Shown here: one piece after another, positions 1 through 64,000 of the stretch
How the letters are laid out: each line of letters opens with the position of its first letter
How positions within the stretch are numbered: position 1 is the stretch's first letter
Source of the DNA: Aestuariimicrobium kwangyangense DSM 21549
Lineage (GTDB): Bacteria > Actinomycetota > Actinomycetes > Propionibacteriales > Propionibacteriaceae
Length of the DNA stretch: 64,000 nucleotides
NCBI RefSeq assembly: GCF_000421525.1
Contig: NZ_ATXE01000002.1
Span: 62,001-126,000 of the forward strand
Reading direction: 5' to 3'
Notes under the pieces: generated by a model
Seen by the model: the letters and a program-made list of their open reading frames with translations, nothing else
Told to the model about the DNA's origin: nothing
Database searches by the model: none
Program-made: the position numbers and the translations under genes

Positions 1-1149
1 GCCGAGTTCGGGATCCGCATCCATTCCTTGGGTGACAAGGACCAGGGCGTGGTCCACATCATCGGTCCCCAGTTGGGCATCACCCAGCCGGGCATGACCA
101 TCGTGTGTGGCGACTCCCACACCTCCACCCACGGCGCCTTCGGGGCACTGGCCTTCGGCATCGGCACCTCCGAGGTCGAGCACGTCCTGGCCACCCAGAC
201 GCTGCCGCAGGCTCGTCCGAAGACCATGGCCGTCAACATCAACGGTGACCTGCCCGCCGGTGTGACCGCCAAGGATGTCGTGCTGGCACTGATCGCCAAG
301 GTCGGCACCGGCGGCGGCCAGGGCTACATCGTGGAGTACCGCGGCACGACCATCGAGAACCTGTCGATGGAGGGTCGCATGACCATCTGCAACATGTCGA
401 TCGAGTGGGGAGCCAAGGCGGGCATGATCGCCCCCGACCAGGCCACCTTCGACTACATCAAGGGCCGTCCGCATGCTCCCGAGGGTGAGCAGTGGGACGC
501 CGCGGTCGAGTACTGGAAGACGCTGCGCAGTGACGACGACGCCGTGTTCGACCGCGAGGTGGACATCGACGCCACCCAGCTCACCCCGTTCGTGACCTGG
601 GGCACCAACCCCGGCCAGGGAGTGCCGCTCGGGGCAGTCGTCCCCACCCCCAGCGACTTCACCGACGAGGTCGACCGCACCGCCGCCGAGAAGGCCCTGC
701 AGTACATGGGCTTGACGGCGGGCACGCCGATGCGTGAGATCGCCGTCGACACCGTCTTCCTGGGATCCTGCACCAACGGACGCATCGAGGACCTCCGCCT
801 CGCGGCCAGCGTGCTGCAGGGCAACCGGATCGCCGACTCGGTGCGCATGCTGGTGGTTCCCGGTTCAGCCCGGGTACGGCTGCAGGCCGAGATCGAGGGA
901 CTCGACAAGGTCTTCCTCGAGGCGGGTGCCGAGTGGCGCGCCGCCGGCTGCTCCATGTGCCTGGGCATGAACCCCGACCAGTTGGCTCCCGGGGAGCGGG
1001 CCGCGTCGACCTCGAACCGCAACTTCGAGGGCAGGCAGGGCAAGGGTGGACGTACCCACCTGGTCTCGCCCGCCGTCGCGGCCGCCACCGCCATCACCGG
1101 ACACCTGTCCGCACCCCAAGACCTCATCCCGGCCGAACAGAAGGGCTGA
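1..1149 (+). CDS. leuC: 3-isopropylmalate dehydratase large subunit, 5'-truncated by window edge
   Basis: The reading frame is open from base 1, so the N-terminus (about 90-100 residues by family length) lies outside the window; 382 residues are visible. LeuC with LeuD isomerises 2-isopropylmalate to 3-isopropylmalate in cytosolic leucine synthesis and holds a 4Fe-4S cluster. The three cluster cysteines are visible: one in FLGSCTNGR (codon 769-771) and two in CSMC (codons 949-951 and 958-960). The aconitase-fold motif [13 protein letters not shown] lies near the start. The gene ends five bases before leuD, as expected for one operon encoding the heterodimer. The identification is secure; only the true start is unseen. 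Confidence 0.97.
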
Positions 1150-1154
1150 TCACC

Positions 1155-1763
1155 ATGGACAAGTTCTCCACCCACATCGGTGTGCCCGTGCCGCTGCGAC
1201 GCAGCAACGTCGACACCGACCAGATCATCCCTGCCGTCTACCTCAAGCGGATCACCCGCGACGGGTTCGAGGACGGGCTGTTCTCGGCATGGCGCAACGA
1301 CCCCGACTTCGTGCTCAACCAGGAGGCGTACCGGGCGGGGACGATCCTGATCCCGGGCCCCGAGTTCGGCACGGGTTCATCGCGTGAGCACGCGGTCTGG
1401 GCCCTGCAGAACTACGGCTTCAAGGTGGTCATCGGCAGCCGCTTCGGTGACATCTTCCGCAACAACTCGGGCAAGGCCGGCTTGTTGGTGGCGCTCGTCG
1501 AGCAGGACGTCGTCGAGCAGTTGTGGGACTGGGTCGACGCCCACCCGGGCACCGCCATCGAGGTGTCGCTGGAGGATCGGGTGATCAGCCTGCCCGACGG
1601 CACGCGTCACGGGTTCACGATCGACGACTTCACCCGGCAGCGGTTGCTCGAGGGGCTCGACGACATCTCGATGACGCTGCAGCACTCCGACGAGATCGCT
1701 GCCTACGAGGCCTCACGCCCGAGCTTCAAGCCGGCCACCCTGCCGGTGCGCACCGCGGACTGA
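1155..1763 (+). CDS. leuD: 3-isopropylmalate dehydratase small subunit
   Basis: This 202-residue protein is the swivel-domain partner of LeuC and completes the isopropylmalate isomerase. The ATG at 1155 gives [20 protein letters not shown], the standard LeuD N-terminus including NVDTDQIIP. The motif [10 protein letters not shown], which contacts substrate in this family, lies near residue 75. Length is normal for the family. An earlier in-frame opening from 933 overlaps leuC in another frame and is not used. It is followed by a hairpin at 1786-1807, so leuCD probably ends there. Confidence 0.97.
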
Positions 1764-1785
1764 TCCTCACGAGCCGGTTTGGGGC

Positions 1786-1807
1786 GGTCGTCCCCGGACG
1801 GACGACC
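1786..1807. terminator. hairpin after leuD, shared with convergent small gene
   Basis: Perfect 8-bp inverted repeat GGTCGTCC / GGACGACC with a 6-base loop, between the leuD stop (1763) and the stop of the minus-strand gene (1809). There is no T-run, as is common in high-GC actinobacteria. It could serve both converging genes. Confidence 0.6.
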
Positions 1808-1808
1808 C

Positions 1809-2021
1809 TCACCCGATCGAGACGCGGACGACCTCGTCGCCGCGCCTGGTGACGGTGACTCGTTGACCCGGGCGCAACGACCGCAGCCGTATCAGGCTGG
1901 CCCTGGGCAGGTCGACGGCCGTCCCGCGATCGGTGAGGGCTCGCCAGCCCTCAGGCATGACGGCCACCACCGTCGCCTGCACCACGGTGGGCACGGCCCC
2001 CCCGTCACGATGGTCGCTCAT
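1809..2021 (-). CDS. small conserved-looking protein of unknown function (70 aa)
   Basis: I do not recognise the family with confidence. The 70-residue product starts MSDHRDGGAVPTVVQATVVA and continues with alternating hydrophobic and charged residues, a pattern that fits a small beta-barrel. It has no signal peptide or membrane segment. The ATG at 2021 is chosen because TAGTCT ends six bases upstream (2028-2033), the leaderless-promoter spacing seen repeatedly in this window; a GTG two codons upstream would fall inside that spacer. It is divergent from the PlsC-like gene and convergent with leuD. Coding status rests mainly on this promoter spacing and on its fit in the gene layout. Confidence 0.6.
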   Translation of the reverse strand: MSDHRDGGAVPTVVQATVVAVMPEGWRALTDRGTAVDLPRASLIRLRSLRPGQRVTVTRRGDEVVRVSIG

Positions 2022-2027
2022 GGCCAC

Positions 2028-2044
2028 AGACTAGGCGCTAGCGT
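2028..2044. promoter_or_regulatory. divergent -10 boxes for the 70-aa gene and the acyltransferase gene
   Basis: On the minus strand TAGTCT (2033-2028) lies 6 bases before the ATG at 2021. On the plus strand TAGCGT (2039-2044) lies 8 bases before the ATG at 2053. Both fit TANNNT -10 boxes of leaderless or near-leaderless transcripts. Confidence 0.5.
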
Positions 2045-2052
2045 TGCGTGGC

Positions 2053-2904
2053 ATGACCCACCAACCCCTTCCGCCGGGAGAGTCGAACCACCGTCTCGCC
2101 TGGCCCCTGCGGCGCGCCAACCACGAGGACGGCGGACGGGTGTTCACCGCGCTCGGGCGGTTCGTCCACGCGGCCATGGGCCTGTTGGTGACCCACGACT
2201 GGCGTGGCAGCGACAGACTGCCCCAGACCGGCGGCGTGCTGGTGGTCTCGAACCACCTGAGCTACTTCGATGCGGTCGCGTTGGGTGAGTTCCTGATCTG
2301 GTCGGGCCGTTGGCCGCGCTACCTCGGCAAGGTGCAGTTGTGGAAGACCCCCGTGGTGGGTTGGCTGGCGCGGTCGTGCGAGCAGATCCCCGTCGACCGC
2401 GGCTCCGCCAAGGCCGCCGAGGTGCTGGTCACCGCCCAACGGGCGCTTGACGACGGACGATGCGTGACGATGTACCCCGAGGGCACCCTCACCCGTGATC
2501 CCGAGACGTGGCCCATGACGGCCAGGTCGGGGGCCGCCAGGTTGGCCCTGCGCAGCCAGCACCCCGTCGTCCCGGTGGGACAGTGGGGTGCCAACCACGT
2601 GATCGGGGGTACCGGCATGGGCATGCCCCGGTTCTTCCCCCGTAAACGGATCCACGTGTGTTGCGGTGAGCCGATCGACCTCTCCGACCTGCGGCCCTGG
2701 GTGGGCACCGACCGGGAGGGCGAGGCGGTGCGGGCGGCTTCGGTGCGGATCATGGACGCACTCACGGTTCTGGTCGGGGAACTCCGTGGGGCCCCTGCCC
2801 CGAGGGATCGCTGGGACACGCGTGTGGGCGCGCGGGTGCCGCAGCCCCCGGCTAGGGTGGACGAGGCCGGATCCCGAGGCCCCACCGATCCAGGAGAAGT
2901 ATGA
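2053..2904 (+). CDS. 1-acyl-sn-glycerol-3-phosphate acyltransferase family protein (PlsC-like)
   Basis: A predicted lysophospholipid acyltransferase that would transfer an acyl chain to a lysophosphatidate-type acceptor at the membrane. The two family motifs are present: NHxxxxD as NHLSYFD (about residues 67-73) and the phosphate-binding EGT in YPEGTLTRD (about 143-145). ATG 2053 (283 aa) is preferred over TTG 2044, because TAGCGT at 2039-2044 would overlap the TTG. Its stop overlaps the ddl start by four bases (ATGA), so the two genes are probably cotranscribed and translationally coupled. The last 35 or so residues are a charged low-complexity tail. Substrate specificity cannot be read from sequence. 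Confidence 0.88.
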   Translation: MTHQPLPPGESNHRLAWPLRRANHEDGGRVFTALGRFVHAAMGLLVTHDWRGSDRLPQTGGVLVVSNHLSYFDAVALGEFLIWSGRWPRYLGKVQLWKTPVVGWLARSCEQIPVDRGSAKAAEVLVTAQRALDDGRCVTMYPEGTLTRDPETWPMTARSGAARLALRSQHPVVPVGQWGANHVIGGTGMGMPRFFPRKRIHVCCGEPIDLSDLRPWVGTDREGEAVRAASVRIMDALTVLVGELRGAPAPRDRWDTRVGARVPQPPARVDEAGSRGPTDPGEV

Positions 2905-4010
2905 GCACGCCCACCCGAGTTGCCATCGTCTTCGGCGGAGTCTCGTCCGAGCACGGCGTCTCGTGCCTGACCGCGGCCAGCGTGCTGCAGGCGATCGACC
3001 TCGACCGCTACGAGGTGACCTGCATCGGCATCGCCCCCTCGGGGCGGTGGACCCTGGTCGACCTCGACGTCGCCCGTTCCCTGCACACCGTCGACGGGGT
3101 GCTGCCCACGGTGCCCGAGTCCGGCCCCGAGGTGGTGCTGGTGTCGACCGGCCGGGGGCCGGGACTGTGCGTGCGCGAGGGCGACCGGCTGGACGAACCC
3201 CGCCCTCTCGACGTCGCCTTCGCCCTGCTGCACGGTCCATTCGGTGAGGACGGCACGATCCAGGGGCTGTTCGAGATGCACCAGCTGCGCTACGTCGGAG
3301 CCGGGGTGGCCGCGAGCGCCAATGGCATGGACAAGCACCTGATGAAGGCCTGCTTCGCCGCGGCCGGACTGCCCCAGGGGCCCTACGAGGTGGTCACCGC
3401 CCGGCAGTGGGCCACCGACCGGGACGCGGTGACGGCGCGGCTGGAGCGCCTCGACCTGCCATGGTTCGTGAAGCCGGCCAGGGCCGGCTCGTCCATCGGG
3501 ATCACGAAGGTCAACCACCCCGAGCAGGTGGCGGCGGCCATCGGGACGGCCCAGCAGCATGACCCCAAGGTGGTCATCGAGCAGGGCATCATCGGCCGCG
3601 AGATCGAGTGTGCGGTGCTGGGCTCACCCGACGGCGCATCCCCCCGCACCTCCCTGGTCGGCGAGATCAGGATGGTGGACGGGTCGGGCTTCTACGACTT
3701 CGACGCCAAGTACCTGCCCGGCGAGCAGGTGGCCCTCGACATCCCCGCCCGGATCGACGACGCGTTGCAGGCCCGGGTGCAGGAGATCGCCGTACAGGCC
3801 TTCGATGCCATCGGCGCCGAGGGTCTGGGCAGGGTGGACACCTTCGTGCTCGAGTCGGGGGAGGTGCTGGTCAACGAGATCAACACCATGCCCGGTTTCA
3901 CCCAGTACTCGATGTACCCCCAGCTGTGGCAGAAGTCGGGGCTGGGGTACGGCGAACTGATCGACGAGTTGATCGCCGTCGCGCTGGCCAGGCCCACCGG
4001 CCTGCGCTGA
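2901..4010 (+). CDS. ddl: D-alanine--D-alanine ligase
   Basis: This cytosolic ATP-grasp enzyme joins two D-alanines to make the dipeptide end of peptidoglycan precursors. The 369-residue protein begins with VAIVFGGVSSEHGVS, the Ddl N-terminal signature, and carries the later ATP-grasp motifs GSSIGITKV and NEINTMPGFT (metal ligands E and N). Length is usual for actinobacterial Ddl. The start is fixed by the ATGA overlap with the upstream acyltransferase. It converges on the DUF3515 gene 31 bases downstream. I see nothing to suggest a D-lactate-type variant, but ligase specificity was not tested. Confidence 0.96.
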   Translation: MSTPTRVAIVFGGVSSEHGVSCLTAASVLQAIDLDRYEVTCIGIAPSGRWTLVDLDVARSLHTVDGVLPTVPESGPEVVLVSTGRGPGLCVREGDRLDEPRPLDVAFALLHGPFGEDGTIQGLFEMHQLRYVGAGVAASANGMDKHLMKACFAAAGLPQGPYEVVTARQWATDRDAVTARLERLDLPWFVKPARAGSSIGITKVNHPEQVAAAIGTAQQHDPKVVIEQGIIGREIECAVLGSPDGASPRTSLVGEIRMVDGSGFYDFDAKYLPGEQVALDIPARIDDALQARVQEIAVQAFDAIGAEGLGRVDTFVLESGEVLVNEINTMPGFTQYSMYPQLWQKSGLGYGELIDELIAVALARPTGLR

Positions 4011-4041
4011 GCAGGCGCCCCCCACACTGCGGTTTCCGGGC

Positions 4042-4503
4042 TCAGACGCAGGGGGTGACGACGGGGTCCTGGCCCACGGCGCCGCTCAGCTCGTTCAGCA
4101 CGTCGGCCTCGGGCGCGTGCGCCGGAGGCACCTCCACCTGCACGAAGGCAGCTCGCCCGAGGGTGGTGAACCGGTAGCCTCCCTCGAGCTTCTCGGCCCA
4201 CCAGCCGACACCGTTGACCATGTCGCAGCGGCTCCCCGGCTCAAGCCCAGCGGGCTTGTCGACACCGCAGCGCAGCACCACCCTCTTCTCGTCGGAACCC
4301 CAGTAGGCCACGCGACCCCGGGCGTCCACCGCTCCCTGCAGCCCTGCAACGGTCTCGGGCAGGTCAGCGAGCACGCGTTGGCAGGCGGCCATGGCAGCCG
4401 GTGGGGGAGTGTGCGAGGTGGCCGAAGGGGGTTCCTGGGCGCCGCAGGCGGCCAGCGTCAGACAAGCCAGGACACCAAGGATGGCCGAGCGGGCCGTCCG
4501 CAT
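4042..4503 (-). CDS. DUF3515-family lipoprotein
   Basis: A 153-residue predicted lipoprotein of unknown role. The N-terminus has basic residues, a hydrophobic stretch and a lipobox LAAC with the acceptor cysteine at about residue 20, followed by a Pro/Thr/Ser linker. The mature part contains several cysteines and the sequence WWAEKLEGGYRFTTLGR. It matches my recall of the actinobacterial DUF3515 family, typically found beside ddl, an Lrp-type gene and thiL, as here. The start ATG at 4503 overlaps the stop of the Lrp-like gene (TGATG), so the two are probably coupled. A TTG one codon upstream is possible but less likely. Confidence 0.8.
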   Translation of the reverse strand: MRTARSAILGVLACLTLAACGAQEPPSATSHTPPPAAMAACQRVLADLPETVAGLQGAVDARGRVAYWGSDEKRVVLRCGVDKPAGLEPGSRCDMVNGVGWWAEKLEGGYRFTTLGRAAFVQVEVPPAHAPEADVLNELSGAVGQDPVVTPCV

Positions 4504-4736
4504 CAAATGTTGACGACGGGGCAGGTGACGGTGCGGGTGATGCCCTCGACTGCCTGCACCTTCGCGACCACGATCTGTCCCAACTCGTCGACCGACCCGG
4601 CCTCGGCGCGCACGATCACGTCATAGGGCCCGGTCACGTCCTCGGCGAGGGTGACTCCCTCGATCTCGCGGATGGCGACGGCGACGTCGGCGGCCTTGCC
4701 GACATTGGTCTGGACCAAGATGTATGCGTTGACCAT
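4503..4736 (-). CDS. stand-alone Lrp/AsnC ligand-binding (RAM) domain protein
   Basis: At 77 residues this is only the alpha/beta RAM domain of Lrp/AsnC regulators; the DNA-binding helix-turn-helix is absent. MVNAYILVQTNVGKAADVAV and the later TGPYDVIVRAEA are typical of these small proteins, which oligomerise and can bind amino acids. A Shine-Dalgarno-like AGGAG lies just upstream. It is divergent from thiL and overlaps the DUF3515 gene. Whether it modulates another Lrp protein or acts as a metabolic sensor cannot be told from sequence. Confidence 0.85.
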   Translation of the reverse strand: MVNAYILVQTNVGKAADVAVAIREIEGVTLAEDVTGPYDVIVRAEAGSVDELGQIVVAKVQAVEGITRTVTCPVVNI

Positions 4737-4823
4737 GGGTCACTCCTGCCCGTCGCGCTGGTGGGTTGTCCCGCTCACGGTAGCGTGAACGACGATCAGC
4801 CACAGTTGAGTTGGGGAGAAGAC

Positions 4824-5774
4824 ATGCAGACCATCGCGGAGTTGGGCGAGTTCGGCCTGATCGAGGTCTTCACCCGCGACCTCGGACTGGACGCGGCCGT
4901 CTCGGTCGGCCCCGGGGACGATGCCGCTGTGTTCCTGGTGAACGGATCGGCCGTGTGCTCCACCGACCTGCTGGTCGAGGGGGTTCACTTCCGTACCGAC
5001 TGGTCGGGTGGCGCCGACGTGGGACGCAAGTGCGTGGCCGTCAACGTCGCCGATCTCGAGGCCATGGGCGCCACTCCGGTCTCGCTGGTGGTTGCCCTCG
5101 GGGCACCGGCCAGCACCCCGCTCACGTGGGTCAGGCAGTTCATGACGGGCATGCGTGAAGAGGCCCAGACCGCAGGCGTGACGATCGTCGGTGGCGACAC
5201 CACGGCCGCGGAACGGATCACCGTCTGTGTGACCGTCGTGGGGCAGACCGAGGGACGCGCACCCGTGCTCCGCTCCGGTGCCCGACCCGGGCAGGTGGTG
5301 GCCATGGTGGGTCGCCTCGGGTGGGCCGCCGCGGGTCTGGCGGTGCTCAAGCGCGGGTTCCGCTCGCCCCGGGCGGTGGTCGAGGCGCAACGGACGCCGC
5401 AGGTTCCCTATCGGCAGGGCCGACGAGCCGCCGAGGCGGGCGCGACTGCCATGTGCGATGTCTCCGACGGCCTGGTCGGCGATCTCACCCACCTGGCCAA
5501 CGCCTCGGGGGTGGTGATCGACGTCGACACCTCACGCCTGGTGGTGGCGGAGCCACTCACCGTGGTCGCCCAGGCCACGGGCTCCGACCCGTTGTCGTTC
5601 GTGTTGACCGGCGGTGAGGACCATGCGCTGGTGGCCTGCTTCGAGCCCGGGTTCGTCCCTGACGACTGGCACGTGATCGGGCGCGTCCTCCCCGTCCAGG
5701 ACGACGGACGACCGGCCGTGCTCGTCGACGGCGAGCCGTTCAGTGGGCCCGGCGGGTACGACCACTTCGCCTGA
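4824..5774 (+). CDS. thiL: thiamine-monophosphate kinase
   Basis: ThiL phosphorylates thiamine monophosphate to thiamine diphosphate, the last step of cofactor synthesis, in the cytosol. The 316-residue protein starts at the ATG at 4824, preceded by GGGGAGAA, and begins MQTIAELGEFGLIEVF. Family landmarks are GPGDDAAV near residue 32, GGDTTAAERI around residue 120 and CDVSDGL later; these carry the metal and nucleotide ligands of the PurM/ThiL fold. A longer opening from 4401 crosses the divergent promoter region and is not used. TAGCGT near 4783 is a possible -10 box. Confidence 0.95.
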   Translation: MQTIAELGEFGLIEVFTRDLGLDAAVSVGPGDDAAVFLVNGSAVCSTDLLVEGVHFRTDWSGGADVGRKCVAVNVADLEAMGATPVSLVVALGAPASTPLTWVRQFMTGMREEAQTAGVTIVGGDTTAAERITVCVTVVGQTEGRAPVLRSGARPGQVVAMVGRLGWAAAGLAVLKRGFRSPRAVVEAQRTPQVPYRQGRRAAEAGATAMCDVSDGLVGDLTHLANASGVVIDVDTSRLVVAEPLTVVAQATGSDPLSFVLTGGEDHALVACFEPGFVPDDWHVIGRVLPVQDDGRPAVLVDGEPFSGPGGYDHFA

Positions 5775-5790
5775 ACCGGCGGATGCTGCT

Positions 5791-5805
5791 GCCGGTCGGA
5801 CCGGC
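5791..5805. terminator. short hairpin between thiL and ftsK
   Basis: Perfect inverted repeat GCCGGT / ACCGGC with a 3-base loop, 17 bases after the thiL stop. It may end thiL transcription before the ftsK promoter. It is short, so confidence is limited. Confidence 0.35.
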
Positions 5806-5838
5806 GTGGCAGGCTGCCCCCCGGCCGGGGGGGTGGGC

Positions 5839-5844
5839 TAATCT
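5839..5844 (+). promoter_or_regulatory. -10 box of leaderless ftsK transcript
   Basis: TAATCT ends exactly six bases before the ftsK ATG at 5851, which places the transcription start at or next to the start codon. Confidence 0.55.
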
Positions 5845-5850
5845 TCGAGC

Positions 5851-8367
5851 ATGGCGACCCGCGCGTCTTCCCCACCGCGGTCGTCGGGCAAGTCCTCCTC
5901 GAGGTCTTCGTCCGGCACGCGGTCGTCCGGAAGTTCCTCCAAGTCCACCGCCCGATCCGGCACCAGCCGCTCGACCCAGTCGAGGGGACGATCGTCCGCG
6001 CGGCCACGCTCCGGCGGCCTGGGCAAGGGACTGGCAGCCCTGTGGCGCGGAACGGCTGGCCTGCTCGGCAGCGGAGCCCGCAAGGTCGGCGACACCGCTC
6101 TTGAGGTCGACCCAGAACTGCGCCGCGACGGTGCCGGTCTGTTCCTGCTGGGGTCGGCCATCGTGGTGGCAGCCGTGTTCTGGTTCGGCCTTCCCGACCC
6201 GGTCGGTGGCTGGCTCGAGATCGGCATCTCCACCATCTTCGGGGCGATCAGCTACGCCCTGCCCCTGTTCTGCCTGGGGATGGCGTGGCGCACTCTGAGA
6301 CACCCGCAGAAGAACGGACCCACCGGACGACAGGTGGTGGGCTGGTCGGCCTTCTTCCTCGGCGTGCTCGGGCTGGTCAACATCATGAAGGACTCGCCGA
6401 GCCCCGCCGATGCACCGGCCCTGAGGGCCGCTGGCGGAGCGTTGGGCTACATCAGTTCGTCGATGCTCACCCAGTTGCTCACCGTCTGGGTCGCAGTTCC
6501 GTTGCTGGTGCTGCTGTCACTGTTCGGCATCATCGTGATCATCGGCATGCCGCTGTGGGAGATCGCAGACCGGCTGCGCGACCACCACGACCGCCTGCAG
6601 GCACACCGGGCCGAGCGCGCCGAACAACGGGCGGCCCTGGTCACCGAGGTGGACAAGGCCTACGACTCACCGCTGGTCAGCGACGACGACGAGCCCACCG
6701 ACCTGTTCGACGCCGTTCCCGACGGTGCTCGCGACGACACCGGCGTCTATGACCATGACGCCGTGGAGTCGGTGCGCCGACAGCCCGGCGAGGCCCCCGC
6801 GGTCGATCGCAGCCAGGTGGGACTGCCACCAGAACCCAAACTGCAGGCCCCACCCCACACGCCGGTTCCGGCGCGGGTCGAACAGTTGGTGCTGTCGGGC
6901 GACGTGCAGTACGTGCTGCCGCAGCCCTCGATGCTCAAGGCCGGCACCGCGCCGAAGGCCAAGACACCGGCCAGCGACGCCATCGTGGCGCGCCTCACCG
7001 AGGTGCTGAACCAGTTCGAGATCGACGCCACGGTGACCGGCTACACCCGTGGTCCGACCGTGACCCGCTATGAGGTCGAGCTGGGACAGGCCGTCAAGGT
7101 CGAGAAGGTGACGGCACTGTCGAAGAACATCGCCTACGCGGTGGCCTCTCCCGAGGTGCGCATCCTGTCGCCCATCCCGGGCAAGTCGGCGATCGGCATC
7201 GAGATCCCCAATCTCGACAAGGAGATCGTCTCGCTGGGTGACGTGCTCCGTTCCCCCCGCGCCATGAACGACCACCACCCCATGACGGTCGGGCTGGGCA
7301 AGGACGTCGAGGGCGGGTTCGTGATCGCGAACATGGCCAAGATGCCCCACCTGTTGGTGGCTGGCGCGACCGGCTCGGGCAAGTCGTCCTTCATCAACTC
7401 GCTGATCACCTCGATCATGATGCGCTCGACCCCTGACGAGGTCAGGTTGCTGCTGGTCGACCCGAAGCGGGTGGAACTGACCGCCTACGAGGGCATCCCC
7501 CACCTGGTCACCCCCATCATCACCAACGCCAAGAAGGCGGCCGACGCGCTGCAGTGGGTCGTCCGTGAGATGGACCTGCGCTACGACGACCTCGCAGCCT
7601 TCGGGTTCCGTCACGTCGACGACTTCAACGCCGCCGTTCGGGCGGGCACGGTCAAGGTGCCGGAAGCCTCGGAGCGGGTGCTCGCGCCCTATCCCTACCT
7701 GCTGGTGGTCGTCGACGAGTTGGCCGACCTGATGATGGTGGCGCCCCGTGACGTCGAGGACTCCATCGTCCGCATCACCCAGTTGGCCCGGGCCGCCGGT
7801 ATCCACCTCGTGCTGGCCACCCAGCGTCCCTCGACCGATGTCGTCACCGGACTGATCAAGGCCAATGTGCCCTCGCGGCTGGCCTTCGCCACGTCGTCGA
7901 TGACCGACTCACGCGTCATCCTCGACCAGCCCGGGGCCGAAAAGCTCGTCGGCCAGGGCGACGGGCTCTTCCTGCCGATGGGGGCCGGCAAGCCGATCCG
8001 GGTGCAGGGAGCCTGGGTGGGGGAGCGCGAGGTGCGCTCCGTGGTGGAGTCGATCCGCACCCAGCTCCAGCCCCAGTACCGCGAGGACGTCGTCGCTCCC
8101 GCCGCGGGAAGCCAGAAGGTCGCTGAGGACATCGGTGACGACCTGGAACTGGTGATCGACGCTGCGAAGCTGGTGGTCGAGCTGCAGCTGGGTTCGACCT
8201 CGATGCTGCAGCGCAAGCTCAGGGTCGGCTTTGCCAAGGCCGGCCGTCTGATGGACATCCTCGAGACCCGCGGCGTGGTCGGCCCCTCCGAGGGGTCGAA
8301 GCCCCGGGAGGTGCTGGTGAAGCCGGACGAGCTCGACACGGTGCTCGAGAACCTCCCCCTGGGCTGA
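5851..8367 (+). CDS. ftsK: DNA translocase FtsK
   Basis: FtsK pumps chromosomal DNA through the closing septum and activates dimer resolution. The 838-residue protein has a Ser/Arg-rich basic N-terminus (about 1-60), roughly four membrane segments (about 95-113, 122-147, 161-178, 200-232), a short charged linker, then the motor domain. Walker A is AGATGSGKSS (around 505-512) and Walker B is LLLVDPKRVEL (around 533-543); the RecA-like core also shows LVLATQRPSTDV. The C-terminal about 70 residues form the gamma winged helix that reads orienting sequences (LGSTSMLQRKLRVGF). Length is normal for actinobacterial FtsK with a short linker. Confidence 0.97.
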   Translation: MATRASSPPRSSGKSSSRSSSGTRSSGSSSKSTARSGTSRSTQSRGRSSARPRSGGLGKGLAALWRGTAGLLGSGARKVGDTALEVDPELRRDGAGLFLLGSAIVVAAVFWFGLPDPVGGWLEIGISTIFGAISYALPLFCLGMAWRTLRHPQKNGPTGRQVVGWSAFFLGVLGLVNIMKDSPSPADAPALRAAGGALGYISSSMLTQLLTVWVAVPLLVLLSLFGIIVIIGMPLWEIADRLRDHHDRLQAHRAERAEQRAALVTEVDKAYDSPLVSDDDEPTDLFDAVPDGARDDTGVYDHDAVESVRRQPGEAPAVDRSQVGLPPEPKLQAPPHTPVPARVEQLVLSGDVQYVLPQPSMLKAGTAPKAKTPASDAIVARLTEVLNQFEIDATVTGYTRGPTVTRYEVELGQAVKVEKVTALSKNIAYAVASPEVRILSPIPGKSAIGIEIPNLDKEIVSLGDVLRSPRAMNDHHPMTVGLGKDVEGGFVIANMAKMPHLLVAGATGSGKSSFINSLITSIMMRSTPDEVRLLLVDPKRVELTAYEGIPHLVTPIITNAKKAADALQWVVREMDLRYDDLAAFGFRHVDDFNAAVRAGTVKVPEASERVLAPYPYLLVVVDELADLMMVAPRDVEDSIVRITQLARAAGIHLVLATQRPSTDVVTGLIKANVPSRLAFATSSMTDSRVILDQPGAEKLVGQGDGLFLPMGAGKPIRVQGAWVGEREVRSVVESIRTQLQPQYREDVVAPAAGSQKVAEDIGDDLELVIDAAKLVVELQLGSTSMLQRKLRVGFAKAGRLMDILETRGVVGPSEGSKPREVLVKPDELDTVLENLPLG

Positions 8368-8409
8368 GTCCGGTGTGGCCGGGCCATTCCCCTGGGGGCT
8401 CGGTCGGCC

Positions 8410-8415
8410 TATCGT
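8410..8415 (+). promoter_or_regulatory. -10 box of the A1-B1 gene pair
   Basis: TATCGT ends six bases before the ATG at 8422, matching the leaderless spacing used elsewhere in the window. The second pair has the same arrangement (10789-10794). Confidence 0.5.
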
Positions 8416-8421
8416 CTGTGC

Positions 8422-9540
8422 ATGGCAGACGATGACGTCGACGACCACGAGGACTTCGCGGCCAGCCACGGCGCCCCGCTGCAGCAGTTCGCCGAGCAGC
8501 TGACGGGCGATCCCGACGCGGCCAGCGCGTTGGTCGACGCGGCCCTGTCCGACGTGTGGGCCGAACGTCATCGGCTCGACAGCGCGGAGTGGCCCGCCTT
8601 CGCCCGCGAGCGAGTGGCGCGCCGCTGGGCCCGTCGTTCCGGGTGGCCCACCCCGATCGCGGAGGAACGGGTCGACCAGGCAGCCCGACCGGGCACGGAT
8701 GCGATCGTCGCCGCCGGACACGCGATGGCGACCCGCCGTGGCCTGATGGTGGCCGGGGCCACGGGTGTTGCTGCCCTGGGGGGCGCCCTGTGGCAGTCCC
8801 TGGCGACGGCCGGCCGCGGGAGTCGGGTCCTCGTCGACGGGTTCGCCCTCGACGTCTCGTCCCCGCAGGGGGACCCGACCGGGCCGGTGGTGCGGATCAG
8901 TCGCCGTGGTGATCTCCTGGCCGAGTTCGCGACCGCCCGGGAGCGCCCGATGACCTCGATCACTCCGCTGCCCGACGGGCGCGACCTGGTGGCGGTCTGG
9001 CTGCGCGGGGAGGTGGAAGCCGTCGACCTCGTCGGTGCGGGCTCAGAACCGGTGATGCCCACGACCCTGGTGCATCCGGGTCACGGCACGTTGGCGTTGG
9101 CGATCGGACGAGCCGTCGGGCGCCTGCCGGTGGTCACGTACCTCTCCGACCCGGGGTACCGCAGCGAGCCGCCACGGGTGCCGCAGGCCCTGGTCGACTG
9201 GTCCCCCCACCGGATCACCGGCTACTTCGCCCCCCAGACGGGGGTGTTCGTGCTGCAGAAGCCCCACCGGGAGGTGTTGGTGGGGCGCGGGGAGAACCAG
9301 GCGACGGTCTTCCTCGCTGACATCGGCGCCGAGACCCAACTGCTGGTGGTGCAGAGCTGGAGCCTGGTGGCAGCCACCCTGTCCCGGGACGGTGCACCCT
9401 TGCCGGCGTTGCGGCAGGTGTTCCAGAACGGTGCCCTGGTGTGTGCCCTGCTCGAACCACCGGCCTCCCCGGCCCACCCTGTCGATGTCGTGGTGGTCGG
9501 GGTCAACGGACTGGTCAGCATCCGGGTGGTGGGCCGATGA
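8422..9540 (+). CDS. A1: membrane protein with sigma-region-2-like N-terminus, unknown function
   Basis: No described family is recognised. The 372-residue protein has an acidic start (MADDDVDDHEDF), then residues about 12-72 laid out like region 2 of an ECF or SigE-type sigma factor: LQQFAEQLTGDPDAASALVD, DVW, and a basic stretch ending VARRWARR. Residues about 107-130 are hydrophobic after TRR, which predicts one membrane segment with the N-terminus inside. The remaining roughly 240 residues are rich in beta-prone segments and would lie outside. There is no C-terminal helix-turn-helix (region 4). It is a paralogue of A2 (10801-11937); the N-termini align as DDDVxxHEDF and both end with PPASPxHPV. 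Its stop overlaps the start of B1 (ATGA). Confidence 0.8.
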   Translation: MADDDVDDHEDFAASHGAPLQQFAEQLTGDPDAASALVDAALSDVWAERHRLDSAEWPAFARERVARRWARRSGWPTPIAEERVDQAARPGTDAIVAAGHAMATRRGLMVAGATGVAALGGALWQSLATAGRGSRVLVDGFALDVSSPQGDPTGPVVRISRRGDLLAEFATARERPMTSITPLPDGRDLVAVWLRGEVEAVDLVGAGSEPVMPTTLVHPGHGTLALAIGRAVGRLPVVTYLSDPGYRSEPPRVPQALVDWSPHRITGYFAPQTGVFVLQKPHREVLVGRGENQATVFLADIGAETQLLVVQSWSLVAATLSRDGAPLPALRQVFQNGALVCALLEPPASPAHPVDVVVVGVNGLVSIRVVGR

Positions 9541-10727
9541 AGCGCGAGCAGTTCGACGAGTTGGTGCTGGGCCACCGGGGGCGGGCCGTGGCCTCGGCCG
9601 CCCAATTGCTGGGCCTGCCCACCGCCGACGGACGAGTCGTCGCGGCAGCCGACCGGGCGCTGGCCGACGTGTGGTCCCGCCGGTGGATGTGGTGGGCCGA
9701 CCCGGTGGTGCTGTTGCGTCGCGCGCTGGTCCGACACACGCACCCGGGCAGGAAGCCGGAGCCGGTGGTTCGCTGGCCCCCCAACGCCGTGGAATGGCGG
9801 GCGCGTGCCGCGGCCGCCAGGACCGAGCACGTCGACCCCGCCGGCGTGCCCCGCAGGGCCGTGATCGTCGGCGGCGTCGGTGTCGCCACCGCCGCCGGCG
9901 CCACCACTCTGGGGCTGGCGGTGCACGACGCGGTACGCAGCACCCGGACCACCATCGACGGGGGCACCCGGCTCCGCCTGACCATCGACATCCTGGGGCA
10001 CGGCAACCGGCGCCAGGCCAAGGTCTACACCTCCGACCCACGCTGGTCGCCCTCCTTGCCGGCGCTGATCGGCTCCTTCGTGGTTGATGCCGCCCACGGC
10101 ACCAGCGTCGTGTTGCCCACGGCAGGCCTGTCGGACGACGCGACCCTGCAGACCCTCCTGCTGCACCAGCCGGGTCTGGTCTTCGCCGACCTCGTGAACA
10201 CCGCCGTGGTGCCCTTCGCCGCCAGCGCAGAGGAGCCCTTCGCAGCCGGGCTCTTCTCGTTGGACGCCTACGGGCCGTCCACCCTCGTGTGGGGAGATGA
10301 GGCCGGTGGGGTGTTCGGCGACGCCTGGATCGTGCACGGACCCTTCCCGGGTGACCCCGGGCGGATCTGCTACCTCTCCCACGACCACCTGGTCGTGCGT
10401 CACCTCACGCGGGGGCTCTCGCAGATGCGATTGAGCTCCCACCCGGTCACGGTTCGTCCGGCCTGGGGACGAACCGACGCCCCCGGGGTGACGGTCCACG
10501 GGCTCGGACTGGTCGACGGCACGGGCCTGGTCGCCGTGACGGCCGACGAACCTGGGGAACTGTCGTGGGACCTGCCCAGTCTGGCGACCTCTCGTGCGGT
10601 GTCGGGCACGGGCAGGTTCTGGCACGTGCCTGCCCTGCCGCAGGCCACCCGTCCCGGTGACCCGTTCGAGGTGCGGCTGACGCTGCGGACGGCACGCGAC
10701 GAGGTGCAGTACGTGGTGTCGTTCTGA
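9537..10727 (+). CDS. B1: membrane protein, partner of A1, sigma-region-2-like N-terminus, unknown function
   Basis: A 396-residue protein beginning MKREQFDELVLGHRGRAVAS. The first about 75 residues follow the SigE-family sigma region 2 pattern (AAQLLGLPTADGRVVAAADR, ALADVWSRRW, LLRRALVRH). The hydrophobic segment around residues 105-125 follows PRR, and the long C-terminal part is predicted extracytoplasmic. It has no DNA-binding region 4. It is paralogous to B2 (11934-13205), with shared starts (M-K/N-REQF) and a shared LVWGDxAGxV motif in the outer domain. The start is set by the ATGA overlap with A1, which implies fixed stoichiometry of A and B. A longer opening upstream from 9441 lies inside A1 and is not used. 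Confidence 0.8.
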   Translation: MKREQFDELVLGHRGRAVASAAQLLGLPTADGRVVAAADRALADVWSRRWMWWADPVVLLRRALVRHTHPGRKPEPVVRWPPNAVEWRARAAAARTEHVDPAGVPRRAVIVGGVGVATAAGATTLGLAVHDAVRSTRTTIDGGTRLRLTIDILGHGNRRQAKVYTSDPRWSPSLPALIGSFVVDAAHGTSVVLPTAGLSDDATLQTLLLHQPGLVFADLVNTAVVPFAASAEEPFAAGLFSLDAYGPSTLVWGDEAGGVFGDAWIVHGPFPGDPGRICYLSHDHLVVRHLTRGLSQMRLSSHPVTVRPAWGRTDAPGVTVHGLGLVDGTGLVAVTADEPGELSWDLPSLATSRAVSGTGRFWHVPALPQATRPGDPFEVRLTLRTARDEVQYVVSF

Positions 10728-10742
10728 TCTCGGACGCCGGCG

Positions 10743-10768
10743 GCGCCAGGCAGCGCCAGGCAGCGCCG
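10743..10768. repeat. 10-bp direct repeat between the two gene pairs
   Basis: GCGCCAGGCA occurs at 10743-10752 and again at 10753-10762, followed by a partial third copy GCGCCG. It lies in the 73-base gap between B1 and A2. Confidence 0.6.
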
Positions 10769-10788
10769 AACCCCGTTCGTCGGCGGAC

Positions 10789-10794
10789 TAGCCT
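10789..10794 (+). promoter_or_regulatory. -10 box of the A2-B2 gene pair
   Basis: TAGCCT ends six bases before the ATG at 10801, the same geometry as the box of the A1-B1 pair, so each pair probably has its own leaderless promoter. Confidence 0.5.
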
Positions 10795-10800
10795 GTCGGT

Positions 10801-11937
10801 ATGCGGATCGACGACGACGTCGAGGCTCACGAGGACTTCGTGACCACCTACGGCGACGACCTGCAGGCGGTGGCCGACGCGCTCGTCTCCGATCGTGGCG
10901 TCGCCGAGCAATTGGTCGATCGGACCCTGACCGACCTCTGGCGTGAGCGTGCGAGTCTTCGCGGCGAGCTGCGGGCCGGCTGGGCGCGCCGCCACCTGGC
11001 CCAGCTGTGGGCGATGGGTGGGCAATGGCCGACACCGTCCAGGCAGCGAGCTGCTGCCGGTCTGGCGCGCACCGGGGTCCTATCGCCGGTGATCGACGAG
11101 GGGTCGAGGCGACTGAGCACCACCCTCTCGAGGGTGACGGTGGCCGGTGTCATCGCGGTCACCGGGGCCACGATCGCCTCGACCGGCCACGGCTGGCCCG
11201 TGCAGGTGGCTGGCGAGCAACTGAAACTGCTGCCGAGCGGCGACGGCGATGACGCGTGGCTGCAGCTGTGGCACGCGGATCGACTGCTGGCCGAGTTCTC
11301 GCACGCCGTCGACGAACCCACCACGGTGACCGTGCCGTGGTCCGGCGACCCGGCCTCGCCCCGCACCCTGATCGCCTCGTGGGTGCGGGGGGAGTGGACT
11401 GCCATCGACTGGGTCAACACTCCGGACGGCGGGGTGTGCACGGGAGTCGTGCTGGGCCTGGGACTGGCGGGCGTGCAGGTCTCGATCGGCCTGGCGCTCG
11501 TCGACGGCCCGTGGCCGCTGCCCATGGTCGTGCGCAGCGACGGGCAGTCCTTCCTCAGTGAGGTGCCCCGCTCCGTGGTCGGATTCCGTGACACTCCCGA
11601 GCGAGGGATCTCGGGCTATCACGTGTCGTGGGGGGACACCCTCGTCCTGGCCGAACCGGTCCACGTCGTGATGACCCGTCACCTGGGCCACGAATTCGTC
11701 CTCCACCTCGGACCTGTGATCCACGACAGCCAGCTGCTGGCCGTCAGGGCACACTCCGGTTCTGCTCCGTCGCTGTGGCGCAACGGGGTCGAACTGGCCA
11801 CCGGGATCGTCGACAGCCCCCACCTCGGGCCGATCGTGATGGCGGTCTGCCGTCCGCCTGCCAGCCCGGGACATCCGGTCGAGGTGCGATGGTTCGGGTC
11901 AGAGGGCCTGCCTCACAGGGCCGTGGTGAACGCATGA
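10801..11937 (+). CDS. A2: paralogue of A1, membrane protein with sigma-region-2-like N-terminus
   Basis: A 378-residue protein starting MRIDDDVEAHEDFVTTYGDD, clearly paralogous to A1. Region-2-like features are LQAVADALVSDRGVAEQLVD and DLWRERA, followed by WARRHLAQLW. A hydrophobic segment around residues 110-128 (VTVAGVIAVTGATIAS) precedes a predicted outer domain that ends RPPASPGHPVEVRWFG. The region after the membrane segment aligns with A1 around LLAEF. There is no region 4 helix-turn-helix. It overlaps B2 by ATGA. A1 and A2 appear well diverged, so the duplication is not recent. Function unknown; a membrane-held sensor or regulator is only a guess. Confidence 0.8.
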   Translation: MRIDDDVEAHEDFVTTYGDDLQAVADALVSDRGVAEQLVDRTLTDLWRERASLRGELRAGWARRHLAQLWAMGGQWPTPSRQRAAAGLARTGVLSPVIDEGSRRLSTTLSRVTVAGVIAVTGATIASTGHGWPVQVAGEQLKLLPSGDGDDAWLQLWHADRLLAEFSHAVDEPTTVTVPWSGDPASPRTLIASWVRGEWTAIDWVNTPDGGVCTGVVLGLGLAGVQVSIGLALVDGPWPLPMVVRSDGQSFLSEVPRSVVGFRDTPERGISGYHVSWGDTLVLAEPVHVVMTRHLGHEFVLHLGPVIHDSQLLAVRAHSGSAPSLWRNGVELATGIVDSPHLGPIVMAVCRPPASPGHPVEVRWFGSEGLPHRAVVNA

Positions 11938-13205
11938 ACCGGGAGCAGTTCGAGGCTTGGTGGGGAATGCGTCGACCGGCCGCGATCGCCGTCTCGGCGA
12001 CCTTGATGGGACTGACTGCCGACCACCCCGATGTCACCACCGTCGTGGACCGTGCCTTCGCCGGGGTGTGGGCGCGGCGGTGGGTCGTCGAGGACGCGGA
12101 CCACCTGCTCCGACTGCTGCTGGTGCGGCACAGCCGGCCCGTCGAGGTGGGGCTTCGGCCCAGTGACAGCCCTTCGAACACCTGGCTGCTGCGTGGTCGA
12201 GCCGAACGGGCTCGGGCAGCGGAGGGGCTGAGGCCGTGGGATGGCCCACCGGTGCACCCCCGTGGGGTGGTCGAGGGCGGTCGACTGCCTCGGGGGCTCG
12301 GCTCAGCACTGGGTCGCAGAGCCGTCAGCAGACGGACCCTCGCTGGTGCTGCCCTCGTGGTGCCGCTCGCCGCTCTCGGGGCGTGGGTCCTCACCTCGAA
12401 GGGGGTCGTTGAGACCGAGACATTGATGATGATCGGCAGTGGGTTCGCCTTGCGCATCCGGGTGGGTTCCCCGGACCGTCCGACGGCGCGACTGGTCCGG
12501 TTGCCCTCCGAGAGCGACCACGGGGTCGGGCTCGCGGCCATACCGCTGTTGGACGACGCCACCGCTGGCACACCCACCACGGGGATCCTGCCGGCGGGGG
12601 AGCCCGACCTCGGCAGTGAGCGGGTGCTGGTCGTCCACCACCCGCAGTTGGCGTGGGCCGACCTGGTCGATGCCGAAGGTCCCGTCTCACTGAGCCACGA
12701 CCGTCCACACCGAGTGGCCGCCGGTGTGTACCCCAGGTCGACCAGGACCACGCGCGCCCTCGTGTGGGGCGACCTCGCGGGACGCGTGCACGGTGCGGCG
12801 GTTGACGCCTGGGCCGTGGTTCCCACCCGACCCGACGCGGTCGTCTACCTCGCCGGGTCGTCCCTGGTGGTCAGACTTCTGTCGGACGAGGCAGCAGGCC
12901 TGCCACAGCCCGTCGCATCCGAGCACCTGCTGGGGCTCCGGCCGACCGGTCCCACACTCGACGTGGGGCTGGTGGCGCAACGGATCACCCTGCCGGACGG
13001 CTGGGTGGTGATCGCCGTGACGTGGTCGAGCGCCCAGGGCGATGCCTCGGCCGTGAACCTGACCTGGCATCTCGAGGGGGCCACGGCAGTGATGGCCAGC
13101 GTCCCGAACACCCGTGTGTGGTACCTGCCGCAGGAGCCCAGCAGTTACCCCGACCTGGTTCTCGAACTGGGAGGTCGGCACGCGACCTTCGTCATCGAGG
13201 CTTGA
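11934..13205 (+). CDS. B2: paralogue of B1, membrane protein with sigma-region-2-like N-terminus
   Basis: A 423-residue protein starting MNREQFEAWWGMRRPAAIAV, paralogous to B1. The first about 75 residues again copy the SigE-type region 2 layout (SATLMGLTADHPDVTTVVDR, AFAGVWARRW, LLRLLLVRHSRP). A linker follows, then a hydrophobic segment near 140-160 preceded by SRR, then a beta-rich outer domain with LVWGDLAGRV as in B1. The start is fixed by the ATGA overlap with A2. A hairpin-like GGTGC/GCACC (13220-13233) follows the stop, before rimO. No enzymatic motif is visible. Confidence 0.8.
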   Translation: MNREQFEAWWGMRRPAAIAVSATLMGLTADHPDVTTVVDRAFAGVWARRWVVEDADHLLRLLLVRHSRPVEVGLRPSDSPSNTWLLRGRAERARAAEGLRPWDGPPVHPRGVVEGGRLPRGLGSALGRRAVSRRTLAGAALVVPLAALGAWVLTSKGVVETETLMMIGSGFALRIRVGSPDRPTARLVRLPSESDHGVGLAAIPLLDDATAGTPTTGILPAGEPDLGSERVLVVHHPQLAWADLVDAEGPVSLSHDRPHRVAAGVYPRSTRTTRALVWGDLAGRVHGAAVDAWAVVPTRPDAVVYLAGSSLVVRLLSDEAAGLPQPVASEHLLGLRPTGPTLDVGLVAQRITLPDGWVVIAVTWSSAQGDASAVNLTWHLEGATAVMASVPNTRVWYLPQEPSSYPDLVLELGGRHATFVIEA

Positions 13206-13274
13206 CCTGGGCGCTGGGGGGTGCGGGAGCACCGTCACCCGAGGCGCCGCAGCGGATGAGATACTGGGCCCATC

Positions 13275-14717
13275 ATGACTGACCTGATGAACGTGCACCT
13301 GGTCACCTTGGGCTGTGCCCGCAACGAGGTCGACTCCGAAGAACTCGCCGCCCGACTCGAGGCTGGCGGCTTCCGGTTGGTCGACGACGCAGAAGAGGCC
13401 GACACCGTGATGGTGAACACCTGCGGCTTCGTCGAGCAGGCCAAGAAGGACTCCATCGACACCCTCATCGAGGCCTCGGAACTGAAGGGCGAGGGCCGCG
13501 CGAAGGCAGTGGTCGCCGTGGGTTGCATGGCTGAGCGCTACGGCAAGGAACTCGCCGACTCGCTGCCGGAGGCCGACGCCGTGCTGGGCTTCGACGACTA
13601 CACCGACATTGCAGGACGACTCCAGACCATCCTGGCCGGCGGTCACCACGAGGCCCACGTGCCCCGTGACCGTCGCAGCCTGCTGCCCCTGACCCCGGTG
13701 GCCCGCTCGGCCGCCGCTGGGGGGGTCGCCATCCCCGGGCACGGAACCGCTCACCTGACCGACCTCCCGGAGGGCCTGGCGCCGGTGAGCGGTCCGCGCA
13801 CGCTGCGCAAGAGGTTGGGCAATTCCCCTTACGCACCGCTGAAGATCGCCTCGGGCTGTGACCGTCGCTGCGCCTTCTGCGCCATCCCCAGGTTCCGGGG
13901 TTCCTACCTGTCCCGGGCGGCGTCCGATGTCGTCGAGGAGGCGCGCTGGCTGGTCGACCACGGGGTGAAGGAAGTCTTCCTCGTGAGCGAGAACTCCTCG
14001 TCCTACGGCAAGGACCTCGGCGACCTGCGCGCCCTGGAGAAGTTGCTCGGTGACCTGTCCGCGGTGGACGGACTCGACTGGATTCGGGTCTCGTACCTGC
14101 AGCCCGCCGAGTTGAGGCCCTCCCTGGTGGAGGCGATGGTGTCCACCGACAAGGTGGTGCCCTACTTCGACCTGTCGTTCCAGCACGCATCGGGGTCGGT
14201 GCTGCGGCGCATGCGTCGCTTCGGCGACGCCGAGAGCTTCCTGGGGCTGATCGACAGCGTGCGCACGCTCGCCCCTCAGGCTGGGATCCGCTCGAACGTG
14301 ATCGCCGGCTTCCCCGGTGAGACCGAGGCAGACGTCGAAACGCTCAAGCAGTTCCTCATCGACGCCCGACTGGACGTGGTCGGGGTGTTCGGGTACTCCG
14401 ACGAGGACGAGACGGAGGCACTGGGCCTGAGTGACCACGTCGACCCAGACGAGGTCGAGGCCCGTGCCGCGACGATCTCGGACCTCGCCGCAGAACTGTG
14501 CGCCCAGCGGGCCGAGGACCGGATCGGTGAGGTGCTCACCGTGCTGGTCGAGTCGGTCGACGGGGGAGAGGTGACCGGACGAGCCGAGCACCAGGGCCCC
14601 GAGGTCGATGGCACCACCACGGTGGTGGGACCCCGAGCAGAGGTCGGGGAGTTCGTCCTGGCCGCCGTCACCGCATCGGACGGCGTCGACCTGATCGCGG
14701 AACCGGTCGGCTCGTGA
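13275..14717 (+). CDS. rimO: ribosomal protein uS12 methylthiotransferase RimO
   Basis: RimO is a radical-SAM enzyme that adds a methylthio group to an aspartate of ribosomal protein S12. The 480-residue protein has the N-terminal MTTase domain ([26 protein letters not shown]) with its own cluster cysteines, then the radical-SAM motif CDRRCAFC (CxxxCxxC) and a C-terminal TRAM-like domain. CARNEVDSE and GSYLSRA mark it as RimO rather than MiaB, which is present separately at 28398. GATACT at 13260-13265 may be the -10 box, giving a very short leader. Its stop overlaps the pgsA GTG start. Confidence 0.95.
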
Positions 14718-15295
14718 AGAGCCAGTGGAACGTCCCCAACGTCCTGACGGGGATCCGCATCCTGGCCGTGCCGGTCTTCGCCTGGATGCTGCTGGCGCAC
14801 CCCCACGACCAGGGGTGGCGGTGGGCGACCACGGCGGTCTTCGTCGGCGCGATCCTGACCGATTTCGCGGACGGGCGGATCGCCCGCAAGTACGACCTCG
14901 TCACCAACTTCGGCAAGCTGTGGGATCCCTTGGCCGACAAGGCCCTCACCGGCATGGCCTTCGTCGGGCTGAGCATCATCGGTGAACTGCAGTGGTGGGT
15001 GACCATCATCATCCTGGTGCGGGAATGGGGGATCACCCTGCTCCGATTCGCGATCCTCAAGTACGGGGTGATGGCCGCCAACCGCGGCGGCAAGCTCAAG
15101 ACCCTGGTGCAGTCGATCGCCTTGATCCTCTACCTGCTGTGGCTGCCCCACCTGCCGTTGTGGGTGCAATGGGTGGCGTGGGTGGCCATGGGCCTCGCAT
15201 TCGTGCTGACCGTGGTCACCGGGCTCGACTACCTGAACGGCGCGCGCAGGTTGCGCGCCACCTGGCTGGCCGAGCATGCCGGTGACCGTGCCTGA
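14714..15295 (+). CDS. pgsA: CDP-alcohol phosphatidyltransferase, PgsA-type
   Basis: A membrane enzyme that moves a phosphatidyl group from CDP-diacylglycerol to an alcohol, probably glycerol 3-phosphate, making phosphatidylglycerol phosphate. The full family motif is present: D50-x2-D53-G54-x2-A57-R58-x8-G67-x3-D71-x3-D75. The 193 residues contain several hydrophobic helices. The start is GTG at 14714, overlapping the rimO stop (GTGA), so the two are translationally coupled. The rimO-pgsA-cinA-clgR order is conserved in actinobacteria and supports the PgsA name, although the acceptor alcohol cannot be proved from sequence. Confidence 0.92.
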
Positions 15296-15794
15296 GGGGA
15301 ACACCCCCGGGGCGTCCACCTCCGTGGCTACGGGGGTCGGCCGACTGGTGGAAGCGCTGATCGAACGCGGCACCACGGTGGCCACGTGCGAGTCACTCAC
15401 CGGAGGCATGGTGGCGGCCACCCTGACGTCGGTGCCCGGGTCGTCGGCGGTGGTGCGCGGTGGCCTGATCACCTACGCCACTGATCTGAAGAGCAGTCTG
15501 GCCGGGGTTGACCCCGCCGTGATCGCCGCCGAGGGTGTGGTCTCCGAAGCTGTCGCTCGGGCCATGGCGGAAGGCGTCAGGTCGCGTCTGGGAGCAGACC
15601 TGGGGCTCGCGTGCACCGGGGTGGCCGGTCCCGGCGCCCAGGACGGGTTGGCTGCCGGGACCGTGTGGATCGCCGTTGCAGCACGGCGCGGGACGATCGC
15701 GCGGAGGCTGGCCGAGAGCGGTGACCGTCAACGCGTGCGGGAGGCAACCGTGGCGGCGCTGATCGCGCTGACGGCCGAAAGCCTGAAGGCTTAA
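15276..15794 (+). CDS. cinA: CinA C-terminal domain protein (nicotinamide-nucleotide amidohydrolase type)
   Basis: A 172-residue single-domain CinA/PncC protein, predicted to deamidate nicotinamide mononucleotide to nicotinate mononucleotide in NAD recycling. It shows [32 protein letters not shown] and [20 protein letters not shown], the usual CinA-C signatures. The N-terminal molybdopterin-like domain of full CinA is absent, as is common in this operon type. The ATG at 15276 overlaps pgsA by 20 bases; GTG 15282 or 15288 are alternatives. It lies between pgsA and clgR, the conserved actinobacterial order. Confidence 0.9.
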
Positions 15795-15839
15795 TCAGAT
15801 CATGTGAAGTCGCGAGGCTTCATCTCCGCTCGAGGCTTT

Positions 15840-15850
15840 CGCGCAGAGCG
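15840..15850. promoter_or_regulatory. candidate ClgR operator
   Basis: CGC-N5-GCG within TTTCGCGCAGAGCGGGAA resembles the published ClgR site core (CGC-Y-N-A-N-R-GCG), with A at the central position and one mismatch in the spacer. It is 85 bases upstream of clgR, so autoregulation is plausible. Confidence 0.4.
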
Positions 15851-15891
15851 GGAATGATTCGCCCGCAGGGGACGTTGACCCCAATGTCGAA

Positions 15892-15906
15892 CCGCCACTG
15901 TGGCGG
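15892..15906. repeat. perfect 7-bp inverted repeat upstream of clgR
   Basis: CCGCCAC-T-GTGGCGG, 28 bases before the clgR ATG. It is either a protein operator or the stem of a leader structure. Which one cannot be decided here. Confidence 0.55.
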
Positions 15907-15934
15907 AACAGACGGTGAACGAGAGGCGGCCGCA

Positions 15935-16210
15935 ATGAAGCCCATGTTGATGCGAGAGCTGATCGGCGAGACCCTGCGCGAACTCCGCTTCGGTCAGGGC
16001 CGCACCCTGCGAGACGTCTCGATGGATGCCCGGGTGAGCCTCGGGTACTTGTCCGAGGTCGAGCGTGGCCAGAAGGAGGCATCCTCCGAATTGCTGGCCT
16101 CGATCGCCACGGCGCTCAACGTGCCCCTGTCCCAGGTGCTGCACACGGTGAGCCAGAAATTGGTGACGACGGAACAGCCGCAGCGTCCGGTGGTCGTCAA
16201 GGCCGCCTGA
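15935..16210 (+). CDS. clgR: helix-turn-helix regulator, ClgR-like
   Basis: A 91-residue XRE-type DNA-binding protein. [20 protein letters not shown] and [20 protein letters not shown] form the helix-turn-helix and its recognition helix; the latter is characteristic of ClgR, the activator of Clp protease and chaperone genes in actinobacteria. Its position after pgsA-cinA matches known ClgR loci. The ATG at 15935 with GAGAGG upstream gives [14 protein letters not shown]; an earlier opening at 15854 lacks a ribosome site and would include the inverted repeat. The C-terminus ends in hydrophobic/Ala residues, a feature often linked to proteolytic turnover of ClgR. Confidence 0.85.
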
Positions 16211-16243
16211 GCGCGGTCGACGAGCAGGTCCGGTCCAACGGAC

Positions 16244-16288
16244 GAACACCCTGCGTGCATCCCAGAGGGCGGTGCACGCAGGGTGTTC
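16244..16288. terminator. strong bidirectional terminator between clgR and the DeoR-type gene
   Basis: Perfect 16-bp inverted repeat (GAACACCCTGCGTGCA at 16244-16259 and its complement at 16273-16288) with a 13-base loop, between two convergent genes. Confidence 0.85.
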
Positions 16289-16334
16289 TCGTCAATGGCT
16301 CGTGACGGCTCGCTCCGCCGGGCGGATGTGTCGG

Positions 16335-17147
16335 TCAGACCTCGCCGTTGGCAGGAACCAGCAGCACCTCGACCCCTGCCTTGCGGATCTTGGCCAGTTC
16401 ATTGCGGTCGGCCGTCGAGTCCGTGACCAGCAGGTCGATCTCGCTCAGGTCGGCGAGTTTGGCGAGGGTGACGCGACCGATCTTCGACCCGTCGGCGACG
16501 CAGATCACGGTCTGGGCGCGCTCGATCATGGTGTGGTTGGTGGCCGCCTCGGTGTCGTCATGGGTGGTGAGGCCTCCATCGACACTGACCCCGTCGGAAC
16601 CCACGATCGCGGTTCCGACATTGATCTGGCGGAACGTCGCCTCGGCCAATGATCCCACCAACTCCAGGGAGTTGGAGCGCAGCACACCACCCGCGATCAG
16701 GACTCGCTGCTGACCCACCTTGGCCGCCTCGAGCGCGAGCGAGACCGAGTTGGTGATCAAAGTGACGTCGCTGCGCCCGTGCAGGGCCCTCAGCACCTCG
16801 GTGGTCGTGGTCCCTCCGGTCAGGGCGAGGGCGTGTTTGCCCGGCGGAATCCGATCCACGACCGCGCGGGCGATGGCCTGCTTGGCGCGGCGATTGCGTC
16901 CGTCCCGCAACTGCACCGGCAACTCCTCACCCTGTCGGACCCGCTTGGCGCCGCCGTGGGTTCGCACCAGCAGACCCTGCTCGGCCAGGGCAGCCACGTC
17001 GCGGCGTATGGTCGCGGCGGAGGCTCCCAGCATCTCCGACAGTTCACTGAGCTGCACGTCCCCCTTGTCGGCGACGGCGGCGAGCAGTGCGACCATGCGG
17101 TCCGATCGACGACCTCCTTGGGCGGCATCGACGGGGGAAGTGGTCAT
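16335..17147 (-). CDS. DeoR/GlpR-family transcriptional regulator
   Basis: A 270-residue regulator. Residues about 18-70 form the DeoR winged helix (DVQLSELSEMLGASAATIRR then EGLLVRTHGGA in variant form). The rest is the sugar-phosphate-sensing isomerase-like domain with TGGTTTTEVLRAL, LITNSVSLA, VGSDGVSVDGGLTTHDDTEA and VADGSKIGR. The ATG at 17147 has GGAGA upstream; the TTG five codons earlier is less likely. No sugar-metabolism genes lie next to it, so its target genes are unknown. An inverted repeat at 17169-17206 straddles its likely promoter. Confidence 0.9.
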   Translation of the reverse strand: MTTSPVDAAQGGRRSDRMVALLAAVADKGDVQLSELSEMLGASAATIRRDVAALAEQGLLVRTHGGAKRVRQGEELPVQLRDGRNRRAKQAIARAVVDRIPPGKHALALTGGTTTTEVLRALHGRSDVTLITNSVSLALEAAKVGQQRVLIAGGVLRSNSLELVGSLAEATFRQINVGTAIVGSDGVSVDGGLTTHDDTEAATNHTMIERAQTVICVADGSKIGRVTLAKLADLSEIDLLVTDSTADRNELAKIRKAGVEVLLVPANGEV

Positions 17148-17168
17148 GGATTCTCCGATCAACGCAGG

Positions 17169-17206
17169 GTGAGCGTTTGGCTGAGGAAATCGTAGCGATC
17201 GCTCAC
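17169..17206. promoter_or_regulatory. spaced inverted repeat, candidate operator of the DeoR-type gene
   Basis: GTGAGCG (17169-17175) and CGCTCAC (17200-17206) are exact complements separated by 24 bases. The minus-strand TACGAT (17194-17189), a possible -10 box, lies between the arms. It suits autorepression by a dimeric or tetrameric DeoR-family protein. Confidence 0.45.
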
Positions 17207-17280
17207 GTCCCTGATCGTCATTGGGTCATGATCCGGACACCCTGATCCCGACTTCCGGACGCGCCGGTCATGGGTGGGCC

Positions 17281-20200
17281 TCACGGGGTGGTACGGGCTC
17301 GGAACCCCTGGGGTGTCATGGTGAATCGACTGCCCTCGAGCAGGGAACGCCATGAGGTGCCGTTGGCGAGCTGTGCTCCCAATGCCGGTTCGCCGTTGAT
17401 CGTCTCGATCGTCATGGGCGACATCACCCGACGACTCACCGCGTCGGCCACCACCGACAACGCACCCACGATCCGCTCAGGGTCATCGGTGAAGGCAAGC
17501 ATCGTCCGCACCCCTCGCTCGAGATAGATGAGCGGTTGCCCTGATCCGAGCACCACCAGGGCGCCGGCCCGGCGCGTGGGACGGTGCGAGGGTGACTCAG
17601 GCCAGGGCAGAGCAGCACCGAAAGGATTGGCCGGGTCGCACGCCGCCAACAGTCGCACCGCCCCCTCGGGGTGGTCCTCGCGCACGAGGTCGACGGCTCC
17701 CGGCAGGGCGAACTGACTCGCCCCGAGACCTTCGACGAAGTACCCGCGCCGTACCCCACCCTGCTCCTCCAGCGCCGCCAGCACACGGTATGCCGCCCCG
17801 AACGAGCCGAACAATGCCTCGGACTGGACGGCGCCGCGAGTCACCACCCCGTGGCGACTGAGCAGCATGGACGCCGCCATCAGGTCACGCTCGGTCGGGG
17901 TGCCTGCGGCGGGTGTGCTGGCCGACCAGCGACCGGGAGTTCCTCCAGATCGGGGGGCGCGCAGCGGGCGGGCGATCGTCCGCCGCCGCGGCGTGGCCCG
18001 CTTGGGGGTCCGCAGCGCGCCTCGGGTGGTGTGTTCACGTACGGCCGTGAAGGTCGAGCTGGTGAGGCGCCCCGCCCACACCAGTTCCCAGAGTGCGTCC
18101 GTGGCCTCGGCCGACTCGATCGAGACAAGCGCATCGGTGCTGGACAGCTCCGCGACCGTCCAGGCACCTCCGCTGAGGGCACGCTGCAGCATCTTCTCGG
18201 CCAGCGGTGACAGGGTGCCTTCGGCCGGTTCGGGCAGGGCGAGGTCCGCGGGCCACAGCTGCACCCAGCCGTCGCGGGTGCCGATGGCGCCGTGACCACT
18301 CCACGACACGTCACCTCGGGCCAGTAGGTCGTCCAGCATCTCCGGTCGGTAATCGCTGACCCGGGCCGGTAGCACCAGGGTCTCGAGCATGGAGGCAGGG
18401 ATGGGACATCCCGCCAAGGCCTCCACGGCCGCCATCAGCGCCTCCGGACCGCTCCCTGGTTCATCCAGCTCATGCCAGCGGGGGGCGAAGGCGGCGAAGC
18501 GGCTCTGGTCGACCGGTTCGACGCCGCTGCGCAGAAGGGCCAAGGACCGGCGTCGAACCCGCTGGACCATGCTTCGGTGCCACCACTGGTGCGAGAGCAC
18601 CTCGAGTTCCGAACCGGGCGCCGACCGGGCCCGTTCGAGGATGCCCTCACTGGTGCCGGACGGGAGCCGGTACCGGGCGTCGACGACGTCGGCTGACGCA
18701 CCCGTGTGGGTGCGCACCCACCGCAGGACGAGTCGTGCCAATGCCTCCTCATGAGGGAGGGGGGCGCCGGCGCTGTGGCCGGGAGGTACCGGCACTCCCA
18801 GACCGTCACGCAGCAGCGGCAGGTCGTCGGGTGTCACCAGGAAGGTGGTGCGGCCAAGGCTGACCGCCGCCACACGGCGCGCGGACGTGAGCTCCTGCAA
18901 CCAGCAGTCGGCATCACCCTCGGCCCGCTCGTTGGCCTCCTGCACCGTCAAGGGCCCGAGGGTGCGGATCACGTCCCACCACGCCTCGAGGGTCTCGGCG
19001 CGGTGGTGCTCGGCGGTGCGCTGAACCTCAGCCTCGACCTGCCGGGCAGCCTCGGGGTCGAGCAGGTCAGCGATCTCACCGGACCTGCCGAGCAGTTCGG
19101 CCAGGAGGTTCTGGTCGATTCCCGCTGCTGCCAAGGTGCGCTCCGCCAGCGGCTGGTCGGAGTCATAGATGAACTCGCCGACGTAGGAGAACAGCAGGTT
19201 GCGTGCGTAGGGGGAGGGTTGGTCGGTCTCGACCTCGAGCAGCCTGATCCGGCGGCTGGCCAGGGCCACGAGCTGTTCGGTGAGCCCCGGCAGGTCGAAC
19301 ACGTCCTCCATGCACTCGCGCAGGGTCTCCAGCACGATCGGGAAGTCCGGGTACTGACTGGCGACCTGCAACAACTGGGCCGAACGCATCCGTTGCTGCC
19401 ACAGCGGAGATCGACGACGGGGGTCGCGGCGGGGCAGCAGCAGGGCTCGTGCCGCGCACTCGCGGAAGCGTGCCGCGAACAGGGCGCTGCCGAACACCTC
19501 GGTGGTGAGCACGTGTTCCACGTCGTCGGGGGAGATGTCCAGCAGTTCGGCCCCGGGCGGCTGGCGCTCGACGTCGGGGATGCGGATGATGATGCCGTCG
19601 TTGGTGGCGGTGGCTCGCGCCTCGACGCCGTAGTGCTCCCGGGCCCTCGACTCGATCACCATCGCCCACGGTGCGAGCACCGCGGCTCCCCAGTTGGCGT
19701 GCACGAGGACGCGCCAGTCGCCCAGTTCGTCACGGCAGCGCTCCACCACGACGGTGCGTGCACCGGGCACGACACCGGTGGCGCGCTGTTGCTCGTCCAA
19801 GTGGGCCAAGGCGTTGTCGACCGCCCACGCGTCGAGGCCTCGTCCGCGCAGCTCCTCGGCTCGGTTGTCGGGCTTGGACTGCAGGCGGTCGGTGAACTCG
19901 CCCAGTGCACGCCCCAGCGCCAACGGACGGGAGTTGGCGTCCCCGTGCCAGAACGGCAACCTGCCCGGCTGGCCCGGTGCGGGGCTGACCATGACCTGGT
20001 TGGCGGTGATCTCCTCGATGCGCCACGTACTGGTGCCCAAGGTGAACAGGTCACCTACGCGTGACTCGTAGACCATCTCCTCGTCCAGTTCACCCACTCG
20101 ACGCCCGGCGCCGTCGCCGACCAGGAAGACACCGAAGAGGCCGCGATCAGGGATGGTGCCCCCCGAGGTCGTCACCAGCCGCTTCGCGCCTGGTCGGGCG

Positions 20201-21804
20201 GTGAGCCGGTCCGTGGCACGGTCCCAGACCAGGCGTGGACGAAGCTCGGCCCAGTCGTCGCTGGGATAGCGGCCCGTGAGCATGTCGAGGGTGGCGTTGA
20301 ACGCGGACTCCGGCAGGTCACGGTAGGGATCGCTGCGCGAGATCATGGCGCGGGCCTCGGCGGCGGTCACGGAGGTGTCGATGCACATGCTCACCAGTTG
20401 TTGGGCGAGCACGTCCAGGGGGTTGGTGATCCGTCGGACGTCCTCGATCTGCCCGGTCACCATGCGTTCGGCGATGACCCCCGACTCGATGAGGTCTCCG
20501 CGGTGGGTGGGCAGGATCACCCCTCGCGACACGGCGCCCACCTGGTGACCGGCGCGACCGACCCGCTGCAGCCCCGAGGCGACCGAAGGAGGCGAGGAGA
20601 TCTGGATCACCTGGTCGACGGCGCCCATGTCGATGCCGAGCTCGAGCGACGAGGTGGCCACCACGCAGGCGAGCGCTCCCGACTTCAGGTCGGCCTCGAT
20701 CTGGGCCCGTCGCTCCTTGCTGACGGAGCCGTGGTGGGCTCGGGCCAGAGCCTGCCCTGAATACTCCTCCCGGCCGCCGCCTGCCCCGGACTGGGCCATC
20801 ACCTGGGCCGGCACGCTCGGGGCCATGGGCTCCTCGCCGAGCCGGGTCGCCCACTGTTCGTTGAGGTGTGCGGTCAGCCGTTCGGCCACTCTCCGTGAGT
20901 TCACGAAACACAAGGTCGACCGGTGGGGTTCGATCAGGTCGAGCACCCGCGACTCGATGAAGGGCCAGATCGACTGGTTCGGTTCAGCCATGCCGGTCTC
21001 GGGGTCGGGCGGGAGCGCCAACTGGGTCATGTCGGCGACCGGCACCTCGACGTGCAGATCCCACCGCTTGTCAGCGGGCGGCTGCACGATCGTGACGGGT
21101 CGGTCGCCACCCAGGAAGGCAGCGACGCGTTCGGCCGGACGAACAGTGGCGGAGAGCCCGACCCGTTGCGCACCCCCGCGCTGGTGGAGTGCATCGAGCC
21201 GTTCCAGGCTCAGCGCCAGATGAGCGCCCCGTTTGGTGCCGGCCAGGGCGTGGATCTCATCGATGATCACCAGGTCGAGATCGGTCAGCGGGTCCCGGTG
21301 CTGGCCCGACAGCATCAGGAACAACGACTCCGGGGTCGTGATCAGGATGTCGGGGGGCCGCACGAGTTGCCGGCGTCGTTCCGCCGGTGCCGTGTCCCCG
21401 GTGCGGACCGCCACGGTGACCGGCGGCAACGTCCGGCCGAGTCGCGCAGCCGCCAACTGGATTCCCCGCAGCGGGGCGGTCAGGTTGCGCTCGACGTCGA
21501 CGGCGAGGGCCTTGAGGGGGGAGATGTAGAGCACCCGGACCTGATCCTGGTCGCCGTGCCCCTCCTCGGGGCGGGCGCCACGATGTGTCAGCCGATCGAT
21601 GCTGTGCAGGAAGGCGGCCAAGGTCTTGCCCGAACCCGTCGGCGCGATCAGCAGGCTGTGTTCGCCGGACGAGATCGCACGCCAGGCGCCGGCCTGGGCC
21701 GGGGTGGGGGCGGTGAACGAATCGGTGAACCACCGCTGCGTCGGCTCGGAGAAGCTGGCGAGGGCGGACCTGTCCTCCTGACGTGATGCCCGCTTCTCGA
21801 CCAT
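17281..21804 (-). CDS. lhr: Lhr-type large ATP-dependent helicase
   Basis: A 1507-residue superfamily 2 helicase of the bacterial long Lhr type, a 3'-to-5' DNA-repair helicase in mycobacteria. Near the N-terminus are the Q motif/FTAPTPAQAGAW, Walker A APTGSGKTLAAFL, motif II DEIHALAGTKRGAHLALSLE and motif III LSATVRP; motif VI is QRVGRAGHQVG. The long C-terminal half holds the Lhr winged-helix and the extended Lhr-CTD. Length is typical for the actinobacterial protein. The ATG at 21804 (MVEKRASRQEDRS) avoids overlap with the divergent DUF3046 gene; an upstream opening to 21933 would run through that gene's promoter. Confidence 0.93.
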   Translation of the reverse strand: MVEKRASRQEDRSALASFSEPTQRWFTDSFTAPTPAQAGAWRAISSGEHSLLIAPTGSGKTLAAFLHSIDRLTHRGARPEEGHGDQDQVRVLYISPLKALAVDVERNLTAPLRGIQLAAARLGRTLPPVTVAVRTGDTAPAERRRQLVRPPDILITTPESLFLMLSGQHRDPLTDLDLVIIDEIHALAGTKRGAHLALSLERLDALHQRGGAQRVGLSATVRPAERVAAFLGGDRPVTIVQPPADKRWDLHVEVPVADMTQLALPPDPETGMAEPNQSIWPFIESRVLDLIEPHRSTLCFVNSRRVAERLTAHLNEQWATRLGEEPMAPSVPAQVMAQSGAGGGREEYSGQALARAHHGSVSKERRAQIEADLKSGALACVVATSSLELGIDMGAVDQVIQISSPPSVASGLQRVGRAGHQVGAVSRGVILPTHRGDLIESGVIAERMVTGQIEDVRRITNPLDVLAQQLVSMCIDTSVTAAEARAMISRSDPYRDLPESAFNATLDMLTGRYPSDDWAELRPRLVWDRATDRLTARPGAKRLVTTSGGTIPDRGLFGVFLVGDGAGRRVGELDEEMVYESRVGDLFTLGTSTWRIEEITANQVMVSPAPGQPGRLPFWHGDANSRPLALGRALGEFTDRLQSKPDNRAEELRGRGLDAWAVDNALAHLDEQQRATGVVPGARTVVVERCRDELGDWRVLVHANWGAAVLAPWAMVIESRAREHYGVEARATATNDGIIIRIPDVERQPPGAELLDISPDDVEHVLTTEVFGSALFAARFRECAARALLLPRRDPRRRSPLWQQRMRSAQLLQVASQYPDFPIVLETLRECMEDVFDLPGLTEQLVALASRRIRLLEVETDQPSPYARNLLFSYVGEFIYDSDQPLAERTLAAAGIDQNLLAELLGRSGEIADLLDPEAARQVEAEVQRTAEHHRAETLEAWWDVIRTLGPLTVQEANERAEGDADCWLQELTSARRVAAVSLGRTTFLVTPDDLPLLRDGLGVPVPPGHSAGAPLPHEEALARLVLRWVRTHTGASADVVDARYRLPSGTSEGILERARSAPGSELEVLSHQWWHRSMVQRVRRRSLALLRSGVEPVDQSRFAAFAPRWHELDEPGSGPEALMAAVEALAGCPIPASMLETLVLPARVSDYRPEMLDDLLARGDVSWSGHGAIGTRDGWVQLWPADLALPEPAEGTLSPLAEKMLQRALSGGAWTVAELSSTDALVSIESAEATDALWELVWAGRLTSSTFTAVREHTTRGALRTPKRATPRRRTIARPLRAPRSGGTPGRWSASTPAAGTPTERDLMAASMLLSRHGVVTRGAVQSEALFGSFGAAYRVLAALEEQGGVRRGYFVEGLGASQFALPGAVDLVREDHPEGAVRLLAACDPANPFGAALPWPESPSHRPTRRAGALVVLGSGQPLIYLERGVRTMLAFTDDPERIVGALSVVADAVSRRVMSPMTIETINGEPALGAQLANGTSWRSLLEGSRFTMTPQGFRARTTP

Positions 21805-21858
21805 GGCAGCATCGTTGCAGACGGCACCGACATGTTCTGGCCGTCCTCGTGGCGCGGG

Positions 21859-21864
21859 TAGGCT
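21859..21864 (+). promoter_or_regulatory. -10 box of the DUF3046 gene
   Basis: TAGGCT ends six bases before the ATG at 21871, the leaderless pattern. Confidence 0.5.
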
Positions 21865-21870
21865 GCGCCC

Positions 21871-22065
21871 ATGCGAGAAACCGAGCTGAGGGCGCGCATG
21901 GCGCAACATCTCGGCAGCGCCTACTCCCTGCACTGGGCCGAGAACCAGTCCATGGCCTCATTGGGCGGCCGCACGGTCGAGGAGGCACTGGTGGCCGGCG
22001 TGAACTGCAAGACGATCTGGCGGGCCGTGTGGGCCGAGCTCGAGCTCGCCCCCGTTCATCGCTGA
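21871..22065 (+). CDS. DUF3046-family small protein
   Basis: A 64-residue protein, MRETELRARMAQHLGSAYSL followed by HWAENQSMASLGGRTVEEAL and a tail AGVNCKTIWRAVWAELEL. This is the DUF3046 pattern, a small actinobacterial family usually sitting just upstream of recA, as here. Function is unknown. It has no membrane segment and is likely a compact helical protein. The start is supported by the leaderless -10 box. Confidence 0.85.
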   Translation: MRETELRARMAQHLGSAYSLHWAENQSMASLGGRTVEEALVAGVNCKTIWRAVWAELELAPVHR

Positions 22066-22155
22066 CCCGCAGGCAGAAGAGGACAGGCGGTGGGATCACG
22101 CCCTCGGTGCCTCCCTCACCAAACACGTGCGACACACCGATGCGTTCGCGTGATT

Positions 22156-22176
22156 CGTACGCGTGTTCGGTAAGCT
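22156..22176 (+). promoter_or_regulatory. LexA-like box with adjoining -10, recA upstream region
   Basis: TCGTACGCGTGTTCGG (22155-22170) matches 10 of 12 fixed positions of the actinobacterial SOS consensus TCGAAC-N4-GTTCGA. TAAGCT follows immediately (22171-22176) and can act as a -10 box, so LexA binding would block it. Confidence 0.5.
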
Positions 22177-22184
22177 CTGACGTG

Positions 22185-22223
22185 TTGTCCACACCTGCGG
22201 CGACGGTCGAACACTTGTCCACA
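22185..22223 (+). promoter_or_regulatory. two perfect DnaA-box sequences upstream of recA
   Basis: TTGTCCACA occurs at 22185-22193 and 22215-22223, same orientation, 30 bases apart. This is the high-GC actinobacterial DnaA-box form. The second copy also overlaps a weak LexA-like sequence (TCGAACACTTGTCC). Confidence 0.55.
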
Positions 22224-22245
22224 GGGCCTCGGGCCCGGTGAGATT

Positions 22246-22268
22246 TTGTCGGAGCCCGTCCATACAGT
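22246..22268 (+). promoter_or_regulatory. RecA-NDp-type promoter of recA
   Basis: TTGTCGGAG (22246-22254), eight bases, then TACAGT (22263-22268). This matches the mycobacterial LexA-independent damage promoter TTGTCRGTG-N8-TANNNT with a single mismatch. That promoter type is controlled by PafBC in actinobacteria. It lies 59 bases upstream of the recA ATG. Confidence 0.65.
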
Positions 22269-22327
22269 CACAGACGTCAGAACCGAACAGGACGAGCCCG
22301 GTCTCCGGGACCAGGAAAGGAACGAGC

Positions 22328-23374
22328 ATGGCGGTTGCAGATCGCGCCAAGGCCCTCGAGGCGGCGCTCGCCCAGATCGAGAAGCAGCACGGCAAGGGCT
22401 CCGTGATGCGATTGGGTGAGGAGACCCGACAGCCCATCGCGGCCATCCCCACGGGCTCCGTGGCCCTCGACATCGCCCTGGGCATCGGGGGTCTCCCGCG
22501 AGGCCGAGTCGTCGAGATCTACGGACCCGAGTCCTCCGGAAAGACGACGGTGGCGTTGCACGCGATCGCCAACGCCCAGCGTGATGGCGGCATCTGTGCG
22601 TTCATCGACGCCGAGCACGCCCTTGACCCGGAGTATGCGTCCAAGTTGGGTGTCGACACCAACGCCCTGCTGGTGAGCCAGCCCGACAACGGTGAACAGG
22701 CGCTCGAGATCGCCGACATGCTGGTTCGGTCCGGTGCCCTGACCCTCATCGTGATCGACTCGGTGGCCGCCCTCACGCCTCGCGCCGAGATCGAGGGTGA
22801 GATGGGTGACAACCACGTCGGCCTGCAGGCCCGACTCATGAGCCAGGCGCTGCGCAAGATGACCGGCGCGCTCAGCGGCGCCGGCACCACGGCCATCTTC
22901 ATCAACCAGCTGCGCGAGAAGATCGGCGTCATGTTCGGCTCGCCCGAGACCACGACCGGTGGCAAGGCCCTGAAGTTCTACTCCTCGGTCCGTCTCGACG
23001 TCCGCCGGATCGAGACCCTCAAGGACGGTACCGAGTCCGTGGGCAACCGAACCAGGGTCAAGGTCGTCAAGAACAAGGTGGCGCCGCCCTTCAAGCAGGC
23101 CGAGTTCGACATCCTGTACGGACAGGGCATCTCGAGGGAGGGCTCGCTGATCGACATGGGTGTCGACGCTGGCATCATCCGCAAGGCGGGTGCCTGGTTC
23201 ACCTACGAGACCGACCAGTTGGGCCAGGGCAAGGAGAACGCCCGAGCCTTCCTCAAGGCCAACCCCGACATCGCCCTCGAGATCGAGACCAAGATCAAGC
23301 AGAAGATGGGGCTGGGTGCGCCTGAGGCCGTGCCGGACGGCGTGGATCCCGTGACGGGCGAGGTGGCGTTCTGA
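22328..23374 (+). CDS. recA: recombinase RecA
   Basis: RecA forms filaments on single-stranded DNA, drives strand exchange and triggers LexA self-cleavage. The 348-residue protein has Walker [10 protein letters not shown] (66-74), Walker [11 protein letters not shown], the L2-loop region [21 protein letters not shown] and the C-terminal region with KIKQKMGL. The ATG at 22328 has AGGAAAGG upstream. There is no intein, unlike some mycobacterial recA genes. recX follows with an overlapping start. The upstream region combines LexA-like, RecA-NDp-like and DnaA-box sequences. Confidence 0.99.
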
Positions 23375-23934
23375 GCTCCGGCGAGCCCGCGGGGTCGGCT
23401 GATGGGGACGCCGACCCGCGGGAGGTCGCCCGCGAGATCGCGCTCAGACGACTGACGCTGCGCGCCCACAGTCGGCACGAACTGGCTGAGGCGATGCGAG
23501 CGAAACTGGTGCCCGGCGAGATCATCGACGAGGTGCTCGACCGGTTCAGTGAGGTGCAACTCATCGATGATGCCGCCTTCGCAGCGGCGTGGAGTGAGTC
23601 GAGGCACCGCAACCGGAACCTCTCCCGTCGGGTGATCGGGCGCGAACTGCGGGCCAAGGGCGTGTCGGACGATGACACGAAGCAGGCGCTCGACCAGATC
23701 ACCGATGAGGACGAACTGCGTGCGGCTCGGCAGATCGCCGAGAAGAAGGCACGCAGTCTGGCCCGACTCGACCCGGTGGTGGCGCGGCGTCGGCTGGAAG
23801 GGGTACTGGCCAGGCGGGGCTATGGCCCGAGCGTCATCATCCGTGTCTGTCGCGAGGTACTCGATGCCGACCCTGACATCCTGGGCGACCTGACCGACGC
23901 CGACATCGATCCCGGACCTCACACCTGGAACTGA
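23371..23934 (+). CDS. recX: regulatory protein RecX, probable CTG start
   Basis: RecX binds RecA filaments and limits their activity. Conserved RecX sequence begins well before the first ATG (23494): the in-frame codons from about 23430 read [20 protein letters not shown], the first RecX helical repeat. Between the upstream in-frame stop (23323) and 23494 there is no ATG, GTG or TTG. A CTG at 23371 overlaps the recA stop as CTGA, mirroring the ATGA and GTGA couplings elsewhere here, and would give 187 residues, a normal length. Later repeats such as [20 protein letters not shown] are clear. The CTG start is inference. Confidence 0.85.
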
Positions 23935-23936
23935 GC

Positions 23937-24001
23937 GGCCCGGGATGCGCGCTGGCTGTGGCTAAGCCACTCCCGGAGCCACTCAGGAGTCGGCCCGGGC
24001 C
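23937..24001. terminator. inverted repeats between convergent recX and gluD
   Basis: GGCCCGGG (23937-23944) and CCCGGGCC (23994-24001) are complementary, and smaller palindromes lie between and after them (GTGGCTAAGCCAC at 23958-23970). They probably end one or both converging transcripts, though no single hairpin dominates. Confidence 0.35.
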
Positions 24002-24014
24002 GGACTGGGCTGGC

Positions 24015-24905
24015 TCAGTCGGCGGGATCGACGTTGTCAGAACCGATACCGGTCACCGGCACGGCGCCCACTCCCACGGCCCTTCCGGCGCGCCGGGTGC
24101 GGACCTTCGTCTCGACCCAGCCGGCGAACGTCGTCAGGGCGTAGTTGATCACGATGTAGATCACCGCCGCGACCAGCAGGGCGGCCAGGATGTTGGACTT
24201 GCCCGAGGCCAGCGTCCCCAAGGAGCGCAACAGGTCCGGGTAGGTGACGATGTAGCCGAGCGCCGTGTCCTTCAGCACGACCACCATCTGACTCAGCAGC
24301 GACGGCAGCATCGCGGTCACGGCCTGGGGCAGCAGGACGTTCCACAGGGTCTGCTCCCGGGTCAGCCCGATGGCCCATCCCGCCTCCCGCTGCCCGCTGG
24401 GAAGTGAGTGAACTCCGGAGCGGATCAGTTCGGCGATGACGGAGCCGTTGTAGAACGTGAGTCCCAGCACCACCGAGAGGAACGGCAGGGCGTCGCCGCT
24501 GAGGGCGCCGGAGTAGAGGAAGACGTAGTAGAAGAAGACCATCATGACCAGCACGGGCACTGATCGGAAGAACTCCACCAGTACGCCGGACGCCCAGGAG
24601 ATGGGCTTGACGTGACTGAGCCGACCCACCCCCAACAGCACACCCACCACACCTGCGGTGAGCACCGACAGGGCGGCCGCCTGCAGCGTTTGCAGCAGAC
24701 CGGGCAGCACGAAGTTCGTCCAGGTCGATGCCTCGAGGAATGGCTCCCATTTCGATGCGGTGAGCAGCTGGCTCCTCAGCGCCCACAGGAAGGCGGCTCC
24801 GATCACCAGACAGGCGAGCACACCCACGGTGCCGACCACGCGGCTGAGGGCTCGTCCACGGGGCCCCGGTGCGTCGAAGATGACCGACGACGACTGTGCG
24901 CTCAT
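24015..24905 (-). CDS. gluD: polar amino acid (glutamate-type) ABC transporter permease, GluD-like
   Basis: A 296-residue inner-membrane permease of the HAAT/PAAT type. After a soluble N-terminus it shows several hydrophobic segments and the EAA-type loop AGWAIGLTREQTLWNVLLPQ that contacts the ATPase. With GluC it forms the channel of a glutamate-type importer. The ATG at 24905 overlaps the gluC stop (ATGA). The C-terminal tail is basic then acidic. Substrate is inferred from similarity to the corynebacterial gluABCD layout; other polar amino acids are possible. Confidence 0.85.
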   Translation of the reverse strand: MSAQSSSVIFDAPGPRGRALSRVVGTVGVLACLVIGAAFLWALRSQLLTASKWEPFLEASTWTNFVLPGLLQTLQAAALSVLTAGVVGVLLGVGRLSHVKPISWASGVLVEFFRSVPVLVMMVFFYYVFLYSGALSGDALPFLSVVLGLTFYNGSVIAELIRSGVHSLPSGQREAGWAIGLTREQTLWNVLLPQAVTAMLPSLLSQMVVVLKDTALGYIVTYPDLLRSLGTLASGKSNILAALLVAAVIYIVINYALTTFAGWVETKVRTRRAGRAVGVGAVPVTGIGSDNVDPAD

Positions 24906-25585
24906 CGGGCCACCGCCAACTTCTGTGACAGGCGCGTGAAGATGATGCCCATCGGTAGCGTCAGCACCACGAACCCGAAGGCAATGATCGCGAAGATCAG
25001 CACGATCAGGTCGGGGCGGAACTCGATCATGTTTTTCATCTGGGTCGAGGCCTCGGTGACTGTGACGGTCGCCGCCACCGTGGTGTTCTTGGTGAGCGCG
25101 ATCAGTGTGTTGCCGAGTGGCGCGACCGCCCCGCGCAGGGCCTGCGGCAGGATGACCTCGCGGATCGAGCCCCCGAAGGACAGCCCCAGTGCCCGAGCGG
25201 CCTCGGCCTGACCCATCGGCACCGTGTTGACCCCCGACCTGATCGCCTCGGCGACGAACGAGGCGTGGTAGATCGACAGCGCCACCACAGCCCATGCGAA
25301 GTTGTTCCACTCGGTGCTGGCGCCTCGTCCGAGCAGGGGCCAGTTCATGGACAACAGGAAGCCGAAGACGCAGAAGAAGAGGATCAGCGTCAGGGGAGTG
25401 TTGCGGATCAGCGTGACATAGCTGGTACCGAAGAAGCGGAGAGCTGCCACGGGGGAGATGCGGAGCACCGCGATCACCATCCCGATCAGGGCGGCGCCGA
25501 TGGCCGACAAGACGGTGAGCAGCAGCGTCATGCCGAAGGCCTGCACCAGGTTGTACTGCCTGAACAGTTCTGCCACGTCGTTCAT
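24902..25585 (-). CDS. gluC: polar amino acid (glutamate-type) ABC transporter permease, GluC-like
   Basis: A 227-residue permease with about five membrane helices. The coupling loop is EAARALGLSFGGSIREVILP. The ATG at 25585 (MNDVAELFRQYNLVQAFGMT) follows AAAGGAGCG; a longer opening to 25633 would run through the intergenic hairpin and is rejected. It overlaps gluD by four bases, consistent with a GluC/GluD heterodimer. A strong hairpin separates it from gluB. Confidence 0.85.
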   Translation of the reverse strand: MNDVAELFRQYNLVQAFGMTLLLTVLSAIGAALIGMVIAVLRISPVAALRFFGTSYVTLIRNTPLTLILFFCVFGFLLSMNWPLLGRGASTEWNNFAWAVVALSIYHASFVAEAIRSGVNTVPMGQAEAARALGLSFGGSIREVILPQALRGAVAPLGNTLIALTKNTTVAATVTVTEASTQMKNMIEFRPDLIVLIFAIIAFGFVVLTLPMGIIFTRLSQKLAVAR

Positions 25586-25615
25586 CCGCGCTCCTTTCGG
25601 ATCAGGGGGTGTCTG

Positions 25616-25648
25616 CCGGGACGAGCCTGCCACGCAGGCTCGTCCCGG
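25616..25648 (-). terminator. strong hairpin between gluB and gluC (attenuator/partial terminator)
   Basis: Perfect 15-bp inverted repeat CCGGGACGAGCCTGC / GCAGGCTCGTCCCGG with a 3-base loop, located inside the operon right after gluB. Such hairpins commonly raise binding-protein expression above that of the permeases by partial termination or 3'-end protection. Confidence 0.75.
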
Positions 25649-25678
25649 TCAGATTGGTTTCTGGGTACCCGAGGGCAC

Positions 25679-26488
25679 TCAGCTGCAGGGGTCGACCTTG
25701 GGTTCGGCCGGAGCCTTGAAACCCGATGCGCCGACAGTCTTCTCGATCGCCTTGGCCCAGTCGCCGCTCGAGACCATCTTCTCGATGGCGGTGTTGACCT
25801 TCTTGCAGAGTTCGACGTCGCCCTTCTTCAGACCGACGCCGTAGCGCTCCTCCGAGAACGGGGCCCCCACGACCTTGAGCTTGCCCTTGTAGGCGTCCTG
25901 GGCTGCGAAACCGGCGAGGATGACGTTGTCGGTGGTGACAGCGTCGATCGACCCATTGGCCAGCGCCTCAACGCACTTGGAATACGTGTCGAACTGCTGC
26001 AGGTCGACGCCGGGGACGACCTTCTTGACCTTCTCGGCCGAGGTCGAGCCGGTGACCGAGCACAGCTTCTTGCCGTCGAGGTCCTTCGGACCCGAGATGG
26101 TCGAGTCATTGGCGACCAGCAGGTCCTGACCAGCCACGAAGTACGGCCCGGCGAACGAGACCTTCTCCTTGCGCGCGTCGGTGATCGAATAGGTCGCGAA
26201 GATCAGCTTGACCTGCCCACCCTGGATGAGGTTCTCCCGTTGCGCCGAGGGGGACTCCTTCCACTCGATCTTGTTCTCGTCGTACCCGAGCTCCTTGGCG
26301 ACGTACTTGGCGACCTCGACGTCGAAGCCCTGGTAGGAGTCACCGACCTTCTGTCCCAGGCCCGGCTGGTCGAACTTGATGCCGATGGCGATCTTGTCGC
26401 CCGCGCCGGAGTTGTTGCCGCAGGCGGCCAGCGAGGTGGCGAGCAGGAGGGCGGCAGCCCCTGCCGCGATCTTGCGGGTGAGCTTCAT
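25679..26488 (-). CDS. gluB: glutamate-type ABC transporter substrate-binding lipoprotein
   Basis: A 269-residue secreted lipoprotein. The signal peptide ends in a lipobox LAAC with the cysteine at residue 23. The mature protein is a type-2 periplasmic-binding fold: IGIKFDQPGLG, YQGFDVEVAKYVAKELGY, RENLIQGGQVKLIFATYSIT and FAGPYFVAGQDLLV match GluB-type proteins. It lies second in gluABCD with a hairpin after it. Ligand preference for glutamate is by family similarity. Confidence 0.9.
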   Translation of the reverse strand: MKLTRKIAAGAAALLLATSLAACGNNSGAGDKIAIGIKFDQPGLGQKVGDSYQGFDVEVAKYVAKELGYDENKIEWKESPSAQRENLIQGGQVKLIFATYSITDARKEKVSFAGPYFVAGQDLLVANDSTISGPKDLDGKKLCSVTGSTSAEKVKKVVPGVDLQQFDTYSKCVEALANGSIDAVTTDNVILAGFAAQDAYKGKLKVVGAPFSEERYGVGLKKGDVELCKKVNTAIEKMVSSGDWAKAIEKTVGASGFKAPAEPKVDPCS

Positions 26489-26535
26489 GGTGAGCCTTTC
26501 GGTGGTGGATGGTGGCGGGTGGAACAGATCAGGGG

Positions 26536-27312
26536 TCAGTGCAGGATCTTCGACAAGAAGTCCTTGGCCCGATCGGACTGGGGTGAGGTGAAGAAGGCCT
26601 CGGGTTCGGCCTCCTCGACGATCTGGCCGTCGGCCATGAAGATGACCCGGTCGGCCGCCTTGCGGGCGAATCCCATCTCATGGGTGACCACGATCATCGT
26701 CATTCCCTGCTTGGCAAGTCCGACCATCACGTCGAGCACCTCGTTGACCATCTCGGGGTCGAGCGCAGAAGTGGGCTCGTCGAAGAGGATCACTTTGGGG
26801 TCCATGGCCAGCGCTCGGGCGATGGCGACACGCTGCTGCTGTCCTCCCGACAGTTGGGCCGGGTACTTCTGTGCCTGGGAGTCCACACCCACCCGGGTCA
26901 GGAGGTCCATGGCCTTGTCGCGGGACTTGGCAGCGCCCAGCCGGCGAACCTTGGTGGGTCCGAGCGTGACGTTGTCGAGGATCGACTTGTGGCTGAACAG
27001 GTTGAATGACTGGAAGACCATGCCGACGTCGGCGCGCAACTGGGCGAGGGCCTTGCCCTCCTCGGGCAGTCGCTGTCCGTCGATCAGGATCTCGCCCGAC
27101 TCAATGGTCTCGAGACGATTGATGGTGCGGCACAGGGTCGACTTGCCCGAGCCCGAAGGTCCGAGCACGACGACCACCTCGCCCTGACGCACGGTGAGGT
27201 TGATGTCCCGCAGCACATGGTTGTCGCCGAAGTGCTTGTTGACGTCCTTCAGCACGACCAGGTCGCGGCCCGAGGTGGACGGCGACTGCGAAGGCTCTGC
27301 GACTGCGCTCAT
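26536..27312 (-). CDS. gluA: glutamate-type ABC transporter ATP-binding protein
   Basis: The 258-residue ATPase of the importer. Walker A is GPSGSGKST, the Q-loop is [10 protein letters not shown], the signature is [15 protein letters not shown], Walker B is [13 protein letters not shown] and the H-loop is VTHEM. The ATG at 27312 is supported by TAGTGT seven bases upstream on the minus strand (leaderless); a longer opening to 27372 would include that box. It is first in the gluABCD operon. Confidence 0.93.
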
Positions 27313-27319
27313 GCCCGGA

Positions 27320-27325
27320 ACACTA
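27320..27325 (-). promoter_or_regulatory. -10 box of the gluABCD operon
   Basis: TAGTGT on the minus strand ends seven bases before the gluA ATG at 27312, predicting a leaderless operon transcript. Confidence 0.5.
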
Positions 27326-27406
27326 GGGCAAGCATGCGGGTGGGGGCTCGGGTTCGCTGCTGAGGCCACCATCTGTTGCCAACCTGTAACACCCTCCCGA
27401 GCGGAG

Positions 27407-28306
27407 TCAGCGGACCCTGAAACCCCAGCTCGCCGACCACTCCGCGCCCGGTTGCAGGATCACCAGACCGTCGTGCGTCGGCCCCGGGTTGAAGGCGTCG
27501 GGTCCGCAGCTCATGGGCTCGATGGCCAGCGACAGACGGTCCGCGGGGGTGTAGATCTGCAGCCAGGGCAGCTTCTCGTCCGCCCACAGGGTGATCTCGC
27601 CGTCTCGTCCGCGGACGTTCAGCTCCCAAGCCCCGTCGACGCCGGCAAAGGCACGGTCAAAGGTGCGAGCCCCGAGCGGGGCAGTGTCGTCCAACTGCTC
27701 GGACGTGCCCTGGGTGTCGATCAAGCTGATGGGCAGCAGGCGGTCGGCCTCGACGTCGAGGTACTGCCGGAACGGCGAGCGGACCACCCACTCGTCGATG
27801 GGGCCCCCGACCTTGACGTAGGGGTGGGCTGCGTATCCCCAGGGGGCGGGAGTCGAGCCGACGTTGCGGGCGCTGACCTCGACGGTGAGGCCGGTCTCGT
27901 CCACGCGGTGGGTCAGGATCGCCTCGACGCCGAAGGGGTAGCCCGGCTGCGGGAGCACGCGGACCTGCTGTTCGACCTCGGTGTCGGTGTGATGCACCAA
28001 CTGCCACGGCACCCAGGCCACCAGCCCGTGCAGGGCGGTGAAGCGGTCGATCTCGTTGACCGGAAGCTGGTGCTCGGCACCGTCGAAGCCATAGCGACCA
28101 TCGCGGATCCGGTTGGGCCACGGCAGGAGTTGTTGACCTTGGCTCCCCTGCGGGATGTCCTCGGGCCCGAACCCCCACAGGCGTTCGTGGCCACCGATGG
28201 TCAGGCTGCGCAGCGTGGCGCCCTGCTCGGTGACGACGGCCGAGACCTCGCCCGCGCTGATCTGGTACTGCTCGCCGGTGGGGTGGTGGGCTGCTGGTGC
28301 GTGCAT
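27407..28306 (-). CDS. aldose 1-epimerase family protein (GalM-like)
   Basis: A 299-residue protein of the galactose mutarotase superfamily, expected to interconvert alpha and beta anomers of a hexose or to act on a sugar phosphate. Visible landmarks are [20 protein letters not shown] (substrate-site asparagine/arginine), the catalytic-histidine region [16 protein letters not shown] and the glutamate-containing [23 protein letters not shown]. The ATG at 28306 is seven bases after TAGCGT. It is divergent from miaB. The exact sugar is unknown. Confidence 0.88.
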
Positions 28307-28313
28307 GGACGTC

Positions 28314-28319
28314 ACGCTA
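28314..28319 (-). promoter_or_regulatory. -10 box of the aldose 1-epimerase-like gene
   Basis: TAGCGT on the minus strand ends seven bases before the ATG at 28306. Confidence 0.45.
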
Positions 28320-28397
28320 GCCACTTTGCTGCGACCGTGCGGGCGCCGGGGACGATGGTCGGGCTCCCAGTTCGGCGCCGGTAGAATCCGGCCCATC

Positions 28398-29864
28398 ATG
28401 ACGTCTCCCACCATCGCCCGGCGCACCTACCAGGTCGTGACCTACGGCTGCCAGATGAACGTTCACGACTCGGAGCGGATCTCGGGTCTGCTCGAGGACG
28501 CTGGTTACGTCCGCACGGAGGCGGACGACCAAGCCGACCTGGTCGTGTTCAACACCTGCGCCGTTCGGGAGAATGCCGACAACAAGTTGTACGGGAATCT
28601 CGGGCACATCGCCTCGGTCAAGGCCGTCCGTCCGGGGATGCAGATCGCCGTGGGCGGGTGCATGGCCCAGAAGGACCGGGACACGATCACACGCCGCGCG
28701 CCGTGGGTCGACGTGGTCTTCGGTACCCACAATGTCGGCTCGTTGCCCGTCCTGCTCGAGCGCGCGCGCATCGAACAGGAGGCGCAGGTCGAGATCGTCG
28801 AGGCCCTGCAGACCTTCCCGTCCAACCTGCCGACCCGTCGTGACTCCGCCTACTCGGCCTGGGTCTCGATCTCGGTGGGGTGCAACAACACCTGCACCTT
28901 CTGCATCGTCCCGGCCCTGCGTGGCAAGGAGACGGATCGGCGTCCGGGCGACATTCTGCGCGAGATCGAGACGCTGGTGGCCGAAGGAGTGCAGGAGATC
29001 ACCCTGCTCGGCCAGAACGTCAACTCCTACGGAGTCGAGTTCGGTGATCGTGGTGCGTTCGCCAAGCTGTTGCGTGCCTGCGGTGGGGTCGAGGGGCTTG
29101 AGCGGGTGAGGTTCACCAGCCCGCACCCGGCCGCCTTCACCGATGACGTGATCGAGGCCATGGCCGAGACCCCCAACGTCATGCCGCAGCTGCACATGCC
29201 CCTGCAATCCGGGTCGGACCGCATCCTGCGGGAGATGCGCCGCTCGTACCGGGCGGAGCGCTACCTCGGGATCATCGAGCGGGTCCGCGCGGCAATGCCC
29301 GAGGCGGCCATCACGACCGACCTGATCGTGGGTTTCCCCGGCGAGACCGAGGACGACTTCCGCCAGACCCTCGACGTCGTGGCCGCCTCGCGTTTCGCAG
29401 CCGCGTTCACATTCCAGTACTCGATCCGCCCGGGGACACCGGCGGCGACCATGCCCGACCAGGTGCCCAAGCCCGTCGTCCAGGAGCGCTACGACCGATT
29501 GCTGGAGCTGGTGAACGACGTGGCCCACCGCGAGAACCAGGGGCTCGAGGGACGTGAAGTCGAAGTGATGTTCGCCGACGGAGAGGGTCGCAAGGACCAA
29601 GCCACCCACCGCATGAGCGGTCGCGCCCGCGACAACCGTCTCGTCCACGTCACCGTGCCCGGGGACGCTGCCCAGCGCCCGCGCCCCGGTGACATCGCCA
29701 CGACCGTGGTCACCCACGCCGCCCCACACCACCTGAACGCCGACGCCGGCATCACCGACCTGCGTCGCACCCGGGGCGGGGATGCCTGGCAGCGGCGTCA
29801 GGAGACTCCTGCGGTGTCTGCGGGCGTCTCCTTGGGCATGCCGACGCTTCGGCCCACGTCCTGA
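28398..29864 (+). CDS. miaB: tRNA-2-methylthio-N6-dimethylallyladenosine synthase MiaB
   Basis: MiaB adds the methylthio group to i6A37 of tRNAs reading UNN codons, acting after MiaA. The 488-residue protein has the MTTase domain ([43 protein letters not shown]), the radical-SAM motif CNNTCTFC and a C-terminal TRAM domain. A 40-residue extension follows TRAM. TAGAAT at 28382-28387 is a good -10 box ten bases before the ATG, so the leader is a few bases long. miaA follows about 770 bases downstream, after an unrelated small gene. Confidence 0.96.
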
Positions 29865-29911
29865 CCCGTTGATCGGTCCACGCGAACTGGACGCAGGACG
29901 GGCTGAACGCA

Positions 29912-29943
29912 GAAGGGGACGAGCGGCTTCGCTCGTCCCCTTC
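29912..29943. terminator. terminator after miaB
   Basis: Perfect 14-bp inverted repeat GAAGGGGACGAGCG / CGCTCGTCCCCTTC with a GCTT loop. It lies between miaB and the convergent antitoxin-like gene and can serve both. Confidence 0.85.
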
Positions 29944-29960
29944 GTCATGCTGGAGTTTCG

Positions 29961-29990
29961 GGTACCGCTGGTGTGCCGGTACCGCTGGTG
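29961..29990. repeat. 13-bp direct repeat
   Basis: GGTACCGCTGGTG occurs at 29961-29973 and 29978-29990 in the non-coding gap downstream of the antitoxin-like gene. Confidence 0.6.
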
Positions 29991-30023
29991 ATGGTGTTCG
30001 TGCTGCTTGATGTGCAGCGGCAA

Positions 30024-30245
30024 TCAGAGGTTGCCGGTCTTGTCCTCGATGAAGGCCTGACCTCGGTCAACCTGGCCTGAGTACTTGCCGCCGGTCTTGT
30101 CGTCGACGAAGTCGCCCGCCTGCTCCACGCCACCATCGATCTGGTCTGCGTGCTGGTTCGCCAGCTCCTGGCCCTTGTTGACCAGGTCGGAGTCATTGCT
30201 GTCGTCACCGTCGAACGCATTCTTCACATCGTCAAGCAGTCCCAT
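30024..30245 (-). CDS. MT0933-type antitoxin-like small protein, no adjacent toxin
   Basis: A 73-residue acidic, helix-rich protein: MGLLDDVKNAFDGDD, a central QHADQIDGGVEQAGDFVDD and KTGGKYSGQVDRGQAFIEDK. This resembles the actinobacterial MT0933/Rv0909 antitoxin family (DFVDxKTGGKY). The ATG at 30245 follows AGAAGGGAGA. Its usual toxin partner is not next to it: upstream on the same strand is a repeat-filled gap, and downstream is the miaB terminator. It may therefore be an orphan or serve another role such as stress protection. A CsbD-like protein was considered and fits less well. Confidence 0.75.
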   Translation of the reverse strand: MGLLDDVKNAFDGDDSNDSDLVNKGQELANQHADQIDGGVEQAGDFVDDKTGGKYSGQVDRGQAFIEDKTGNL

Positions 30246-30364
30246 GTGGTCTCCCTTCTGCGTGCGATCCCCGGAGGGCTTGGATCCACTGTGCACACGA
30301 GCGATCCGGCTGTCAGGCGTTCGCGTCAGATTTCTCCCACGATGGTCGTCGATGGGCTCCCGGG

Positions 30365-30540
30365 TTGCCCCAGTTCCAGCGCCTTGCCTCCCTTCCGTCC
30401 AGTTGCCTCCCTTCCGTCCCAGTTGCCCGCCTTCCGTCCCAGTTGCCCTCACGGGGAGCAGTTGCCCTAGGGGAGGGACAGGGCAGGTGCACCGGATGGG
30501 GGCAGGTTGGCGGGAACGAGGGCAGGTGCAACCGGACGAG
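30365..30540. repeat. array of about 19-20-bp periodic units in the gap before miaA
   Basis: The gap 30246-30631 holds no gene. TTGCC recurs at 30365, 30384, 30403, 30423, 30443 and 30462 (steps 19, 19, 20, 20, 19). Three middle units share CTTCCGTCC. GGCAGGT then recurs at 30482, 30501 and 30521 (steps 19, 20), so the period continues through both motifs. A 20-base step is not a multiple of three, so this is not a coding repeat. The function is unknown. Confidence 0.7.
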
Positions 30541-30631
30541 GCGTCGCTGCCGCGGACCAGACGCGGAACGCCCGATGCCCCGGCCCTGCCCATCCGCCAC
30601 CGGCTCCCTCGGGGGCTGGCAGAATGACGGG

Positions 30632-31549
30632 GTGCCCACGTCCGTCCCGTTGATCGTCCTGGTCGGCCCCACGGCCAGTGGGAAGTCGCAGCTGGCCGTC
30701 GACCTGGCCTGCACGCTGTCGGCCGCCGGACGTCCCAGTGAGATCGTCAACGCCGACTCCATGGCGGTCTATCGGGGGATGGACATCGGCACGGCGAAGC
30801 CCACCCCTGACCAACGTGGGGCCGTCCGCCACCACCTGGTCGACATCTGGGAGCCCGCGGTCACCGCGTCGGTGGCCGAGTTCCAGGAACTGGCGCGAGA
30901 CGTGATCGCGACGCTGCGGTCGCACGGCACCATCCCCGTCCTGGTGGGCGGATCTGCCCTCTACACCCACGCCATCACCGACGAGTTCGACTTCCCCGGA
31001 ACCGATCCACGGGTGAGGGCCGCATGGCAGCACCGTTGCGAGACGGTGGGGGCAGAGGCCCTGCACGCCGAACTCGCCGCCATTGCCCCCGAGGTGGCGG
31101 AGCGGATCGAGCCCGGGAACGCCCGCCGAATCGTCCGGGCCCTCGAAGTCATCTCGCTGACGGGCACCTTCAGCGCCAGCCTGCCGGAACCCACCTACGC
31201 CCTGGACGAGGTGCACCAGTTCGGCCTCGAGGTCGAACGTGGTGTGATGGACGCCCGGATCGCCCAACGGGTCGACGAGATGTGGGAGCAGGGATTCGTC
31301 GACGAGGTGCGTCGACTCGAGGCCCAGGGCCTGAGATCGGCACGCACGGCGTCGCGAGCCCTCGGCTATCGACAGGTGCTCGATCATCTCGCCGGCGCCT
31401 GCACCGAGGAGGAGGCCCGGCTGGCCACGGTGGCCCAGACCCGACGCTTTGCCCGCAAGCAGCTGGGTTGGTTCAGGCGGGATCCACGGATCACCTGGTT
31501 GCCCGCGGACGACCCGGCCAACGTCGATCGGGTCATCGAGTCGCTATGA
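30632..31549 (+). CDS. miaA: tRNA dimethylallyltransferase MiaA
   Basis: MiaA transfers a dimethylallyl group to A37 of tRNAs, the step before MiaB. The 305-residue protein starts at GTG 30632 and has the P-loop GPTASGKS (12-19), then IVNADSMAVYRGMDIGTAKP, GGSALYTHAI and RRIVRALEV. CAGAAT ends six bases before the GTG, a weak leaderless -10. The much longer upstream opening from 30365 only reflects the non-coding repeat region. It heads the run miaA-dapF-hflX. Confidence 0.95.
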   Translation: MPTSVPLIVLVGPTASGKSQLAVDLACTLSAAGRPSEIVNADSMAVYRGMDIGTAKPTPDQRGAVRHHLVDIWEPAVTASVAEFQELARDVIATLRSHGTIPVLVGGSALYTHAITDEFDFPGTDPRVRAAWQHRCETVGAEALHAELAAIAPEVAERIEPGNARRIVRALEVISLTGTFSASLPEPTYALDEVHQFGLEVERGVMDARIAQRVDEMWEQGFVDEVRRLEAQGLRSARTASRALGYRQVLDHLAGACTEEEARLATVAQTRRFARKQLGWFRRDPRITWLPADDPANVDRVIESL

Positions 31550-31616
31550 GCTGAACCGCCGGTGCACCCGTCAGGGAGCGTGAAAGACTGCGGGGATCAC
31601 ACCACGGGAGGCACAC

Positions 31617-32435
31617 GTGCGCAGGATCAGGTTCGCCAAGGGTCAAGGCACCGGCAACGACTTCGTGATCGTGGCCGATCGGCACAATACGATGCCGTTG
31701 TCGGCCAATGATGTGCGTACCCTCACCGATCGCCACTTCGGAATCGGTGGCGACGGAGTGTTGCGTGCGGTGAAGGCCGAGCACATCCCCGAGTGGGACG
31801 GCGATCCCGACCTGTGGTTCATGGACTACCGGAACGCCGATGGCTCCATCGCCGAGATGTGCGGCAACGGGCTCAGGGTCTTCGTGCGCTACCTGATGGA
31901 GAACGACTGGCTCAACCAACCCCGGATCGCCACGCGTGCCGGGGAGCGTGCCGTCCAGGTCACCAACGACGGCACCTTCACCGTCGACATGGGCGAGGTG
32001 ACGCTGGGTGGCACCGTGGAGGTCGACCTGGATGGGCGCAACTGGTCAGCCACCGTCGTCGACGTCGGCAACCCCCACGCGGTCGTGTTGCTTGACGAGG
32101 GCACCGACCTTGCGGGGCTCCCGGTGCAACAGCAGCCCAGGTGGCAGCCATCCGAGGCCTTCCCCGAGGGTGCGAATGTCGAGTTCGTCGTGCCCACCGG
32201 CGAGCGCTCGATCGCGCTCAGGGTGCACGAACGGGGTAGCGGCGAGACCCTGTCATGCGGCACTGGGGTGGTCGCGGCGGCGGCCGCGTTCGCCCGGGCC
32301 AGTGGGGGCGGTCCGGGCAGCTATGCGGTGACCGTTCCCGGTGGCCAACTGTGGGTCGGCCTGGGTGAGCAGAGAGCGACCTTGACCGGTCCGGCGGTGC
32401 TCGTGGCAACCGGCGAGACCAGCCTGCCCGACTGA
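31617..32435 (+). CDS. dapF: diaminopimelate epimerase
   Basis: DapF converts LL- to meso-diaminopimelate for lysine and peptidoglycan. The 272-residue protein has both catalytic cysteines: C82 in EMCGNGLR and C214 in SCGTGVVA. It also shows KGQGTGNDFV at the start and DVGNPHAV. The start is GTG at 31617, with GGGAGG upstream. It lies between miaA and hflX, the usual actinobacterial order. Confidence 0.97.
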   Translation: MRRIRFAKGQGTGNDFVIVADRHNTMPLSANDVRTLTDRHFGIGGDGVLRAVKAEHIPEWDGDPDLWFMDYRNADGSIAEMCGNGLRVFVRYLMENDWLNQPRIATRAGERAVQVTNDGTFTVDMGEVTLGGTVEVDLDGRNWSATVVDVGNPHAVVLLDEGTDLAGLPVQQQPRWQPSEAFPEGANVEFVVPTGERSIALRVHERGSGETLSCGTGVVAAAAAFARASGGGPGSYAVTVPGGQLWVGLGEQRATLTGPAVLVATGETSLPD

Positions 32436-32480
32436 ATTGCGCTGGTCGTGTGACGGTTCGGCTGGCAAAATGGATGGACG

Positions 32481-34010
32481 ATGACCCAAGCACCCCAGCA
32501 TTCGCTCGAGCCCAGCGACCTCGACGCCCTTGAACTCCCGACCACAGACGTCGACCCCGGCGGACTCGATGACGAGGACGACTACCTCGAGGGGGACGAG
32601 CTCAGCGACCCGTGGGCCGAACCCGACCCCGAGGAGGACCAGAGCTTCGACGGTGACCAGATCGACCTCGCTGCTCGGCACAGCCTGCGCCGAGTGGCGG
32701 GCATCTCGACCGAGCTCGAGGACGTCACCGAGGTCGAGTACCGCCAACTCCGACTCGAGCGGGTGGTGCTGGTTTCCGTCTGGACCTCCGGCACCGAGCA
32801 GGACGTCGACAACGCCATGGCTGAACTCAAACTGCTGGCAGAGACCGCCGGCTCGCAGGTGCTGGAGGGGCTCGTCCAGCGCAGGAAGTCTCCCGACCCT
32901 GCCACCTACATCGGACGCGGCAAGGTCGACGAGGTACGTGAGGTGGTCATGGCCACCGGCGCCGACACCGTGATCTGCGACGGGGAACTGCAACCTGCCC
33001 AGCTGCGCAACCTCGAGGACCGGATCAAGGTGAAGGTCGTCGACCGGACCGCGCTGATCCTCGACATCTTCGCCCAGCACGCCAAGAGCGTCGAAGGCAA
33101 GGCCCAGGTGGAACTGGCCCAGCTGAGCTACCTCAAGCAGCGGTTGCGTGGGTGGGGTGGGAACCTCTCCCGCCAGGCCGGCGGGCGTGCGGCCGGTGGC
33201 GCGGGAATCGGTGGCCGTGGCCCCGGTGAGACGAAGATCGAGACGGACAGGCGCCGGATCAACACTCGCATCGCCCAGTTGCGGGCCCGGCTGCGCGAGA
33301 TGGACGGGGTTCGGGAGACCAAGCGCGCCGATCGCGTGCGCAACCGGATCCCCTCGGTTGCGATCGTGGGCTACACCAACGCGGGCAAGTCGTCCCTGCT
33401 CAACCGTCTCACCCACGCGGGGGTGCTGGTCGAGGACGCGCTGTTCGCCACCCTTGACCCGACCACGCGCCGCACCAACGCCTCCGACGGACGGGTGTTC
33501 ACCCTCACCGACACCGTCGGCTTCGTGCGCCACCTTCCCCACGACCTGGTGGCGGCCTTCGCCTCGACCCTGGAGGAGTCCACCCAGGCCGACCTGCTGC
33601 TGCACGTGGTCGACGGTTCCGACCCCGACCCGATCGGGCAGATCAATGCGGTGCGGACGGTGCTCAACGACATCGGGGCCGGTCACCGTGCCGAGCAGAT
33701 GGTGATCAACAAGATCGACCGTGCCGACCCGGACACCCTCACCATGCTTCGCAGCCAGTACCCCGACGCCGTGTTCGTGTCAGCGCGCACGGGTGAGGGC
33801 ATCGATGAGCTCAGGCGCGTCACCGAGGCGAGGTTGCCGGTGCCCGAGGTCGAGGTGACGGCCATGGTTCCCTACGCACGCGGTGACCTGATCGACAAGA
33901 TCCACCGCACCGGCCAGTTGGTGACCAGCGAACACACCGCGGACGGCACCCTGGTGACGGCCCATGTCCATCCCGGACTCGCGGCAGAGATCGAGCCCTA
34001 CCGGCGCTGA
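32481..34010 (+). CDS. hflX: ribosome-associated GTPase HflX
   Basis: HflX binds the 50S subunit and helps rescue or split stalled ribosomes. The 509-residue protein has an acidic N-terminal extension (about 1-65), the HflX N-domain (TYIGRGKVDEV, ICDGELQPAQLRNLED), the glycine-rich linker GGRAAGGAGIGGRGPGE and the G domain. G motifs are G1 GYTNAGKSS, G3 DTVGF, G4 NKID and G5 SART. The ATG at 32481 is about nine bases after CAAAAT, a weak -10. Length is normal for actinobacteria. Confidence 0.95.
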   Translation: MTQAPQHSLEPSDLDALELPTTDVDPGGLDDEDDYLEGDELSDPWAEPDPEEDQSFDGDQIDLAARHSLRRVAGISTELEDVTEVEYRQLRLERVVLVSVWTSGTEQDVDNAMAELKLLAETAGSQVLEGLVQRRKSPDPATYIGRGKVDEVREVVMATGADTVICDGELQPAQLRNLEDRIKVKVVDRTALILDIFAQHAKSVEGKAQVELAQLSYLKQRLRGWGGNLSRQAGGRAAGGAGIGGRGPGETKIETDRRRINTRIAQLRARLREMDGVRETKRADRVRNRIPSVAIVGYTNAGKSSLLNRLTHAGVLVEDALFATLDPTTRRTNASDGRVFTLTDTVGFVRHLPHDLVAAFASTLEESTQADLLLHVVDGSDPDPIGQINAVRTVLNDIGAGHRAEQMVINKIDRADPDTLTMLRSQYPDAVFVSARTGEGIDELRRVTEARLPVPEVEVTAMVPYARGDLIDKIHRTGQLVTSEHTADGTLVTAHVHPGLAAEIEPYRR

Positions 34011-34043
34011 GGTCGGGCGCCGAGGAATGTCGGACGCGTTCGT

Positions 34044-34049
34044 TAACAT
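34044..34049 (+). promoter_or_regulatory. -10 box of dinG
   Basis: TAACAT ends six bases before the GTG at 34056, the leaderless pattern. No good LexA box overlaps it. Confidence 0.55.
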
Positions 34050-34055
34050 GACCGG

Positions 34056-36104
34056 GTGACTCAACAGCGCCGGCATCGGGACGTACTGGCGGCAGCTGTG
34101 GCCGGGTTCGGTGGCGAGGAGCGGCCGGGCCAGGAGCTGATGGCTGACGCCATCGCCGACGCGTTTGACACCGGCGTGCACGCGCTCATCCAAGCCGGCA
34201 CCGGCACGGGGAAGTCGTTGGGCTACCTGGCCCCGGCGCTCGACCGCTGTGCCACCAGCGGCGACACGGTGATCGTCGCCACCGCCACCCTGGCCCTGCA
34301 GGCGCAGTTGGCGAAGAAGGACATCCCGGCAGCGCTGGACGCCATCGAGGTCGTCCACGGCAAGCGTCCCGCGACCGCCATCCTCAAGGGCCGCACCAAC
34401 TACGCCTGCCTCTACCGCGTGCGCGAGGGACTGGCACCCGATCAGGACACCTTGCTGGGTGGGGAGGAGGTGGCCGAGGCCGCCAAGGCCTCAGGAGCGG
34501 GCGCGGAATCGGTGATCGGCGCAGAGGTGGTGATGCTGCGTGAGTGGGCCGAGCAGCAGTTGGCCGAGCACGGTGTGGCTGACCGCGACGATGCCCCCAG
34601 TCACCTGCCCCGTTCGTGGGAACAGGTCTCGATCCCGGTGCGGGAGTGCCTGGGGGTGCAGCGCTGCCCGTTCGGGTCCGAGTGCTTCGTGGAGAAGTCA
34701 CGCGACGAGGCTCGCAAGGCCCAACTGATCGTCACCAACCACGCGTTGCTGGCGATCGATGCCATGCACGGCGGTACGGCCCTGCCCGAGCACGACCTGG
34801 TCGTGATCGACGAGGCCCATGACCTGGTGTCCCGGGTCACCGGGGCGGCCTCGGACGAGCTCAGCCCCCAGCTGGTGGAAAGGGTCGCCCGCCGCGCGCT
34901 CAACCACGTGGACGACGACACCGGCATGCAACTGCTCGAGGCGGCCGACGCGCTCAAGTCCGCGCTCGACGAGGCACCGGTGGGGCGGATCACCGAGGCG
35001 GGGGTGATGACCCAGGCCTTCGCCCTCGTGCGTGATGCCGCCCGTCACGCCGTCAGCCAACTCGCCACCAAGCCGGACGACCGTCCAGCGGTCATGCAGG
35101 GAGCCGACGCCGAGAAGACCCAGGCCGCCGCCGCCGTGAAGGAGATCTTCGACATCGCCGAACGCATGGCGGCCCTGCGACCCGCCGATGTCGTGTGGAC
35201 CACTGACCGGGATCGGTTCGGGCGCTGGGCCCACGTGGCCCCGTTGTCGGTGGCCGGCCTGATGAGGGAGGCCGTCATGAGCACCGCGACAGTGGTGATG
35301 ACCTCGGCGACCCTCAAGATCGGCGGCGACTTCGACCAAGTGGCCCAGACGGTCGGGCTCAAGCGCAAGGAACGGGTGGACTCACCCTCGGTCGAGGTCG
35401 ACCGCGCCGAGGAGTCCACCGAGCTGCACTGGGCTGGCCTCGACGTCGGATCGCCGTTCGACTACCGGCGACAGGGCATCCTCTACGTCGCGGCCGACCT
35501 GCCCAACCCCGGTCGTGAACAGATGGCCCCCGAAGTGCTGGCCGAGGTGGCGGAGTTGGTGTGGGCGGCCGGCGGTCGAACGCTGGGGCTGTTCGCTTCC
35601 CAGCGGAACGCCGAGGCCGCCGCCCGGCACGTGCGTGCGCAGTTGCCCGACCTCACCATCCTCTGCCAGGGCGATGCCCAGCTGCCCGAGTTGACGCGGA
35701 GGTTCATCGAGGACCCTCATGCAAGCCTGTTCGGAACCCTGTCGCTGTGGCAGGGGATCGACATCCCCGGCGACACCTGCGAGTTGGTGATCATCGACAA
35801 GATCCCCTTCCCTCGCCCGGACGACCCTTTGATGCAGGCCAGGCAACAGGCTGTCACCGAGGCGGGTGGCAACGGCTTCATGGCCGTGGCGGCATCGCAC
35901 GCCGCCCTCCTGCTCGCGCAGGGAGCCGGTCGGCTGATTCGACGAGCCAGCGACAGAGGCGTGGTGGCGATGCTCGATCCGCGCCTGGTCAAGGCGAGGT
36001 ACGGATCATTCCTGAGGGCGACGATGCCGGAGTTCTGGATGACCGCAGACCGTGAGGTGGCCGTGCAGGCCCTGAAGCGGCTGCAAGCGGCACGGGAGTC
36101 GTGA
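34056..36104 (+). CDS. dinG: DinG-type ATP-dependent DNA helicase (XPD/Rad3 family)
   Basis: A 682-residue 5'-to-3' helicase predicted to resolve R-loops or repair intermediates. It carries Walker A QAGTGTGKSLGYLAPAL, DEAH in VVIDEAHDLVSR, and C-terminal motifs LFGTLSLWQGIDIPGD and LLAQGAGRLIRRASDRG. Four cysteines fit the iron-sulfur cluster of this family: one in NYACLYR, and those in REC, QRCPFGSEC. GTG 34056 gives VTQQRRHRDVLAAAV. Its stop and the lexA stop are one base apart on opposite strands, so the transcripts converge directly. Confidence 0.93.
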   Translation: MTQQRRHRDVLAAAVAGFGGEERPGQELMADAIADAFDTGVHALIQAGTGTGKSLGYLAPALDRCATSGDTVIVATATLALQAQLAKKDIPAALDAIEVVHGKRPATAILKGRTNYACLYRVREGLAPDQDTLLGGEEVAEAAKASGAGAESVIGAEVVMLREWAEQQLAEHGVADRDDAPSHLPRSWEQVSIPVRECLGVQRCPFGSECFVEKSRDEARKAQLIVTNHALLAIDAMHGGTALPEHDLVVIDEAHDLVSRVTGAASDELSPQLVERVARRALNHVDDDTGMQLLEAADALKSALDEAPVGRITEAGVMTQAFALVRDAARHAVSQLATKPDDRPAVMQGADAEKTQAAAAVKEIFDIAERMAALRPADVVWTTDRDRFGRWAHVAPLSVAGLMREAVMSTATVVMTSATLKIGGDFDQVAQTVGLKRKERVDSPSVEVDRAEESTELHWAGLDVGSPFDYRRQGILYVAADLPNPGREQMAPEVLAEVAELVWAAGGRTLGLFASQRNAEAAARHVRAQLPDLTILCQGDAQLPELTRRFIEDPHASLFGTLSLWQGIDIPGDTCELVIIDKIPFPRPDDPLMQARQQAVTEAGGNGFMAVAASHAALLLAQGAGRLIRRASDRGVVAMLDPRLVKARYGSFLRATMPEFWMTADREVAVQALKRLQAARES

Positions 36105-36105
36105 C

Positions 36106-36969
36106 TCACACCTTCCGCATCACCGCGACGACCTTGCCGAGAATGCTGGCGTGGTTGCCGTCGATGGGGGAGTAGAGCGGGTTGTGCGGGAGTAGCCACA
36201 CCTGTCCCGGAACCCGCTTGAAGGTCTTCACCGTGGCCTCGGTGTCGAGCAGGGCCGCGACGATGTCGCCGTTCTCCGCAGTCGGCTGTTGTCGGACGAC
36301 AACCCAGTCGCCGTCGCAGATGGCTGCCTCGATCATCGAGTCGCCTCGCACCTCGAGCATGAACAGGGTGCCTTCCCCCACCAGTTGGCGGGGGAGCGGG
36401 AAGACGTCCTCGATGACCTCCTCGGCCAGGATCGGGCCGCCGGCGGCGATACGACCGAGGATGGGGACGTTGACGGCGGTGGGGAAGGTGTCGTTGATGC
36501 CCGTCACGTCGAGGTCGTCCGCCACACCTCCGGACGCCGTGGCCCTCGTCGTCGGTGCGCTGGCCCGCAGTGGGGTCGGAGCCGGTAGCGCGGCCGTTTG
36601 TTTCGCGGAGAGATCGGTGGCCGGCATCCGCACCTCGATGGCGCGGGGGCGGTTGGGGTCACGGCGCAGGTAGCCCTTGGCCTCGAGTGCGCGCATCTGG
36701 TGGGCGACCGACGAAGGGGACGCGAAGCCCATCACGGACGCCACCTCACGAATGCTCGGCGGGTAGCCCTTCGACTCGATCGAGGCACGAATGACCTCGA
36801 GGATCCGGTGCTGGCGAGGCGTCAGCCCATCGGCACCAGGGTTGGCCTCCGCCGGAGAGGAGGCAGCGCCGAGTTCGGCCTGGATCGCCGCATTGCTTGG
36901 TCGGCCCGGCCCACGCTTGGTGACGGTCCGGCGACGCTTGCGGGGGGTGGGTGCCTCTTCTCCTGACAT
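36106..36969 (-). CDS. lexA: LexA repressor
   Basis: LexA represses SOS genes and self-cleaves when RecA filaments form. The 287-residue protein has a basic disordered start (about 1-48), the winged helix ([40 protein letters not shown]), the cleavage site A176-G177 in GRIAAGGP, catalytic S211 in VRGDSM and K248 in EATVKTFK. The ATG at 36969 is seven bases after TACCGT on the minus strand. A LexA-like box lies 20 bases upstream of the ATG, fitting autoregulation. The neighbouring SOS membrane gene is divergent. Confidence 0.97.
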
Positions 36970-36976
36970 GTGCCTG

Positions 36977-37005
36977 ACGGTAGGCAGAATCGAACGAGAT
37001 TTCAA
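36977..37005 (-). promoter_or_regulatory. lexA promoter with LexA-like box
   Basis: On the minus strand TACCGT (36982-36977) is the -10 box, seven bases before the ATG. TCGAACGAGATTTCAA (36990-37005, plus strand) matches 10 of 12 fixed SOS-box positions and covers the region just upstream of the -10. Confidence 0.6.
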
Positions 37006-37132
37006 ACACCCGGGCCGCGTGTTCCGGTGTCGCGAAGGAAATTGTCAGAGCTGCCCTGTTGGGTGAGAAGTGTTCGGCAACCCATCACGTTGGCCGACGA
37101 AGCCCGATGGAGGCAGCGACACGCGGATTGAT

Positions 37133-37187
37133 TCGAACCGTTGTGCGATTCACTCCGGGCGGCTAGTGTTATCGAACAGGTGTACAG
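37133..37187 (+). promoter_or_regulatory. SOS promoter of the small membrane gene: two LexA-like boxes
   Basis: TTGTGC (37141-37146), 17 bases, TAGTGT (37164-37169) form a good promoter. TCGAACCGTTGTGCGA (37133-37148) matches 11 of 12 SOS positions and covers the -35. A weaker box, TCGAACAGGTGTACAG (37172-37187, 9 of 12), lies at the start site. The arrangement predicts tight LexA repression. Confidence 0.7.
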
Positions 37188-37265
37188 GCACTGCAGTCCG
37201 AGTCGCTCGGGGCGGTGCACAACCCGGGTCCGGAGGATGTCCGGCCCAAGACAGAGGAGTGAACG

Positions 37266-37601
37266 ATGACTGCTGCGGCTACCACCCTGGCCCCCGTCCT
37301 TCCCCGCCCCCGAGTTCGTGGGCGCGCCGACCGTCGCCTCTCGACCGGGCCGCGCCCCACCGGACCCCGACTGCATCGCCCTCTCGCGTCCGCACCCACC
37401 GCCTCGCCCCTGTCGGCTCGTGCGTGCACCTTGCCCACCGCCGCTCGCGTCGGCGGGCGATCCCTCGCGGTGGTCGAACGCGTCCAGATCACCGAGCGTG
37501 GCCTCGCGCTCCTGCTGGGCAGCCTCGCCTGCTTGGTCGTGTTGTCCCTTGCCGTGGTCGTTAACACCTTCCTGGGCTTCTCGAACGCACCCTTGGGCTG
37601 A
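37266..37601 (+). CDS. small single-span membrane protein, putative SOS-induced cell-division suppressor (DivS/ChiZ position)
   Basis: A 111-residue protein between lexA and nrdR, the position of DivS in corynebacteria and of the LysM protein Rv2719c/ChiZ in mycobacteria, both SOS-induced division inhibitors. Residues 1-70 are Pro/Arg/Ala-rich and look disordered. VERVQITERG precedes one membrane segment (about 80-102), and the protein ends a few residues later. That layout resembles ChiZ cut off before the LysM domain. The ATG has AGGAG upstream. Two LexA-like boxes control it. The function is inferred from position, topology and regulation, not from clear homology. Confidence 0.75.
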   Translation: MTAAATTLAPVLPRPRVRGRADRRLSTGPRPTGPRLHRPLASAPTASPLSARACTLPTAARVGGRSLAVVERVQITERGLALLLGSLACLVVLSLAVVVNTFLGFSNAPLG

Positions 37602-37729
37602 AGGGTCGTCACCCCTGTGGCCGGCCCTGAGGGTCGGACCAGCCACATCTGATGCTCCGTTCGCCACCGGTGGTGATCGGTGGCGTCGAGCAGTCCCACA
37701 TCTTGTGTCGGCGTGTCGTCGCGGTCCCC

Positions 37730-37758
37730 TTGACCTGCGCTGATCGCGTGTCTACAGT
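37730..37758 (+). promoter_or_regulatory. nrdR-nrdJ promoter
   Basis: TTGACC (37730-37735), exactly 17 bases, TACAGT (37753-37758): one of the best sigma-A-type promoters in the window. It lies in a 305-base gene-free stretch (37602-37906) that otherwise holds the operator and DnaA-box sequences listed below. Confidence 0.7.
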
Positions 37759-37805
37759 CACTACATCTAGTAGTTCCGTGGATGTGATTCGTCCACAGGT
37801 TGTGG
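37759..37805 (+). promoter_or_regulatory. NrdR-box candidates downstream of the nrdR promoter
   Basis: CACTACATCTAGTAG (37759-37773) fits the NrdR-box core (CACTA-N4-TAGTG) with one mismatch and sits at the transcription start. A weaker palindrome CCACAGGTTGTGG (37793-37805) is centred 33 bases further on, close to the usual three-turn spacing of paired NrdR boxes. Confidence 0.5.
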
Positions 37806-37849
37806 TGAGTTGTCCACTGGTTGGCTGACTTGTCCACATCGTGTCCACA
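37789..37849 (+). promoter_or_regulatory. cluster of four DnaA-box-like sequences in the nrdR leader
   Basis: TCGTCCACA (37789), TTGTCCACT (37810), TTGTCCACA (37830) and GTGTCCACA (37841), all in the same orientation and starting 21, 20 and 11 bases apart, close to whole helical turns. Confidence 0.6.
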
Positions 37850-37906
37850 GGTTCATCCCCAGCCCGAGCCGGGATGAAGCGCGAGCAGGTCGAGGAGGTG
37901 GGTCGG

Positions 37907-38455
37907 GTGCACTGCCCCTTCTGCCGCAACACGGATTCACGTGTCCTGGACTCGCGCGCCTCGGACGACGGGACGTCCATCCGTCGCCGCCGCCAGTGCC
38001 CCGCCTGCGAGCGTCGATTCACCACCGTCGAGCAGATGCAACTCGTGGTCGTGAAGAAGTCCGGTGTGGTCGAGCCGTTCAGCCGCGACAAGGTCGTCCA
38101 GGGTGTCCGCAAGGCCTGCAAGGGCCGGCCCGTGAGCGATGCCGACCTCGCCAAACTCGGGCAGCGGGTGGAGGAGGCTCTCCGCTCGTCCGGCATGGCC
38201 GAGGTTCCCACCGAGGAGGTGGGGGTCGCCATCCTGGGGCCGTTGTCGGAGCTCGACCCTGTCGCCTACCTCAGGTTCGCCTCGGTGTACAAGCACTACG
38301 AGTCGGTCGACGACTTCGCCGCCGAGATCGCGGCCATGCGCGAAGGTGCGCAGGTTGATCCCGACGTCGAAGCCGTCGCCCAACCCGACCGGGTCCGCAA
38401 ACATCGCGCGAGTTCCCCGGCCTCTGCCCAGCCCACCCTTGAATCCATCGGCTGA
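37907..38455 (+). CDS. nrdR: transcriptional repressor NrdR
   Basis: NrdR represses ribonucleotide reductase genes according to ATP/dATP level. The 182-residue protein starts at GTG 37907 (VHCPFC), the normal NrdR start, with GAGGAGGT seven bases upstream; the longer opening from 37841 is rejected. The zinc ribbon has C3, C6, C31 and C34. The ATP-cone domain follows (about 46-136: [37 protein letters not shown]). A 40-residue tail is variable. nrdJ lies 83 bases downstream, so it probably controls its own operon. Confidence 0.96.
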
Positions 38456-38538
38456 CCCCCATTCAGCAGTCGACGCCCCCAGCACCGCCCCCGCCCCTGA
38501 CGCCGTCAGGTCACCACCAAGAAGAGGAAGTTCCCGCC

Positions 38539-41418
38539 ATGAGCGAAACCACCCGCTCGACCCGTCGGTCGGGCAAGAAGTCGTCAGGCCTGACGATCGA
38601 CCGTGTGTTCTCCCGCGAGGGATCGCATCCCTTCGACGACGTCACCTGGGAGAAGCGCGACGTCGTGCAGACCAACTGGCGAACCGGCGAGACCGTGTTC
38701 GAGCAGCGTGGGGTGGAGTTCCCCTCGTTCTGGAGCCTGAATGCTTCGACGATCGTGACCACCAAGTACTTCCGTGGCGCCGTGGGAACCGACGCGCGCG
38801 AGACGAGCCTGCGCCAGCTCATCGACCGCGTGGTGAAGACCTACACCCGTGCCGGCATCGAGAACGACTACTTCGCCTCGGACCTCGACGCAGAGATCTT
38901 CGAGCACGAACTGGCGTGGATGCTGCTGCACCAGTACTTCAGCTTCAACTCGCCGGTCTGGTTCAACGTCGGCACCCAGAGCCCCCAGCAGGTCTCGGCC
39001 TGCTTCATCCTGTCGGTCGACGACTCGATGGACTCGATCCTCAACTGGTACAAGGAAGAGGGATTCATCTTCAAGGGCGGCTCGGGTGCCGGTCTGAACC
39101 TGTCGCGGATCCGCTCCTCGAAGGAACTGCTCAGCTCCGGTGGCACGGCATCCGGCCCGGTGTCGTTCATGCGCGGCGCCGACGCGTCCGCGGGAACCAT
39201 CAAGTCGGGTGGCGCCACCCGTCGCGCCGCCAAGATGGTGGTGCTTGACGTCGACCACCCGGACATCGAGGAGTTCGTCGAGACCAAGGCTCGCGAGGAG
39301 AACAAGATCCGGGCCCTGCGCGACGCAGGTTTCGACATGGACCTCGGCGGCCGTGACATCACCTCGGTGCAGTACCAGAACGCCAACAACTCCGTCCGCG
39401 TGACCGATGAGTTCATGCGCGCCGTCGAGGAGGACGGGCTCTTCGGCCTGCGTTCGCGTGGCGACGGCTCGATCATCGAGGAGGTGCACGCCAAGGAGTT
39501 GTTCGGCAAGATCGCCAAGGCGGCCTGGGAGTGCGCCGACCCGGGCATCCAGTACGACGACACCATCAACGCCTGGCACACCAACCCCGAGACCGGACGC
39601 ATCACTGCGTCCAACCCCTGCTCGGAGTACATGAGCCTCGACAACTCCTCGTGCAACCTGGCCAGCCTGAACCTGATGAAGTTCCTGACCGACAAGGACA
39701 CCTTCGACACGGAGTCGTTCGTGAAGGCCGTCGAGCTGATCTTCACGGCGATGGACATCTCCATCTGCTTCGCCGACTTCCCCACCGAGGCGATCGGCCA
39801 GACCACCCGTGACTACCGCCAGCTGGGCATCGGCTACGCCAACCTCGGCGCCCTGCTGATGGCCCTCGGCAAGGGCTATGACTCCGAGGGTGGTCGTTCG
39901 CTCGCCGCTGCCATCACCTCTCTGATGACCGGCGCCGCCTACCGTCGCTCCGCCGAACTCGCGTCGGTGGTCGGCCCCTACAACGGCTACGCCCGCAACC
40001 AGGCCGCTCACCAGAAGGTGATGCGCAAGCACCAGGCCGCCAACGACGACCTGCGCACCCTCGGTTCCCTCGACGGTGACGTGCACAAGGCCGCGACCCG
40101 CGAGTGGGAGAACGTGGTCAAGCTGGGCAAGACCAACGGCTTCCGCAACGCACAGGCTTCGCTGCTCGCCCCCACCGGAACCATCGGCTTCATGATGGAC
40201 TGCGACACCACCGGCATCGAGCCCGACTTCTCGCTGGTCAAGTTCAAGAAGCTCGTCGGCGGCGGCTCCATGCAGATCGTCAACCAGACCATCCCGCGGG
40301 CCCTGAAGAACCTGGGCTACTCCACCGAGACGGCCGAGGCCATCGTGGAGTTCATCGCGGAGCACGGTCACGTGATCGACGCCCCCGGCCTCAAGCCCGA
40401 GCACTACGAGGTCTTCGACACCGCCATGGGCGCCCGCGCGATCAAGCCGATGGGCCACGTGCGCATGATGGCCGCGACCCAGCCCTTCCTGTCGGGTGCC
40501 ATCTCGAAGACGGTCAACCTGCCCGAGAGTGCGACCGTCGAGGAGATCGCCGACGTCTACCTGCAGGGATGGAAGCTGGGCCTGAAGGCCCTGGCCGTCT
40601 ACCGCGACAACTGCAAGGTCGGTCAACCCCTGTCCGATGCGAAGAAGAAGGACGAGAAGGCGCCCGAGGCCGTCGCCGCAGCAGCGCCTGCGCCCGAGGT
40701 GCGCGTCGAGTACCGTCCTCGCCGCACCCGTCTGCCCAAGTCGCGTTCGGGTCACACCACCTCGTTCTCGGTGGCCGGAGCCGAGGGCTACATGACCACC
40801 AACGACTACCAGGACGGCCGTCTGGGTGAGGTCTTCCTCAAGCTGGGCAAGCAGGGCTCCACCCTGGCCGGCGTGATGGACGCCTTCTCGATCGCCATCT
40901 CGGTGGCCCTGCAGTACGGCGTTCCGCTGGAGACCTACGTCCAGAAGTTCACCAACCTCAAGTTCGAGCCGGCCGGCATGACCGACGACGCCGACATCCG
41001 CATGGCCCAGTCGATCATGGACTACATCTTCCGCCGCCTGGCGCTGGACTACCTATCGTTCGACGAGCGCTCCGAGCTCGGGGTCTACACCGCCGCCGAG
41101 CGAGCCCGCTACGTCGAGACCGGCACCTACCTCTCCGAGGAGGACGAGGCGGGAATGCCCGAGGCGGAGCAGCTCAAGAACGACGAGGCCGACAACCGTC
41201 GCTTCGACGAGGCGGGCGCGAACCAGCCGTCGCTGGTGGCGGCTGAGCCGGTGGCCACCCCGGCCCCGGGTTCGGCTCACACCACGGCCGAGCTGATGGA
41301 GGCGATCACCGGCATGTCGGTGGATGCCCCCCTCTGCATGACCTGCGGCACCAAGATGCGTCCGTCGGGCTCGTGCTACGTCTGCGAGGGCTGCGGGTCG
41401 ACCTCCGGCTGCAGCTGA
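38539..41418 (+). CDS. nrdJ: vitamin B12-dependent (class II) ribonucleotide reductase
   Basis: NrdJ reduces ribonucleotides to deoxyribonucleotides using adenosylcobalamin, with or without oxygen. The 959-residue protein has the catalytic barrel: SPVWFNVG, the half-cystine region QQVSACFI, GGSGAGLNLSRIRSS, and the active-site NPCSEYMSLDNSSCNLASLN. Other class II signatures are FRNAQASLLAPTGTIGFMMD and QGWKLGLKALAVYRDNCK. The C-terminus is a zinc/thiol module CMTCG...CYVCEGCGSTSGC that relays reducing power. ATG 38539 has AGAGGAAG upstream. No aerobic class I nrd genes are seen in the window. Confidence 0.96.
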   Translation: MSETTRSTRRSGKKSSGLTIDRVFSREGSHPFDDVTWEKRDVVQTNWRTGETVFEQRGVEFPSFWSLNASTIVTTKYFRGAVGTDARETSLRQLIDRVVKTYTRAGIENDYFASDLDAEIFEHELAWMLLHQYFSFNSPVWFNVGTQSPQQVSACFILSVDDSMDSILNWYKEEGFIFKGGSGAGLNLSRIRSSKELLSSGGTASGPVSFMRGADASAGTIKSGGATRRAAKMVVLDVDHPDIEEFVETKAREENKIRALRDAGFDMDLGGRDITSVQYQNANNSVRVTDEFMRAVEEDGLFGLRSRGDGSIIEEVHAKELFGKIAKAAWECADPGIQYDDTINAWHTNPETGRITASNPCSEYMSLDNSSCNLASLNLMKFLTDKDTFDTESFVKAVELIFTAMDISICFADFPTEAIGQTTRDYRQLGIGYANLGALLMALGKGYDSEGGRSLAAAITSLMTGAAYRRSAELASVVGPYNGYARNQAAHQKVMRKHQAANDDLRTLGSLDGDVHKAATREWENVVKLGKTNGFRNAQASLLAPTGTIGFMMDCDTTGIEPDFSLVKFKKLVGGGSMQIVNQTIPRALKNLGYSTETAEAIVEFIAEHGHVIDAPGLKPEHYEVFDTAMGARAIKPMGHVRMMAATQPFLSGAISKTVNLPESATVEEIADVYLQGWKLGLKALAVYRDNCKVGQPLSDAKKKDEKAPEAVAAAAPAPEVRVEYRPRRTRLPKSRSGHTTSFSVAGAEGYMTTNDYQDGRLGEVFLKLGKQGSTLAGVMDAFSIAISVALQYGVPLETYVQKFTNLKFEPAGMTDDADIRMAQSIMDYIFRRLALDYLSFDERSELGVYTAAERARYVETGTYLSEEDEAGMPEAEQLKNDEADNRRFDEAGANQPSLVAAEPVATPAPGSAHTTAELMEAITGMSVDAPLCMTCGTKMRPSGSCYVCEGCGSTSGCS

Positions 41419-41449
41419 GACCCATCTGATTCACGGCATCTGTGGCTCC

Positions 41450-41488
41450 CCGCGTCGGGCTGGACTCCTGGAGGCCAGCCCGACGCGG
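41450..41488. terminator. terminator after nrdJ
   Basis: Perfect 14-bp inverted repeat CCGCGTCGGGCTGG (41450-41463) / CCAGCCCGACGCGG (41475-41488), 11-base loop, between nrdJ and the convergent LuxR-type gene. Confidence 0.85.
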
Positions 41489-41515
41489 CGTCCACGACGC
41501 CCGGCGGTTGGCTCG

Positions 41516-43150
41516 TCACAGCAGGTGATGACTGAGCGCGTGCGCGACGGCACCCGCTCGGGTGGGCTGCTCCAGCTTGCCGAGGATGTGGGACAGGTGA
41601 CGGTGGACGGTGTGCGGACTCACGGTCAGGGTCTGGGCGATCTGCTGGTTCGTCATCCCCTGGGCGACGCACCGGAGGATCTCGACCTCACGTTCGGTGA
41701 GGACCGGCCTCGTCTCGTGTCGGCCGGACAGCTGGCCCCTGAGCCGGATCGCATCGTCGAGGCGCTCCCTCGCACCCAGACCCTCGAGCAGCTCGATCGC
41801 CCTCCCCACCTGCTCGCCGGCCCCGCCCTCGTCCCCCAGAGCAAGGAGAGCCGTGGCCAGGGCGAGCCTGCTCTCACCTTCGTCGAAGGGCAGACGGGAC
41901 TCGTGGAACCAACGCACAGCGGTGTGCCACTGCGCCACCGCCTCTGAGCCGACCGCCAGAGTGGCATCGGCCGCGGCTGCGAGCCCCTGCAGGGGACCAT
42001 TCCCGACCAGGCCGGCTGTCGTCCTCAGTTCGTCGGCGCAGTTGCGCGCGGCTTCCTCGTCACCGGCCGCGAGCGCTGTTTGGACGGCGGGCAGCAGGAA
42101 GCTGGCTCGCACGGTGCGCTGGTGTTCAGGAATGCCGGCCAGCACTCCACTGATGGCCGTCCATGCCTGCATCCTCTCGCCCCGTGACAGCCGGATCATC
42201 GCCTGCGACACGATCGCCCCGGGCTCGAACTCGGCCTGCCGGAGCAGTTCCTCTGCCTCCCTGATCCGCCCCTGTCGACGGCGAAGCTCACCCAGGAGCA
42301 CTACGGCATCGAGACGGGAGTGGCGACGGGACGGGACGGCCTCGTCCATCACCTCGGTGAGGTTGGTCTCCGCCTGCGACCAGGTTCCCCGCTCGATCAG
42401 CACCGACGAGTGCTGGATGCGGCAGGCGGTGAACAACGGGCTCAGTTGTCGGCGCTCGCAGACCGTCTCGACCCGTCGGCACCACTCGTCAGCCCGCGAC
42501 AGGTCTCGGGTCTGCTGGCAAGCGATGATGAGCCAGCAGTAGATCTTGCCCATCCACATCGCGTCCCGCACCTCGCCCGTCGTGGCAGCCGTCACCGCAC
42601 GGTCGAGCAGGGGAGCGCCTTCCTCGGGGCATCCAGCCAGGGTCAGGGCCAGTCCCGCCAATGCCGTTGCCGCATGGCTGAGGTCGGCGTCCTGCTGCCG
42701 AACCCCCACAGCCGCAGCCTGCTCGGCCCAGGCCTGGGCAAAGGGCGGGTCGCCCTGCGCCGCGATGACCGCCTCCGCCTCGCGTACGGCCAGCCATCCT
42801 TGCTCCACCGTCTCCGGCAGGCGATCGAGCAGCCCGTGAGCCAGGCCCCGCCATCCGCGAGCCACCGCCTCCCCCTCACCGAAGAGCAGGGAGTCATAGC
42901 CCAACGAGGTGGCCGCGCGGGCGGCGCCGAGGTCGTCCGCTTGGTCGCGATACAGCCGATACGCCGACTCGCGGGCTGCCAGGCAGCCGGCACCATCGTC
43001 CAGCCACCACAGGGCTTGCGCCAGGCCCTCGTATGCGCCTCCATCGGGCCGTTCGGCGAGCTGGCGCAGGAAGCAGTCGCGGGCCGCCCCCCAGCGCCCC
43101 GCGCGCAGGTGCTGGTCGGCGGAATCCTCGGCCCCAGCGCGGCTCCCCAT
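41516..43150 (-). CDS. LuxR-family regulator with TPR-like helical body
   Basis: A 544-residue regulator. The C-terminal about 65 residues are a LuxR/GerE helix-turn-helix: LTEREVEILRCVAQGMTNQQ and TLTVSPHTVHRHLSHILGKL. The preceding roughly 470 residues are repeating Ala/Leu-rich helices with Trp and Gly spacing typical of tetratricopeptide-like repeats (ARESAYRLYRDQADDLGAAR is one). No P-loop ATPase domain is present, unlike LAL/MalT proteins, so this is the body plus HTH only. The ATG at 43150 follows the tautomerase gene by 54 bases on the same strand. Target genes and ligand are unknown. Confidence 0.82.
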   Translation of the reverse strand: MGSRAGAEDSADQHLRAGRWGAARDCFLRQLAERPDGGAYEGLAQALWWLDDGAGCLAARESAYRLYRDQADDLGAARAATSLGYDSLLFGEGEAVARGWRGLAHGLLDRLPETVEQGWLAVREAEAVIAAQGDPPFAQAWAEQAAAVGVRQQDADLSHAATALAGLALTLAGCPEEGAPLLDRAVTAATTGEVRDAMWMGKIYCWLIIACQQTRDLSRADEWCRRVETVCERRQLSPLFTACRIQHSSVLIERGTWSQAETNLTEVMDEAVPSRRHSRLDAVVLLGELRRRQGRIREAEELLRQAEFEPGAIVSQAMIRLSRGERMQAWTAISGVLAGIPEHQRTVRASFLLPAVQTALAAGDEEAARNCADELRTTAGLVGNGPLQGLAAAADATLAVGSEAVAQWHTAVRWFHESRLPFDEGESRLALATALLALGDEGGAGEQVGRAIELLEGLGARERLDDAIRLRGQLSGRHETRPVLTEREVEILRCVAQGMTNQQIAQTLTVSPHTVHRHLSHILGKLEQPTRAGAVAHALSHHLL

Positions 43151-43204
43151 GGTGAGAGTGTCCCCTCAGTCCCACGGCGGCGCAACGATCCCGACGTGCA
43201 CGGC

Positions 43205-43429
43205 TCAGGCCGGCCCTCCCTTGGCCAGGGCCTTCACGTCCTCGGTGCTCAGGGGATTCCCGGCGATACCCCACGACCCGCTCTTCACCTCCTCGACGAC
43301 GCACCACGTGACCGGGCGCATGTTCTCGCCCTCGATCGCCACCATGGCATCGGTCAGCCCGCGCACGATCTGCTGGGTCTGCTCGGGGGTGAAGACGTTC
43401 TCGATGACCTTCACGTTGATGAATGGCAT
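43205..43429 (-). CDS. 4-oxalocrotonate tautomerase family enzyme
   Basis: A 74-residue tautomerase. MPFINVKVIENVFTPEQTQQ gives the N-terminal proline that acts as catalytic base after Met removal. VTWCVVEEVKSGSWGIAGN is the second family motif (MPHxV/VxxEVxxxxWG). Hexameric enzymes of this type interconvert keto and enol forms of small acids. AAGGAGC lies just upstream of the ATG. No catabolic genes lie nearby, so the substrate is unknown. It precedes the LuxR-type gene on the same strand. Confidence 0.88.
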   Translation of the reverse strand: MPFINVKVIENVFTPEQTQQIVRGLTDAMVAIEGENMRPVTWCVVEEVKSGSWGIAGNPLSTEDVKALAKGGPA

Positions 43430-43539
43430 GACGTGCTCCTTCGTGCTGCACCTGCGCGGATCGCAGCTGCAGGATCAACCCTGCTCGTGGCGCCCCGGCT
43501 CCCGCATCGACACGGTGGGCCATTCCTGACCGGACGTGT

Positions 43540-43561
43540 CCATGGCCCGCACGGGCCATGG
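43540..43561. repeat. perfect 9-bp inverted repeat upstream of the ABC-F locus
   Basis: CCATGGCCC-GCAC-GGGCCATGG. A further GCGGG/CCCGC pair (43561-43580) and another CCATGG near 43585 follow. Operator or transcription-end structure for the divergent genes are both possible. Confidence 0.65.
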
Positions 43562-43602
43562 CGGGGCCCGAAAATCCCGCGACGCCATGGCGAGCGTGGC
43601 GC

Positions 43603-43608
43603 TAGGCT
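43603..43608 (+). promoter_or_regulatory. -10 box of the ABC-F leader
   Basis: TAGGCT ends seven bases before the ATG of the MTDR mini-ORF at 43616, fitting a leaderless transcript that begins with that ORF. Confidence 0.55.
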
Positions 43609-43615
43609 GGGCGTC

Positions 43616-43630
43616 ATGACAGATCGCTGA
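43616..43630 (+). CDS. putative 4-residue leader peptide (MTDR) of the ABC-F gene
   Basis: ATG-ACA-GAT-CGC-TGA directly follows a leaderless -10 box and lies 57 bases upstream of the ABC-F start. Very short leader ORFs that stall antibiotic-bound ribosomes are a known control device for ABC-F and erm resistance genes. Here the coding status is inferred only from the promoter geometry and the context. Confidence 0.45.
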   Translation: MTDR

Positions 43631-43646
43631 CCTGCCCTCGTCCCCA

Positions 43647-43681
43647 GGCCGCCGCCCGCGGTGGCCCAGTTCCACGCGGAG
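43647..43681 (+). promoter_or_regulatory. two mutually exclusive hairpins before the ABC-F gene
   Basis: Hairpin 1: GGCCGCC (43647-43653) with GGTGGCC (43660-43666), one G-U pair. Hairpin 2: CCGC-G-GTGG (43656-43664) with CCACGCGG (43672-43679), one bulge. Both use GGTGG, so only one can form at a time. Hairpin 2 covers part of the ribosome site GGAG (43678-43681). Confidence 0.45.
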
Positions 43682-43687
43682 TCAGTC

Positions 43688-45277
43688 ATGCAATCCTTCA
43701 TCCTCGACGGCGTCTCGTTCACCCACGATGGACGCCCTCTCCTCACCGACCTGAGCCTCACGGCAGCCCCCGGGCAACGGGTCGCCCTGATCGGCGAGAA
43801 CGGATCAGGCAAGTCAACCGTCCTGCACCTGGCCGCTGGCGCGCTGGTGCCCCAGTCGGGCACCATCGTCCGACCCTCCAGGGTGGGCATGCTGCACCAG
43901 CACCTGCCGTTCCGCCACACCGACTCCGTCGGCGACGTGCTCGAGCGGGCCCTGGTGCCCACCCGGACGCTGCTGGCCGACCTCGATCGTGCCGCCGAGG
44001 CGCTGGCCCACGACCCGGGTGCGGGTGCGCGCTACGCCACCCTGCTCGATGAGGCGGAACAGGTCGGCGCATGGACGATCGAACCCCGGGTCGAGGCGGC
44101 ACTGGCAGGTCTCGGCTTGGCCGAGGTGTCCCAACAACGGACCGTCACCAGCCTGTCGGGTGGTCAGCGCTCCCGGCTCGCGCTGGCCTCCTTGCTGCTG
44201 GAACGTCCCATCGGTCTGCTGCTGGACGAACCGACCAACCACCTGGACGACACCGCCCTCGACTTCCTGGCTGGTGAGCTGTCGAACTGGGGTGGCCCGG
44301 TGCTGTTCGCCAGCCACGACCGGCACTTCCTTGACACGGTGGCCACCAGGATCGTCGACCTCGACCCGGCCAGCTCAGCCGTCGGTGAGCTCAGGGTCGG
44401 CGTCACCACCACCGGGCGGTACTCCGACTACTTGGCCCAGCGAGAGAGCGAACGCAGGGCGTGGGACGAACGTTTCGGTGCCGAACGGCAACGGATCAAC
44501 GAACTCCGTCATGAGGTCGCCCACGGGGCTCGTCAGGTGTTCCACACCTCGGCTCCCAAGACCGAGCAGCGCGGGTCGAAGAAGTTCTACTCCGACAAGG
44601 CCTCGGCCACCATTGCCCGGCGGGTCAACCGCGCGCGTGCCAGCCTCGAGCAGGTCGAGCGGGAGCAGGTGCGCAAGCCCCCTTCGGCGCTGCGCTTCAC
44701 CGGATTCGGCGGGCGACCCCTCGACGGCGACGAGGTGCTGGTGAGTCTGCAGCAGGTCAGCGTCAACCACCGTCTGGCTGAGCTCAGCCTGGACCTGCGG
44801 GGTCGTGACCGCGTACTGGTGACCGGCGCCAACGGTTCGGGCAAGTCCACACTGGTCTCTGTCGTGAACGGCACCCTACGGCCCGATCAGGGCCGCCGCC
44901 TGGTGCGCCGTGGCCTGAGGATCGGGACCCTCACCCAGGACACGACCCCCACCGACCTCGATGCGACCCCAGCCGAACTGTTCCAGGATGTCGGGCGTTC
45001 GCTCTCCGACCTGGGGCTGGTGGCCGGACGCGACCAGCACCGACCGCTGGGGGAGCTGTCCCTGGGAACGCGCAAGCGGGTCGAGCTGGCTCGTCTGGTC
45101 GCCGACCCCCCGCACCTGCTGCTGCTGGACGAGCCCACCAACCACCTGGCCCTGGGACTGGCCGAAGAGCTCGAACGGGCCCTCGACGAGTTTCCCGGCG
45201 CCGTGCTGATCGCCAGTCACGACCGCTGGCTGAGGCAGCGGTGGCGTGGCCAGGTCATCACTCTGGGTCAGGACTGA
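43688..45277 (+). CDS. ABC-F family ATPase, probable ribosome-acting/antibiotic-protection type
   Basis: A 529-residue soluble protein with two ATP-binding cassettes and no membrane segments. Cassette 1: Walker A GENGSGKST (36-44), signature LSGGQRSRLALASLL, DEPTNHLDD. Cassette 2: GANGSGKST, LSLGTRKRVELARLV (signature variant LSLGT), DEPTNHLALG. The linker between them is basic and helical (about 250-340). This is the ABC-F layout; members act on the ribosomal E-site and many actinobacterial ones give macrolide/lincosamide-type protection. The ATG at 43688 has GCGGAG upstream; GTG 43661 lies inside the hairpins. Resistance is inference. Its 3' end overlaps the convergent VTT gene by 10 bases. 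Confidence 0.88.
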   Translation: MQSFILDGVSFTHDGRPLLTDLSLTAAPGQRVALIGENGSGKSTVLHLAAGALVPQSGTIVRPSRVGMLHQHLPFRHTDSVGDVLERALVPTRTLLADLDRAAEALAHDPGAGARYATLLDEAEQVGAWTIEPRVEAALAGLGLAEVSQQRTVTSLSGGQRSRLALASLLLERPIGLLLDEPTNHLDDTALDFLAGELSNWGGPVLFASHDRHFLDTVATRIVDLDPASSAVGELRVGVTTTGRYSDYLAQRESERRAWDERFGAERQRINELRHEVAHGARQVFHTSAPKTEQRGSKKFYSDKASATIARRVNRARASLEQVEREQVRKPPSALRFTGFGGRPLDGDEVLVSLQQVSVNHRLAELSLDLRGRDRVLVTGANGSGKSTLVSVVNGTLRPDQGRRLVRRGLRIGTLTQDTTPTDLDATPAELFQDVGRSLSDLGLVAGRDQHRPLGELSLGTRKRVELARLVADPPHLLLLDEPTNHLALGLAEELERALDEFPGAVLIASHDRWLRQRWRGQVITLGQD

Positions 45278-45753
45278 GCCGGCTGCACCTCTCCTCGCCT
45301 CCGCACGATCACGAACGCGGTCAGGGCGGCCACAGCGATCGCCAGAGCCGACCAGGCCGCCACGGGGGAGCGCTCGTGCAGAGCTGCCACCGAACGGAAC
45401 CCGACGAACCCCACGGTCGAGTAGATGAGGGCCCACAGCACACATCCCACGGTGACTGCCGGCAGGTAGTGGGCCAGGCGCATCCGAGTGGCGCCCGCGG
45501 CCAGGTTGACGACCGTCTGGATTCCCACCGTGAGGAAGGAGACCGACACCACGGGCGGACCCCAACGGTCGATCCAGCCCAGCACCCGCCGGTACCGGGC
45601 CGACTGGACCAGACGGAGCAGTCGAGGGTGCCGTGAGGCTGAGGCGCCCAACCCACGCCCCAGCCAGTAGGTGGCGTTGGCGCGCAGCATGACGATGACG
45701 AACAGGGCCGCCGCGATGACAGCCCACGGGGCTTCCCAGTCGAGCGGGTTCAT
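45268..45753 (-). CDS. small VTT/DedA-like membrane protein
   Basis: A 161-residue integral membrane protein. After a membrane segment (about 8-24) it shows YWLGRGLG, a basic loop, then IDRWGPPVVSVSFLTVGIQT and VNLAAGATRMRLAHYLPAVT, which resemble the re-entrant loop and G-x-x-x-M/L-x-x pattern of VTT/DedA proteins, followed by two more helices. It is shorter than typical DedA. The ATG at 45753 is six bases after TAGGAT on the minus strand (45765-45760). Its 3' end overlaps the ABC-F gene. Its role may be in lipid carrier or membrane homeostasis; this is uncertain. Confidence 0.75.
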   Translation of the reverse strand: MNPLDWEAPWAVIAAALFVIVMLRANATYWLGRGLGASASRHPRLLRLVQSARYRRVLGWIDRWGPPVVSVSFLTVGIQTVVNLAAGATRMRLAHYLPAVTVGCVLWALIYSTVGFVGFRSVAALHERSPVAAWSALAIAVAALTAFVIVRRRGEVQPAQS

Positions 45754-45759
45754 CGGATC

Positions 45760-45765
45760 ATCCTA
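45760..45765 (-). promoter_or_regulatory. -10 box of the VTT-like gene
   Basis: TAGGAT on the minus strand ends six bases before the ATG at 45753. Confidence 0.5.
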
Positions 45766-45803
45766 GCCAGCGGTGTCGTCGAGGCCGGTCCGCCTCCAGC
45801 CCG

Positions 45804-45809
45804 TAGCCT
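45804..45809 (+). promoter_or_regulatory. -10 box of the AEC transporter gene
   Basis: TAGCCT ends six bases before the GTG at 45816, which decides the start over GTG 45810. Confidence 0.5.
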
Positions 45810-45815
45810 GTGGGG

Positions 45816-46751
45816 GTGATCGACGTCCTGCTCGGGTTCCTGACCATCTGGGTGGTGATCGGTGTCGGCTGGCTGCTCGCGCACGTCGGGGTGCTCGACG
45901 AGACGGCCCAGCAGGTCCTGGGCAAGGTGACCTTCTTCATCGGCTCACCGGCCCTGCTGTTCGCCATGATGGCGCGAGCCGACCTGAAACGCGTCTTCGC
46001 CATGAACCTGTTGGTCAGCTTCATCGCTGCCGTGTCGGCCTCGCTGCTCTTCCTCGCCATCTCGCTGGTGGTACGTCCGCACCTCGAGCGCGCCCCCCGG
46101 ATCATCGGCACCTTCGCGTCCGGTTACGTGAACGCCGCCAACCTGGGCATCCCGATCGCCGCCTACGTGCTCAAGGACGTGACCTGGGTGGCTCCGATCC
46201 TGCTGATCCAGGTCGGCGTGCTGCAACCGATCTGCCTGTCACTGCTCGACGCCGACGCTGCCCGCGAGAGTGGACGAAGCCCGAGCCTGCTCCGGAACCT
46301 CTCCCTGCCGTTCCGCAACCCGATGACCGTGGCCACCCTGCTCGGTCTGGTCGTGAACCTCGCCGACTGGAGGATCCCCACCCCCGTCGCCGACCCCCTC
46401 GAACTGTTGGGTGCCCTCGCCGTGCCCTGCATGTTGCTCGCCTATGGACTGTCGCTCAGACTGGGCCCGCTGCCGGGTCGCGGGGGAGCGGGCTTCGAGA
46501 CCGCGCTGGCGAGCGTCCTGAAGCTCGTCGTCCAACCCCTGATCGCCTGGGGACTCGCGGTGGCGTTCAGACTCGATCCCATCCAGACCTTGGCCGTGAC
46601 CGTGATCGCTGGCCTGCCGACGGCCCAGAACGTCTTCGTCTGGTCGGTGCGCTACTCGCGGGGAATCGTGCTGGCCCGCGACGTGGTGTTCATCACCACC
46701 ATTGCCTCGATCCCGACCATCACCGTGATCGCCGCGCTGGTCCATCGCTGA
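45816..46751 (+). CDS. AEC-family transporter (auxin efflux carrier/malonate permease type)
   Basis: A 311-residue integral membrane protein with about ten helices. The pattern IWVVIGVGWLLAHVGVLDE, GSPALLFAMMARADL, SGYVNAANLGIPIAAYVL (with the conserved N-A-x-N-x-G-x-P region) and GLPTAQNVFVWSVRY matches the AEC family, which moves small organic acids or similar anions. The GTG at 45816 is set by the leaderless -10 box. It is divergent from the VTT-like gene. The substrate is unknown. Confidence 0.88.
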   Translation: MIDVLLGFLTIWVVIGVGWLLAHVGVLDETAQQVLGKVTFFIGSPALLFAMMARADLKRVFAMNLLVSFIAAVSASLLFLAISLVVRPHLERAPRIIGTFASGYVNAANLGIPIAAYVLKDVTWVAPILLIQVGVLQPICLSLLDADAARESGRSPSLLRNLSLPFRNPMTVATLLGLVVNLADWRIPTPVADPLELLGALAVPCMLLAYGLSLRLGPLPGRGGAGFETALASVLKLVVQPLIAWGLAVAFRLDPIQTLAVTVIAGLPTAQNVFVWSVRYSRGIVLARDVVFITTIASIPTITVIAALVHR

Positions 46752-46882
46752 GCCCTGCCACGCCGGAGGGCCCGGTGCCCGGCCGTGCCGTCCACGACGT
46801 CACCGGCTGGCGGCCTCACCGGGTCGGATCGGCGGACGGCTGGATTCCTCGTGGGTTAGGTTGACGGGTGGAAGGAGGGCCC

Positions 46883-47818
46883 ATGCCCGATCAGGACTTC
46901 GATCTCGACCGCAGTGTCGCCCAGGCGTGGGAGCAGTTCGCCGAGCGGCTGGCCGACGTCATCTCGGTGATCGCCGACGGCGAGTTGACCATCGGGACGC
47001 TCTCGTCGAGCGCCGACGCAGCGCCCTTCGTGCGCTACTCCGTCTCGTCGGAACGGCCGGAGGTCGTGGTGGTCGAGGCCGCCAGCAATGCGGTCCTGGG
47101 GGAAGGTTTCCAGCTCGGGGTCGAGCAACTGCACCAGCTCGAAAAGTTGGGCTGGCAGTCACCGACGGTTGACGGTGAGACCCCCAGCCCGAACTTCACC
47201 CTGGTCCGCCCCCAGGACGAGTCGGCCTTCCTCGCCGACCTGGGGGTGCGCACGCTGCGTGACGTCTTCGGGGTGCAGCACCCGGTCTTCCTGGCCCCCG
47301 ACCACTTGGCGGAGGTGCTCCAGGGCAGTGTTCCCGCCGAGGACGAGGCCCACACGCAGCCGTCGCGCTTCGATCCGAGCGACCTGGTGGCCATCATGCC
47401 CTCGGGTCGTGCACATCTCGACCAACTGGTCTCCGAGGAACTCGCGCAGATGTTCGGCCACGAGCCGTTGCGCGACTCCGAGGGTGACATCGCCATCCGG
47501 GTCGGCTCGACCATGGTCTTCGTCCGCACCACTCCCGACGCCGAGGAGGTGGTGCTGTTCTCGGCCCTCGTGCACGACGTCGAGGGCCGTTCACGGGCCG
47601 TCGAGGTGCTCAACGACCTCAATGTCGAGGCCCGCCACGGTCGCTTCGCGCTGCACCGCGACCGCGTCTTCGTGCAGTTGTCAGTGCTCGCGCACCCCTT
47701 CGTGCCTGCGCACCTGCACCAGGCGCTCCGCCTGATCAGCGCTGTCGCCGACGGCCTCGACGACGAACTCGCCGCCAAACTGCGCGGCCGCACCACCTTC
47801 GACCAACGAGCCGAGTGA
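46883..47818 (+). CDS. YbjN/T3SS-chaperone-like (TY-Chap) domain protein
   Basis: A 311-residue soluble protein without signal or membrane segments. It reads as two alpha/beta units: the first around WEQFAERLADVISVIADGEL to LGWQSPTVDG, the second around LDQLVSEELAQMFGHEPLRD to LHQALRLISAVADGL with an internal VFVRTTPDAEEVVLFSALVH. The layout resembles actinobacterial proteins annotated as YbjN or Tir-chaperone-like (TY-Chap) domains. The ATG at 46883 follows GGAAGGAGG; GTG 46868 is the alternative, five bases after TAGGTT. Function unknown, possibly peptide binding. Seven bases separate it from the next gene. Confidence 0.7.
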   Translation: MPDQDFDLDRSVAQAWEQFAERLADVISVIADGELTIGTLSSSADAAPFVRYSVSSERPEVVVVEAASNAVLGEGFQLGVEQLHQLEKLGWQSPTVDGETPSPNFTLVRPQDESAFLADLGVRTLRDVFGVQHPVFLAPDHLAEVLQGSVPAEDEAHTQPSRFDPSDLVAIMPSGRAHLDQLVSEELAQMFGHEPLRDSEGDIAIRVGSTMVFVRTTPDAEEVVLFSALVHDVEGRSRAVEVLNDLNVEARHGRFALHRDRVFVQLSVLAHPFVPAHLHQALRLISAVADGLDDELAAKLRGRTTFDQRAE

Positions 47819-47825
47819 GGCACTG

Positions 47826-48233
47826 ATGGAACACGGGCACTTCACCACGATCGACCCCGACGAGTGCCGCACGCTGCTTCGGCAGGCGGGTGTGGGACGA
47901 CTCGCCTGGGCGGTGGAGGGGCGGGTGCACCTGCTTCCCGTCACCTGCACCAGTGACGGCGAGACGATCTGGTACCGCACCTCGCCGGGCAGCCCACTGG
48001 CGGGCGCCGTCGGCGAGGTCGTCTTCGAGATCGATGACCTCGACGACGAGACCAGAACCGGCTGGAGCGTGGTCGCGCGAGGGGTGATGGCCGACTCGGG
48101 ACGAACTTCCACACCAGCGCCCGAACCGTGGGCACCGGGCGAGAGAGAATTGGGTCGGGCCATCCGAATCACGGAAGTCTCCGGACGATCGGTCGCCCCC
48201 GGAACCGAGAGGGATGTCGATGTCTACGCATGA
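47826..48233 (+). CDS. pyridoxamine 5'-phosphate oxidase-like flavin-binding protein
   Basis: A 135-residue PPOX-type split-barrel protein. CRTLLRQAGVGRLAWAVEGR, VHLLPVTCTSDGETIWYRTS and VVFEIDDLDDETRTGWSVVA follow the standard pattern of small actinobacterial members (LGRLA...P..Y/F...W.RT...V.FEID). These bind FMN, F420 or heme; which one cannot be decided. The C-terminal region is Pro-rich. It overlaps the Usp gene and follows the YbjN-like gene closely, so the three are likely one transcript. Confidence 0.85.
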   Translation: MEHGHFTTIDPDECRTLLRQAGVGRLAWAVEGRVHLLPVTCTSDGETIWYRTSPGSPLAGAVGEVVFEIDDLDDETRTGWSVVARGVMADSGRTSTPAPEPWAPGERELGRAIRITEVSGRSVAPGTERDVDVYA

Positions 48234-49122
48234 GGAAACGGACGGGCCGGAGCAGTACCGACCGCACGTGTTGGTGGGGGTCGACGGATCCGAGGACGGC
48301 CTGCGCGCCGTCGCGTTCGGGGTGCGGGCAGCCCTGGCGCGCAAGGCCGAACTGTTGCTGGTGCACGCCGTCGATGATGCTGTGCTGGCTGGCACCTGGG
48401 GTGTCGTCTACGATCCCTCCAGCCTCGAGTCGGCAGCCAGCGAGGTGCTCGCCGAGGCCGTGAAACATGCCGTCGACACGGGGATGGCCGCCGACCAGGT
48501 GCACACCGAGGTGGTGCTCGGAAACGCTGCGGCCGTGCTGGCCAAACTGTCGAAGGACGCCACCTTGTTGGTGATCGGACGACGGGCCATCTCCGGTCTG
48601 GAGCGCATGTTCGTGGGGTCGACCAGTGTCTCGCTGGCCTCCACCGCGGCCTGCCCCGTGGTGGTCATCTCGAACGCCGTCAACCCAGGCCCGACCGGTG
48701 CCCACGGTGTGGTGGGTATCGGCGTCGAGTGCGACAAGCACTCCACCCAGACCTTGAAGGCAGCCTTCGACGAGGCTCGGCTGCGCGGTGCCAGCGTGCT
48801 GGCCACCACCGTGCAGGCCAACATCCCTCCCGGCATGTTCGGGGGCTATCGCCTCACCGCCGAGGCCGAGACCGAGATGCGTCACGCCGCCGAGCTGCAG
48901 CTCGCCGACATCGTGGGCCGGGTGGCAGGGGGGTACCCGGACGTCCCGCACACCCTGCAGGTCACCCTGGGGCACCCCGTCGAACAACTGATCGCTCTGT
49001 CTGCGACCGTCGACCTGCTCGTGCTGGGCATGCGTCCGCCGTCGGTCATCGGCTTCTCCATCGGGGGCGTCACCCGCGCCGTGCTGGCCCACGCCAAATG
49101 TCCGCTGCTGGTGGTGCACTGA
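48220..49122 (+). CDS. tandem universal stress protein
   Basis: A 300-residue protein with two Usp domains. Domain 1: VLVGVDGSEDGLRAVAFGVR, a central helix, and VVLGNAAAVLAKLSKDATLL leading to the ATP-type motif VIGRRAISGLERMFVGSTS. Domain 2: VVGIGVECDKHSTQTLKAAF and LLVLGMRPPSVIGFSIGGVT. The G-x2-G-x9-G-S pattern is visible in the first and altered in the second. The ATG at 48220 is favoured by GAGAGGG six bases upstream; ATG 48214 is an in-frame alternative. It overlaps the PPOX-like gene by 14 bases. Confidence 0.88.
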   Translation: MSTHEETDGPEQYRPHVLVGVDGSEDGLRAVAFGVRAALARKAELLLVHAVDDAVLAGTWGVVYDPSSLESAASEVLAEAVKHAVDTGMAADQVHTEVVLGNAAAVLAKLSKDATLLVIGRRAISGLERMFVGSTSVSLASTAACPVVVISNAVNPGPTGAHGVVGIGVECDKHSTQTLKAAFDEARLRGASVLATTVQANIPPGMFGGYRLTAEAETEMRHAAELQLADIVGRVAGGYPDVPHTLQVTLGHPVEQLIALSATVDLLVLGMRPPSVIGFSIGGVTRAVLAHAKCPLLVVH

Positions 49123-49142
49123 CCGCGTAGGCTGGGCGGGCC

Positions 49143-52100
49143 ATGAACCAGCCCGCCCTCGCCGCCCTGCCCGCCGGCCTCGATCTCACCTGCGCGCCGC
49201 AGCTGCCGATCTCGGTCCGGGCCGACGACATCGGCGACCTGCTCGACCGCCACCAGGTGATCGTGGTGGCGGGGGAGACCGGGTCGGGCAAGACCACGCA
49301 GTTGCCCAAGATCGCGCTGGCTCGTGGCCGACGGCGCATCGCCCACACCCAGCCCCGTCGGATCGCCGCCCGGTCGGTGGCCGAGCGCCTCGCCAGCGAG
49401 ATCAACACGCCGCTGGGTGAGGTGGTCGGCTACCAGGTGCGGTTCACCCGACAGGCGGGCCGCGAGACCCGGGTGAAGGTGATGACCGACGGCGTGCTGC
49501 TCGCTGAGATCACCCGCGATCGCGACCTGCGTCGCTACGACACGATCATCATCGACGAGGCCCACGAACGCAGCCTCAACATCGACTTCCTGCTGGGCTA
49601 CCTCAAACAGCTGCTCACCCGCAGGCGCGACCTGAAGGTGGTCATCACCTCGGCCACCATCGACACCGCCCGGTTCTCCGAGCACTTCGAGGGCGCTCCC
49701 GTCGTGGAGGTCTCCGGGCGCACCTTCCCGGTCGAGACCCGCTACCGCCCCCTGGGTGACGATGACGACCAGGTCGCCGGCATCAGCGCAGCGGTGGAGG
49801 AGTTGGCGGCCGAAGGTCCCGGCGACATCCTCGTCTTCCTGTCGGGGGAGCGGGAGATCCGTGATGCCGCCGAGGCGGTCAGCGCACTGAAGCTGCCCGA
49901 GACCGAGGTGCTGCCGCTGTACGCGCGGCTGTCGTCCGCGGAGCAGCAGCGGGTCTTCCAGTCCCACACGGGTCGGCGGGTGGTGCTGGCCACCAACGTG
50001 GCCGAGACCTCGATCACGGTTCCCGGCATCCGTTACGTGGTCGATCCCGGAACTGCCAGGGTCAGTCGGTACTCGGCCCGCACGAAGGTGCAGCGGCTGC
50101 CCATCGAACCGGTGTCGCAGGCTTCGGCCAACCAGCGCGCCGGACGGTGCGGTCGCGTGGCCCCCGGGATCTGCATCCGCCTGTACTCCGAGGAGGACTA
50201 CCAGGCTCGTCCCGAGTTCACCGAACCCGAGATCCTGAGGACGAACCTCGCCTCGGTCATCCTGCAGATGGCGCAGGCGGGGCTGGGTGACATCGCGGCT
50301 TTCCCGTTCGTCGAGGCCCCCGACTCCGGGCAGATCACCGACGGCATGCGTCTGCTCGACGAATTGGGTGCCCTGGCGCCCGGCAACCGCCATCACCCGA
50401 GACTGACGCAGACGGGTCACGCCCTCGCCAAGCTGCCGGTCGACCCCCGACTGGGACGGATGCTGATCGAGGCCCAGCGGCGCGACTGTCTGCGCGAGGT
50501 GCTGGTCATCGTCTCCGCGCTCGCGATCCCGGACGTCAGGGAACGGCCCGTCGACAAGCGGCCGCAGGCCGACGCCATGCACGCCCGGTTCACCCGCGAG
50601 GTGGTGACAGCGGCTCAGGCCAGCACCGACGACCAGGGCCGGCCACTGCGGCACACCGCCCACACCAACACCCGCAAGGAGCAGGGCCCGCCGGCAGGTG
50701 AGGGCGGCGACGTGATGCCGCTGGTGCGACTGTGGAACTACCTGCGTGGGGCCAGACGCGAGTTGTCGGGCAACGCCTTCCGCCGGATGTGCCGAGAGGA
50801 GTACCTCAACTTCCTGCGGGTGCGTGAGTGGGAGGACCTGCACGCACAACTGCGGGAACTGTGCAAGGAACTGGGCTGGCACCGCAACCAGTCCGCAGCC
50901 GCCACCAGTGACGTGTTGACCAGCGTGCTGGCCGGACTCCTGGGCCACGTCGGACTGGCGGACGTGCGGGAGCCGAGCCCCGCGCGCGGATCAGGCCCAC
51001 GCAAGCGCACCCGCCCGGGGCCGCGGGAGTACCTCGGTGCCCGTGGCGCCCGGTTCGCGATCAATCCCGGCTCGGTGCTGGCCCGCAACCCACCCCCGCT
51101 GGTGATGGCCGTCGAACTCGTCGAGACCAGCCGACTCTGGGCGCGCACGGTGGCCGAGATCCAGGCCGAGTGGGTCGAACAGGTGGCCGAGCACGTGCTC
51201 AAGCGGCAGTACTCCGAGCCGCACTGGTCGTCCAACTCGGGTTCAGTGGTGGCCATGGAGCGGGTGAGCCTCTACGGGGTGCCGATCATCGCGGAGCGTC
51301 CCGTGAACTACGCCCGGATCAACCCGGTCGAGGCCCGCGAGATCTTCATCCGGCAAGGTCTCGTCGAACAGGCGTGGCCCAATCGCCACGCCGTGCTGGC
51401 CCACAACGCCGAAGTGCGGCGACGGGCCGAGGAGATCGAGGAGCGCAGCCGGCGTCGGGACGTGGTCGTTGATGACCAGGTCATCTTCGACTTCTACGAC
51501 CGTCGCATCCCCGACGAGGTGGTCTCGGCCAGCCACTTCGACGCGTGGTGGCGTCGGGTCGACGACAAGCGACTGCTGGAACTCGACCTCGACGACCTCA
51601 TTCGGGACGACACCCAGACGTTCGACGAGGGTGCCTTCCCCGACCACTGGCAGGTGGGTGACCTTCGACTCGACGTCCGCTACGTGTTCGAGCCGGGGTC
51701 CGGTCACGACGGTGTGACGGTGACCATCCCGATGCGCCTGCTCAACCAGTTGACGGCGGAGCCGTTCAGTTGGCAGGTGCCCGGGTTGCGTCAGGAACTC
51801 GCCACCGAACTCATCCGCGGACTGCCGAAACACCTGCGGACCAACTACGTCCCTGCCCCCGACCATGCCCGTGAGGCCCTGCGTTGGCTGGACGGTGATG
51901 GCGGCGGAGATCGGTCCGTGCGTTTCGCCGATGAACTCGGACGAGCGCTGACCGCCCTGACCGGTTCCCCGGTGCCGGCAGATGCCTGGCGTCCCGAAGC
52001 GGTCCCCGACCACCTGCGAGTCCGGTTCCAGGTGACCTCGAGGGAGGGTTCCGACCGGATCGGCAAGGACTTCGACGAACTGCGCCAGGAGTTGGCGACC

Positions 52101-52997
52101 CAGCTGAGCCGCACCCTCACCAAGGCCACCCGCGCCGACCGGATCACCGGCCAGACCGCTTGGACGTTCGGTGAGATCCCCGTCACCGTCGAGGTGGGCA
52201 GGGGCGGTACGAAGGCCGTCGGCTACCCGGCGTTGACCGACGAGGGAGCATCGGTGGGCCAGGTGGTGCTCGACGCGCCAGCCGCCCAACAGCGCTCGCA
52301 CCATCGGGGAATCAGGCGCCTGCTGGTGCTGACCAATCCCGACCCCTCCAAATGGGTGGTCTCACACCTGAGCAACCTCGAAAAGGTGGCCCTGCCGCAC
52401 TCTCCCTACGGTTCGGTCCCCGAACTGCTGGCCGATGCCCGGCTCAAGACTGTCGAGTCGCTGGCGGTCGGTGCGGTCGGTGACCTCAACGGGGTGCGGG
52501 ATGCAGCCGCCTACGAGGCCGTGGCCCTGCACGTTCGCCAGGAGCAGGCCGACGCGATGCGCAGAGTGGTGTCGTTGGTTGCGCAGACCCTCACGCACCG
52601 CCTGGAAGTACAGGAGTTGGTGCGGCAGGATGCGCCGCCGTCTGCCTGCCAGGACGTCTCGCGGCAACTGCGAAACCTCATCTTCCCCCACTTCATCTCT
52701 GCCACCCCCGACCCCTGGTTCGCACAACTTCCCCGCTACGTGCAGGCCATGAAGCTGCGGCTCGAGGCAGCCGCCCGCAATCCGGTCCGTGACCGGGAAC
52801 TGCAGGACCAGGTGGACGAACTCGAGGACGAGTACGCCGCGGTGGTCGACCGCCAACCGCCGGGCCCCCTCACGCCGCAGGTGGAGGAGGTCGCCTTCCT
52901 GATCGAGGAACTGCGGGTGGGGCTGTTCGCACAGACCTTGAGGACGGCCGTGCCGATCTCACCCAAGCGGGTGCGGACGGCACTCAAGAAGCTCTGA
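49143..52997 (+). CDS. hrpA: ATP-dependent RNA helicase HrpA
   Basis: A 1284-residue DEAH-box helicase. Motif I GETGSGKTTQLPK (44-56), DEAH at 138-141, motif III SATIDT, motif V VLATNVAETSITVPGIRYVV and motif VI QRAGRCGRVAPG are intact. The helicase-associated and OB domains follow, and the long HrpA-specific C-terminal region (DUF3418 type) fills roughly residues 680-1284. In bacteria HrpA acts on collided ribosomes or structured RNA. TAGGCT at 49128-49133 is nine bases before the ATG. Size is normal for HrpA. Confidence 0.95.
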   Translation: MNQPALAALPAGLDLTCAPQLPISVRADDIGDLLDRHQVIVVAGETGSGKTTQLPKIALARGRRRIAHTQPRRIAARSVAERLASEINTPLGEVVGYQVRFTRQAGRETRVKVMTDGVLLAEITRDRDLRRYDTIIIDEAHERSLNIDFLLGYLKQLLTRRRDLKVVITSATIDTARFSEHFEGAPVVEVSGRTFPVETRYRPLGDDDDQVAGISAAVEELAAEGPGDILVFLSGEREIRDAAEAVSALKLPETEVLPLYARLSSAEQQRVFQSHTGRRVVLATNVAETSITVPGIRYVVDPGTARVSRYSARTKVQRLPIEPVSQASANQRAGRCGRVAPGICIRLYSEEDYQARPEFTEPEILRTNLASVILQMAQAGLGDIAAFPFVEAPDSGQITDGMRLLDELGALAPGNRHHPRLTQTGHALAKLPVDPRLGRMLIEAQRRDCLREVLVIVSALAIPDVRERPVDKRPQADAMHARFTREVVTAAQASTDDQGRPLRHTAHTNTRKEQGPPAGEGGDVMPLVRLWNYLRGARRELSGNAFRRMCREEYLNFLRVREWEDLHAQLRELCKELGWHRNQSAAATSDVLTSVLAGLLGHVGLADVREPSPARGSGPRKRTRPGPREYLGARGARFAINPGSVLARNPPPLVMAVELVETSRLWARTVAEIQAEWVEQVAEHVLKRQYSEPHWSSNSGSVVAMERVSLYGVPIIAERPVNYARINPVEAREIFIRQGLVEQAWPNRHAVLAHNAEVRRRAEEIEERSRRRDVVVDDQVIFDFYDRRIPDEVVSASHFDAWWRRVDDKRLLELDLDDLIRDDTQTFDEGAFPDHWQVGDLRLDVRYVFEPGSGHDGVTVTIPMRLLNQLTAEPFSWQVPGLRQELATELIRGLPKHLRTNYVPAPDHAREALRWLDGDGGGDRSVRFADELGRALTALTGSPVPADAWRPEAVPDHLRVRFQVTSREGSDRIGKDFDELRQELATQLSRTLTKATRADRITGQTAWTFGEIPVTVEVGRGGTKAVGYPALTDEGASVGQVVLDAPAAQQRSHHRGIRRLLVLTNPDPSKWVVSHLSNLEKVALPHSPYGSVPELLADARLKTVESLAVGAVGDLNGVRDAAAYEAVALHVRQEQADAMRRVVSLVAQTLTHRLEVQELVRQDAPPSACQDVSRQLRNLIFPHFISATPDPWFAQLPRYVQAMKLRLEAAARNPVRDRELQDQVDELEDEYAAVVDRQPPGPLTPQVEEVAFLIEELRVGLFAQTLRTAVPISPKRVRTALKKL

Positions 52998-53070
52998 CCA
53001 GCCGCGCGTGGGTCGTCCGGGTCGCCGCGGAGGCAGCGGCTCGGTCTCGAGGTCGGCGATCTGTGGTTGA

Positions 53071-53952
53071 GTGACCTGCGTGCCAGCAACCACCGCCGAA
53101 CTCGTCGACCTGCTCAGCCTGGAAGAGATCGAACTGGGCCTCTACCGGGGCTCCCACCCCCGGACGACCTGGCAGCGCACCTTCGGTGGACAGGTACTCG
53201 CCCAGGCGTTGATGGCCGCCTACGGCACCATGCCCGCCGAGCGCATCTGCCATTCGCTCAACGCCTACTTCCTGCGCCCGGGCTCGACCGACGCACCCAT
53301 CATCTACGACGTCGAGAGGACCCGCGACGGCCACACGTTCTCGGCGAGACGTGTGCTCGCCCGCCAGCGGGGCACCGTCATCTTCACCCTGAGCGCCAGT
53401 TTCCATGAACTGGAGGAAGGACTCGAGCACTCCGACCCGACGCCGGTGAACGTCCCGGCACCCGAGCAGTGCCGCCGCCTCAGCGAGGTGATGAGTGAGC
53501 GTTTCGGGTCGGAGAGCAGCCTGTTCCACGAGTGGGACGCTCTCGACGTCCGCTTCGCCGGTGACTCGGGTCGATCGGGGGAGATCAGCCCCAGTTCCCA
53601 CCGGGCACACATGCGCGTCTGGGTGAGGACGACCGAGGGGTTGCCCGACGACCACCGCCTCCACCAGGCCGTCACCGCCTACCTGTCGGACATGACCCTG
53701 CTGGGTGTCTCGACGGTGCCCCACGAGGTGGCCTTCCTGTCGGCGCAGCTGCAGGCCGCCAGCATCGACCATGCGATGTGGTTCCATCGACCGATCAGGG
53801 CCGACCAGTGGATCCTCTACGACCAGGTCAGCCCGTCCGCATCGAACGCGCTCGGTTTCTCGATGGGCCGACTCCTGCAGGACGGACTCCAGGTGGCCAC
53901 CTGCAACCAGGAGGGCCTCATCCGGGTCGTGCCCGGAACCGCACGTCACTGA
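53071..53952 (+). CDS. tesB: acyl-CoA thioesterase II (TesB family)
   Basis: A 293-residue double-hotdog thioesterase that hydrolyses acyl-CoA in the cytosol. Signatures: FGGQVLAQALMAAYGTMPAE, HSLNAYFLRPGSTDAPIIYD, RDGHTFSARRVLARQRGTVI in domain 1, and LGVSTVPHEVAFLSAQLQAA, SIDHAMWFHRP, WILYDQVSPSASNALGFSMG in domain 2. The Asp/Gln/Thr catalytic set lies in the second half. The start is GTG at 53071 or GTG at 53080; neither has a strong ribosome site. It converges on the sigma factor gene. Confidence 0.93.
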   Translation: MTCVPATTAELVDLLSLEEIELGLYRGSHPRTTWQRTFGGQVLAQALMAAYGTMPAERICHSLNAYFLRPGSTDAPIIYDVERTRDGHTFSARRVLARQRGTVIFTLSASFHELEEGLEHSDPTPVNVPAPEQCRRLSEVMSERFGSESSLFHEWDALDVRFAGDSGRSGEISPSSHRAHMRVWVRTTEGLPDDHRLHQAVTAYLSDMTLLGVSTVPHEVAFLSAQLQAASIDHAMWFHRPIRADQWILYDQVSPSASNALGFSMGRLLQDGLQVATCNQEGLIRVVPGTARH

Positions 53953-54071
53953 TCGGTGGGGGCGCTGAGCGGGTCGGGTGAACGTGCAGGCGGCACGGGC
54001 GGGGACACAGCACCGCCGCCGGCCCCCCGGGAGAACGGGAGCCGACGGCGGGTGCCGGTGTTGGACGTGCC

Positions 54072-54998
54072 TCAGGCGGCCGTGGTCCTCAGGGCGGCCA
54101 AGGCGTTGCGTTCAATCTGGCGCACCCGTTCAGCGGTGATGCCCCAGACTGCCCCGATGTCTGCCAGCTTGGCCTGTCGTCCGTCCAGCAGGCCGTAGCG
54201 ACGCCGCACCACATCGGCCGAGCGCGCGTCCAAGTTCTTCAACATGCCCTCCAGCACTCCACGGTCCTGCCCGTTGAGCACCTCCTCGTCGGGGCCGGGG
54301 GCGTTCTCGCGGGCAATCAGGTCACCCAGCGCGGTGTCGCCGTCCTCGTCGACGGGGGCGTCGAGCGAGACGTGTTCCCGGCTGTAGCGGATCAGCTCGA
54401 CGACTCGCTCCGGCTCAAGCGCGAGTTCGGCAGCGATCTCCTCGACCTCGGGCTCGCGACCCAGTTGGCGCTCGAGGTTGCGGCGTGCGGCCGAGACCTG
54501 GTTGACCTGCTCGGCGACGTGAACGGGCAGCCGGACGATGCGGCCCTGCTGGGCGATACCGCGGCTGATGGCCTGCCGCACCCACCAGGTGGCGTAGGTC
54601 GAGAACTTGAATCCCTTGGTGTAGTCGAACTTCTCCACGGCGCGGATCAGACCCGTGTTGCCCTCCTGCACCATGTCGAGCAGGGGCATGGGGGCACGCG
54701 AGTACTTGCGGGCGACACTCACCACCAGTCGCAGGTTCGCCCGGACGAAGTGCTGCATGGCGCGGTCGCCGTCGTCGGCGATGGCCTGCAACTCCTCGGT
54801 CGTTGCATCAATCCGGCTGGTCACCGTTCCGTCGAGCAGCGCCTGCGCGAACACACCGGCCTCGATCCGGCTGGCGAGTTCGACCTCCTCCTCGGCATTG
54901 AGCAGAGGTGTCTTCGCGATCGACTCGAGGTAGAGCCCGACCGCGTCCTTGCCGTCGATTCCGTCACTGCTTCGAGTGCGCGTCCTGGTGGTGATCAT
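54072..54998 (-). CDS. sigB: SigB-type group 2 RNA polymerase sigma factor
   Basis: A 308-residue non-essential-type sigma-70 factor. It has region 1.2 (DAVGLYLESIAKTPLLNAEE), region 2 with [20 protein letters not shown], region 3 (VHVAEQVNQVSAARRNLERQ) and region 4 (LADIGAVWGITAERVRQIER). It lacks the long region 1.1 of the primary sigma factor at 58755. Two starts are possible: ATG 54998 with GAAAGGGG upstream (chosen) and ATG 55022. A SigB-like gene near the primary sigma gene is usual in actinobacteria. No anti-sigma gene is adjacent. Confidence 0.92.
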   Translation of the reverse strand: MITTRTRTRSSDGIDGKDAVGLYLESIAKTPLLNAEEEVELASRIEAGVFAQALLDGTVTSRIDATTEELQAIADDGDRAMQHFVRANLRLVVSVARKYSRAPMPLLDMVQEGNTGLIRAVEKFDYTKGFKFSTYATWWVRQAISRGIAQQGRIVRLPVHVAEQVNQVSAARRNLERQLGREPEVEEIAAELALEPERVVELIRYSREHVSLDAPVDEDGDTALGDLIARENAPGPDEEVLNGQDRGVLEGMLKNLDARSADVVRRRYGLLDGRQAKLADIGAVWGITAERVRQIERNALAALRTTAA

Positions 54999-55195
54999 CC
55001 GGGTGCCCCTTTCATGCGACATTCACCCTGTTCAACGCCCGGAAGGCGAGAAATGTTGCGCGCCACCACCGCGGTTGGCCCCAAGTACGCCAACAGCGAT
55101 CAGCGAGTAAGACCGTGGTCGTACTCGACCCCGAGAGGACCGGCGAGATCGACCCCATTGACCGTGGGGTACCCGGAAGCGCACGATGGGCGGCA

Positions 55196-55274
55196 GGGAC
55201 GCTGACGCAGGCGTCCCGCCGACCCCGGGGCAGCGACGCCTCCGCCGGGTCGGGGGAGCCCGCGGGGGGCGGGC
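55196..55274 (+). promoter_or_regulatory. structured leader before the secreted beta-propeller gene
   Basis: The 297-base gap between the divergent sigma gene and the secreted-protein gene holds GGGACGC/GCGTCCC (55196-55217), an imperfect GACCC-CGG/CCGGGTC pair (55221-55250) and GCCCGC/GCGGGC (55258-55274), close to the ribosome site. They may form a folded 5' leader. No known riboswitch is recognised. Confidence 0.4.
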
Positions 55275-55295
55275 CCAGACAACCAAGGGGGAAAC

Positions 55296-56417
55296 ATGCG
55301 TGCAGCACATCTGCTAGTCGCCGGCCTGACCATGGCCGGACTCACCCTGGCCGCGCCGGTGGCAGCGACCGCTCAACCCAAACCCGATCCACGGGTGGCC
55401 TCCAGCCAATTGGCGGCACCCTTCAACCTGGCCGTCAGCGGCGACACGGTGTACGTCGCAGACGGATTCGCCAACATGGTGGCGACGCTGGGGCCCAACG
55501 GGTCCCTCATCCCGGTGGCTGTCGACCAGCCTGGTGCCGCGGGAGTGGCCACCTCGTCCGACGGTTCAGCGCTGGTGTGGACCACCACCGTCACCGACAT
55601 GGGCACGTTCACCAACACCGCGAGCGGGCTCCACCTCTGGGTGCCCGGCGGCGGCAGCGTCTACGCCGACACGTTCGCCTACGAATCGGCCCACAACCCC
55701 GACCAGGTGAACCACTACGGGCTGGTCAATCCCAACCAGTGCGCCCTGGACGCCTTTGCCGAGATGGGCATTCCGGCCTCCTACACCGGTGCGATCGATT
55801 CGCATGCGTACTCGGTGACCGCGCTGGGCCATTCCTGGGTGGTCGCCGATGCTGGCGCCAACGCACTGTGGAAGGTGAGTCCCACCGGCGACATCAGCAC
55901 GTTGGCGGTGCTGCCTCCCCAGCCCACGGTGATCACCGCAGGCGCGGCCTCAGCCCTGGGACTGCCGGATTGCGCGATCGGCCTGACCTACAACTTCGAA
56001 CCGGTCCCGACCGACGTCGAGGTGGGTCGTGACGGCATGCTCTACGTCACCACGCTGCCCGGGGGGCCCGAGAGTGACGTGCTGGGTGCACGGGGCTCGT
56101 TGTGGAAGCTGAACCCGGGCACTGGCGCAGCCATGAAGCTGGCCGGTGGATTCCTCGGAGCCACCAACCTCGCCATCGACAAGTCGGGCCAGATCTTCGT
56201 GGCCGAGTACTTCGCCGGTCGGATCACCCTGGTCAAGGCGAGCGGGAAGAAGTCCCACTACCTCGACCTTCCCAACGTCGTGGCCGTCGAGTCCGGTCGC
56301 GACGGATCCCTGTGGGCGGGTACGACGATGAGTCTCGACCCGTCGCAGCCGCCGATGCCGGGAACCATCGTGAAGATCAAGGACGGCGTGCCCATGGCCA
56401 GGACCGTCCTTCGATGA
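55296..56417 (+). CDS. secreted ScyD/ScyE-family beta-propeller protein
   Basis: A 373-residue exported protein. The signal peptide is residues about 1-27 (LLVAGLTMAGLTLAAPVAAT, cleavage after ATAQ or nearby). The rest repeats an NHL/SMP-30-like pattern: FNLAVSGDTVYVADGFANMV, GHSWVVADAGANALWKVSPT, DVEVGRDGMLYVTTLPGGPE, TNLAIDKSGQIFVAEYFAGR, a six-bladed propeller layout seen in ScyD/ScyE-annotated proteins. No lipobox or LPXTG anchor. AAGGGGGAAAC precedes the ATG. Function unknown, probably binding or hydrolysis outside the cell. Confidence 0.8.
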   Translation: MRAAHLLVAGLTMAGLTLAAPVAATAQPKPDPRVASSQLAAPFNLAVSGDTVYVADGFANMVATLGPNGSLIPVAVDQPGAAGVATSSDGSALVWTTTVTDMGTFTNTASGLHLWVPGGGSVYADTFAYESAHNPDQVNHYGLVNPNQCALDAFAEMGIPASYTGAIDSHAYSVTALGHSWVVADAGANALWKVSPTGDISTLAVLPPQPTVITAGAASALGLPDCAIGLTYNFEPVPTDVEVGRDGMLYVTTLPGGPESDVLGARGSLWKLNPGTGAAMKLAGGFLGATNLAIDKSGQIFVAEYFAGRITLVKASGKKSHYLDLPNVVAVESGRDGSLWAGTTMSLDPSQPPMPGTIVKIKDGVPMARTVLR

Positions 56418-56434
56418 GGTGCTGACCCGCTGAA

Positions 56435-58630
56435 TCAGTCGTGCCCTGGGTGCTGGCCCGCCACATCGATGATCCAGGCCAGCTCCCAGGCACGTTCCTT
56501 CCACTGGTCGTACCGGCCGGTCACCCCCGCGTGGCCGGCCACCATCTCGGTCTTCTGCAGGACGGGACGAGCCAGCTTCTTCGGGATGGTGTGCCGCAAC
56601 TGCTGCACCCATTTGGTGGGTTCGACGTAGTAGACGCGCGTGTCATTGAGGCCCGTTGTCGCCAGGATCGCGGGGTACTGCACCGGTGCGATGTTCTCGT
56701 AGGGGCTGTAGCCCCTCATGTAGGCGTAGACCTCGGGGTCGTGCAGGGGATCGCCCCACTCCTCCCATTCGGTCACCGTGAGGGGGAGCGAGGGGTCGAG
56801 GATGGTCGTGAGCGCGTCGACGAAGGCGACGCCGGCGTGCACACCCGCGAACAGGTCGGGTGCGAGATTGGCGATGGCCCCCATCAGCAGACCACCAGCA
56901 CTGCGCCCCTCGGCCACGAGCCGATCGCTCGAGGTGTAACCGTTGTCGACGAGCCACTTGGCCGAGTCGACGAAGTCGGTGAACGTGTTCTTCTTGGTGA
57001 GGGTCTTGCCGTTCTCGTACCAGGCTCGTCCCATCTCGCCGCCGCCACGGATGTGGGCGATCACGAACACGAAGCCACGGTCGAGCAGTGACAGCCGACT
57101 GACGGCGAAGGCGGGCGGGATCGAGATCTCGTAGGAGCCGTAGCCGTACAAAAGGCAAGGCGCCGTGCCGTCGAGGGGAGTGTCGCGTCGGCGGACGATC
57201 GACAGCGGGATCAGGGTGCCATCCGTGGCCCGCGCCCACTGCCGTTCCGAGACGTGGTCCTCAGGACGGTAGGCGCCGCGGACGGGGTGGTCGCGCACCT
57301 GCGTCTGCTTCAACTGCACCAGTTCACCGCGGTCGACGAGGTAGTCGTGCACCGTGGTGGGTGTCACCAAGGAGGTGTAGGTGAGTTGGAACCGATCGGT
57401 GTCGATGTCCTCCGAGCCGGTGGTCTGGGCGTCGTAGACCTGCTCGGGGAACTCCAGGTCGGTGACGCCGTCACCGCGGTGCACCTGCACCCCGGCGATG
57501 CCGTCGCGTCTACGGGAGACGACGACGAAGTCGCGGTAGGCCTCGACCGCGGTGTAGCGCACCCCCTCCGCGGGGGCGGCGACGCTCGTCCATCGGTGCC
57601 GAGGCGCCAACTCCGCAGCCGACTCGTCCCACACCAGTGGGCACGACGAGACCTCGAAGTCGGGGGAGTTCTGGTTGTGCAGCAGGTAGAGCACACCGTC
57701 TCCCACCTCGACCCCGTACTCGACGCCCTCGACCTTCTCGGCGACCCGCACCGGCTTCGCCGTCGGCTGCGCAGCCGGGAGCAGGAAGGCCTCACTGGTG
57801 AGCTTCGAGCCGTTGTGGATGATGATCCAGTTCTCGTCGCGGGAGGCGTCGACCCCGACCCAGTAGCGCTCGTCGGTCTCCTCGAAGACCAACACGTCGG
57901 ACGAGGGGTCGCTGCCCAACGTGTGGAGCCAGACCTGGTGGGGACGCCAGGCCTCGTCGACCCGCTGGTAGAACAGGTGCTGCTGCCCTGCCCAGGTCGC
58001 CCCGTGGGCGATGTCGGTCACGACCGGTCCGCCCGGATGACTGGCCCCCAGCGCATCGGGGTGCCCGCCGTCGCCGATCTGCTGGAGGTCGAGGCGTCGC
58101 ACCCAGAGGTCGTAGCGCTCGTCACCGGAGTTGTCGACCGAGAAGGCGAGCAGGGTGCCGTCGGGTGAGACGGTGAGCGCTCCCAGCGAGAAGAACTCGT
58201 GCCCCTGGGACTCGAGGTTCGCGTCGAGCAGCACCTGCTCGCCCGGGATCTCGGCCTCCCCGAGCTGGGGGGCGTGGTCGCGGTCGGTGGCCGGCGCGCG
58301 GCAGTACAGCTGGTAGGCACTGCCCTCGACCGTGCGGCTGTAGTACCACCATGCGTCGCCGCCGCGGTGGCGGGTGAAGGAGGGCACCGACAGGTCGGTC
58401 TCCTGGGTGCGCACCTTGATGTCGTCGAACAGTTCCTGACGCAAGCCCTCCAGGTGAGCGGTCATGGCGTCCGCGTAGGCGTTCTCGGCATTCAGCAGCT
58501 CGATCACCTCGGGGTTGGCCTTGTCGCGCAGCCACTCGTAGGGGTCGTCGAAGACGTCACCGTGGTGGCGGCGCGGGTGAGGACGGCGATCGGCGACGGG
58601 CGGCTGGGGACGGGAGGACTGGTCAAACAT
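56435..58630 (-). CDS. prolyl oligopeptidase family serine peptidase (protease II/PtrB-like)
   Basis: A 731-residue cytosolic peptidase of family S9A. The N-terminus DDPYEWLRDKANPEVIELLN and the beta-propeller (about 80-430) precede an alpha/beta hydrolase domain. The nucleophile lies in AEGRSAGGLLMGA, the acid in TTGLNDTRVYYVEPTKWVQQ and the histidine in VAGHAGVTGR. The EWEEWGDP stretch is typical of oligopeptidase B, which cuts after basic residues. The ATG at 58630 is six bases after TAGCCT on the minus strand. It converges on the propeller gene with a 17-base gap. Confidence 0.93.
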   Translation of the reverse strand: MFDQSSRPQPPVADRRPHPRRHHGDVFDDPYEWLRDKANPEVIELLNAENAYADAMTAHLEGLRQELFDDIKVRTQETDLSVPSFTRHRGGDAWWYYSRTVEGSAYQLYCRAPATDRDHAPQLGEAEIPGEQVLLDANLESQGHEFFSLGALTVSPDGTLLAFSVDNSGDERYDLWVRRLDLQQIGDGGHPDALGASHPGGPVVTDIAHGATWAGQQHLFYQRVDEAWRPHQVWLHTLGSDPSSDVLVFEETDERYWVGVDASRDENWIIIHNGSKLTSEAFLLPAAQPTAKPVRVAEKVEGVEYGVEVGDGVLYLLHNQNSPDFEVSSCPLVWDESAAELAPRHRWTSVAAPAEGVRYTAVEAYRDFVVVSRRRDGIAGVQVHRGDGVTDLEFPEQVYDAQTTGSEDIDTDRFQLTYTSLVTPTTVHDYLVDRGELVQLKQTQVRDHPVRGAYRPEDHVSERQWARATDGTLIPLSIVRRRDTPLDGTAPCLLYGYGSYEISIPPAFAVSRLSLLDRGFVFVIAHIRGGGEMGRAWYENGKTLTKKNTFTDFVDSAKWLVDNGYTSSDRLVAEGRSAGGLLMGAIANLAPDLFAGVHAGVAFVDALTTILDPSLPLTVTEWEEWGDPLHDPEVYAYMRGYSPYENIAPVQYPAILATTGLNDTRVYYVEPTKWVQQLRHTIPKKLARPVLQKTEMVAGHAGVTGRYDQWKERAWELAWIIDVAGQHPGHD

Positions 58631-58636
58631 GTGCCA

Positions 58637-58642
58637 AGGCTA
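58637..58642 (-). promoter_or_regulatory. -10 box of the prolyl oligopeptidase gene
   Basis: TAGCCT on the minus strand ends six bases before the ATG at 58630. Confidence 0.5.
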
Positions 58643-58650
58643 GTGGCAGC

Positions 58651-58679
58651 TTGGGTGAGCGAACGTGGCGTGGCATGAT
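58651..58679 (+). promoter_or_regulatory. candidate promoter of the primary sigma factor gene
   Basis: TTGGGT (58651-58656), 17 bases, CATGAT (58674-58679), 75 bases before the GTG. A TTGACA at 58694-58699 is also present but has no good -10 partner at standard spacing. Confidence 0.35.
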
Positions 58680-58754
58680 GGACGACACGGGTCTTGACAG
58701 CCACCGGCTTTCCTGCGCCCTCGAAGCGATTCGCGAGACTGAAGAGGATCCCCA

Positions 58755-60175
<1,421 letters not shown>

Positions 60176-60176
<1 letters not shown>

Positions 60177-60709
60177 TGTCGCCACGAGACGCCCGTCGGC
60201 TCGACGGGCGCTTCCGGATCCGGCAGGCCGCCTTGGCGGACCTGCCGGAGCTGGCCCGGGTGAGGGCACGGGCGTGGTGGCCCGGTTGCGACGAGAATGC
60301 CCCCAGCCCGAACCTCTGTGACGCGGACATCGATCGGGTTGCCAGACAGTGGCTCGGGGAGGCCCAGCGCGGTGGCTACTACTGGGGTGTGGTCGACTCC
60401 CGTGTCCCGGCGGATCAGGGTGTCGTGTGGGTGGGGGTCGCCCATGCCCGGGCAGCCTGTGAGGAGGGTGCCCCGGCACCTCTGGAGCTGGCGGTCCTGC
60501 ACCTGCTCGAGGTGGCCCGGGGCTCCGGGATCGCCGATCGGCTGTTGCAGATGGCCATCGGTGACGCTCCTGCGTATCTGTGGCTGCAGGTCGACAACCC
60601 GCGAGCCGCGGCCTTCCTGGGGCGCCACGGTTTTCGTCCGGACGGGGTGACCCGACCCGCTGGCAGCGTGCCCGCCGGACGCTCGGAGACACGGCTCGTC
60701 CGGGACTGA
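60176..60709 (+). CDS. GNAT-family N-acetyltransferase-like protein
   Basis: A 177-residue protein with an acetyltransferase fold: FRIRQAALADLPELARVRAR at the start, LELAVLHLLEVARGSGIADR where the acetyl-CoA loop (R/Q-x2-G-x-G/A as VARGSGIA) lies, LWLQVDNPRAAAFLGRHGFR with the DNxRAxxFxxxxGF motif of beta-strand 5 to helix 4, and a short C-terminal tail. The substrate is unknown. The ATG overlaps the rpoD stop (TGATG), so it is coexpressed with the primary sigma factor, though a functional link is not implied. Confidence 0.82.
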
Positions 60710-60769
60710 CGTCCGGCTGTCGTCCGGGCTTCGTGCAAGGGCGGGTTCGGCGCCGCCCGCGCACAACCA

Positions 60770-60953
60770 TTGCGCAGTTCAGGTGCGCGAAATGAACGCA
60801 TCGCTCAGCCGTGTCATGCCTTGTCAATCCGCTGTTACCGAATCGTTGCACAAGTGGCGGCGCTGCAATTGCGCGCGATTGGTCACCCCGGCCCTAGGTT
60901 GGGTCCACCAAGCGGGACGCAGTGTCCCGGTGTGACACCGGCAGGAGGTGGCG
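60770..60953 (+). promoter_or_regulatory. control region of the oligopeptide transporter operon
   Basis: The gap 60710-60953 has no gene. TAGGTT (60895-60900) is the likely -10. CAATTGCGCGCGATTG (60866-60881), a 16-base palindrome with one mismatched pair, covers the -35 area. A related repeat TTGCGCA/TGCGCGAA lies at 60770-60791. CCGGTGTGACACCGG (60927-60941), a perfect 7-bp inverted repeat, ends next to the ribosome site AGGAGG. Confidence 0.5.
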
Positions 60954-62048
60954 ATGACGGCAGTGGCAGTGAAATCCGTGCCCGTCGCGAACCCGGACCG
61001 CCCACGGACGCCCTCGATCTGGTTGCGCATCTGGCGCAACTACTTCCTGCGGCGGGTCGTGCGCGCACTGATCATGATCTGGGTCGTGACCTCGGCGATC
61101 TTCTTCCTGGTGCGACTGATGCCCGGAAACCCCGTCGACACCTACACCAACAAGCTGATCGCCGAACAGGGCCTCTCGTACGAGCAGGCCAGGGCCCAGG
61201 CCGCCACGCTGTTCCAGTTCGACTCGAGCAAGCCGCTCATCCTGCAGTACGTCGACTACCTGAACAACCTGCTCCACGGCGACATGGGCAGCTCCATCGT
61301 CTCGTCGGGCACGACCGTCGCCTCGAAGGTCGCGGCACACCTGCCGTGGACGATGTTCTCGGTGGGCATCTCGATGGTGATCGCCATCGGCCTCGGGCTG
61401 GTGCTCGGCATGCTGATGGCCTACCGCCGCGGCGGCATCGTCGACCACGCGGTCTCGGTGATCGGCTCGCTGCTGCACGCCATCCCCAACTACCTCTTGG
61501 CCATGTTGATCGTCGTGGTCGGGGGTGTGAAGCTGAAGTGGTTCGACTTCGCGCAGATGCGCGGGAGCGTCACTCCGGGGGTGCAGCCGGGGTTCAACAT
61601 CAACTTCATCCAGGACATCTTCTACCACGCGGCCCTGCCGATCCTGACCTACGTGCTGACCACGGCCGGCACCTGGGCACTGGTGATGAAGTCGTCCACC
61701 ACGCAGGTGCTCGGTGAGGACTACGTCACCGTCGCGCGTGCCCGAGGGCTCTCGGGTGGACGCATCGCCGGCACCTATGTCGGACGCAACGCGGTGCTCC
61801 CGCTGGTGGCCCAGATCGCCACCCAGGCCGGGTTCGTGGTCGGCGGTGCCATCTTCGTGGAGCAGACCTTCGCCTACGACGGCATCGGCATCCAGCTCTA
61901 CAAGTCGATCAACTTCCGCGACTACCCGATCATCCAGGGAATCCTGCTGATGATCACGATCGTGGTCATCTTCGCCAACCTGTTGGCCGACTTCATCTAC
62001 AGCTTCCTGGATCCCCGCATCCGGACCGACGAGCGAACGGAGGACTGA
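60954..62048 (+). CDS. oligopeptide/dipeptide ABC transporter permease, OppB/DppB-like
   Basis: A 364-residue permease. After a 30-residue soluble start, the first membrane segment (RVVRALIMIWVVTSAIFFLV, RLMPGNPVD) is the classic DppB/OppB entry. The central EAA loop reads GEDYVTVARARGLSGGRIAG. The family has about six helices, with a long outer loop between the first two. The ATG at 60954 has AGGAGGTG upstream; GTG 60948 overlaps that site. With OppC and OppD-like genes following, it forms a peptide (or nickel/oligosaccharide-type) importer. Confidence 0.9.
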   Translation: MTAVAVKSVPVANPDRPRTPSIWLRIWRNYFLRRVVRALIMIWVVTSAIFFLVRLMPGNPVDTYTNKLIAEQGLSYEQARAQAATLFQFDSSKPLILQYVDYLNNLLHGDMGSSIVSSGTTVASKVAAHLPWTMFSVGISMVIAIGLGLVLGMLMAYRRGGIVDHAVSVIGSLLHAIPNYLLAMLIVVVGGVKLKWFDFAQMRGSVTPGVQPGFNINFIQDIFYHAALPILTYVLTTAGTWALVMKSSTTQVLGEDYVTVARARGLSGGRIAGTYVGRNAVLPLVAQIATQAGFVVGGAIFVEQTFAYDGIGIQLYKSINFRDYPIIQGILLMITIVVIFANLLADFIYSFLDPRIRTDERTED

Positions 62049-62049
62049 G

Positions 62050-62982
62050 ATGGGGATCAACGTCGCGGACGCCACTCTCGAACCCGCCAAGGGCGAGGAG
62101 CCGCACGTCTCCGAGGAGGTCGTGAAGGCCAAAGGGGTCGGGCCCATCCGTGGGTTCTTCCGGGAACTGGCTCGATCAACCTCGGGGCTGATCGGTTTCA
62201 TCATCGTCGTGCTGTTGGTCGCCATGACCATCTTCGCGCCGCTGTTGCGGGGCAACCTCAAGCCGACCACCGACTACTGGGCGCCCTTCTCGGCCGCCCA
62301 CCCGCTGGGGACCAGCGGGCAGGGGATCGACACCCTGGCGATGGTCGTCAACGGTGGCAAGACCGTGCTGCTGGTCGGTTTCGGAGCTGCCGCGCTGACG
62401 GTGCTGATCGCTGTCGTGATCGGCTCCCTGGCCGCCTACTTCCGTGGCTGGTTCGACGCCCTGATGCTGCAGGTGGCCGACCTGTTCATGACCATCCCGC
62501 AGATCGTGCTGCTGGCCGTGATGGGCTCCCTGTTCCGGTTCGACTCGCCGTTCTGGTTGGCGGTGATCGTCGGTGCGCTCTCGTGGCCGGTGTTGATGCG
62601 TTCGATCCGTGCACAGGTGCTCACCCTCAAGGAGCGCGAGTTCGTCGAGGCAGCCCGCCTGCTCGACCTGGGCACCCTGCGGATCGTGTTCGTCGAGATC
62701 GTGCCGAACATGGCCAGCTTCATCCTGATCAACTTCATCATCGCCGTCACCAACGCCATCTACGCGATGGTCGGCCTCTACCTGCTGGGTCTGGCCCCGC
62801 TGGCCGGCGTCAACTGGGGAATCATGGTGCAGGACGGCTGGACCAACGGCGCCATGTTCAACCCCGACGCCCTGCCCTACATCCTGGCCCCGGTCGCGAT
62901 GATCGTGCTGCTGCAGTTGGGCCTGATCCTGCTCACCCGATCTCTCGAAGAGATCCTCAACCCGAGGTTGCGTGACCGATGA
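62050..62982 (+). CDS. oligopeptide/dipeptide ABC transporter permease, OppC/DppC-like
   Basis: A 310-residue permease. The N-terminal region RGFFRELARSTSGLIGFIIV leads into the first helix, and HPLGTSGQGIDTLAMVVNGG is the DppC signature (HPLGTDxxGRD variant). The EAA loop is REFVEAARLLDLGTLRIVFV. It starts one base after the OppB-like stop and overlaps the ATPase gene by ATGA. The Thr-Ser-Gly-Gln-Gly variant of the DppC signature is slightly divergent but in range. Confidence 0.9.
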   Translation: MGINVADATLEPAKGEEPHVSEEVVKAKGVGPIRGFFRELARSTSGLIGFIIVVLLVAMTIFAPLLRGNLKPTTDYWAPFSAAHPLGTSGQGIDTLAMVVNGGKTVLLVGFGAAALTVLIAVVIGSLAAYFRGWFDALMLQVADLFMTIPQIVLLAVMGSLFRFDSPFWLAVIVGALSWPVLMRSIRAQVLTLKEREFVEAARLLDLGTLRIVFVEIVPNMASFILINFIIAVTNAIYAMVGLYLLGLAPLAGVNWGIMVQDGWTNGAMFNPDALPYILAPVAMIVLLQLGLILLTRSLEEILNPRLRDR

Positions 62983-64000
62983 GCGACACAAGCGTGGCAT
63001 CCCCTTCGTCCACCAGGACGGCCAAGCGAACCGACGAGCCCGTGCTCTCCGTGCGCGACCTCGTGGTGCAGTACCGCACCGGCTCGGGCACGACCGTCGA
63101 CGCGGTGAACAGCGTCAGCTTCGACCTCTACCCGAACCAGGCGCTCGCCCTGGTGGGGGAGTCGGGTTGTGGCAAGACCACCCTCGGTCTGGGGCTGCTG
63201 CGGCTGCTCCCGCGACTGGGGCACATCCCGTCCGGCTCCATCACCTACCGGCGGCAGCCCGGCGCCACCCCGATCGACGTGCTCAAGCTGAACTCGCGCC
63301 AGTTGCGCCGGTGGCGCTGGGCCGAGGCAGCCATGGTCTTCCAGGGTGCCCAGAGCGCCTTCAACCCGGTGATCACCATCGGCGACCAGATGGCCGACAC
63401 CCTCAAGGCCCACGTGCGCGAGGGGGAGCGGTACAACAAGAAGGAAGGCATCCAGCGCGCCGGTGACATGCTCAAGCGGGTGCGGCTCGACCCGTCCCGG
63501 GTGCTGGGGTCCTACCCCCACGAGCTGTCGGGCGGCATGCGGCAGCGCACGTTGATCGCCATGAGCCTGCTGCTCGACCCTCGCTTCCTCGTGCTGGACG
63601 AGCCGACCACCGCCCTCGACATCCTCACCCAGCGCGGCATCGTCGACCTGCTCGCCGAACTGCGCGAGGAGCGCGGCTTCGCGATGATCTTCATCAGCCA
63701 CGACCTCGCGCTGGCCGCCGAACTGGCCGACCGGGTGGCGACCATGTATGCGGGGCAGATCATCGAGCGCGGGTCACTCCACGACATCTTCTACGAGCCT
63801 CGCCACCCCTACACCTCAGGTCTGATCAACGCGGTGCCCCCAGTGGTGGGTGACCTTCCCGAACTGGCGTCCATCCCGGGTTCGCCCCCGTCACTGGCAA
63901 ACCTGCCGGTCGGGTGCTCGTTCGCACCGCGGTGTTCGTACGCGACCCCGGAGTGCCGGGCCGCCGAGCCCCCCGAGGAGACCATCGAGGCCCGGGACCA
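62979..64000 (+). CDS. oligopeptide ABC transporter ATP-binding protein (OppD/DppD-like), 3' end outside window
   Basis: The frame is open from ATG 62979 to the window end, giving 340 residues without a stop. Motifs: Walker A GESGCGKTT, Q-loop VFQGAQSAFNP, signature LSGGMRQRTLIAMSL, Walker B FLVLDEPTTALD, H-loop FISHDL, then the Opp-type C-terminal extension with YEPRHPYTSGLI and cysteines in PVGCSFAPRCSYATPECRAA, which in the family hold an iron-sulfur cluster. A partner ATPase (OppF type) and the binding protein are expected beyond the window. Confidence 0.92.
   Translation, partial: MSDTSVASPSSTRTAKRTDEPVLSVRDLVVQYRTGSGTTVDAVNSVSFDLYPNQALALVGESGCGKTTLGLGLLRLLPRLGHIPSGSITYRRQPGATPIDVLKLNSRQLRRWRWAEAAMVFQGAQSAFNPVITIGDQMADTLKAHVREGERYNKKEGIQRAGDMLKRVRLDPSRVLGSYPHELSGGMRQRTLIAMSLLLDPRFLVLDEPTTALDILTQRGIVDLLAELREERGFAMIFISHDLALAAELADRVATMYAGQIIERGSLHDIFYEPRHPYTSGLINAVPPVVGDLPELASIPGSPPSLANLPVGCSFAPRCSYATPECRAAEPPEETIEARD

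Follow-up and report, generated by a model that had tools for sequence, protein, structure and literature searches.

Four adjoining genes in Aestuariimicrobium kwangyangense DSM 21549—A1, B1, A2 and B2, arranged as two A–B pairs—encode proteins that, judged by sequence, look like membrane-anchored pseudo-sigma proteins and not like binders of the RNA polymerase clamp. The N-terminal heads of A1 and A2 descend from region 2 of SigE-type ECF sigma factors, a conclusion that is firm on sequence profiles and a predicted fold. We suggest, with a probability of about 0.4, that the proteins form a sensor-tethered sigma mimic that acts as an A–B heteromer through a mechanism we infer below. The genes lie within a 64,000-nucleotide stretch of contig NZ_ATXE01000002.1 (positions 62,001 to 126,000, RefSeq assembly GCF_000421525.1), here termed the window (Table 1).

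Several features of the initial annotation were confirmed. Within each pair, A and B are joined by an ATGA overlap (at 9537 and 11934), and A is co-translated with its own B. Each pair is headed by TANNNT-N6-ATG (TATCGT at 8410, TAGCCT at 10789), which we take to be a leaderless-type start, as exemplified by TATCGT before A1; across the two strands of the window, 9 of 4183 RTG sites have this signal, and ftsK is a further gene headed by it. Sequence comparison upheld the paralogy of A1 and A2 (32% identity, E 2e-40) and of B1 and B2 (31% identity, E 7e-21). GC3 was 0.82–0.90 in the four genes, 0.89 in ftsK and 0.88 in rimO.

Table 1. Features of the two A–B pairs, in window coordinates.
Feature	Position	Strand	Description or evidence
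-10-like hexamer TATCGT	8410..8415	+	N6 before A1 ATG; sequence
A1	8422..9540	+	372 aa; probable membrane anchor between a sigma-2-like head and a beta-rich outer part
A1 sigma region 2-like head, residues 1–79	8422..8658	+	TIGR02983, hhalign, predicted fold
A1 probable Tat-like anchor	8734..8814	+	RR (105–106) and 25 uncharged Gly/Ala-rich residues; uncharged run
A1 C-terminal 84 residues, candidate Ig-like sandwich	9286..9537	+	Low-confidence model, Z 8.0–8.7
B1	9537..10727	+	396 aa; start overlaps A1 stop (ATGA)
B1 head, probable diverged sigma-2-like domain	9537..9746	+	Weak support: hhalign, shuffles, alignment
B1 probable membrane anchor	9852..9926	+	RR and 23 uncharged residues; uncharged run
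B1 C-terminal candidate Ig-like sandwich	10473..10724	+	Low-confidence model, best Z 7.6
-10-like hexamer TAGCCT	10789..10794	+	N6 before A2 ATG; sequence
A2	10801..11937	+	378 aa; A1 paralogue
A2 sigma region 2-like head	10801..11040	+	TIGR02983, hhalign, shuffles
A2 probable membrane anchor	11134..11214	+	27-residue uncharged run; RR 103–104, eight residues upstream
B2	11934..13205	+	423 aa; B1 paralogue; start overlaps A2 stop (ATGA)
B2 head, probable diverged sigma-2-like domain	11934..12143	+	Weak support: TIGR02983 E 0.027 in register
B2 probable Tat-like membrane anchor	12330..12398	+	RR and 21 uncharged residues; uncharged run

All four N-termini had been likened to sigma region 2, a claim that is firm for A1 and A2 and likely, though on weak signals, for B1 and B2. 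Among 18950 models searched, the SigE-type model TIGR02983 matched A1 (E 5.2e-7, 29.7 bits) and A2 (E 4e-4, 20.3 bits) with scores under its curated cut-off of 141.55 bits, and the matches of A1, A2 and an A-like head from the same-genus genome G037 all fell within model positions 3–70. Profile–profile comparison of the A heads with SigE-type ECF region 2 in hhalign gave E 1.2e-14 (1.9e-10 for the A2 head alone), and 0 of 100 shuffles did as well for either A1 or A2. Structure comparison pointed the same way: the predicted fold of A1 (pLDDT 76–86 by blocks, residues 11–70) appears sigma-like, its best eight VIA-align rows being sigma factors or transcription complex chains (6dv9_F, Z 11.4). 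These rows came from a second look by VIA-align at candidates that Foldseek itself had supplied.

Could the heads be an unrelated helical bundle that resembles sigma by chance? Helical bundles with VIA-align Z below about 13 can share a mere common arrangement, and the three A heads, searched against the sequences of the PDB, returned no sigma factor (four weak matches, best E 0.021). Whole-model Foldseek searches with A1 and B1 gave nothing under E 0.001; PhyR_sigma2 matched A1 below the Pfam cut-off (E 0.014–0.037), and no Pfam or NCBIfam model covers the A or B proteins above cut-off. Against this, the heads of A1, A2 and G037 have diverged and yet all fall on one stretch of a single SigE model out of 18950, the A heads score far above shuffles as well as reaching the hhalign value given above, and the top eight fold rows are all sigma factors or transcription complexes. 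This reading is very improbable and, for the A heads, close to refuted.

For the B heads, descent from sigma region 2 is likely, but the signals are weak. The B heads matched the sigma profile in hhalign with E 0.025 and a probability of 2%, and B1 had no TIGR02983 match. The B-head profile scored 17.6 where the best shuffle gave 15.2; on its own, B1 reached 15.8 (best shuffle 15.5), and for B2 alone 5 of 100 shuffles were as good or better. Aligned with the A1 and A2 heads, the B heads scored 25.4, a narrow margin over the maximum of 24.0 from 200 shuffles. A PDB sequence search with the B heads yielded five weak matches and no sigma factor, and the B1 model returned no sigma row among 50 listed VIA-align rows, a comparison that barely tests the head.

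The A heads share region 2 sequence and fold with SigE-type ECF factors (TIGR02983), but differ from them in having neither region 4 nor the clamp acid, in being probably membrane-anchored and in scoring far below the family cut-off. The lack of region 4 noted in the initial annotation was borne out for A1 and A2, where the match to the 171-position SigE profile ends at 104 and 68, respectively; B1 and B2 had no region 4 match in Pfam or NCBIfam. The remaining 45 ORFs matched by this profile all reach at least position 141 of 171, with one place counted twice. This comparison covered 50 loci, three of which (L006, L023 and L096) gave no sigma match, L006 being the phosphatase described below and L023 a longer sigma-like protein of different build.

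The DAED-type acid of sigma region 2.2 usually contacts beta' (PMC8999054), and at this site, the fourth position of DAED, all 44 of the 44 ECF-type sigmas examined have D or E. The same column holds A in A1, Q in A2 and R in the G037 head, and, where the alignment is less sure, A in B1 and T in B2; the earlier description of the heads as clamp-binding is thus not supported. Each head retains 19–23 of 32 class-conserved columns (a raw count without a chance baseline), and A1, A2, B1 and B2 have in common an Asp in a column where 0 of 44 sigmas have one. The charge of the 65-residue head is -9 in A1, -5 in A2, +3 in B1 and +1 in B2, compared with a mean of -0.9 in sigma segments (n=43, range -5 to 3), among which B2 is ordinary. 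With region 4 and the 2.2 acid lost, the A head is better regarded as a pseudo-sigma domain than as a sigma factor.

The idea first advanced, in which a clamp-binding domain held at the membrane titrates RNA polymerase, taken together with its variant of a tethered sigma freed by proteolysis, gains something from the sigma-2 homology of the A heads and from the precedent of ECF48, ECF52, ECF53 and IutY, membrane-fused sigma factors described as thought or shown to be released by proteolysis (PMC8999054). Yet region 4 is absent, the acid present in every one of the 44 sigmas is missing from the heads, and ECF43 sigmas without DAED are reported to be activated by a kinase (PMC8999054), which leaves this idea improbable; the missing acid makes RNA polymerase titration its less likely form.

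The fused sigmas (e.g. SCO4117) and IutY have an inner sigma part, a membrane span and an outer C-terminal domain (PMC8999054; PMC5826349), a plan that A and B may share. They are described in these accounts as sigma factors, whereas A has a region 2 head alone and A and B are paired. Those of ECF48, ECF52 and ECF53 are also described as having a zinc-finger anti-sigma-like segment (PMC8999054), whereas A and B have no Pfam ZAS match and 0–2 Cys per protein; by the SigE profile, A has no complete sigma 2–4 part of the ECF48/52/53 type. The suggestion of a new arrangement holds in part: sigma–membrane fusions are known (PMC8999054), but we found no description of the region-2-only, clamp-degenerate, paired form in the literature searched.

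RsoA, reported as a sigma-2-only subunit, is, like A, a separate region-2-only polypeptide (PMC8103513) and offers a precedent for a split sigma in which the A head provides region 2 and another protein region 4. RsoA is described as having a region 4 partner (PMC8103513), but the co-translated partner B has no region 4 match, the clamp acid is lost and A is probably membrane-anchored; a split sigma of the SigO–RsoA kind is very improbable. PhyR, whose sigma-like domain is described as capturing and titrating the anti-sigma factor NepR, has like the A heads (region 2 only) a sigma-like part with degenerate RNA polymerase contacts (PMC8103513). A and B differ from PhyR in having no Pfam match to a receiver domain, region 2 only and a probable membrane anchor. 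The heads may act as decoys, whether for an anti-sigma factor or for some other protein that binds sigma-2.

A membrane anchor in A and B is plausible but soft. The single segment with inner Arg-Arg originally described is recognisable as an uncharged run in A1, A2, B1, B2 and the G037 protein, the longest such run falling at the candidate anchor in 5 of 5 (with a near tie elsewhere in A2), and RR stands immediately before it in A1, B1, B2 and the G037 protein but not in A2. The segment is weakly hydrophobic: the best 19-residue KD at the anchor is 1.24 in A1, 1.47 in A2, 1.68 in B1 and 2.02 in B2, where 1.6 is the threshold for hydrophobicity, and the KD maximum of A1 and A2 lies elsewhere in the protein. 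As regards a possible Tat-dependent signal anchor, TIGR01409 matched A1 below cut-off (E 0.9), and TatC is encoded in the genome. The outer domain, annotated as beta-rich, is mostly strands in the models of A1 and B1, which are of low confidence. When their profiles were compared, the outer domains of A, of B and of the G037 protein scored no better than shuffles, and none had a significant family match in Pfam or NCBIfam.

RimO and PgsA were confirmed as neighbours above cut-off, and FtsK was the best match but below cut-off. The pairs were said to interrupt a conserved ftsK–rimO–pgsA order; the neighbours are right and the rimO–pgsA gap is tight (≤280 bp in 29/29 loci), but among 24 relatives with both ftsK and rimO found their gap was <250 bp in 14 and 0.6–4.7 kb in 10, so this interval is better described as flexible than as strictly conserved. 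We looked at 33 of the 49 relatives in which rimO was matched, reading the ORFs in the ftsK–rimO gap of L055, L056, L062, L065, L066, L068, L069 and L070 and using the profile only for L040 and L041. With an ftsK-like gene and rimO as neighbours, the pairs adjoin no sigma gene, and so have no adjacent ECF sigma gene of the kind that marks a membrane anti-sigma factor; no anti-sigma domain in Pfam or NCBIfam matched A or B. SigE profile matches within the window were confined to A1 and A2, a SigB-like sigma gene lying 41 kb off (54072–55022). No defence-system model was matched.

The layout was seen in two genomes only. In G037, the ftsK–rimO interval contains a single A-like gene whose assembled sequence is frameshifted; as the outer domains show no sequence relation, its link to A comes only from position, layout and head. 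Searching 147 sampled family genomes with A1 gave no full-length relative: apart from the two copies in its own genome, the search gave three short matches to the head and another in G142 (residues 63–185), which proved to be a phosphoserine phosphatase. The A profile found no full-length relative among the matches listed from 342 sampled order genomes or, at E 1e-7, in 394 sampled class genomes; matches in G310 (171–267) and G343 (157–211) were weak, outside the head and interrupted by a stop, and were taken as chance. B1 matched its own copies only in the 147 family genomes, and the B profile gave four weak partial matches and no full-length relative in 2 genomes of the genus and 293 of the order. 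The G037 outer part found itself and seven weak partial matches in 197 family genomes, and two further genome-contig scans revealed no full-length relatives.

Differently built pseudo-sigma/membrane fusions occur in genus g19 (P0007 in L060; L121–L123). Like A, they combine a degenerate SigE-like N-terminus, an Arg-rich stretch, a membrane span and an outer domain; unlike A, they have a different outer domain and a still visible region 4. The Sigma70_r4_2 match of P0007 fell below the Pfam cut-off (E 1.2e-4), and L123 matched the SigE profile in region 4 only. The clamp acid is lost in P0007 and L122 and kept in L121. As a related build in a second genus of the family, these fusions were counted in favour of the sensor-tethered mimic.

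A possible alternative, at less than even odds, is that the sigma-2 bundle is a relic or re-used scaffold: a stable cytosolic plug left by a gene fusion that now helps A and B to pair or to take up their positions, perhaps for work on the envelope or in division next to ftsK, and that has no role in transcription. Loss of both region 4 and the clamp acid fits this, as do the fast divergence (paralogues 32% identical), the lack of full-length A relatives in the 147 family, 342 order (among matches listed) and 394 class genomes sampled, and the nature of the ftsK–rimO interval as a flexible cargo site. But the head is still recognisable in A1, A2 and G037, and pseudo-sigma/membrane fusions recur in another genus with an unrelated outer domain, which suggests that the sigma part itself is useful.

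In the sensor-tethered sigma mimic that we prefer, A and B would each cross the membrane once, the N-terminus lying on the inner side. The head of A, and probably that of B, derives from region 2 of a SigE-type ECF sigma; it kept its three-helix core and lost region 4 and the 2.2 clamp acid. The outer part, which is beta-rich and perhaps Ig-like in part, would serve in sensing or binding, and A and B would form a heteromer with an acidic head in A and a neutral-to-basic one in B. The state of the outer domain would then control whether the inner heads hold a region-2-binding protein, most simply an anti-sigma domain, by analogy with the capture of NepR by the sigma-like domain of PhyR (PMC8103513). 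Helix 4 of class I anti-sigma factors is reported to bind the 2.1–2.2 surface that also contacts the clamp (PMC7406223), so that without the acid the heads might equally bind an anti-sigma factor less well. Counted against the mimic were the absence of a neighbouring sigma gene, the weakly hydrophobic span and the weak sigma origin of B, together with the lack of a sequence relation among the outer domains or of a significant family match for them, the lack of a PDB sigma match and the occurrence in only two genomes, the second copy being frameshifted.

More speculatively, and in our judgement rather unlikely, A and B may represent an undescribed class of transmembrane signal proteins, namely receptors in which a captured sigma region 2, blind to the clamp, is the inner output domain. 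Acting in acidic/basic A–B pairs, and possibly Tat-inserted, they would relay a signal from the envelope inward through the capture or release of regulators that bind sigma-2. If this is true, the g19 fusions would make pseudo-sigma receptors a recurring signalling route in these bacteria. Known fused sigmas are believed to work as sigma factors once proteolysis has freed them, and the sigma mimic PhyR is a response regulator. A membrane-fixed head that has region 2 alone, is degenerate at the clamp contact and is paired with a paralogue would join both ideas, with sigma domains serving as protein-binding modules of receptors.

The initial annotation had described two paralogous A-B pairs, each joined by an ATGA overlap and headed by TANNNT-N6-ATG, and this layout is present throughout. 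A1 and A2 show 32% identity over nearly their entire length (E 2e-40) and B1 and B2 31% (E 7e-21), TATCGT lies six bases before the A1 start and TAGCCT six bases before the A2 start. The GC3 of the four genes resembles that of their neighbours, and the genome contains two copies each of A and B, with no others. A -10-like hexamer followed by N6 and ATG is the layout of leaderless transcripts; TANNNT-N6 precedes 9 of the 4183 RTG sites in the window, and ftsK is the third gene, after A1 and A2, to start in this way, suggesting leaderless transcripts for all three.

Coordinates of the A-B pairs, their surroundings and related genes (window positions unless a locus is named)
Feature	Coordinates	Strand	Remarks
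ftsK-like gene	5851-8367		left neighbour of A1; NCBIfam name, FtsK score below cut-off
A1	8422-9540	+	between ftsK-like gene and rimO
B1	9537-10727	+	ATGA common to A1 stop and B1 start
A2	10801-11937	+	downstream of B1
B2	11934-13205	+	ATGA common to A2 stop and B2 start
rimO	13275-14717		right neighbour of B2; NCBIfam name
ftsK-rimO interval	8367-13275
Tat-like RR-(Gly/Ala-rich) anchors	8734-8814, 9852-9926, 12330-12398		after inner head; also in P0006 of G037
SigB-like primary-type sigma factor gene	54072-55022	-	41 kb from the pairs
A-like gene of G037 (P0006)	L055 3531-4738	-	split by frameshift near a GGGG run in this assembly
g19 pseudo-sigma/membrane fusion (P0007)	L060 1649-3127	-	outer domain in common with the next three, as is a degenerate SigE-like N-terminal part
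g19 pseudo-sigma/membrane fusion	L121 1498-2982	-
g19 pseudo-sigma/membrane fusion	L122 1495-3066	-
g19 pseudo-sigma/membrane fusion	L123 1024-2655	+

Sigma region 2 had been proposed for the N-terminal heads of all four proteins; it is firm for the A heads and likely for the more weakly scored B heads. In an NCBIfam search, residues 4-70 of A1 (E 5.2e-7) and 6-69 of A2 (E 4e-4) matched the SigE-type ECF sigma model TIGR02983 within model positions 3-70; the A-like head of G037, the second genome of the genus, matched over the same stretch (E 7.4e-4), as did B2 weakly (E 0.027), and B1 gave no match to this model. When the three A heads were aligned as a profile with one of 14 SigE-type sigmas, E was 1.2e-14, and single heads scored 64 (A1), 55 (A2) and 42 (G037) against SigE, compared with shuffle maxima of 18-20, none of 100 shuffles equalling any of them. 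The B profile scored 17.6 (shuffle maximum 15.2) and the B1 head alone 15.8 (maximum 15.5), 5 of 100 shuffles equalled the score of B2, and hhalign placed B against SigE at E 0.025 and a probability of 2%. Compared with the heads of A1 and A2, the B heads scored 25.4 (maximum of 200 shuffles, 24.0), rising to 27.6 when G037 was included (shuffle maximum 21.1).

An AlphaFold model of A1, built from a two-row alignment, had a mean pLDDT of 43.8 and was good in the head only (blocks of 76-86, residues 11-70). The eight best VIA-align rows for this model span residues 1-79, and five are sigma factors by title (6dv9_F, 7qh5, 5wuq, 5wur and 5uxx), with 6dv9_F, Mycobacterium tuberculosis sigma L, at Z 11.4 and 3.3 A over 79 residues; 9m9d and 9m9e, also among the eight, are chains of an M. 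tuberculosis initiation complex. The second-best row (model residues 3-75, Z 10.5) belongs to an RNA-guided transcription complex, 9n9q chain C, and gives no chain name. VIA-align warns that Z below about 13 may mean a mere common arrangement in helical bundles, so the fold backs the sequence result rather than standing as evidence alone. A search of PDB sequences with the A heads found no sigma factor, which counts against sigma descent.

The four proteins are not sigma factors. Region 4 had been reported missing, and this was borne out for A: the match to a SigE profile of 171 positions, made in this analysis, ends at position 104 in A1 and 68 in A2. The profile was matched in 47 of 50 loci, gathered by A or TIGR02983 searches and including other ECF-type sigmas of the same genome; leaving out the A1 and A2 loci, all 45 matched ORFs (one place fetched twice) extend to at least position 141, in region 4. 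The acids of the DAED motif in sigma 2.2 usually touch the beta' subunit (PMC8999054). All 44 unique sigma ORFs have D or E at the fourth position of this motif, where the A1, A2 and G037 heads have A, Q and R and, on a less sure alignment, B1 and B2 have A and T, a pattern that speaks against the clamp-binding domain originally envisaged. The third position is acidic in 36 of the 44 and, among these heads, in A2 only. Each head keeps 19-23 of 32 class-conserved columns (raw count); with these retained and the clamp acid absent, the heads seem to have kept the sigma-2 fold and lost the polymerase contact. EcfP (ECF43), a sigma factor without the DAED acids, is described as inactive until phosphorylated (PMC8999054).

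One Asp is common to the A and B heads and occurs in 0 of 44 sigmas. Over 65 residues, head charge is -9 in A1, -5 in A2, +3 in B1 and +1 in B2, and 43 sigma segments average -0.9 (range -5 to 3), so that B2 is ordinary. Coupled translation, related heads, the common Asp and the charge difference point to A and B acting together. We favour a membrane-anchored sigma mimic that would work as an A-B heteromer, its heads capturing a partner. PhyR offers a precedent, its sigma-like domain with degenerate polymerase contacts regulating by catching an anti-sigma factor (PMC8103513). Against such capture, helix 4 of anti-sigma factors is reported to use the same surface as the polymerase contact (PMC7406223), and no ECF sigma gene was found adjoining the pairs, which counts against the mimic; a helical plug put to new use is almost as probable a reading of the head. 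The arrangement had been called new. Membrane-fused sigmas, a split sigma factor and a sigma mimic are already known, and what stands is narrower: the portions of the literature searched contained no paired, region-2-only, clamp-degenerate membrane form.

A membrane segment with Arg-Arg on its inner side had also been described, and such an anchor is plausible. The longest uncharged run (21-27 residues) lies in the same place, directly after head and linker, in five of five proteins, A2 having another of almost equal length at a different site; Arg-Arg directly precedes it in A1, B1, B2 and G037, but stands eight residues ahead in A2. Kyte-Doolittle (KD) values over 19 residues are low (A1 1.24, A2 1.47, G037 1.65, B1 1.68, B2 2.02), lying around the usual membrane-helix threshold of 1.6, and in A1 and A2 the protein's maximum lies elsewhere. 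The genome encodes TatC. Tat signals are described as having low hydrophobicity, more glycines and twin Arg, and the last helix of actinobacterial Rieske proteins as inserted by Tat (PMC7317946); a Tat-inserted anchor is an idea that these sequences raise. The internal position of the Tat-like anchors, behind an inner head, is unusual for a Tat signal. The outer parts, poorly modelled, are mostly strands. The last 84 residues of A1 (Z 8.0-8.7, in rows following the eight of the head, at Z 8.7 and lower) and of B1 (Z up to 7.6) resemble an Ig-like sandwich, a common fold that says little about them, and comparison of the A, B and G037 outer parts among themselves found no relation.

Two genomes of the genus were examined, one carrying A1B1A2B2 and the other, G037, one A-like gene. 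By reading, the ftsK-rimO interval of G037 holds a phosphodiesterase-like gene, the A-like gene and an ada/alkA-like gene; B was sought there and not found, and the frameshift may be either assembly error or decay. At E 0.01 the A profile matched in at least 148 of 342 genomes of the order, our own included, the matches listed being head-length with two weak exceptions; at E 1e-7 it matched, besides our own, one of 394 genomes of the class, in an ORF that has region 4. The pairs had been thought to interrupt a conserved ftsK-rimO-pgsA synteny. The rimO-pgsA part is tight (gap of at most 280 bp in 29 of 29 loci), but the ftsK-rimO interval (L026-L074 in relatives) is a flexible site in the family: among the 24 relatives with ftsK found, of 33 examined, the genes are less than 250 bp apart in 14 and 0.6-4.7 kb apart in 10, the wide gaps holding, by reading, aminotransferases, an aldo/keto reductase and YafY-type regulators among others.

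Apart from the G037 head, running the SigE profile over 1961 ORFs of rimO loci yielded a protein of 493 residues encoded by genome G018 in genus g19 (P0007, E 4.5e-7). Its sigma-like portion is degenerate, matching TIGR02983 at E 0.0016 over 13-144 of 162 and, below the Pfam cut-off, region 4 at E 1.2e-4. Behind it come an Arg-rich segment, a membrane span and ~270 residues of outer domain. Across 198 family genomes its relatives all belong to g19, except for a weak partial match in G301 (genus g29, one internal stop). In the proteins of G097 (63%) and G143 the SigE profile picks up both region 2 and region 4, and in that of G345 region 4 only, its region 2 giving no profile match; P0007 and the G143 protein have lost the clamp acid and the G097 protein has kept it. 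A second G018 copy and a G119 copy (L124, L126) carry the outer domain, give no sigma match and are lipoprotein-like. The P0007 search found nothing in either genome of our genus and no link of the g19 outer domain to A or B; it therefore seems that sigma heads were fused to membrane proteins on more than one occasion.
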